A DNA stretch of 24,473 nt from a virus. This document shows positions 1 to 24,473 of the stretch, in pieces. Every line of letters starts with the position of its first letter. Position 1 is the first letter of the stretch. The stretch lies in IMG/VR virus record IMGVR_UViG_3300043772_001662, positions 1 through 24,473 of that record; one strand, given 5' to 3'. Below the pieces are notes generated by a model. The model saw only the letters and a program-made list of their open reading frames with translations. It was not told the DNA's origin and ran no database searches. The translations under genes and the position numbers were made by a program.

Positions 1-465
1 AATACTAGATTCATCAAACGTACTATCTAACCTTAATATCTCATTTTTAATCTCAGAAAATGAAGACCACAATAACGATCCTTCAGTTTTTGGACTGTAA
101 TCATTATCAACCAAATATTGTACTATAGTATTTTCTTCCAATGTTATGAACCCATGAGCAAACCCTCTTGGGACAATTAATTCATCACCACCTTTCATTT
201 CAAAAAATTGGCAGTTATTATACGATCTAAGTGGTTTCCTTAAATCCACCACAAAATCTAAAATTCTACCATTAATGACCTTTACCAATTTTGCTTGGGA
301 GGTTTCTCCTGTTTGATAATGTAATCCTCTTAATGTAAACTTTTTTGGGTTCACGCTAATATTACTTTGTTTCCATTCCTTGTCTAATTCAAACAACGAA
401 AGAGGACTAAATGATCCTCTCTCATCATAGAATATTCTGTTGTTGATTATTCTTGGTTGTTCCAT
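1..465 (-). CDS. RmlC-like dTDP-4-dehydrorhamnose 3,5-epimerase family protein (3' end outside window)
   Basis: The frame is open from the ATG at 465 to the window edge, giving 155 residues; the family is usually about 180, so the C-terminus is missing. The cupin core is clear: RGLHYQ at 46-51 holds the family's catalytic His (H49), followed by AKLVKVINGRILDFVVDLR (58-76) and VPRGFAHGF (98-106). Family enzymes epimerise C3 and C5 of a dTDP-keto-sugar in the cytoplasm during nucleotide-sugar synthesis. Where the family usually has an Asp after the late Trp (W-N-D), this protein reads W133-S-S, so activity or substrate may differ. It overlaps the upstream gene by 1 nt (TAATG). With the glycosyltransferase and methyltransferase near 11-12 kb it suggests phage-encoded glycan modification, which is inference. 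Confidence 0.85.
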   Translation of the reverse strand, partial: MEQPRIINNRIFYDERGSFSPLSLFELDKEWKQSNISVNPKKFTLRGLHYQTGETSQAKLVKVINGRILDFVVDLRKPLRSYNNCQFFEMKGGDELIVPRGFAHGFITLEENTIVQYLVDNDYSPKTEGSLLWSSFSEIKNEILRLDSTFDESSI

Positions 466-1157
466 TATATAAATTTAATTTCGTTAGTTATAGGGTCCCA
501 ATCAATATTCCATGGAGTATGTGAATAAAGATATCGTTCGTTCAATACAGACGCATTGAAGTAGTGTGTGTGACCATCAAAGTAGTGTCCATGACCAGTA
601 TGGATATGACCACAGATATGGATCTTAGGTTTGATTTGTTTGATTCTCTCCGCAAGTAATTCACAACCCAAGTGAACATTGCGGTTACCTTCAACATCAT
701 CTAATATTCCCCAAGCCGGTCCGTGAGTAATCAATATATCAATACCTTCAGGAATCATATCCCATTTTGCTTTCAACTCTTCACCATTTCGTGGTAAGTT
801 AAATGCCCAATTGTAGAACTCAGGTTGCCAAGGAGATCCCCAAATTTTAACTTCAGGACCATCACCATCTTGTGTAGTCATTAACTCATCTTGGACGTAT
901 TCAATAGTCTTGTACCCTGTTAATATATCTTTTACTTTCTCAACATTGTTTTGAAAACCCCAATCATGATTACCTGCAATGAATACTTTATGGTCATAGG
1001 TTACGATTTTATCGTACCAAGCAGCAAACTCACGTATCTCGTGTTCGTAACCCATAGAACTAATATCACCCGCATGGATTAACAAATCACCACCAGGTAA
1101 ATCGTGGTGTACGTGTTTGTGTTTTCCGTGTGTGTCTGATATGATAGTTAATTTCAT
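465..1157 (-). CDS. Calcineurin-like metallophosphoesterase
   Basis: This 230-residue protein carries the metal-binding motifs of the family in order: SDTHG near the N-terminus, GDLLIHAGD, GNHD, ITHGPAWGILDD and GHIHTGHG. It resembles the MPPED/UPF0046-type branch, whose members are two-metal phosphodiesterases; the substrate cannot be read from sequence. The start at 1157 (MKLTIISDTHG) is preferred over the ATG 15 nt upstream because a TATATTTG promoter element fills that interval, and family proteins begin just before the SDTHG strand. A second, unrelated-looking phosphoesterase lies at 23594-24247. Possible roles include nucleic-acid or cyclic-nucleotide hydrolysis during infection; this is inference. 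Confidence 0.85.
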   Translation of the reverse strand: MKLTIISDTHGKHKHVHHDLPGGDLLIHAGDISSMGYEHEIREFAAWYDKIVTYDHKVFIAGNHDWGFQNNVEKVKDILTGYKTIEYVQDELMTTQDGDGPEVKIWGSPWQPEFYNWAFNLPRNGEELKAKWDMIPEGIDILITHGPAWGILDDVEGNRNVHLGCELLAERIKQIKPKIHICGHIHTGHGHYFDGHTHYFNASVLNERYLYSHTPWNIDWDPITNEIKFI

Positions 1158-1161
1158 AATA

Positions 1162-1193
1162 CAAATATACAAAATTAATAGTGTAAATCCAAA
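1162..1193 (-). promoter_or_regulatory. Bacteroidota-type promoter, leaderless
   Basis: Read on the minus strand, TTTG (1193-1190) is followed by 20 nt and then TATATTTG (1169-1162). This matches the Bacteroidota consensus of a -33 TTTG and a -7 TAnnTTTG. The -7 element ends 4 nt before the ATG at 1157, so the transcript would start at or very near the start codon. Confidence 0.6.
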
Positions 1194-1567
1194 TAAAGAT
1201 TGTCGTCATCTGTATATTTTACACAACAAAATGCAGGATGGTATTGGTCTTTCAAATCATCAGTTAACTCATGAATATGTTTTGAAGGATCATCCACATA
1301 GTACATTGGTTCTTCTCCATTCTTTCTCCTTTGGATTTCTTCTTCCATTCGGACATTATGGGTCATAGACATATTATACTGTTCTCCTTCTTTCAATACC
1401 ACACCCCATCCGTGTTGCTCATAATACTTATCTTCAACTCTTTGGGCAAGAACAAGAGCATCATCAGGTAATTCAGGATGATCCTCCAAAAACTTTCTAA
1501 GTTTCCCGATGGTAAGGTAATATTCGTAATTACCTTTTAAATCATCAATGACATTTATTTTACCCAT
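1175..1567 (-). CDS. Hypothetical phage protein
   Basis: This is a 130-residue acidic protein that I do not recognise by name. The N-terminal part, LTIGKLRKFLEDHPELPDDALV (about 18-39), has the 'length-limited helix, then PdD.pV' look of small phage proteins that begin with a TIGEL-like segment; no enzyme motif is seen. The C-terminus is rich in Asp and Tyr. The next gene's ATG (1157) lies only 17 nt beyond its stop, and that gene's promoter overlaps its last codons. No signal peptide or membrane segment is present. Confidence 0.75.
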   Translation of the reverse strand: MGKINVIDDLKGNYEYYLTIGKLRKFLEDHPELPDDALVLAQRVEDKYYEQHGWGVVLKEGEQYNMSMTHNVRMEEEIQRRKNGEEPMYYVDDPSKHIHELTDDLKDQYHPAFCCVKYTDDDNLYLDLHY

Positions 1568-1580
1568 TACACTAATTTTT

Positions 1581-1901
1581 TTATTTAGTTTTATAATCGT
1601 TCCACTTCCATCCTAGAAATAGTTTCATACATTTTCTATGTAACCAATTTGGTTTTTTCTCAAAATGAATACAAAACCCTTCGCCAGCACCAATACAATA
1701 TTTGCCAACCTTCTTTACTATTTTATTTTCTTCACTTTTTGTAACATATGGTTTTTCTGAGTTATCAACTTGATGATTATCCAAATTTTCTTCAGTTATT
1801 ACTTTTTTCTTTCTAGGTTTATAAGTCCTTTTTTTTGGTTTTTTTTCTACTACAGGTCTACCCGTAGTAACCGTTTCTTTTAAAATTATTTTTTCTGTCA
1901 T
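1581..1901 (-). CDS. Hypothetical basic phage protein
   Basis: This 106-residue protein has two parts. Residues 1-65 are low-complexity and strongly basic (KKPKKRTYKPRKKK at about 20-33) and are probably disordered and nucleic-acid binding. A compact C-terminal segment follows, GEGFCIHFEKKPNWLHRKC then LFLGWKWND, with aromatic and cysteine residues that suggest a small folded domain. It starts after an A-rich run with no Shine-Dalgarno sequence, 5 nt after the clpP stop. Function unknown. Confidence 0.75.
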   Translation of the reverse strand: MTEKIILKETVTTGRPVVEKKPKKRTYKPRKKKVITEENLDNHQVDNSEKPYVTKSEENKIVKKVGKYCIGAGEGFCIHFEKKPNWLHRKCMKLFLGWKWNDYKTK

Positions 1902-1906
1902 TTTTT

Positions 1907-2635
1907 TTATTTTTTAATTTTTAATACTTCCTTTTTATAGTATTCATCAAATCCATCTAAGTAATTTGTAATACTCTTACTTTTATCAACTCCAATAACT
2001 TCATCTATTAACCCAAACTCCATTGCCTCATCTGAGTTATACCATCTGTCTCTTTCAGAGAAGTCCAACACCTCTTGGAATGTTTTTCCACAATTCTCAG
2101 CCAAAATTTTAAATAAGATGTAATTGTATTTTTCACCTTCCATCTGATCAATACGTGTGTCTTGAATGTTTCCTTGTGTACCATGACTTACTTGGTGAGT
2201 CATTACTTTAGAATGAATTAAAGATGATCTTTTACCTTTGGTACCTGAAGAAAGTAAAACAGATCCCATTGATGCACACATACCTAAATTAGTTGTGACA
2301 ATATCAGAACTAACATAGTTCATAAGGTCAACAATACCAAGACCACACATCACAGATCCTCCAGGACTATTAAGATACAACGTAATGTCTTTCTTCTCCA
2401 CAGAATCCAAAAACAATAATTGAGCTTGTACAATATCAGACATATTTTGATTTACAGGTCCTGATAACCATAATATACGATCACGCATCAACCTTGAGAA
2501 GATATCAATTTGAGTCGCACGTAACTCTCTTTCCTCCAAAATGTATGGTGTTAATGACGCTTCAAACTGATCTAATGCCATTGAACTAATCCCTTCGCTT
2601 TTTGCAAAACTTCTAAACTCTTTTCCGTAATTCAT
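1907..2635 (-). CDS. clpP: ClpP-family serine protease
   Basis: This 242-residue protein matches ClpP throughout. The catalytic triad is visible: S122 in GMCASMG, H147 in VMTHQ, and D196 in SERDRWYNSDEAMEFGLIDEV. The LYLNSPGGS loop (87-94) that forms the oxyanion side is intact. The N-terminal 30 residues replace the short bacterial propeptide. ClpP forms tetradecameric peptidase barrels that work with Clp ATPases; no ATPase is in this window, so it might use a host unfoldase. In phages ClpP-like proteases can act in capsid maturation or host takeover. Two candidate packaged proteins in this window carry LxE-type cleavage sites, but whether this enzyme processes them is unknown. Confidence 0.93.
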   Translation of the reverse strand: MNYGKEFRSFAKSEGISSMALDQFEASLTPYILEERELRATQIDIFSRLMRDRILWLSGPVNQNMSDIVQAQLLFLDSVEKKDITLYLNSPGGSVMCGLGIVDLMNYVSSDIVTTNLGMCASMGSVLLSSGTKGKRSSLIHSKVMTHQVSHGTQGNIQDTRIDQMEGEKYNYILFKILAENCGKTFQEVLDFSERDRWYNSDEAMEFGLIDEVIGVDKSKSITNYLDGFDEYYKKEVLKIKK

Positions 2636-2639
2636 AATA

Positions 2640-3272
2640 TTATAATTTATTTTCTGTGTTTTTTATTTCGTAATAATAGTTGTTTGAATCTTCAGATACC
2701 CATTTATCCGATTGAGCTTCCACTGACTCAATGTGTGTATCAACTTTTAAACTTGATGGTTCTATTGGGAATGGTTTGGTCACCCAATTTGAATCTTTCC
2801 AATATATTCTGTTGTTAGGTTGACAAAGTAGATAACCATCATCCGCAATTAGTATATGCCCACACTTATAATCAGATGGTTCATCAGAATATGGATTTCT
2901 ATACCAGTCTACTGTCATAAGATAAGTAGCCCAAACTTTTGACCCGTCTTTTAATGCGACCTGACATCTTTTTTCATAAAGATAATCATAGGTAATAACA
3001 CTTACATTTTCAGAGAAACAATCCCATAATTGTTTAAAATCAAATGGAATATCATTTTTAGGTATTTCCATAAAAATTTCAGATATTGGGACTCTTGATC
3101 TTAACATTCCATAATCAGTCATAACATGAAATGTTAATATTTTACCCGCCAATGATTGAACTGCAAATGCATAAGCTTTGTGATAATCGTCCTTATCTTC
3201 TTCTTTTTTTGTGAAGTGTGATGCTCTCACATAACACTTAAATAATTCAATGTTTTCGTTTAATTTTGACAT
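2640..3272 (-). CDS. Hypothetical phage protein
   Basis: With the start at 3272 (MSKLNENIELFKCYV) the gene encodes 210 residues. This start is chosen over one 54 nt upstream because it falls 1 nt after the preceding stop codon, whereas the longer form would overlap the previous gene out of frame. The middle contains a beta-rich stretch, KCGHILIADDGYLLCQPNNRI, with many Trp and Tyr residues. No signal peptide, membrane helix or enzymatic motif was recognised. It sits between a DUF2452-like protein and ClpP. Function unknown. Confidence 0.8.
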   Translation of the reverse strand: MSKLNENIELFKCYVRASHFTKKEEDKDDYHKAYAFAVQSLAGKILTFHVMTDYGMLRSRVPISEIFMEIPKNDIPFDFKQLWDCFSENVSVITYDYLYEKRCQVALKDGSKVWATYLMTVDWYRNPYSDEPSDYKCGHILIADDGYLLCQPNNRIYWKDSNWVTKPFPIEPSSLKVDTHIESVEAQSDKWVSEDSNNYYYEIKNTENKL

Positions 3273-3273
3273 T

Positions 3274-3690
3274 TTAATTTTTTTTAATCCATTTATTTTC
3301 TGAGTCCAGTTCAAACTCCCCAACAAACTCTTGTCTCCATTCAGTTGGTCTTATTAATGATAAGAAATATTCCCCATTATTTCTACGGTATAGGTAATAT
3401 TTTTCCCCAACAACAGGTTGGAAATTGTAATTTGATGAGTAAACCATTCTATTCCACTCAAACTCATCAACCAATTTATTATACTCTTCCTTTATCTCAT
3501 CATACCTTTTATTGAAGTAATGATTGGTTTTAAGGATCTTTTCATTTTTCCAAGTTGATACATTATCAGGAATTATGACCGGAGACCCAACATTTGTTGC
3601 ATATGGAAGAAGATGGGCATAATAACCCTTCTCCTCACTCCATACTGCATTATCGGGGTATTTATTTTCTTTTGGCATATCGTAAGACAT
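3274..3690 (-). CDS. DUF2452-like hypothetical protein
   Basis: This 138-residue protein shows the pattern I associate with DUF2452: KGYYAHLLPYATNVGSP (about 21-37), a charged helix with WKNEKILKTNHYFNKRYDEI, then WNRMVYSS and a beta-rich C-terminus with LSLIRPTEW. Its biochemical role is unknown. The only ATG that fits is at 3690, but about 13-16 upstream codons in the same frame, back to a TAG at 3739-3741, also look protein-like (DDLWCQYSDLPSV). The true start may therefore be a non-standard codon, or the N-terminus may have been lost. Confidence 0.75.
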   Translation of the reverse strand: MSYDMPKENKYPDNAVWSEEKGYYAHLLPYATNVGSPVIIPDNVSTWKNEKILKTNHYFNKRYDEIKEEYNKLVDEFEWNRMVYSSNYNFQPVVGEKYYLYRRNNGEYFLSLIRPTEWRQEFVGEFELDSENKWIKKN

Positions 3691-3744
3691 TACACTTGGT
3701 AAATCAGAATACTGACACCATAAATCATCAGTGTGTACCTAAAA

Positions 3745-4797
3745 TTAATTTGATAACGGGAAATATATTTTTGGGTGTGATTGATAATTTTCTAAAACAA
3801 TATCATCCAAAGTATATTCTGAAATATCATTTACTGCCCTTTCAGATAATCTAACATTCGGTAATGGATATGACTCCCTTGTTAATTGTTCTTTAACACC
3901 ATCTATATGATTTAAGTAGATATGACAATCACCTAAACTACAAATAACCTCATCAGGAACCATATTGACTTGTTTTGCCAACATCATAAGTAACAAAGAA
4001 TATGAGCTGACGTTATACGGCCATCCAAGTGCCGAATCGACACTGCGTTGGACCCACATTAAAGAGATTGCTCTGGTTGGGATATTATGTTTATCCATAT
4101 ATTCCATTGTTTTAGGTTCTTTGTAATGAACTGACACCCAGTTATCTAATTTTTTCATCAACTCATATCTTTCCTCCAAACTCAACTCTCTTGTATAACA
4201 TTGAAATCCATAATGACAAGGTGGAAGCACCATCGTGTCCAGTTCTCCAATATTATAAGCATTAACCATCAATCGTCTTGAGTCTGGGTTTGTTTTAAGG
4301 TCACGGATTAGGTTTGCGATTTGGTCAATTCCGTACTCAATCCTTCTTACACCTGCCTCTTTACTCTTATCTTCAACTACATCCCAACCTGTATGCCAAC
4401 TTCTCCATTGCTTACCATACACAGGACCTAAATCACCCCACTTTCTAGCAAACTCATCATCTGTTTTGATATGTTCAATAAAATCTTCTTTACTCTTTGG
4501 CCATCTTACTTCATCACTATCAACATATCTCTTATAAGCATCACCATCCCAAATATGACAATCATTATCAACAAGGTATTTGATGTTGGTATCACCTCTT
4601 AAAAACCATAGTAATTCAGTTACCATAGTTTTCCAAGCCATCTTCTTGGTTGTAAGAAGTGGAAATCCATCTTTCATATTATGACGAATCTGTCTACCGA
4701 ATACAGATAATGTTCCTCCGTTTCTAGTTTCTTTTTTTACTCCGTTATCAAGAATGTCTTGAAGGAGTGATTGGTATGATTTATCTAGGTTGTTCAT
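3745..4797 (-). CDS. thyA: Thymidylate synthase
   Basis: This 350-residue protein is a classical ThyA, which methylates dUMP to dTMP with methylenetetrahydrofolate. The catalytic cysteine is C194 in VLPPCHYGFQCY, preceded by the phosphate-binding SRRLMVNAYN (173-182). The N-terminal FGRQIRHNMKDGFPLLTTKK and the C-terminal GWPYNVSSYSLLL and GDCHIYLNH motifs are all intact. It is longer than the 264-residue E. coli enzyme because of inserts at about 95-155 and 205-235. The enzyme would supply thymidine nucleotides for an AT-rich phage genome. It uses an ATG after an A/T-rich stretch without Shine-Dalgarno. Confidence 0.97.
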   Translation of the reverse strand: MNNLDKSYQSLLQDILDNGVKKETRNGGTLSVFGRQIRHNMKDGFPLLTTKKMAWKTMVTELLWFLRGDTNIKYLVDNDCHIWDGDAYKRYVDSDEVRWPKSKEDFIEHIKTDDEFARKWGDLGPVYGKQWRSWHTGWDVVEDKSKEAGVRRIEYGIDQIANLIRDLKTNPDSRRLMVNAYNIGELDTMVLPPCHYGFQCYTRELSLEERYELMKKLDNWVSVHYKEPKTMEYMDKHNIPTRAISLMWVQRSVDSALGWPYNVSSYSLLLMMLAKQVNMVPDEVICSLGDCHIYLNHIDGVKEQLTRESYPLPNVRLSERAVNDISEYTLDDIVLENYQSHPKIYFPLSN

Positions 4798-4819
4798 ATT
4801 TTTCTATTGTTTATCTAAT

Positions 4820-5134
4820 TTATTCACAACTTTCGGTATTAAATTCAGTTTCGTCAGGAGTTTCCTCAATCATAGGTTGGTTTTCTAATCTCTCAATTAC
4901 TATGTTAATTGCTTCAGGATAATGAGTATATCCCTGTCCGAAATTAATTCCCGTTAGTCCCAATACCTCATTGTTAATGTAATGTCGGTTTTTACCCTTA
5001 CCTTTTAAAATCTCGTGGTCCATTGAAACATCGTTCCAATCTCTCAATACAAGTCCAGTACCACTAGGTTCCTTGTAATGTAACCTAATGATATTGTTAT
5101 GACTAAAGTTCTTAATAAATTCTCCTAGTGTCAT
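4820..5134 (-). CDS. Hypothetical phage protein
   Basis: This is a 104-residue protein without recognised domains. The N-terminal TLGEFIKNFSHNNIIRLHYK resembles other small phage proteins that start with a TLGEF helix followed by a beta strand. A central segment reads NNEVLGLTGINFGQGYTHYPEAI. The last 20 residues are acidic and probably disordered. It lies 14 nt after the gene at 5149-5391 and 22 nt before thyA. Function unknown. Confidence 0.75.
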   Translation of the reverse strand: MTLGEFIKNFSHNNIIRLHYKEPSGTGLVLRDWNDVSMDHEILKGKGKNRHYINNEVLGLTGINFGQGYTHYPEAINIVIERLENQPMIEETPDETEFNTESCE

Positions 5135-5148
5135 ATTATTTTATTTAT

Positions 5149-5391
5149 TTAATTGATGTCTTCCAATCCATCAATTTTATCTCTCAATGTGTTGATCGTT
5201 GAATGGACATATTCATCAAGTTCATGAGATACCTCCAAATACTTTCTTCTCAGTTCGTGGAACTTTTCATCCTGAACTTCTTTGAATGATGAGTAATGTT
5301 TGAAACAATAGTGGAAACCTTCATTCTCCATTCTATAACGAACCATTTCAATTTCCTCTAATTGATTTTCTAATCTTTCTAAATCACTCAT
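5149..5391 (-). CDS. Small helical hypothetical protein
   Basis: This 80-residue protein is almost entirely charged helix. Heptad-like spacing at both ends (LERLENQLEEIEMV and LRDKIDGLEDI) is consistent with a short coiled-coil hairpin. The middle contains the more distinctive GFHYCFKHYSSFKEV. A possible 29-codon ORF overlaps its start by an ATGA junction. No function can be assigned. Confidence 0.75.
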   Translation of the reverse strand: MSDLERLENQLEEIEMVRYRMENEGFHYCFKHYSSFKEVQDEKFHELRRKYLEVSHELDEYVHSTINTLRDKIDGLEDIN

Positions 5392-5477
5392 TTCTTTAAA
5401 AATATATTTAATATAGATTGTTTTACCACATTAAGATAGTACAAACAGACAAACAAATAAATCTTTATCTTCTTCAT
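5388..5477 (-). CDS. Possible 29-residue membrane peptide
   Basis: An ATG at 5477 opens a 29-codon ORF in the 91-nt gap between two genes. It encodes MKKIKIYLFVCLYYLNVVKQ and nine further residues: a basic start, a hydrophobic stretch and a basic end. This looks like a single-pass membrane peptide. Its stop overlaps the next start codon as ATGA, a common translational-coupling arrangement. It is short enough to be chance, so confidence is low. Confidence 0.35.
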   Translation of the reverse strand: MKKIKIYLFVCLYYLNVVKQSILNIFLKK

Positions 5478-5482
5478 TTGTT

Positions 5483-5893
5483 TTATACGGTGTGTTCTAT
5501 ATGAACTCTCACACAATTCTGAGGCATTCTATTCAAGTGTCTGTAATTGTTGATGTATCCCATCATATTACCGCTACCTACGGCATTTGCAGAGTGGATC
5601 ACAACTTCTACTACAGGTTTACCATCCAACCATTGGTTAACCAACCATTTGGTGCAATCCATACCAGTTTTCTCAGTGATGTTATCGTAATTGATTATGT
5701 AGTTTTTCACAACACCGTAGTGCCATTCCGCCATCGCACTATCACCTAAGTCGTGATCCAACGATATTAATTCAATATTCTCCAACCCAATTGAGTTGAT
5801 CTTTTGAACGAACTCATCATAAGAACGTACAACGATCCAACTTGGATCCACTGGCGTTCTTACATCATCTAAATAAATTCTAACTTTGTCCAT
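5483..5893 (-). CDS. cREC-like receiver-fold protein (putative cyclic-phosphate processing)
   Basis: This 136-residue protein matches the cyclic-phosphate-processing receiver (cREC) pattern: IYLDDVRTP at 6-14 (D9, D10), then ISLDHDLG at 43-50 (D46, H47, D48), and VEVVIHSANAVGSGNMMG near 95-112 (H100, N103). This family was predicted from gene context to handle 2',3'-cyclic phosphate RNA ends in RNA-repair systems; its chemistry is, as far as I know, mostly inferred. The RNA ligase, HAD phosphatase and kinase fragment elsewhere in this window fit that role. A TATATTTG promoter element ends 4 nt before its ATG, suggesting its own leaderless transcript. Confidence 0.75.
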   Translation of the reverse strand: MDKVRIYLDDVRTPVDPSWIVVRSYDEFVQKINSIGLENIELISLDHDLGDSAMAEWHYGVVKNYIINYDNITEKTGMDCTKWLVNQWLDGKPVVEVVIHSANAVGSGNMMGYINNYRHLNRMPQNCVRVHIEHTV

Positions 5894-5897
5894 ATTA

Positions 5898-5905
5898 CAA
5901 ATATA
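5898..5905 (-). promoter_or_regulatory. TATATTTG -7 element, leaderless
   Basis: On the minus strand TATATTTG ends 4 nt before the ATG at 5893, the same spacing as at 1157 and 16164. A clear -33 TTTG is not present at 20 nt, so this promoter is weaker on sequence grounds. Confidence 0.45.
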
Positions 5906-5908
5906 CTT

Positions 5909-6211
5909 TTATTTTTTTATTAAACCTAATTCTAACCGATATTCTTTAATCTTAACTCTTGCTTCCTGATATTGATCACCATTATTGGCTTGATGACCTT
6001 TTGAAACCGCAAGAGTAATTTCCATTTCATTATCAATAATGTAAGATATTTTTTCCTGATCCGTTAGTTCACATGGTGTTATTTCATTCTTAATATAAGT
6101 TAAGATCAATTGTTTAATGTTAAGAACCTGTTTGTTAGGGTTGGTTTTACCATTATAACTCATAACAGAAGAATCGTAGATATACTTACATAGTTGTTGT
6201 AGTTTATCCAT
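5909..6211 (-). CDS. Hypothetical phage protein
   Basis: This 100-residue, mostly helical protein has no recognised motif. It is mixed-charge, with a C-terminal amphipathic helix (YQEARVKIKEYRLELGLIKK), and has no membrane segment or signal peptide. It sits 5 nt from the coiled-coil gene at 6217-6477, and the two are probably co-transcribed. The promoter of the downstream cREC gene lies immediately after its stop or within its last codons. Confidence 0.7.
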   Translation of the reverse strand: MDKLQQLCKYIYDSSVMSYNGKTNPNKQVLNIKQLILTYIKNEITPCELTDQEKISYIIDNEMEITLAVSKGHQANNGDQYQEARVKIKEYRLELGLIKK

Positions 6212-6216
6212 TTCAA

Positions 6217-6477
6217 TTATATTAACTCAAATTCTTTATTTACCAATTCTATTTCTTTATTCAATCTTTCAAGTTCTTTGGATATCATTTCTATGATAAT
6301 CTCCTTGTTATTAAAACTTACATCACCTTTTACCATAAACGGTCCAGGATTCGTAAACTCAATTTTTACCCCCAACCCACAACCTTTAAGAGCACCTTCT
6401 AGTTTGTATTTTTGTCTTTCCAATCTATCAAGATTTTCTTTGATTATTTTTGCCTGTTCAAATTTTTCTATTTCCAT
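6217..6477 (-). CDS. Small coiled-coil hypothetical protein
   Basis: This 86-residue protein has two charged helices with heptad-like hydrophobic spacing (about 1-30 and 60-86) joined by a beta-like segment with GLGVKIEFTNPGPFMVKGDV. The shape resembles a prefoldin-like hairpin, but I cannot assign a family. Its start overlaps the last 20 nt of the short ORF at 6458-6595. Confidence 0.7.
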   Translation of the reverse strand: MEIEKFEQAKIIKENLDRLERQKYKLEGALKGCGLGVKIEFTNPGPFMVKGDVSFNNKEIIIEMISKELERLNKEIELVNKEFELI

Positions 6478-6595
6478 TTTTATATTTTTTACGTAAGTAT
6501 TCTTCCCAAACTTCTTGTTTTATTCCGTTCACAAAAAACCAACCAAGATTTAATTCAAACCATTTATTAATCCGATAAAAAGTTTTTTTGATCAT
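6458..6595 (-). CDS. Short Trp-rich ORF, 45 residues
   Basis: The 120-nt interval upstream of 6477 is filled by an ATG-started ORF that runs 20 nt into the next gene. It encodes 45 residues beginning MIKKTFYRINKWFELNLGWF and continuing with an amphipathic segment, KQEVWEEYLRKKYKNG. It has four Trp residues, balanced charge, typical phage-like composition and a 2-nt gap after the upstream stop. These features make it a likely real small gene. No function is known. Confidence 0.6.
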   Translation of the reverse strand: MIKKTFYRINKWFELNLGWFFVNGIKQEVWEEYLRKKYKNGNRKI

Positions 6596-6597
6596 AT

Positions 6598-6984
6598 TTA
6601 AAAATTTCTTAATTTTTGATAATCTTCTTTGGTTAAAACAATTTCATTTAAATCTGAGTTTAAACCTCTAATGGTTTTCCAAGCTTCCTTAACTCTACCC
6701 CACAAAGATTTATTCCCATAAGTTTTATAAAACGTTATGTAATAATCGGTATCATCATTGAACTTGTCAACAGACATACAGGTACAATTGTCAACACATT
6801 TAACAATTACTTCAGATCTTTCATTGTTTTCAACTTTCATCCTATTAATGTTGTCATTAATTTCCTTTAATTCAATTTCATCCAATATGACTTTTAATCT
6901 GATCATGTAGTCATAGGTAGGTTTTTCACCGTATATGTTAATAAGACGATTGTAAATAAATTGTAAGTGTTCTCTTTTTATCAT
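6598..6984 (-). CDS. Hypothetical phage protein
   Basis: This 128-residue protein has two parts. The N-terminal helix, MIKREHLQFIYNRLINIYGE, is of a type common at the start of phage small proteins. The C-terminal half reads DYYITFYKTYGNKSLWGRVKEAWKTIRG then LTKEDYQKLRNF, a beta strand followed by an amphipathic helix. A C-x-C near 67-69 (CTC) could bind metal but is isolated. It is immediately downstream of the repeat-array gene (3 nt gap), so the two are probably on one transcript. Confidence 0.75.
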   Translation of the reverse strand: MIKREHLQFIYNRLINIYGEKPTYDYMIRLKVILDEIELKEINDNINRMKVENNERSEVIVKCVDNCTCMSVDKFNDDTDYYITFYKTYGNKSLWGRVKEAWKTIRGLNSDLNEIVLTKEDYQKLRNF

Positions 6985-6987
6985 TTT

Positions 6988-8886
6988 TTATTTCTTTAAA
7001 TTAATTACACCATTTTCAATAACATCATTAACCATTGATTTTTGCATATATTCTGTCCCTAAAGTGTGTTTCACTCCATTTTGGATAATATCATTAAACC
7101 TTTCATCACCATCTAACCAATCACCATCTTCAGTGTGTTTCACCCCATTTTGAATGGTATCTTTAACAGTGTTTTCTCGTGAAAGTTTAAGATCTATGGT
7201 GTTTTTCACCCCATTTTGGATTATTTCTTCAACTTGCCAATCAATATATTGTGTCATTGGGGAAATATTTCTCACCCCATTTTGAATGGTATCTTCAACT
7301 CCTGATTGAATCGATTCAGGCAAAAACAGGGTGTTTTTCACCCCATTTTGAATGGTATCTTCAACAAGCTTCTTATTTTCAAAAATCTTTGGACTGGTGT
7401 TTTTCACCCCATTTTTAATAGCATCTTCAACTTTATTATATTGTGCCCACCCAATCTCGATGTGTTTCACCCCATTTTGAATGGTATCTTCAACCGCACA
7501 ATCATTAAAGATGTCACCAATAACGGTGTGTTTAACTCCATTTTGAATGGTGTCTTTAACAACGCTGCTTCGTCGTAGACAAATATCCCCGATCTCTTTA
7601 ACCCCATTTTGAATGGTATCTTCAACTGAAGTGACTGTCAGTTTTGACAATGGAAAGGCGTACTTCACCCCATTTTGAATGGTATTTTCAACGCTTTTGG
7701 GACAATCTGTACTTGAACGATTGGTGCGTTTCACCCCATTTTGAATGGTATCTTCAACTGCCAATGGTCTAACCCCTTTATGTAATTCAGTTTCCTTCAC
7801 CCCATTTTGAATGGTATCTTTAACTCTCAACTTGTTCTTTTGTCCATTTTGGATGGTTTCTTTCACCCCATTTTGAATGATATCTTCAACATCATATTTA
7901 CAGTTTCCAACAGAACTGGAGATGTATTTTATCCCATTTTGAATGGCATCTTCAACCTCAAACGAATCTTCTTCCTCTATCATTCGGGTGTATTTCACCC
8001 CATTTTGAATAATATCTCCAACCAGTTCCGGATGAAGATGACCAACCGTAGATGTGCGTTTCACCCCATTTTGAATGGTGTCTTCAACTCTTTGGTGTTT
8101 CTTCCTGAAGTTCCTTCTGGTGCGTTTCACCCCATTTTGAATGGTGTCTTCAACTATCTGATGCAATGGATGATGATTTACCTTGATGTGTTTCACCCCA
8201 TTTTGAATGGTATCTTCAACTCGTGTTGCGTTCTCTTTCCCTATATCTGAGGTGAGTTTCACCCCATTTTGAATGGTATCTTCAACTGAATCGGGTTGTT
8301 CAGAATAGTAAGTAGAGGTGTATCTAACCCCATTTTGAATGGTGTCTTCAACTATAATGCTCAATGGTTCCAACGTACGATTGGTGTGTTTTACCCCATT
8401 TTGAATGGTATCTTCAACTACACTATTAATACGGATAATCGCTTTATTGGTGTGTTTCACCCCATTTTGAATGGTATCTTCAACACCCATGCACATCCAC
8501 GGATTACTTTCTTCGGTGTGTTTCACCCCATTTTGAATGGTATCTTCAACTCTTTTCTCAGCATTAGCATTTGTTATGCTGGTGTGTCTCACCCCATTTT
8601 GAATGGTATCTTCAACCACCTCAGGTTTAAGAAATCTTGACTCAAACCATTCGGTTATATATTCTTGATTTTCCATAAGATCTAAAGATATTCCCTTAAA
8701 TAAAGATTTAAATAAATTGTAGTTATACCACAATGTTTTTTCTTTAGTAAATTCAACCATCCATTTTAATTCTTCGGTATTAATTAACCAAAAAGATCCA
8801 TTATGGTTGTATATGTCCATGCCATTTGTGACATCATTAATGATCTCAAATAAACATTCTTTTCTTTTTATTTTTTTATAATCCAT
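6988..8886 (-). CDS. Repeat-array protein with 25 VEDTIQNGVKHT units and hypervariable inserts
   Basis: The protein has 632 residues. Residues 1-90 form a non-repetitive, Trp- and Tyr-rich domain (NHNGSFWLINTEELKWMVEF, then NQEYITEWFESRF). From residue 91 a 22-residue unit repeats: 12 conserved residues, consensus VEDTIQNGVKHT, then 10 residues that differ in every unit. There are 25 motifs; the last (VNDVIENGVI) leads into the C-terminal NLKK. Unit 18 has a 9-residue insert and unit 23 an 11-residue insert; the other 22 inserts have exactly 10. Motif position 11 varies (H, R, Y, N, E, L). No signal peptide, membrane segment or catalytic motif is seen. I do not recognise the function. Candidates are a binding or decoy protein with diversified surface loops, a multi-core peptide precursor, or an ORF carrying a nucleic-acid-level array. 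A T4-late-like TATAAATA lies 29 nt upstream. Confidence 0.85.
   Translation of the reverse strand: MDYKKIKRKECLFEIINDVTNGMDIYNHNGSFWLINTEELKWMVEFTKEKTLWYNYNLFKSLFKGISLDLMENQEYITEWFESRFLKPEVVEDTIQNGVRHTSITNANAEKRVEDTIQNGVKHTEESNPWMCMGVEDTIQNGVKHTNKAIIRINSVVEDTIQNGVKHTNRTLEPLSIIVEDTIQNGVRYTSTYYSEQPDSVEDTIQNGVKLTSDIGKENATRVEDTIQNGVKHIKVNHHPLHQIVEDTIQNGVKRTRRNFRKKHQRVEDTIQNGVKRTSTVGHLHPELVGDIIQNGVKYTRMIEEEDSFEVEDAIQNGIKYISSSVGNCKYDVEDIIQNGVKETIQNGQKNKLRVKDTIQNGVKETELHKGVRPLAVEDTIQNGVKRTNRSSTDCPKSVENTIQNGVKYAFPLSKLTVTSVEDTIQNGVKEIGDICLRRSSVVKDTIQNGVKHTVIGDIFNDCAVEDTIQNGVKHIEIGWAQYNKVEDAIKNGVKNTSPKIFENKKLVEDTIQNGVKNTLFLPESIQSGVEDTIQNGVRNISPMTQYIDWQVEEIIQNGVKNTIDLKLSRENTVKDTIQNGVKHTEDGDWLDGDERFNDIIQNGVKHTLGTEYMQKSMVNDVIENGVINLKK
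6997..8616 (-). repeat. Array of 25 x 36-bp repeats with 30-bp unique spacers (CRISPR-like geometry, in-frame)
   Basis: Minus-strand repeat starts are at 8616, 8550, 8484, 8418, 8352, 8286, 8220, 8154, 8088, 8022, 7956, 7890, 7824, 7758, 7692, 7626, 7560, 7494, 7431, 7365, 7299, 7233, 7167, 7098 and 7032. The period is 66 bp except 63 after 7494 and 69 after 7167. The repeat core GATACCATTCAAAATGGGG is almost invariant at the nucleotide level in the units from 8616 to about 7300, including third codon positions. The last four units diverge, ending with the highly diverged one at 7032. The core can fold as CCATT-CAA-AATGG, and the next bases as GGTG-AAA-CAC. Spacers share no obvious similarity, except that the spacer at 7825-7854 contains an offset, degraded repeat core. 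No cas gene is in the window. Confidence 0.9.
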
Positions 8887-8915
8887 TTTCTAATGTATTT
8901 GGGTAATATAAAACT

Positions 8916-8923
8916 TATTTATA
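8916..8923 (-). promoter_or_regulatory. T4-late-like TATAAATA element upstream of the repeat-array gene
   Basis: The minus strand reads TATAAATA (8923-8916), followed by AG, 29 nt before the ATG at 8886. In T4-type phages TATAAATA is the late promoter core with the transcript starting about 6-7 nt later, which here would leave a leader of roughly 20 nt. I found only this one copy in this orientation just upstream of a gene, so chance in AT-rich DNA cannot be excluded. Confidence 0.35.
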
Positions 8924-8943
8924 TTTCTTAAAGATACTAAAAA

Positions 8944-9687
8944 TTATTTGTATTTCCAAATAAAACCTTGTGACTTTTTATATCCTTTCCTTAAACAATT
9001 ATTTATTGCTTTGTAAGATAATTCTAATTCTTTTGAAGCAATTAAAGCATTCGTCCATTCTTTAATAAATTCATTGTCTAATGAAAATTGTAAAACAGGT
9101 TTAGATTTAGCGTGAGGTAATCCGGTTCGTTCTAAATATCTTTTATAATTATTATTTTTACCCTTTGCGGATTCACTCATTTTAGTTTTTGTTTCGGAGG
9201 TCTTTAATTTACCCTTCCAAAATTCACTCATCTTCTTTTTTGTTTCATCGGTAATTTTTTTACCAAGAGCTGATTGACTCATTTTCTTTTTTGACTCTTC
9301 ATTATGTTTCCTACCGTACCAAAATGGTTTTAATGTCCCATTCAAAACTAACTCATCATCTTTTGGTACTCTATAAACTTTACCATTTTCACCCATATAT
9401 TGTCCCAAACCAACAGTTTTAAAACCAACATCAGGAATATGGGCATTCCTGTTTAATTTATCGGAAATATGTTCAATGATTAACTCTCGTTCATATCTAA
9501 TACAATCTTCTCTATTAATAAAATCACATTTAATAATAGTTTTAATTAATTTTTTTTTATCTGTTTTCCAAGACCTCATAGACCCCATATAATAAACATC
9601 TTTAGTTGGTTCAACTTTAGATGTTCTACTACCAAAATAAAATTCTTTTGTTTTCGGTAATTCTAATTTATAAACATAATGATACAT
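8944..9687 (-). CDS. GIY-YIG homing endonuclease with NUMOD repeats
   Basis: This 247-residue protein is a free-standing GIY-YIG endonuclease. The nuclease domain shows YVYKL (4-8) and YFGSR (17-21) in place of GIY and YIG, with the acidic helix YERELIIEH (65-73) carrying the probable metal-binding Glu. Residues 125-178 hold three NUMOD3-type DNA-binding repeats (HNEESKKKMSQSALGKK and two similar copies). Residues 198-247 (VLQFSLDNEFIKEW through QGFIWKYK) are a NUMOD1-like helix-turn-helix module that also ends the HNH enzyme at 19497. Such enzymes cut genomes lacking their gene and spread by repair. A TATTTATA motif lies just upstream of the ATG. It does not visibly interrupt a neighbouring gene. 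Confidence 0.9.
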   Translation of the reverse strand: MYHYVYKLELPKTKEFYFGSRTSKVEPTKDVYYMGSMRSWKTDKKKLIKTIIKCDFINREDCIRYERELIIEHISDKLNRNAHIPDVGFKTVGLGQYMGENGKVYRVPKDDELVLNGTLKPFWYGRKHNEESKKKMSQSALGKKITDETKKKMSEFWKGKLKTSETKTKMSESAKGKNNNYKRYLERTGLPHAKSKPVLQFSLDNEFIKEWTNALIASKELELSYKAINNCLRKGYKKSQGFIWKYK

Positions 9688-9737
9688 ATCTTATAAATAT
9701 ATTACGACATCCAAAAGAAAAATTTAAATGTTATAAA

Positions 9738-10337
9738 TTATAATGATTTAGGATAATATAATAATGTTGGGTTTTTTTTTACAATATCTATATCAGGATA
9801 TACATTACTAAACTGCAAGACATCAAATCTATCGGTAATCAAATGATATCCGTTTTTGGTAGGGATTTCACTTATGATTTTATCTTTCCCAAAAGGAGCA
9901 CAACTGTCAATTGCAAGTTTAACCTTTAATAACTCTTTGTTGTCCTTACTATCAACATCAACAATCCACCTCTTCTCGTTGGTCTTTATTTGTCCAACAA
10001 CTGAGTCAAACAAACCTTTCTGAATGTGTTGTCCGTTTTTAATTCTTTCAGCCAAGGACATCATCATCTCCAATGAAACATCCTTATGGTTTTGTTTCTG
10101 AACGTGAATGTATGCACGAGCCTTAAACATCTCACAAAGTTGTTTAATCTCATCATATCGTTTCTCCAAGTATTCAATAGAATCAACACAATAAGTTTTG
10201 ATGGTACGAACTGATTGGTGGTTGTCTCTCTCACCTTCAGGTTGATCTTTCTTACGTTTGAATACATACAACATATAGAAATCACCATCGTCAGTGAAGT
10301 TAAGTAATGGTTTTATAAGTTCAATATTGTTAATCAT
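9738..10337 (-). CDS. Hypothetical phage protein, 199 residues
   Basis: No family was recognised with confidence. The protein has a beta strand DFYMLYVFKRKKD near the start, a long charged helix (SIEYLEKRYDEIKQLCEMF), then RWIVDVDSKD (about 123-132), TKNGYHLITDRFD and a C-terminal NPTLLYYPKS. The VDVDS acidic pair followed by a GYHLIT strand recalls the layout of primase-polymerase-like folds, where DxD binds metal and a later His strand follows. That resemblance is faint and should be treated as speculation. It has a 65-nt upstream region with a promoter-like element at 10365-10372. Confidence 0.75.
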   Translation of the reverse strand: MINNIELIKPLLNFTDDGDFYMLYVFKRKKDQPEGERDNHQSVRTIKTYCVDSIEYLEKRYDEIKQLCEMFKARAYIHVQKQNHKDVSLEMMMSLAERIKNGQHIQKGLFDSVVGQIKTNEKRWIVDVDSKDNKELLKVKLAIDSCAPFGKDKIISEIPTKNGYHLITDRFDVLQFSNVYPDIDIVKKNPTLLYYPKSL

Positions 10338-10364
10338 GTTTGTATTTCTATAAATAATATTTTA

Positions 10365-10372
10365 CAAATATA
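10365..10372 (-). promoter_or_regulatory. TATATTTG -7 element
   Basis: On the minus strand TATATTTG ends 27 nt before the ATG at 10337, which would give an ordinary short leader. A TATTTATA motif lies between it and the start codon. No -33 TTTG is found at the 20-nt spacing. Confidence 0.35.
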
Positions 10373-10402
10373 CAAATATTATCAGTACCAATCTAATTTA
10401 TT

Positions 10403-11533
10403 TTACACTTTTTTATATATCAATCTATAACCATCGTAAATTTTAACATTTAAGTCATTTACCGTATTTAGGTGTCTACCAGGTGAAAACCAATATTCAA
10501 AACCTTTTTTTATGTGACTTACTGAAGAATATATAAAATTATCACCATCGTAAAAAATAATACTTAACTCTCTATCAAAATCTATATTACTTGAAATGTA
10601 ATATCTATTTTCATCTAAATCTATTCTTGAGTTAAAAACATTATTTTGTAATGTTACAATTTCATTTGACAACTCACCTTTAGCCCCATGGAAAAATAAT
10701 ATGTCTCTTCTCTTTTCTTTACTAGGAACTCTAACATAAGATGTCACCTCTTTTTCATTCTCATAGTTTGATTCATAATATTCTTTAACATTATTAATAT
10801 CATCAATGTTCATCTGTAAAAATGGTAATCTTTTATCGTACTTGTATTTCCACAATAAAACATTCATAGTTGTCTCATCACTAAATGGATAGTAAAACTT
10901 AATTTCTTCAAGATCCAAATTAAATGCAAACTCGTTTAACCAGTCGTATTCTTTGAGGAATTGTTTACAATTTTTATTATAAACCATAACAGATGTAACT
11001 GAATAATGTGTTCTATTCTTTACCGGTATATGGTTCATTTTCATCAATGGATATTCCAAAATATTTGTTTCATCAAAACCCCCATTGTGGAATGGATTAC
11101 CTCTACCGTAATTTATTTGATACTCAAACAATCCCTGTTGGATTAACGGATAATCCTCAACCTGATCAAAATATTTAAATAGTTCTGATATATCACCTGT
11201 TGGTACCATATCAGAATCAATGTATATTGCCTGATCTAAATTAAGATGCTCTAACGTATGTAATACTACCTTACTTTTGAAGAACACTGACTTAAACATA
11301 TTCTTGTTGGATACATCGTTTTTGTTTCCAAGAAAATTCATATCATTTTCAATACTTAATGATTCAACAGGAACCGTGGTTAAGTTTGGTATTTCAGAAT
11401 TATATTTAAAATTAAGTGTGTATAAATAAAAATCTAAATTATTATGATATAGATTTAATGACTTAACTAAATTCAAAGAGTTATGTAAATAATTCTCAGT
11501 ACAATGAAGTATAATTGATATCCTATTTTCCAT
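10403..11533 (-). CDS. Glycosyltransferase, GT-A fold (GT8-like)
   Basis: This 376-residue protein has the layout of retaining GT-A enzymes. The nucleotide-binding N-terminal half ends in AIYIDSDMV (102-110), with the metal-binding DxD at D106-S-D108. The acceptor half contains HNGGF and the SVMVYNK strand, and the catalytic domain closes with LFFHGAKGE (about 280-288), where the His and Lys correspond to the C-terminal metal and phosphate ligands of GT8. Such enzymes transfer sugar from a nucleotide-sugar to a protein or glycan. The last 80 residues are beta-rich and may bind the acceptor. It is 3 nt from a methyltransferase gene. The target (virion protein, host surface glycan or DNA) is unknown. 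Confidence 0.83.
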   Translation of the reverse strand: MENRISIILHCTENYLHNSLNLVKSLNLYHNNLDFYLYTLNFKYNSEIPNLTTVPVESLSIENDMNFLGNKNDVSNKNMFKSVFFKSKVVLHTLEHLNLDQAIYIDSDMVPTGDISELFKYFDQVEDYPLIQQGLFEYQINYGRGNPFHNGGFDETNILEYPLMKMNHIPVKNRTHYSVTSVMVYNKNCKQFLKEYDWLNEFAFNLDLEEIKFYYPFSDETTMNVLLWKYKYDKRLPFLQMNIDDINNVKEYYESNYENEKEVTSYVRVPSKEKRRDILFFHGAKGELSNEIVTLQNNVFNSRIDLDENRYYISSNIDFDRELSIIFYDGDNFIYSSVSHIKKGFEYWFSPGRHLNTVNDLNVKIYDGYRLIYKKV

Positions 11534-11536
11534 AAA

Positions 11537-12154
11537 CTATTTTTTAATGAACCACCAACTGGCAAGAAACTCATCGGTTTTATTTACTTTATATCCGTTG
11601 TTAAGACAGAATTCATCCACTGCCGGGTTAACACCAAACATTCCTGTATATGTTGACTTCTCAGGTTGTCCATCAGGGAAAGTATATAAAGGTTGATCCT
11701 TTTCAATTTGACCCTCATAAAAATAATCAGATAAATAATCATGACCCATAATCAAACCACCCGACTTAACCTTAGGGTACCATAATCTAATATCTTCTTT
11801 AACTGCCTGATATGTGTGGTTAGCATCAATATACACAAAATCTAATGATTTATCCTCAATGAAATTACAAGCGTGTTCACCCTTCATTCTTAACATATAA
11901 GCACGATCTTCAAATCCCTTAATGTTATCCATAGCCTGAGAATATGCGTCAATGTGTTCTCTATGGTTTGAGACATCATCATACTCCTGATGAGGTAATT
12001 CTCTCCATACATCAACCATCAATAAGGTTCCACCCCAATTGTTTAATATTGTGTTCGCAAATTGCCCTTTGAAGGATCCTAATTCAACACCAATTCCATT
12101 TAAGTTATGAAACTTAATGAAATCACCAATCTGTTCTCTATTCGTAAAATTCAT
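11537..12154 (-). CDS. Class I SAM-dependent methyltransferase (Methyltransf_24-like)
   Basis: This 205-residue protein has the class I methyltransferase fold. Motif I is IGVELGSFKGQF (21-32), followed by an acidic strand end LLMVDVW (45-50). The FVYIDANHTYQAVKEDIRLW segment (about 105-124) and SGGLIMGHDY match the Methyltransf_24 type, which often acts on sugars or small molecules in glycan pathways. The intergenic gap to the glycosyltransferase is 3 nt, so the pair is probably translated together and may modify the same glycan. No DNA-recognition domain is present, which argues against a DNA methylase. Confidence 0.85.
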   Translation of the reverse strand: MNFTNREQIGDFIKFHNLNGIGVELGSFKGQFANTILNNWGGTLLMVDVWRELPHQEYDDVSNHREHIDAYSQAMDNIKGFEDRAYMLRMKGEHACNFIEDKSLDFVYIDANHTYQAVKEDIRLWYPKVKSGGLIMGHDYLSDYFYEGQIEKDQPLYTFPDGQPEKSTYTGMFGVNPAVDEFCLNNGYKVNKTDEFLASWWFIKK

Positions 12155-12182
12155 ATTCTATTACTTTCCATTTTATATAATT

Positions 12183-12422
12183 TCAAACTTCATTCTCTAA
12201 TTGTTTTTTTCTTAGTTCATCTCGTTTAAATTTCAATTCTAAATCTAAAGAAGATCTAACAGACCAAATTAAATTATGATCAACTTTATTACGACACATT
12301 TGACCCTCAAAATTAAGTATCAAACTTCTTACACCAAAAGTTTGTTCATATGTCTCACATGAATCAATTACTTTTCTTACCCATTTGTCTACGTCTCCGT
12401 AATGTTTACTTCTATTTTCCAT
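12183..12422 (-). CDS. Small helical hypothetical protein
   Basis: This 79-residue protein is predicted to be helical and basic at the C-terminus (KFKRDELRKKQLENEV). WVRKVIDSCETYEQTFGVRSLI resembles the start of several short phage proteins in which a W-V-x-K-V-I-D-S-C segment precedes a helix, but I cannot name the family. It lies 6 nt after the nucleotidyltransferase stop region and 28 nt before the methyltransferase start. Function unknown. Confidence 0.7.
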   Translation of the reverse strand: MENRSKHYGDVDKWVRKVIDSCETYEQTFGVRSLILNFEGQMCRNKVDHNLIWSVRSSLDLELKFKRDELRKKQLENEV

Positions 12423-12428
12423 AATTTA

Positions 12429-13163
12429 TTAAATTTCCATTGTGGGTTTTAACCACATTAATTTGTTTTCAAAAATATATCTCTTTAACGTTGGGTAATC
12501 GTTTAACATATCCAAAGTCAACATGGTGTCGTGTTTGAAACATTTCAACAACTCCTCACGGATTCTTTCAGAAGAAACAACCTTCATCTTTGTTTCGTAA
12601 TTGTAGTTGTTGATGTAGTAATCCAAGTGTTTCAAACTAAACCCTTTTGTGATTGCAAATCTAATTGCTCTTAAGACACGAAGTGGATCATCATCAAATG
12701 TTTGTTTTGTTGGTAGTGGTGTACTTAAAACCATCTTCCCTAAATCCTTCATTCCATCAAACAAATCTATAATCTCACCATCATCATCTTTTGCCATTGC
12801 GTTAACAGTGAAATCCCTACGTTCCAAATCATCTTTAAGGGTTCCTGGAACAACGATAGGTGTTCTTGTACCTTCCACATACCCAATCTCTTTACGAGCC
12901 ATTACAAAGTCTGCAACACCTTGATATTTGTGATCCTTAGGGAACTTAGCTCTAACAGTGAAACAATCAGGAGTTGAAAGAAATATCTCAAACTTTTCAT
13001 TAGTAAGGAATGTCTCCAAAATAACAAACATTTCATGAGCACTTTTGTACTTTTCCAATAACGTATCACTTGGAACCGCAACATAGTCAACGTCTTTAGA
13101 TTGAAGACCTAAGATCTCATCTCTAACTTTTCCACCTACCTCATAAATTTTAAATAAACTCAT
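12429..13163 (-). CDS. CCA-adding-type tRNA nucleotidyltransferase / poly(A) polymerase family
   Basis: With the start at 13163 (MSLFKIYEVGGKVRD) this is a 244-residue class II nucleotidyltransferase. GGKVRD (10-15) and the catalytic pair D24-V-D26 form the active site. LERRDFTVNAMA and DDPLRVLRAIRFA are the family's motifs for substrate and tRNA handling. Bacterial CCA-adding enzymes are usually 400 residues or more, so this short form lacks most of the C-terminal body and tail. The enzyme would restore the 3'-CCA of tRNAs or add nucleotides to RNA ends. The start is favoured because it lies 1 nt after the preceding stop. It fits the RNA-repair theme of the window. Confidence 0.9.
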   Translation of the reverse strand: MSLFKIYEVGGKVRDEILGLQSKDVDYVAVPSDTLLEKYKSAHEMFVILETFLTNEKFEIFLSTPDCFTVRAKFPKDHKYQGVADFVMARKEIGYVEGTRTPIVVPGTLKDDLERRDFTVNAMAKDDDGEIIDLFDGMKDLGKMVLSTPLPTKQTFDDDPLRVLRAIRFAITKGFSLKHLDYYINNYNYETKMKVVSSERIREELLKCFKHDTMLTLDMLNDYPTLKRYIFENKLMWLKPTMEI

Positions 13164-13164
13164 A

Positions 13165-13428
13165 TTACTTAGTTTCAATTATTGTGTACGTTCCTTCTAT
13201 CAAACCCAAAGACGATTCTTCCTGAAATGTATATGTTTGACAAGAGTCCTTTGATGTCATTGGTCTTGTTAAATACCAAAGCTGAGTTTCTTTCCAAGTA
13301 ATATTAACCAACTTTTGTCCTTTTGGTAATCTAAGGGTTCCATCCCCTCCAAAGTTTCTAACTCTTGAATTTTCTGTACAAGATGTTATCATAACACCCA
13401 TTAAAATTGCTAAAAAAACTTTTTTCAT
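13165..13428 (-). CDS. Small phage lipoprotein
   Basis: This 87-residue protein starts with a lipoprotein signal peptide: MKK, a hydrophobic stretch VFLAILMGVM and the lipobox-like ITSC with the acylated Cys at 17. The mature part is about 70 residues, with a Trp- and Tyr-containing beta region (ITWKETQLWYLTRPMTS) and a later ESSLGLIEGTYTI strand. It would be anchored in the inner or outer membrane. A second lipoprotein gene precedes it by 4 nt. Possible roles are superinfection exclusion or lysis (spanin-like), which is inference only. Confidence 0.8.
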   Translation of the reverse strand: MKKVFLAILMGVMITSCTENSRVRNFGGDGTLRLPKGQKLVNITWKETQLWYLTRPMTSKDSCQTYTFQEESSLGLIEGTYTIIETK

Positions 13429-13432
13429 TTTA

Positions 13433-13678
13433 CTATTTTTTATTTAAAGATTTGTTAATTAAAGTATATGGTGGACTAATTCTTACCTGAGACCCGTCAC
13501 TATTAAAGTAATATGCGGTATCACCATCAAAACTAATTGTGTCCGTTAACCATATCGCATCTCTCATTTGGTTTGAACCTGAAGTAGAAACATTAACTTT
13601 ACCGTGAATTTCATACTTATATTCTTTCATGGTACAGGAAGTTATACCCAATAACATAATAAACATTAATTTTTTCAT
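13433..13678 (-). CDS. Small phage lipoprotein
   Basis: This 81-residue protein has a short signal peptide, MKKLMFIMLLGITSC, with the lipobox LGITSC ending at Cys15. The mature part is beta-rich: YEIHGKVNVSTSGSNQ, WLTDTISFDGDTAYY, SDGSQVRISPPY. It lies 4 nt from the lipoprotein at 13165-13428 and shares its size and layout but not clear sequence similarity beyond the signal. The adjacency suggests that the two act together at the membrane. Confidence 0.8.
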   Translation of the reverse strand: MKKLMFIMLLGITSCTMKEYKYEIHGKVNVSTSGSNQMRDAIWLTDTISFDGDTAYYFNSDGSQVRISPPYTLINKSLNKK

Positions 13679-13683
13679 AAATT

Positions 13684-13908
13684 TTATTCTTTGATTTTTT
13701 CGTGTTTTTCTTTAAACTTATTAAACAACTCAATTAACTCATCAAAGGAATCAAACGACCATCTTTCTGTTTCAATTACAAAGAAGTCACCACCACCACC
13801 GTTATCAGTTTTGATTGTTAAGAATTGATCTTCCGTACTAAGGCAGTCCGAATCTTGCGCAAACGTGAGTTTAAACTCCTGACTCAATATTTCAGCTTTT
13901 TTCACCAT
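13684..13908 (-). CDS. Hypothetical phage protein
   Basis: This 74-residue protein reads as a small beta sheet (KLTFAQDSDCLSTEDQFLTI, then GGGGDFFVIETERWSFD) followed by a C-terminal helix FDELIELFNKFKEKHEKI. The glycine run 37-40 lies in a turn between strands. No motif links it to a known enzyme. A TATCTTTG promoter element lies 13 nt before the ATG. Confidence 0.75.
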   Translation of the reverse strand: MVKKAEILSQEFKLTFAQDSDCLSTEDQFLTIKTDNGGGGDFFVIETERWSFDSFDELIELFNKFKEKHEKIKE

Positions 13909-13921
13909 ATCTTATTTTTAT

Positions 13922-13929
13922 CAAAGATA
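13922..13929 (-). promoter_or_regulatory. TATCTTTG -7 element
   Basis: On the minus strand TATCTTTG, a match to TAnnTTTG, ends 13 nt before the ATG at 13908. No TTTG was found 20 nt upstream. It lies in the 31-nt gap between two genes and may start a transcript covering the two lipoproteins and the nucleotidyltransferase. Confidence 0.4.
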
Positions 13930-13939
13930 TGAATTATTT

Positions 13940-14242
13940 TTAGATAAACCTAATACTACCTTCAAAATTTTCAACCTCACATACACCTTCATCAATAGAT
14001 AATATTCTATCAATATCCTCAGGGGTTAGTTTCAACTTATCTGGTCTTGCATGGATCTTAAAACTTTTTGTTAAGGTTAATTTTGGATCCTTAATCAAAT
14101 TTAATACTGTTTCGTTTTCACACTTAACAATCATTGGATATTGTCCGTTTACCGTTACAATAGCGTCATCCCCAACAAAAATTTCTTCCGTTGATCCAAG
14201 ATAAGGTTTCTCATCAATTACAAATAATTTTACTCTACTCAT
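13940..14242 (-). CDS. Hypothetical phage protein
   Basis: With the start at 14242 (MSRVKLFVIDEKPYL) this is a 100-residue soluble protein, beta-rich at the start and with a helix LTPEDIDRILSIDEG near the end. A longer frame to 14344 exists and would add a hydrophobic segment, but that segment lies entirely within the neighbouring gene's coding sequence and is probably a shadow. The chosen start overlaps the upstream stop by 8 nt. Function unknown. Confidence 0.75.
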   Translation of the reverse strand: MSRVKLFVIDEKPYLGSTEEIFVGDDAIVTVNGQYPMIVKCENETVLNLIKDPKLTLTKSFKIHARPDKLKLTPEDIDRILSIDEGVCEVENFEGSIRFI

Positions 14243-14546
14243 TTTTTTTTCTGTTATATATATGATTATGATTCCAATTACCACACTGATCACAAGATTC
14301 GTAATCCGTTGAATTCTCAACATCATACTCAAACTCATCTCCATGATTGAGAATCAAATGAACAATCTCTGTCCAATCATTCATACTTAATTTATTTTTT
14401 ATTGATCTTAGGTTATCAATCAATTTATCCTGCAAATCATTTATTATCTCAGGACTCCTATTGTCGTACTCATGGATAAATAATGATTCATCATCTATCT
14501 CAACATCAACACCAAAACAATTTTCACTTAAACCAATCTTATTCAT
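14235..14546 (-). CDS. Hypothetical protein with C-terminal Cys/His cluster
   Basis: This is a 103-residue protein. The first 80 residues are acidic with strands and a helix (FGVDVEIDDESLFIHEYDNR, then DLQDKLIDNLRSIKN). The end contains SCDQCGNWNHNH, where two Cys two residues apart are followed by two His, which may bind zinc as a half-knuckle. Basic residues follow (NRKKNE). The gene overlaps both neighbours by a few nt, typical of this operon. Function unknown. Confidence 0.75.
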   Translation of the reverse strand: MNKIGLSENCFGVDVEIDDESLFIHEYDNRSPEIINDLQDKLIDNLRSIKNKLSMNDWTEIVHLILNHGDEFEYDVENSTDYESCDQCGNWNHNHIYNRKKNE

Positions 14547-14857
14547 ATCCTTAAATCATTTTTTGCGTTCATATCCATAATATAATTCTTTAAATTTTTA
14601 ATTAAAGATTCAGAATCACATTTTTCGTACATACCAGGATATCTTTTTGATAATTCGTTTGTTTCCTCCATGTCACGACAACTTGTTAATATATCCAATA
14701 ACATAGATCTTAACATATGTTCTTTATCGTATGAATCCTCAATCTTCCTTTGAAGTACCTCGTCTTCAAGTTCTCTTGTGTACTCAACAAGTTCTTGAAC
14801 TTCAGGTTCATCCATTAGATGTTTATTATTTCTGAATATTTGATTTATGTTCTTCAT
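14543..14857 (-). CDS. Helical hypothetical protein
   Basis: With the start at 14857 (MKNINQIFRNNKHLMDEPEV) this is a 104-residue acidic helical protein. EVQELVEYTRELEDEVLQRKIED suggests a coiled-coil stretch, followed by DKEHMLRSMLLDILTSCRDM. The upstream ATG at 14890 would add 11 residues lying inside the previous gene and is less likely; even the chosen start overlaps that gene by 32 nt. Function unknown. Confidence 0.7.
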   Translation of the reverse strand: MKNINQIFRNNKHLMDEPEVQELVEYTRELEDEVLQRKIEDSYDKEHMLRSMLLDILTSCRDMEETNELSKRYPGMYEKCDSESLIKNLKNYIMDMNAKNDLRI

Positions 14858-15212
14858 AATGTTTATTACATAATGTTCTATACCAACCAATATCTGTTCT
14901 CATATCTCCCTTTTCCCCACAGGTTTCACAAATCTCATAACTTTGATTTTCAGCCAATGTTATTCTTTTAAAAATTTCATCAGATCCGGCATTGATGTAA
15001 AATCTTAACCCACCAAACTTTTCTTTAACCTGACATAATTGTTTGTCCCAACCAAGTTTTATTAGATCTTCAATCAGTTCTTTAATCAATGGGTACCATC
15101 CACTATCAACATCAAACACCTCGCAGTGTTTAATAGTTGGTCTGTCTGAGTAATACCCATTCTCAAGCCCGCCTATAGATTCAAGAAATTCATTCATTTC
15201 ATCTTTACTCAT
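14826..15212 (-). CDS. Hypothetical protein with zinc-ribbon-like motif
   Basis: This 128-residue protein has a recognisable conserved core, GWYPLIKELIEDLIKLGWD (38-56) and CQVKEKFGGLRFYI (60-73), then a possible zinc ribbon CETCGEKGDMRTDIGWY with LCNKHYE further on (C-x2-C, C, H). I have a general memory of this layout in phage and bacterial hypothetical proteins but cannot name a family. The start at 15212 overlaps the HAD gene stop by 8 nt. Confidence 0.75.
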   Translation of the reverse strand: MSKDEMNEFLESIGGLENGYYSDRPTIKHCEVFDVDSGWYPLIKELIEDLIKLGWDKQLCQVKEKFGGLRFYINAGSDEIFKRITLAENQSYEICETCGEKGDMRTDIGWYRTLCNKHYEEHKSNIQK

Positions 15213-15789
15213 CTCTCAGAAACTTTAATATTTTTTCTTTAATACTTAATTGTTTAATACCTTCACTACTTTTTGGAGTTAAAACAAAATTATCAATTCC
15301 CCAGTTTTTCCAGTCCTCACCATTCTTACCCATATTAAGATCGTCAACCGCAACCCAATGTGTTACTTCAGGGTGATCGTGTAGGTATTGGGTAATCTCA
15401 ATAACACGAGTCATTTCCAAATTCCATCTTGGTGACCAAACCCAAACTTGATCGTTATACCAAGTACACTGACCAAGATTAGTAGTTACCGCAATTGGTC
15501 GTTTGATGATCCCCTGACTTTCGTAGTAGTCACCAAGTTCTTCAAGAGTTGCGTGTAATTTCCAATCAGACGATACAACAATTTCAGCACCTGTCTCTTC
15601 AAGGATCTCATTAAGGATTTTAACCGCTTTCTTATCAAAGTCATCAAATCTTACAGATACCGGAGCATCTTTACGTTCCTTACTTGAATCAGGATTTGCT
15701 GAACGATATTTCGCCCATTTCTTTGTTCGTCCACCCCAATTGTTGGAGAGACAAATTACACCATCGTTATCTAGAACTAATACTTTCAT
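15205..15789 (-). CDS. HAD phosphatase of the RNA-repair (Swiss-army-knife) type
   Basis: This 194-residue protein has the HAD motifs: VLVLDNDGV (3-11; D7 nucleophile, D9 acid), IVVSSDWK (70-77; motif II Ser with Trp as in the HAD_SAK family), and HWVAVDDLNMG (144-154; D149, D150, motif IV). The SSDW signature and the following RWNLEMTRVIEITQYL region are what I associate with HAD domains in multi-domain RNA-repair proteins, where a phosphatase trims RNA ends. The classification is by motif and not by comparison. With the RNA ligase and cREC protein it strengthens an RNA end-healing role; a nucleotidase role is the alternative. Confidence 0.8.
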   Translation of the reverse strand: MKVLVLDNDGVICLSNNWGGRTKKWAKYRSANPDSSKERKDAPVSVRFDDFDKKAVKILNEILEETGAEIVVSSDWKLHATLEELGDYYESQGIIKRPIAVTTNLGQCTWYNDQVWVWSPRWNLEMTRVIEITQYLHDHPEVTHWVAVDDLNMGKNGEDWKNWGIDNFVLTPKSSEGIKQLSIKEKILKFLRDE

Positions 15790-15791
15790 AA

Positions 15792-16067
15792 TTACATTAT
15801 TGATCCTTTAATTTTAAAAACATATTCAATCCATTCTTCAATTATCTCATATAAGTCATCTAACATTTCATCATCAATGTTTAACGCTTTACATATTGGT
15901 TGAACAAAATTTTTATATTCCAAATATATAACCTTTTCTTTTATGTTAAATCTAAAATAAATCTCACCTTCTTTATGATAACAAAGATTTTTTGGACTAC
16001 ACACTAATTCACCATAATGTGTATCTAAAAAATTTAAAATAACAAATATTTTATTTTCTCCTATCAT
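15792..16067 (-). CDS. Hypothetical phage protein
   Basis: This 91-residue protein has alternating strands, KIFVILNFLDTHYG, CSPKNLCYHKEGEIYFRFN and KVIYLEYKNFVQP, followed by an acidic helix DDEMLDDLYEIIEEWIEYVF. No motif links it to a known function. Its first codons overlap the end of the small membrane ORF at 16051-16164. Confidence 0.7.
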   Translation of the reverse strand: MIGENKIFVILNFLDTHYGELVCSPKNLCYHKEGEIYFRFNIKEKVIYLEYKNFVQPICKALNIDDEMLDDLYEIIEEWIEYVFKIKGSIM

Positions 16068-16164
16068 TTATAAACTTATTAAATGGATGGTCCTTATCTT
16101 TATTAATTTTCCCCATAAAAACAGAGATTATTATGATTAACAAAAAAAGTATAAGTCCTACCAT
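16051..16164 (-). CDS. Small single-pass membrane protein, 37 residues
   Basis: An ATG-started ORF of 37 codons begins MVGLILFLLIIIISVFMGKI and continues with a basic soluble tail (NKDKDHPFNKFINDRRK). The hydrophobic segment at residues 2-17 followed by positive charges is a strong membrane-anchor pattern. A TATATTTG promoter element ends 4 nt before the ATG, and a terminator for the upstream gene lies just before that, so it is placed as the first gene of a transcript. It overlaps the next gene by 17 nt. Confidence 0.65.
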   Translation of the reverse strand: MVGLILFLLIIIISVFMGKINKDKDHPFNKFINDRRK

Positions 16165-16168
16165 ATTG

Positions 16169-16176
16169 CAAATATA
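16169..16176 (-). promoter_or_regulatory. TATATTTG -7 element, leaderless
   Basis: On the minus strand TATATTTG ends 4 nt before the ATG at 16164, the same spacing as at 1157 and 5893. It sits directly after the terminator at 16197-16222, as expected for a transcription unit boundary. The nearest TTTG is only 12 nt upstream, so the -33 part is not canonical. Confidence 0.5.
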
Positions 16177-16196
16177 GTGAATTAATTCCAAATAAA

Positions 16197-16222
16197 AAAC
16201 CCCACCTGGTAAGATGGGGTTT
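16197..16222 (-). terminator. Rho-independent terminator after the Ala-rich virion gene
   Basis: Read on the minus strand, AAACCCCATCT pairs with AGGTGGGGTTT around a TACC loop, with one G-U pair, followed by a T-rich tail (TTTTTTATTT). It lies 18 nt after the stop codon of the gene at 16240-17736. The stem is complete only on the minus strand, which fits its direction. Confidence 0.85.
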
Positions 16223-16239
16223 AAAAATGTGTTAATATT

Positions 16240-17736
16240 TTACTTTTTACCACATATTTTCTTAACATCTTCGTCATTGATGGTTTTGTTCTTTGTTTTT
16301 TCTTCTAATGCCTTTTCCGTTTCTTCTCCGAACTTACCATCAACACCAACACCTAAACATTTTTGTAATTGCACTATTCTTGGTCCTTTACATCCTTTAT
16401 GATATTCACCATTACAATTCACATACTCACTTTTTCCTGTCCCGTCATTACCACCACCTGATGAACTTGGATCACATTTCCAATCAGAGTTTTTATAATC
16501 TTCCACAGATTTATGACCACATTTTTTAGCCTTTACTAATAAATCTTCTGATTGTAAAACGTTACATTTAGGATCGTTAGGTATTTTTTTACAATATTTT
16601 TTTAAATTCTCAGCACATTCTTCAACGTGATCTTTACAATATTCTTCAGATTCAGTTTGTGCGTATTTTTTAGTCATATCAACTAATGGTTCAGCAATGC
16701 CTTCCCAACCATAATCAAAATCACCATTTAACGCCTCTAACAAAGATTCTCCAAATGTATTTTCATATTTTTCACCTACCGCACAAAAATCACCAGGACT
16801 TTTAAATGATTTGAATACACCGTAAACCGCTTCTTCATCTGTACCCAAACCTTCCATGGCATGATATAATATCCCTGAATTCTTTTTAACCTCTGTATCA
16901 CTCATATATCTTTTCCACTTATCCTTGTCACTACTTGATTGACAAATATCAAATAATTTTTCAACCATACCCATTTTATCGTCTTTTGTGTACGCCCAAA
17001 CACCTAAAGCCGCGATACTCGCAACACCAATTATTGCCCAACCAACAGGACCTAAACCTAAAAAAGTAGCCGCAGCCGCTGCCGCTTCACCACCACCAAC
17101 CGCAGCGGCCGCTCCTGCCCCTACCGCGACCTCAGTACCTACCACCGCCGCAGCTTCCGCTCCTCCTACCACCGCCGCAGCTTCCGCTCCTCCTACTACT
17201 GCCGCGGTTTCCGCTCCTCCTACTACCGCCGCAGTTTCCGCACCTACCGCCGCAGCTTCTGCTCCTACCGCAGCTTCCGCTCCTACCGCAGCTTCCGCTC
17301 CCGCAACTTCAGCACCTACCGCAGATTCGGCTCCTGCAACTTCAGCACTTGACGCAGCATTTTTTCCTATACCTGTGACTGATTTTACTACTTTACCTCC
17401 TCCAACAGTGTTTGTTGCAGTTTGAACGTTTTTATTAGACGCAACATCTTTTACCGCATCAATAACCTTTTCAGGTTTATTAATCCATTTTGAACCTTTA
17501 GGTGTTTTTCCTTTATCAACGGCAGAATCAAAAATATCACCATCTGGTGTCCTAAATCTTCTTGGTTTACCATCTGAAGTCCCATAAATATTAGTACCGG
17601 AATCACTATCTAAACTTTTTAATATATCAGCATAACCTTCATAACCTTCTTGTTCATTTAATGTCTTAGAACGATCGTAACCCATAAGGTTTTTAATCCT
17701 ATTTAACTCCTCAAGTATAAGTTTTTTATCTTTCAT
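16240..17736 (-). CDS. Ala-rich membrane-spanning protein with peptidoglycan-binding domain, probable virion/ejection protein
   Basis: This 498-residue protein is modular. Residues 1-29 (ELNRIKNLMGYDRSKTLNEQ) end in LNE, resembling a T4-type capsid-targeting peptide cut after LxE. Residues 127-224 are an Ala/Val/Gly/Glu repeat of GAEAAAVVG type. Residues 225-249 (GPVGWAIIGVASIAALGVWAY) form a membrane helix. Residues 292-340 (MEGLGTDEEAVYGVFKSF to LLEALNGDF) resemble an annexin-type repeat. After a Cys-rich region (367-421), residues 448-482 (GPRIVQLQKCLGVGVDGKFG) match PG_binding_1. The Ala stretch is GC-rich in an AT-rich genome. I infer a packaged protein that crosses the envelope and contacts peptidoglycan. 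A tail lysozyme accessory is the alternative; no catalytic lysozyme domain is seen. Confidence 0.8.
   Translation of the reverse strand: MKDKKLILEELNRIKNLMGYDRSKTLNEQEGYEGYADILKSLDSDSGTNIYGTSDGKPRRFRTPDGDIFDSAVDKGKTPKGSKWINKPEKVIDAVKDVASNKNVQTATNTVGGGKVVKSVTGIGKNAASSAEVAGAESAVGAEVAGAEAAVGAEAAVGAEAAAVGAETAAVVGGAETAAVVGGAEAAAVVGGAEAAAVVGTEVAVGAGAAAAVGGGEAAAAAATFLGLGPVGWAIIGVASIAALGVWAYTKDDKMGMVEKLFDICQSSSDKDKWKRYMSDTEVKKNSGILYHAMEGLGTDEEAVYGVFKSFKSPGDFCAVGEKYENTFGESLLEALNGDFDYGWEGIAEPLVDMTKKYAQTESEEYCKDHVEECAENLKKYCKKIPNDPKCNVLQSEDLLVKAKKCGHKSVEDYKNSDWKCDPSSSGGGNDGTGKSEYVNCNGEYHKGCKGPRIVQLQKCLGVGVDGKFGEETEKALEEKTKNKTINDEDVKKICGKK
17065..17358 (-). repeat. GC-rich alanine tract with imperfect short repeats
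   Basis: About 290 nt encode residues 127-224 as imperfect GAEAA and GGAEAAAVV units. The DNA is visibly GC-rich (runs such as GCCGCAGCTTCCGCTCCT on the plus strand), against the AT-rich surroundings. Neighbouring units are near-identical, which suggests recent slippage expansion. The opposite strand is also open here, but this is a consequence of the repeated codons. Confidence 0.8.
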
Positions 17737-17770
17737 AAAATGTTTTTAATATAAATATGTGATAAAATAG

Positions 17771-17797
17771 AAACCCCCATCAAAATGAAGGGGGTTT
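17771..17797 (-). terminator. Terminator hairpin upstream of the Ala-rich gene
   Basis: AAACCCCC pairs with GGGGGTTT, with an inner ATCA/TGAA helix containing one mismatch, 11 nt after the stop codon of the gene at 17809-18000. The tail on the minus strand (TTTCTATTTT) is moderately T-rich. The hairpin is symmetrical enough to act in both directions. It would separate the small gene from the Ala-rich virion gene, whose start lies 35 nt downstream. Confidence 0.75.
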
Positions 17798-17808
17798 TAT
17801 AATTTGTT

Positions 17809-18000
17809 TTACCATTTACTCACATCTGTAAGATCTAAAGTTGCATTTGCTAATTTACTATAGACCTCTACTATTTGTCCAATACCATTTGAGGTGAATT
17901 TATATTCATACTGACCATATTCACCGTAGATAACCTTTATGTGTTCTTTCCACTCATCCAATTTTTTAACCTGATCATCATCTAATGTAAATGTTTTCAT
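17809..18000 (-). CDS. Small hypothetical phage protein
   Basis: This 63-residue protein starts MKTFTLDDDQVKKLDEWKEH, a helix, and continues with a beta hairpin (YGQYEYKFTSNGIGQIVEVYS) and a C-terminal VSKW. The compact alpha-beta plan and its place between the KWCT-motif gene and a terminator make it a likely real gene. I do not recognise a function. Confidence 0.75.
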   Translation of the reverse strand: MKTFTLDDDQVKKLDEWKEHIKVIYGEYGQYEYKFTSNGIGQIVEVYSKLANATLDLTDVSKW

Positions 18001-18011
18001 ATTATATTTTT

Positions 18012-19007
18012 TTAAATTGGTAAATCATCACCAACCTCAATAGGGTTTCTTGGTCTTAATGTCTGTAATCTTTGTCTTAAATATTCTAACCCTTCATCTT
18101 GAATAATGCCCAGGTCATTGGTTCTTTCTTGTACATGATTTATTATCCCCTCCCCCATCATTTCTACCGGTATTGGTTCTTCACGACCAACCATTTCTTC
18201 TTCCGGCTCCTCATACCCACGATATTTTTTTAACTTTTCCAATTCACTTTCACTAAATAACTTATAGTTAAAATTTTTATCTTTAACATCAGATTTTATT
18301 TCACTAAACAACTTATGTAATAATTCAAACGGAAGTCCTGTCTCCATTGAATCTATTCTATCATCTTTTTGATCGTAGATATGAATTTGTTGTTTACCAT
18401 GGAAAAACCCAAATTTAAAATTATTTATTTTATCAATTACATATACAAGTACTCCATCTCTTGAGTGATTATAAAAGTAACTAGGGTCATGAACTGAAGC
18501 AGTACACCATTTTGTTTGATACCCATAAGATACAGATGCTTCATATGTTAATGGTTTAATACATAAATATTGATCATCCTCATAAACAACTTTTACTTCT
18601 TTTTTTGCCTTTTTAAATAGATCACGATTCTTAGCCATATACACCTCACTTGAGACCATATCCCAACTATCGTATTTACTAATGTCTTTTTCATTAGTTA
18701 AACCTCTCTCCATATAGTCACAAAACTCAACAAATAAATTCATCTCATCCCAACCATACAGGTGTCCAATCAATCTCTTTGTCATCCAACTATCAAAACT
18801 ATTATCACCTAAAACCTCATCAAGTTTTCTTTCTCTTGGTGACGCTTCTTTAAGTACATATTTCGAATCGTTGTTAAAACTTTTTATAAGTATTTTAACC
18901 AAAAATTGAGTGTATTTTTTAGTACTACTAGTATCTAGTTTACCCATCAAATCAATTAAACTAATATTAACTAATTCGTTTTCTTTTTTAATTTTTTTAA
19001 TTCCCAT
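18012..19007 (-). CDS. KWCT-motif protein, probable phage structural or enzyme of unknown type
   Basis: This 331-residue protein has a helical N-terminal part (1-60), which itself contains a possible LxE site, VLKEA at 51-55. The central domain reads YGYQTKWCTA (161-170), with Tyr, Lys, Trp and Cys in a fixed cluster, then VLVYVIDKINNFKFGFFHGKQ and IYDQKDDRID (210-219). I remember YGxxTKWCTA-type motifs in phage and some bacterial proteins but not their role. Cys168 and the Asp cluster could be catalytic, which is speculation. The C-terminal 80 residues are acidic and Glu-rich and probably disordered. The start overlaps the membrane gene by 11 nt. Confidence 0.75.
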   Translation of the reverse strand: MGIKKIKKENELVNISLIDLMGKLDTSSTKKYTQFLVKILIKSFNNDSKYVLKEASPRERKLDEVLGDNSFDSWMTKRLIGHLYGWDEMNLFVEFCDYMERGLTNEKDISKYDSWDMVSSEVYMAKNRDLFKKAKKEVKVVYEDDQYLCIKPLTYEASVSYGYQTKWCTASVHDPSYFYNHSRDGVLVYVIDKINNFKFGFFHGKQQIHIYDQKDDRIDSMETGLPFELLHKLFSEIKSDVKDKNFNYKLFSESELEKLKKYRGYEEPEEEMVGREEPIPVEMMGEGIINHVQERTNDLGIIQDEGLEYLRQRLQTLRPRNPIEVGDDLPI

Positions 19008-19197
19008 TTTCTATATTTTTTTCTTCTAATGATGTTCCAAGTATATATAATTCAAAAACTATTGTTATTACAATTTGAAAGAATCCACTGAATAACCACC
19101 AATTAAGTGGATTGTAATCTTTTTCAATCCATATCATAATGGCGTAAAATAAAAGGTTCTTTGAAAAGAATGCAAACGTGTTTAACTCCTGTTTCAT
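18997..19197 (-). CDS. Small membrane protein with two predicted helices
   Basis: This 66-residue protein has two hydrophobic segments, NTFAFFSKNLLFYAIMIWI (6-24) and LNWWLFSGFFQIVITIVFELYIL (31-53), followed by a charged tail. This is the size and topology of a small holin-like or anchor protein, but no specific holin family was recognised and no lysin gene is adjacent. The start overlaps the previous stop by 1 nt (TAATG). Confidence 0.7.
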   Translation of the reverse strand: MKQELNTFAFFSKNLLFYAIMIWIEKDYNPLNWWLFSGFFQIVITIVFELYILGTSLEEKNIENGN

Positions 19198-19469
19198 TAT
19201 AAAGGTAATCTATCTGCAATTTTCTTAATCAATTCTTCCTCTTCGTTTGTTAATTGATGATATGAGTTCCATATCTTGGTTAAGTTGTCTCTCAACTCTT
19301 CTTCACCTGGCGATTCTTGTTCTCCTCTAACTACTTTACGTATATTAGGATTTATATGTTCATCTAAAATACCATCATCATATAACAATTCCGCCATACC
19401 CATTTTATCTTGACGATCCATTTCGTCATAGATATCATCTAAATCAATATTAACATTTATCCAAGCCAT
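19197..19469 (-). CDS. Acidic hypothetical phage protein
   Basis: This 90-residue acidic protein has an opening WINVNIDLDDIYDEMDRQDK, a strand with a following helix, that I have seen as a style in phage small proteins. The remainder is helical, with a Glu-rich C-terminus (LTNEEEELIKKIADRL). It lies directly downstream of the HNH endonuclease stop, so the endonuclease interrupts the spacing between this gene and upstream ones. Function unknown. Confidence 0.75.
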   Translation of the reverse strand: MAWINVNIDLDDIYDEMDRQDKMGMAELLYDDGILDEHINPNIRKVVRGEQESPGEEELRDNLTKIWNSYHQLTNEEEELIKKIADRLPL

Positions 19470-19496
19470 CTGTTATTTTTTTAATAATAAGTAAAA

Positions 19497-20219
19497 TTAT
19501 TCATACTTCCAAATAAATCCGCCCGATTTTTTTGTTTTATTTGATAAATTAGATTTAATATCACCTTTAATATTATTGTCCTTCATCCAATTAAAGGCAT
19601 CAGTCATACAATCATATTTTTTTAAAAAATTACCATCTAAATCAAATTGTAGAACACATTTACCATTTCTCTTTTTTGACTCCGATCGTTTTTTTATTAA
19701 ATCATCACTTTGTTTTACACCTTTTAAAGGGCTTACATATCCCTCAGGAATGTTTTTAGGTGTTCCCTTTCTTAACCTATTTCTTTCCGATAAATCTGGT
19801 CTTGGTATGCCTATTTTAGATAATGCGGTTTTTGGATTTGGTTTTCCTTTATTATGAGCAGGACGACCTTTGTATTTTTTTGAGATTAACTTTGAGAACT
19901 CGTTTCGGATCCTTTGGTATTGTCTTGAGTTTACTTTATATCTCATACCATTCCTATCTTGGTTACACATACCCCATAACGCAAATTTCAATTTGTATTC
20001 ATCAGGATGTATCTCACAAAGTAATAAATGAGCAATAAAATGTTCCTTTGCTGTTAATAATACAATGTTTGGGTGTGTTTTCCACTCTACAGTTTTTCCT
20101 TCACCACCCAAACATTTTGGGATTATGTGGTGTGATTCATAGTATACCCCACAATTTTTAATTCTATTTTCACTCTTCGCCCTCAGGATTATCTGGTCGT
20201 ACACTTTTTTGTAGTTCAT
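19497..20219 (-). CDS. HNH homing endonuclease with NUMOD modules
   Basis: With the start at 20219 (MNYKKVYDQIILRAKSENR) this is a 240-residue protein. The HNH domain is ESHHIIPKCLGG (29-40; H30, H31), then NIVLLTAKEHFIAHLLL (51-67; N51, H60, H64), the layout of phage free-standing HNH homing enzymes. Residues 120-190 are basic with NUMOD3-like repeats (GRPAHNKGKPNPKTALSKIG). The C-terminus VLQFDLDGNFLKKYD to GGFIWKYE is the NUMOD1-like module shared with the GIY-YIG enzyme at 8944. A start 18 nt upstream is also open. The out-of-frame ORF at 20170-20340 overlaps its first 50 nt. Confidence 0.88.
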   Translation of the reverse strand: MNYKKVYDQIILRAKSENRIKNCGVYYESHHIIPKCLGGEGKTVEWKTHPNIVLLTAKEHFIAHLLLCEIHPDEYKLKFALWGMCNQDRNGMRYKVNSRQYQRIRNEFSKLISKKYKGRPAHNKGKPNPKTALSKIGIPRPDLSERNRLRKGTPKNIPEGYVSPLKGVKQSDDLIKKRSESKKRNGKCVLQFDLDGNFLKKYDCMTDAFNWMKDNNIKGDIKSNLSNKTKKSGGFIWKYE

Positions 20220-20340
20220 AATATTTCTCCATAGCAATTTTATTTATTCGTTCTTTGTTACGATGGTAATACTGATTAGCCCATTTTTTTTGAGCCTCTT
20301 TTTTCTCCTCTTCCGTTTTGTATTTTTTTAATCGTCCCAT
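20170..20340 (-). CDS. Short basic ORF overlapping the HNH gene start, 56 residues
   Basis: An ATG at 20340 opens a 56-codon ORF, MGRLKKYKTEEEKKEAQKKW then ANQYYHRNKERINKIAMEKY, ending in an acidic tail. The composition is a long, highly charged helix of the 'RxKKYxTEEEKKEAxxKW' kind that I associate with small phage DNA-binding proteins. It overlaps the HNH start by 50 nt in a different frame. A TATTTATA motif lies 4 nt before its ATG. The combination makes a real gene plausible but not certain. Confidence 0.6.
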   Translation of the reverse strand: MGRLKKYKTEEEKKEAQKKWANQYYHRNKERINKIAMEKYYELQKSVRPDNPEGEE

Positions 20341-20391
20341 ATAATATAAATATATTACTAATAGAAAAAAACTAATATAAATTAATATATT

Positions 20392-21525
20392 TTAATGTGA
20401 ATCACCGTAATTATTTTTCTCACTTGCTATCAAATAATCAGGGTTAATGATTTTAGCAATTTTGTGTCTACTACCATCCAAAGATTTAACAACAACACCT
20501 TCGTGAGGAACTTTAGTCCCTTGAATATAGTTACCGAACACGTATTTATCTTGTTTTTCTTTTGACCAAGGACCTGAATATAATGTTTCAACCTCATCTA
20601 ATTCTAAACATTGGAAGTGTGTTGTTTGACTTAAATTATCTTCATAATGTCCATCAACCTCAACATCAAAACCAGCAAAACGAATCTCCGTTAAACCATA
20701 ATCATAATTCTTTTGGATTCCGTGTCCGAAGATCTCACCATAGATAATAAAACCAGAACCTATCCCATCAGGTGAATAAACATCTTTAACGTGATCCCAA
20801 AGTTTTCTACGAATATCGTATTTTATTGCTATGTCTTCCCACACATTTCTATCATAAAATCCTTGTGAATCAGAACCTTTTTCTACATTATGGCTACCCA
20901 CAACATATTCATATCCAATCCATTGATTACCAAACCATCCACGAATCTTATCTAAGAATGAAAGTTTTTTCTTCCTTACAATTCCGTAACGAGCATTGGT
21001 CCCGTGTAATTTACGAGTAATACATACCTCATCGTCCTCATTAAACATATCCGGTACATTTTTCATATTTGGGAATTTGTAGTAAACGTGGAAGTTAGGG
21101 TTTTGGTGGTACTTGAATTTTCTACCCCCAACACTCATCTCAACCATCTTAACTGGTGGTTCGTATTTGGTGATACCTAATAGTTCCATTAAATCTTCTC
21201 CTTCTGTAAGAGTGGGGTATTTTCTTAAAGCAGGAATAGTATTCTTACTCATAATTAAACACTCAGAGTAAACTTTACGAAGTTTAACGGTACGAACTCT
21301 TTGACCTTTTCTTAGGTAATTAGTTACACCCATTAAATCAGATAATTCAACGGGGATTACCGCATCGGTAGTTGCAACAACAACCTTATCACCAACACTG
21401 TATTCACCTTTCTTAGTAATGGCTTGCCAACCACCAACCAATGCAAGTTCAATGTTATCCGCACCTTCTATTGGTATAATCTCTCCGATTATTCCAACAT
21501 AACATACACTATTTAAATTTTCCAT
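20392..21525 (-). CDS. RNA ligase, DRB0094 (Rnl5-like) family
   Basis: This 377-residue protein has the DRB0094-type layout: an N-terminal OB-like domain (about 1-115), then a nucleotidyltransferase domain. The adenylated lysine is K172 in ITRKLHGTNAR (motif I, KxHG). Motif III is GFIIYGEIFG, motif IV is EGVVVKS and motif V is KIAKIINPDYL. Family enzymes join 3'-OH and 5'-phosphate ends, with ATP, where the 3'-OH strand is RNA. Length and all catalytic motifs are complete. It is probably the sealing step of phage RNA repair, together with the kinase fragment at the right edge and the cREC and HAD proteins. Confidence 0.93.
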   Translation of the reverse strand: MENLNSVCYVGIIGEIIPIEGADNIELALVGGWQAITKKGEYSVGDKVVVATTDAVIPVELSDLMGVTNYLRKGQRVRTVKLRKVYSECLIMSKNTIPALRKYPTLTEGEDLMELLGITKYEPPVKMVEMSVGGRKFKYHQNPNFHVYYKFPNMKNVPDMFNEDDEVCITRKLHGTNARYGIVRKKKLSFLDKIRGWFGNQWIGYEYVVGSHNVEKGSDSQGFYDRNVWEDIAIKYDIRRKLWDHVKDVYSPDGIGSGFIIYGEIFGHGIQKNYDYGLTEIRFAGFDVEVDGHYEDNLSQTTHFQCLELDEVETLYSGPWSKEKQDKYVFGNYIQGTKVPHEGVVVKSLDGSRHKIAKIINPDYLIASEKNNYGDSH

Positions 21526-21535
21526 TTCTTATTTT

Positions 21536-21907
21536 TTAATTAATATCATACAATCCGTTTTTTTGATCCTCTTCCATCATTTTTATCAAAAGAGCCTCTC
21601 TACTATATTTTCTAATTAACTTGAACGTCTCTTTGATATCTGTAAAATCAGATGGTGGTGTATCGTTTCTCACAGGAAGAAAAATTATAGTAAATCCGTG
21701 ATTTCCCGCAAACTTTTCTTTTACTCTGATACCACAGATTTCATCAATATAAACCCACGGGTAATTACCTGAAAGTTTAACTTCAATTCCAATTTTTTTC
21801 AATCTTTCAACAAACCTTGTGATCTTATCACCGGTTTTCTTTACATTAGTTTCTGTTTCCATTTCTATATAAGTTCCAAATTTAGTTTCTCTCTTCTTTT
21901 GATCCAT
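21536..21907 (-). CDS. Hypothetical phage protein
   Basis: This 123-residue protein has a charged N-terminal helix (DQKKRETKFGTYIEMETE) and then a beta-rich core, VKLSGNYPWVYIDEICGIRVKEKF and GFTIIFLPVRN, and a C-terminal helix FKLIRKYSREALLIKMMEE. The core looks like a small mixed sheet with a conserved-looking Pro-Trp-Val-Tyr strand; I cannot assign a family. It lies 10 nt before the RNA ligase and is probably co-transcribed with it. Its start overlaps the preceding gene by 26 nt. Confidence 0.75.
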   Translation of the reverse strand: MDQKKRETKFGTYIEMETETNVKKTGDKITRFVERLKKIGIEVKLSGNYPWVYIDEICGIRVKEKFAGNHGFTIIFLPVRNDTPPSDFTDIKETFKLIRKYSREALLIKMMEEDQKNGLYDIN

Positions 21908-22064
21908 AACATTCCAATTTTTTATTAGTTATATTCCACAAATCTTTTTTTCCTTCCGTCATATGACAATTATGTTTCTTTCCCGTTCTTTTACCAAACT
22001 CTACAATCATATCATTATGTCGGTTACGAATGGTATGAGGACATTCTTTACAGGGTTTTTTCAT
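21882..22064 (-). CDS. Small Cys/His-rich protein
   Basis: This 60-residue protein begins MKKPCKECPHTIRNRHND and contains HNCHM and a later LECYGS. The C-x2-C, H-x-C-H and Cys spacing suggests a zinc-binding mini-domain. It has no enzyme motif. It overlaps the previous gene's stop as ATGA and runs 26 nt into the next gene. The pattern of metal-binding residues makes it convincing as a real gene despite its length. Confidence 0.75.
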   Translation of the reverse strand: MKKPCKECPHTIRNRHNDMIVEFGKRTGKKHNCHMTEGKKDLWNITNKKLECYGSKEERN

Positions 22065-22294
22065 TTCTTATCTAAGATTGAATCAACATATTCTTTTGCA
22101 TCTTTCAACTTTTCAAAGTCATATTTAACATCATTAATGTTAACAACATATGATTGCCACTTAGTGAATCTCTTATCGTCTTTCTGAAATGTGCGCGGGT
22201 CTCTACGTCTGAAATAATCTTTGACTTTTGATCCTTCAAACTTTGTGATTATTACACCACGATATTCCCTTTTAGTTTCTTTAGTTGTCCACAT
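22061..22294 (-). CDS. Small basic hypothetical protein
   Basis: This 77-residue basic protein has an Arg/Lys-rich first half (REYRGVIITKFEGSKVKDYFRRRDPRTF), a strand KWQSYVVNINDVKYDF and a closing helix. It may bind nucleic acid. It is the first gene after the promoter at 22300-22331 and would head the transcript that includes the RNA ligase. I do not recognise a family. Confidence 0.72.
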   Translation of the reverse strand: MWTTKETKREYRGVIITKFEGSKVKDYFRRRDPRTFQKDDKRFTKWQSYVVNINDVKYDFEKLKDAKEYVDSILDKK

Positions 22295-22299
22295 AGAAA

Positions 22300-22331
22300 C
22301 AAAGGTAATAAATTAATTTGGATTTGACAAA
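22300..22331 (-). promoter_or_regulatory. Bacteroidota-type promoter for the RNA ligase unit
   Basis: Minus-strand TTTG (22331-22328), 20 nt, then TACCTTTG (22307-22300), which matches the -33/-7 consensus and repeats the exact 20-nt spacing seen at 1162-1193. The -7 element ends 5 nt before the ATG at 22294, so the transcript would be leaderless or nearly so. Confidence 0.65.
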
Positions 22332-23567
22332 CTATTTTTTGAATTTAAATTCGGTTTCTATTTTTCTTTTACCGTATTTTTTTTCCATCAGTTGTTGATG
22401 AAGTTCCCAATTGATTATAGATTCATTCATTGGTTGATCGTCTTCTGCCATTGCGTAAAGTTTACCTAGTTTTTTAATAATTTTGTTTGCGTCGTCAGAT
22501 AATTGTTTACATATATCTTTAAAGAACATAATAGGATCATCATCATACTTTGTCAAATAGTTGATGAATTTTTGTCTTACTTTTTGTAAGTTTTTTTCTT
22601 CTTCATCTTGCGGAAGTAATCCACCACCAAATGCATTATTAAATAAAGCCCTAATACCATATCTGTCTAAAGGTGTTGATGTCATTTGATCAAATAACTC
22701 AACGTTATTATTCACCAAGTTCACATAAACTAATTTTAATGTTATTTTAATCTTTTCGTCTTCAGTTAAATTTTCATTATATTGTCCAATATGTTTAATT
22801 AACGCATCCACTCTATCCATTTGTTCTTTTAAACCATCAATTAACTTTTCAAAACTATAATCCCTAATTTCTAAAATCTCTTTAAATGATCTGTCTTCTT
22901 TAAGGAAATTTAAAAACTTAGATTTTAAAATTTTCCTTTGTCTCATTCTTGACGCAAGTTCAGTTGGTCTAACTAAACTTTCGGCAACTTGCATAAAATA
23001 ATTGTACCTCATAAACTTATGGTCAATCTCAGGTATTCCAAACCTTAAATTTCCTTTAGAGTAAGTTTGGTATTGAGCGTCTTTACCAATTAAATCAAAT
23101 TGTTTTTTCTGTTTGTCGTACTTATGTTTTAACTCATGAGCCAAAGTGGATTCAGTTTCAACACGATCTTGTGTAAATCTTTCATATAAATCTTCAGGTT
23201 CCCATTCATTACCAACGACAAATGTTATATGTAATTCTATTTCAGTATCTAATAACTGAACTTTTAATTGTATTTTTCTATTATAATTAAAATTTTGACC
23301 CATAGCCATAGATGCAAGTTCAGCCTTCCCATCATAACCTGGAATATGCTCAACATTAACATGAAGATCAAGTGAATCAATCTGATAATCCGAAATAGTT
23401 AAATCAACACTTTGGTTAAAAATATATTCGTCTTTTTTATAATCAATTCCCTTAATTAAATTTTCAACTATTTCATATAAATCTGATGCAGTATCTAAAA
23501 TACCTTCAGGAACCCCTAACGCTTCGTTAAGTATTTTGTATTGTGTTTCTGTTAATATAATCTTCAT
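22332..23567 (-). CDS. Putative virion zinc metalloprotease with capsid-targeting N-terminus
   Basis: This 411-residue protein contains a zincin signature, TLAHELKHKYD (141-151; H144, E145, H148), the HExxH zinc and catalytic motif. A later AESLVRPTELASR could supply the third ligand. The N-terminus MKIILTETQYKILNEALGV is 15 residues ending in LNE, closely resembling T4 capsid-targeting peptides that the prohead protease removes after LxE. I infer a protease packaged in the head and ejected into the host. The C-terminal half is helical with acidic linkers, for example GGGLLPQDEEEKNL. No signal peptide is present. The substrate is unknown. A long stem-loop lies immediately upstream (23579-23612). 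Confidence 0.78.
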   Translation of the reverse strand: MKIILTETQYKILNEALGVPEGILDTASDLYEIVENLIKGIDYKKDEYIFNQSVDLTISDYQIDSLDLHVNVEHIPGYDGKAELASMAMGQNFNYNRKIQLKVQLLDTEIELHITFVVGNEWEPEDLYERFTQDRVETESTLAHELKHKYDKQKKQFDLIGKDAQYQTYSKGNLRFGIPEIDHKFMRYNYFMQVAESLVRPTELASRMRQRKILKSKFLNFLKEDRSFKEILEIRDYSFEKLIDGLKEQMDRVDALIKHIGQYNENLTEDEKIKITLKLVYVNLVNNNVELFDQMTSTPLDRYGIRALFNNAFGGGLLPQDEEEKNLQKVRQKFINYLTKYDDDPIMFFKDICKQLSDDANKIIKKLGKLYAMAEDDQPMNESIINWELHQQLMEKKYGKRKIETEFKFKK

Positions 23568-23578
23568 ACATATAAATA

Positions 23579-23612
23579 TGTTGGAGTTGTAATTTAACCC
23601 ACAACCCCAACA
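23579..23612 (-). terminator. Twelve-bp stem-loop spanning the stop of the phosphoesterase gene
   Basis: On the minus strand TGTTGGGGTTGT pairs with ACAACTCCAACA around a 10-nt loop that contains the TAA stop at 23594-23596. Pairing is complete on the minus-strand RNA with one G-U pair; the plus strand has a mismatch there, so it acts as RNA of the coding strand. It lacks a T-run, so it may be a terminator, an RNase processing site or a translation barrier rather than a classical terminator. Confidence 0.5.
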
Positions 23613-24247
23613 ATATCATCTAAATGGTGATCATCGTTCATCTCAGAGACAATATTTCTTTTATCCATCATGTGTACAATCTCGGTAATACTATATGGTT
23701 GGAGGTTGTTTCCATCCACACCAACGTCCAATCTTTTACCTTTACCCCATTTTCTACTTGCCGGTAAGTGAACGTGTCCGTGAAGGTGAACCACCCCTTT
23801 ATTAAGACCATTCCAACTTTCAAATGGATAGTGAGTCATCACAAAGTTTTCTCCACCAATGTTAACCTGTAGGTAATCACTAACAGATAAGAACATATCT
23901 TTAATGCCATCTCTATTGTTTTTGATATGGTGATCGTGATTACCAAGAACCAAGTGAATGTTTTTACATACCAATCGGTCCAAGAAGATTCTAATAAACT
24001 CAAAACCACCAAAAGCAACGTCACCCAACATAATTAAAGTGTCGTCTTGACCAACTTTAGAGTTGATGTTATCAACCAATGCGTTATTCATTAGTTCTAA
24101 CGTTGGGAAATTTCTTGTACTATGGTCTGGCACTTTCCCATCAGTAGTTCTCCAATCAGTTACACCTCTACAAATGTTTTTATGGTTGTAGTGGGGATCT
24201 GATGTGACCCACACTCTACCTGTCGTTAATATTTTATCAAATTTCAT
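23594..24247 (-). CDS. Calcineurin-like metallophosphoesterase
   Basis: This 217-residue protein shows the family motifs in order: VTSDPHYNH (14-22; D17, H19), LIMLGDVAF, LVLGNHDHH, FVMTHYPFE and HLHGHVHLP. This is the short bacterial-phage type of phosphoesterase. The protein is distinct from the one at 465-1157 in length and motif spacing. Its neighbours are the kinase fragment upstream (3 nt gap) and the zinc protease. A role in removing phosphates from RNA ends, beside the kinase and RNA ligase, is possible but not shown. Confidence 0.88.
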   Translation of the reverse strand: MKFDKILTTGRVWVTSDPHYNHKNICRGVTDWRTTDGKVPDHSTRNFPTLELMNNALVDNINSKVGQDDTLIMLGDVAFGGFEFIRIFLDRLVCKNIHLVLGNHDHHIKNNRDGIKDMFLSVSDYLQVNIGGENFVMTHYPFESWNGLNKGVVHLHGHVHLPASRKWGKGKRLDVGVDGNNLQPYSITEIVHMMDKRNIVSEMNDDHHLDDIVGVVG

Positions 24248-24250
24248 TTC

Positions 24251-24472
24251 TTAAATTTTAATTTCAAATCTATCTTTCATTAACTGTATTTTATCTTCAG
24301 GGACTCCGTGTTGATTAATCCCACCATGTCTATTCTCAACAATCACACAAAACACTTTATAATCAAATATTTCCGCCATATCAAAATACGGTTTCATTTC
24401 CCATTCTTGAGTAAATGTGTTTGAAACAACAATTACGTTATTAATATTTGCGGTATGATTTAATATCATCGC
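24251..24472 (-). CDS. C-terminal part of a P-loop polynucleotide/nucleoside kinase-like protein (5' end outside window)
   Basis: The frame is open to the window edge, so the visible 73 residues are probably the C-terminus of a longer gene; the ATG at 24469 is internal. IVVSNTFTQEWEMKPYFDMAE and NQHGVPEDKIQLMKDRFE match the second half of N4BP2-like kinase domains, in which an NT(F/N)T(Q)xWEM segment and a (N)xHGVPxExIxxM segment follow the P-loop. The ATP-binding P-loop itself would lie beyond position 24473. Such kinases can phosphorylate RNA 5'-OH ends. It supports a kinase-plus-ligase RNA repair set. Confidence 0.72.
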   Translation of the reverse strand, partial: AMILNHTANINNVIVVSNTFTQEWEMKPYFDMAEIFDYKVFCVIVENRHGGINQHGVPEDKIQLMKDRFEIKI

Positions 24473-24473
24473 A

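Follow-up and report, generated by a model that had tools for sequence, protein, structure and literature searches.

An in-frame phage gene array with an apparent CRISPR-adaptation signature

The array gene and its surroundings

The window analysed here is the whole 24,473-nt stretch of the IMG/VR virus record IMGVR_UViG_3300043772_001662. According to the ORF list, its minus strand carries, at 6988-8886, a 632-codon gene in which 90 non-repetitive residues precede a motif array, and the unit table resolves this array into 25 copies of a 36-nt motif, VEDTIQNGVKHT, and 24 complete inserts. The same gene was found in 18 other independent IMG/VR contigs, with 0-3 SNPs over 1896 nt, and is therefore no assembly accident. 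Its features, all on the minus strand, are the following.

6988..8886, minus strand: whole array gene, 632 codons (ORF list; 18 other contigs, 0-3 SNPs)
8617..8886, minus strand: N-terminal domain of 90 aa, conserved throughout the family (AlphaFold2, alignments)
6997..8616, minus strand: array made up of the 36-nt motif VEDTIQNGVKHT in 25 copies and of 24 inserts, mostly of 30 nt (unit table)
8581..8616, minus strand: first (domain-proximal) 36-nt repeat (unit table)
7495..8616, minus strand: domain-proximal 17 units with mostly canonical repeats, the region most different from the sister array L027
6997..7167, minus strand: distal degenerate units, with inserts common to L027 and L028 (old tail)
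7099..7131, minus strand: insert EDGDWLDGDER, the most widely shared cassette, present in 21 arrays

An earlier note, made by a model from the sequence alone, had described 25 motif copies after a 90-residue domain, and this held. Its statement that each copy is followed by a different 10-residue insert held only in part, since there are 24 complete inserts, of which 22 have 10 residues, one has 9 and one has 11; one of them, IQNGQKNKLR, includes part of the motif. The near-invariance it attributed to the motif was likewise confirmed in part, being found mainly in the first ~17 copies, and the terminal copies are degenerate.

The sister array L027 lies in a near-identical phage, the flanks of which are 98-99.8% identical to those of the window except for one stretch at 93%. 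When L027 is compared with the window array, the distal end is kept while the domain-side half is different. The same inserts at the same positions in distant phages had been proposed as the mark of an old, static protein; inserts do recur in the same order in some relatives, chiefly within the C-terminal tail, whereas the part towards the domain is different. Separately, L028 is chimeric (1-1158), a different N-terminal domain and irregular repeats being joined there to the old array tail of the window phage.

Three other minus-strand genes of the window were recorded. A homing-endonuclease-like gene with NUMOD3 motifs (8944-9687) is located directly upstream of the array gene; a 498-aa phage protein with alanine-rich repeats (16240-17736) has a weak Annexin match (PF00191, E 2.3e-4) that is below cut-off; and the start of the thymidylate synthase gene (3745-4797), DILDNGVKKETRNG, is similar to the array motif, probably by chance, although no test of this was made.

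A family of lake-phage proteins with a common N-terminal domain

Searches of viral contigs yielded 121 distinct related proteins with the same plan, on phage contigs of up to about 300 kb, and the family members are lake-phage proteins. The N-terminal domain is common to them and is present in all but two of the ORFs that hold canonical repeats. AlphaFold2 models this domain as a helix, four strands and two helices, with pLDDT values of 91-98 over most of its length; a structure search with it found no relative in the PDB and only uncultured phage proteins in BFVD. The modelled array part has a pLDDT below 50, so that no fold is predicted for the array and the criterion for a folded solenoid repeat protein is not fulfilled.

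No family member was found in the cultured phages or bacterial genomes searched. Weak matches of the array to tape-measure proteins, Dodecin and ZorA were set aside as apparent repeat effects, because the domain alone matches nothing in Pfam or PADLOC. In the neighbourhood of the array genes, neither an integrase nor a modifying enzyme occurs as a conserved neighbour. For one phage gene the closest relative belongs to a human faecal phage, followed by Microbacterium and Cellulophaga phages, and any inference about the host group of the array phages remains uncertain. In a 190-kb phage, G014, domain-plus-array modules are fused ahead of unrelated-looking partners, some of which belong to phrog_36119 and phrog_27331.

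L273 4456-6612: G014 fused module
L274 4055-5977: G014 fused module
L275 6456-7529: G014 fused module

Young repeats match the end of their own domain and are evenly spaced

In G014, the young 36-nt repeats of each gene or module (L276, L273, L275) are identical and match the end of their own domain, this domain-end repeat being VEDTIQNGVKNT in one gene or module and VERILQKEVKDT and VERILQKEVKYT in others. The young repeats of L180, L293 and L090 also equal their own domain end, and mismatches generally become more numerous with distance from the domain. In young arrays as many as 8 copies agree at 36/36 positions; the older ones have drifted. Neighbouring repeats resemble one another more closely than they do under a permuted order (9.96 vs 11.61, sd 0.08).

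Of 103 pairs of near-identical neighbouring repeats, 101 have a spacing of exactly 66 nt; when all units are taken together, spacings of 63 and 69 nt also occur. The exact spacing and the repeat identity are explained by an insertion of fixed length with local duplication of the repeat, and a constraint on protein length alone is insufficient.

Young repeat copies begin with G in 66 of 77 cases and end with C in 70 of 77. In type II-A CRISPR integration a G is found at both repeat borders (G1/G36), and a ruler sets the repeat length (PMC6895254). The array repeat is not known as a host CRISPR repeat: a search for its core in 85,000 genomes of bacteria and archaea gave no exact hit, and the Rfam CRISPR repeat models gave no match. 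The reverse-complemented repeat has an apparent resemblance to type VI-B repeats of Bacteroidetes (20-23/36), which is a lead only. The sequence for comparison with CRISPR repeats of freshwater Bacteroidetes is GGTGTGTTTCACCCCATTTTGAATGGTATCTTCAAC.

A conserved repeat hairpin was also considered. The pairing is preserved among young repeats, with two compensatory changes in one variant; the hairpin is nevertheless left unproven, because its folding stability is no better than that of shuffles and the young repeats share ancestry.

Two arrays look broken (L240 4970-5666 and L176 1-1421), the defects being an in-frame stop within an insert and a shift of frame from domain to array.

Inserts are the same or unrelated, foreign in composition when young and under selection when retained

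Among 321 distinct 10-mers, pairwise identities of 0-5 fit the column-shuffled expectation, none occurs at 6, and a second group appears at 7-9. This bimodal distribution shows that any two inserts are either one cassette or unrelated. The claim that the inserts have no common pattern thus held family-wide, shared cassettes apart, and no alignment is possible between unrelated inserts, alignable families being what the earlier note would have taken as ordinary tandem duplication. The 675 units of 101 arrays fall into 371 insert clusters, and only 3 of the 101 arrays contain a duplicated insert; whole-unit copying is therefore excluded as the main route of growth.

These data bear on one alternative, in which a 22-residue unit underwent ordinary tandem duplication and the inserts then diverged fast. 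In its favour, the repeats are tandem and near-identical, and three arrays do hold a duplicated insert. However, intermediates between same and unrelated inserts are missing, and young neighbours combine a 36-nt repeat with 0 mismatches and unrelated inserts, which leaves this explanation with next to no room.

Insert GC follows the state of the neighbouring repeats, being 0.448 (0.424-0.472) where these are identical, 0.402 where they have 1-2 mismatches and 0.373 at >=8; phage GC, at ~0.31, is below insert GC. Young inserts have no codon-position bias, while old inserts show the phage pattern. By composition, young inserts are foreign to the phage and older ones are phage-like. One young insert holds a perfect, operator-like 20-bp palindrome.

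As for the source of the inserts, for which a search of phages and plasmids had been proposed, the sequences compared were 2.09 Mb of phage flanks, two array-containing phage records, cultured phages and plasmids, and none of them gave a match. Copying from the same phage was rejected on the basis of the flank search and the two-record search. Neither was there a sign of overlapping inserts drawn from a small common source, with no reverse-complement excess over chance and with the longer shifted matches being variants of shared cassettes. A template repeat was sought in two phage records, where the second-best matches obtained with young inserts stayed at control level.

For variants of one retained insert across arrays, grouped by a DNA distance of <=10 nt, dN/dS is 0.32-0.39, and the peptides are therefore retained by purifying selection.

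A further alternative is that the array is non-coding, either a CRISPR or guide-RNA array whose open frame is due to chance or a decoy acting at the RNA level. The 36/30 geometry, the identical repeats and the polar growth described below speak for it. Against it, 681 of the 682 repeat spacings are divisible by 3, the conserved domain accompanies the canonical repeats in all but two ORFs, and retained inserts are under purifying selection. We regard this reading as very unlikely, and an array working only at the RNA level, one option of the earlier note, is disfavoured on the grounds of frame and selection.

Growth is polar in the best case

Polarity is shown most clearly by the tandem paralogue array genes of L180. 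Their domains are identical at 210 of 225 nt, and they have one common anchor insert (29/30 nt), on the domain side of which one paralogue has five and the other four private inserts, all of those repeats being identical. Family-wide, motif decay and insert sharing both rise towards the distal end. Polarity is not strict across the family, as unshared units in close pairs number 154 on the domain side, 180 internally and 67 distally. The frequent internal unshared units imply that exchange or ectopic insertion occurs too, and type II-A CRISPR arrays are known to acquire units ectopically (PMC7999890). The clearest young arrays, L276 and L180, are each known from one metagenome assembly, and two pattern scans found no sister populations of young arrays.

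It could be argued that a large pool of old cassettes is merely reshuffled, homologous recombination through the 36-bp repeats moving them from phage to phage, with no inserts being made now. The same cassettes do occur in otherwise different phages, L027 and L028 are mosaic, and internal differences are common. However, domain-adjacent inserts are mostly private and have foreign GC, the repeats of young arrays all equal their own domain end, where imported units would differ, and duplicated units are nearly absent. Reshuffling alone is thus unlikely.

Proposed mechanism

Taking these observations together, we favour, with a probability of about 0.6, a polar capture of ~30-bp pieces of foreign DNA coupled to duplication of the 36-bp repeat, within a coding gene. 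The translated gene appears to bear the signature of CRISPR adaptation, the array apparently growing as CRISPR arrays do. That the 36-nt repeat is copied by some mechanism which also adds a new 30-nt segment, as the earlier note inferred, is strongly supported by the own-domain-end repeats, the 66-nt spacing, L180 and the few duplicates; polar acquisition of foreign DNA, which that note did not name, is indicated by the evidence. Repeat identity, 66-nt spacing, foreign composition, frame keeping, purifying selection and, for the best case, polarity are shown, and the steps that follow are proposed.

A DNA piece of ~30 bp, foreign to the phage, would enter beside the 36-bp repeat with which the N-terminal domain ends, and this domain-end repeat would be duplicated upon each insertion. 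Provided that the piece has no in-frame stop, the frame would survive (66 = 3 x 22), and the protein would gain a 22-residue unit in which 10 variable residues are new. Later, repeats would drift and inserts would move towards the base composition of the phage, units would be lost or swapped via recombination through the repeats, and useful peptides would be retained by purifying selection. The pieces may be mainly host DNA, abundant during host degradation by a T4-like phage, and the benefit may be the display of diversified, mostly disordered peptides on a conserved domain; both source and function are inferred.

The enzyme, too, is inferred, and is probably an integrase of the Cas1-Cas2 type supplied in trans by the host. 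In 29 phage records, many of them fragments, neither Cas1 (PF01867) nor reverse transcriptase (PF00078) was present, and the host is therefore the likely supplier. In F. columnare, a type II-C Cas1 adds mostly 30-bp spacers, some of them host-genomic, in trans to a VI-B locus with 36-bp repeats (PMC8092290). A bolder version, in which the domain-end repeat is itself a substrate of a Cas1-Cas2-type integrase that turns 30-bp pieces of host DNA into selected phage peptides, is offered tentatively, the balance lying slightly against it.

Two rivals concern the enzyme and the purpose of the array. An unknown integrase outside the Cas1 family, encoded by phage or host, could possibly perform the fixed 30-bp capture and the 36-bp duplication; the absence of Cas1 from the 29 records favours it, as does the restriction of the family to phages, with no bacterial-genome relative or core match. 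Against it, no integrase is among the conserved neighbours of the array genes, and, integrases outside the Cas1 family are not known to duplicate a target of this length upon adding a fixed-length piece. Alternatively, the array could be a trap, a leader-repeat mimic that diverts spacers from the host CRISPR locus, with the peptides as by-products. The CRISPR-like signature would be equally expected, and the reported hypothesis that phages steer acquisition towards host DNA (PMC4283603) favours this reading; but the peptides are under purifying selection, and neither coding capacity nor the retention of old units would be necessary. We consider a trap unlikely.

Comparison with known systems

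With CRISPR arrays (types II-A, II-C and VI-B) the phage array shares 36-nt repeats with unique 30-nt inserts of near-constant length, growth at one end next to a leader-like part with a repeat duplicated per insertion (internal insertions or exchanges being also common), a G at each border of the repeat for most young copies, and degenerate distal repeats. It differs in being translated in frame, with a conserved protein domain instead of a non-coding leader, and in the amino-acid selection on retained inserts. Because it is coding, the phage records lack cas1 and no protospacer has been identified, we do not class it as a CRISPR array. In acquisition in trans or at ectopic positions (F. columnare VI-B by II-C Cas1, PMC8092290; S. 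thermophilus CRISPR3, PMC7999890), Cas1-Cas2 serves a foreign array, host DNA is used and units are added within the array; there, however, the targets are true CRISPR loci of the bacterium and not a phage gene.

Diversity-generating retroelements also target variable segments of phage proteins, whereas for the phage array neither a reverse transcriptase nor a template repeat was found, and its segments are wholly new and not mutated; diversification by such an element was rejected, no RT being present in the 29 records. Tandem-repeat proteins have similarly regular 22-residue units, but the phage inserts are not mutual copies and no folding of the array is predicted. Multi-core RiPP precursors combine a leader-like domain, a repeated recognition motif and variable cores, as the phage array does; here, in contrast, the cores have no positional pattern and come from unrelated DNA, and a modifying enzyme is not a conserved neighbour. 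We found no description of a comparable system in the literature searched.

Significance

If the proposed mechanism is true, a virus turns random foreign DNA into new protein sequence, one unit of fixed length per step, and the birth of new peptides would be directly observable. It would mean either that CRISPR-type integration is used beyond immunity or that a new integrase gives the same output, and the inserts would be a record of past hosts that could serve to identify them.
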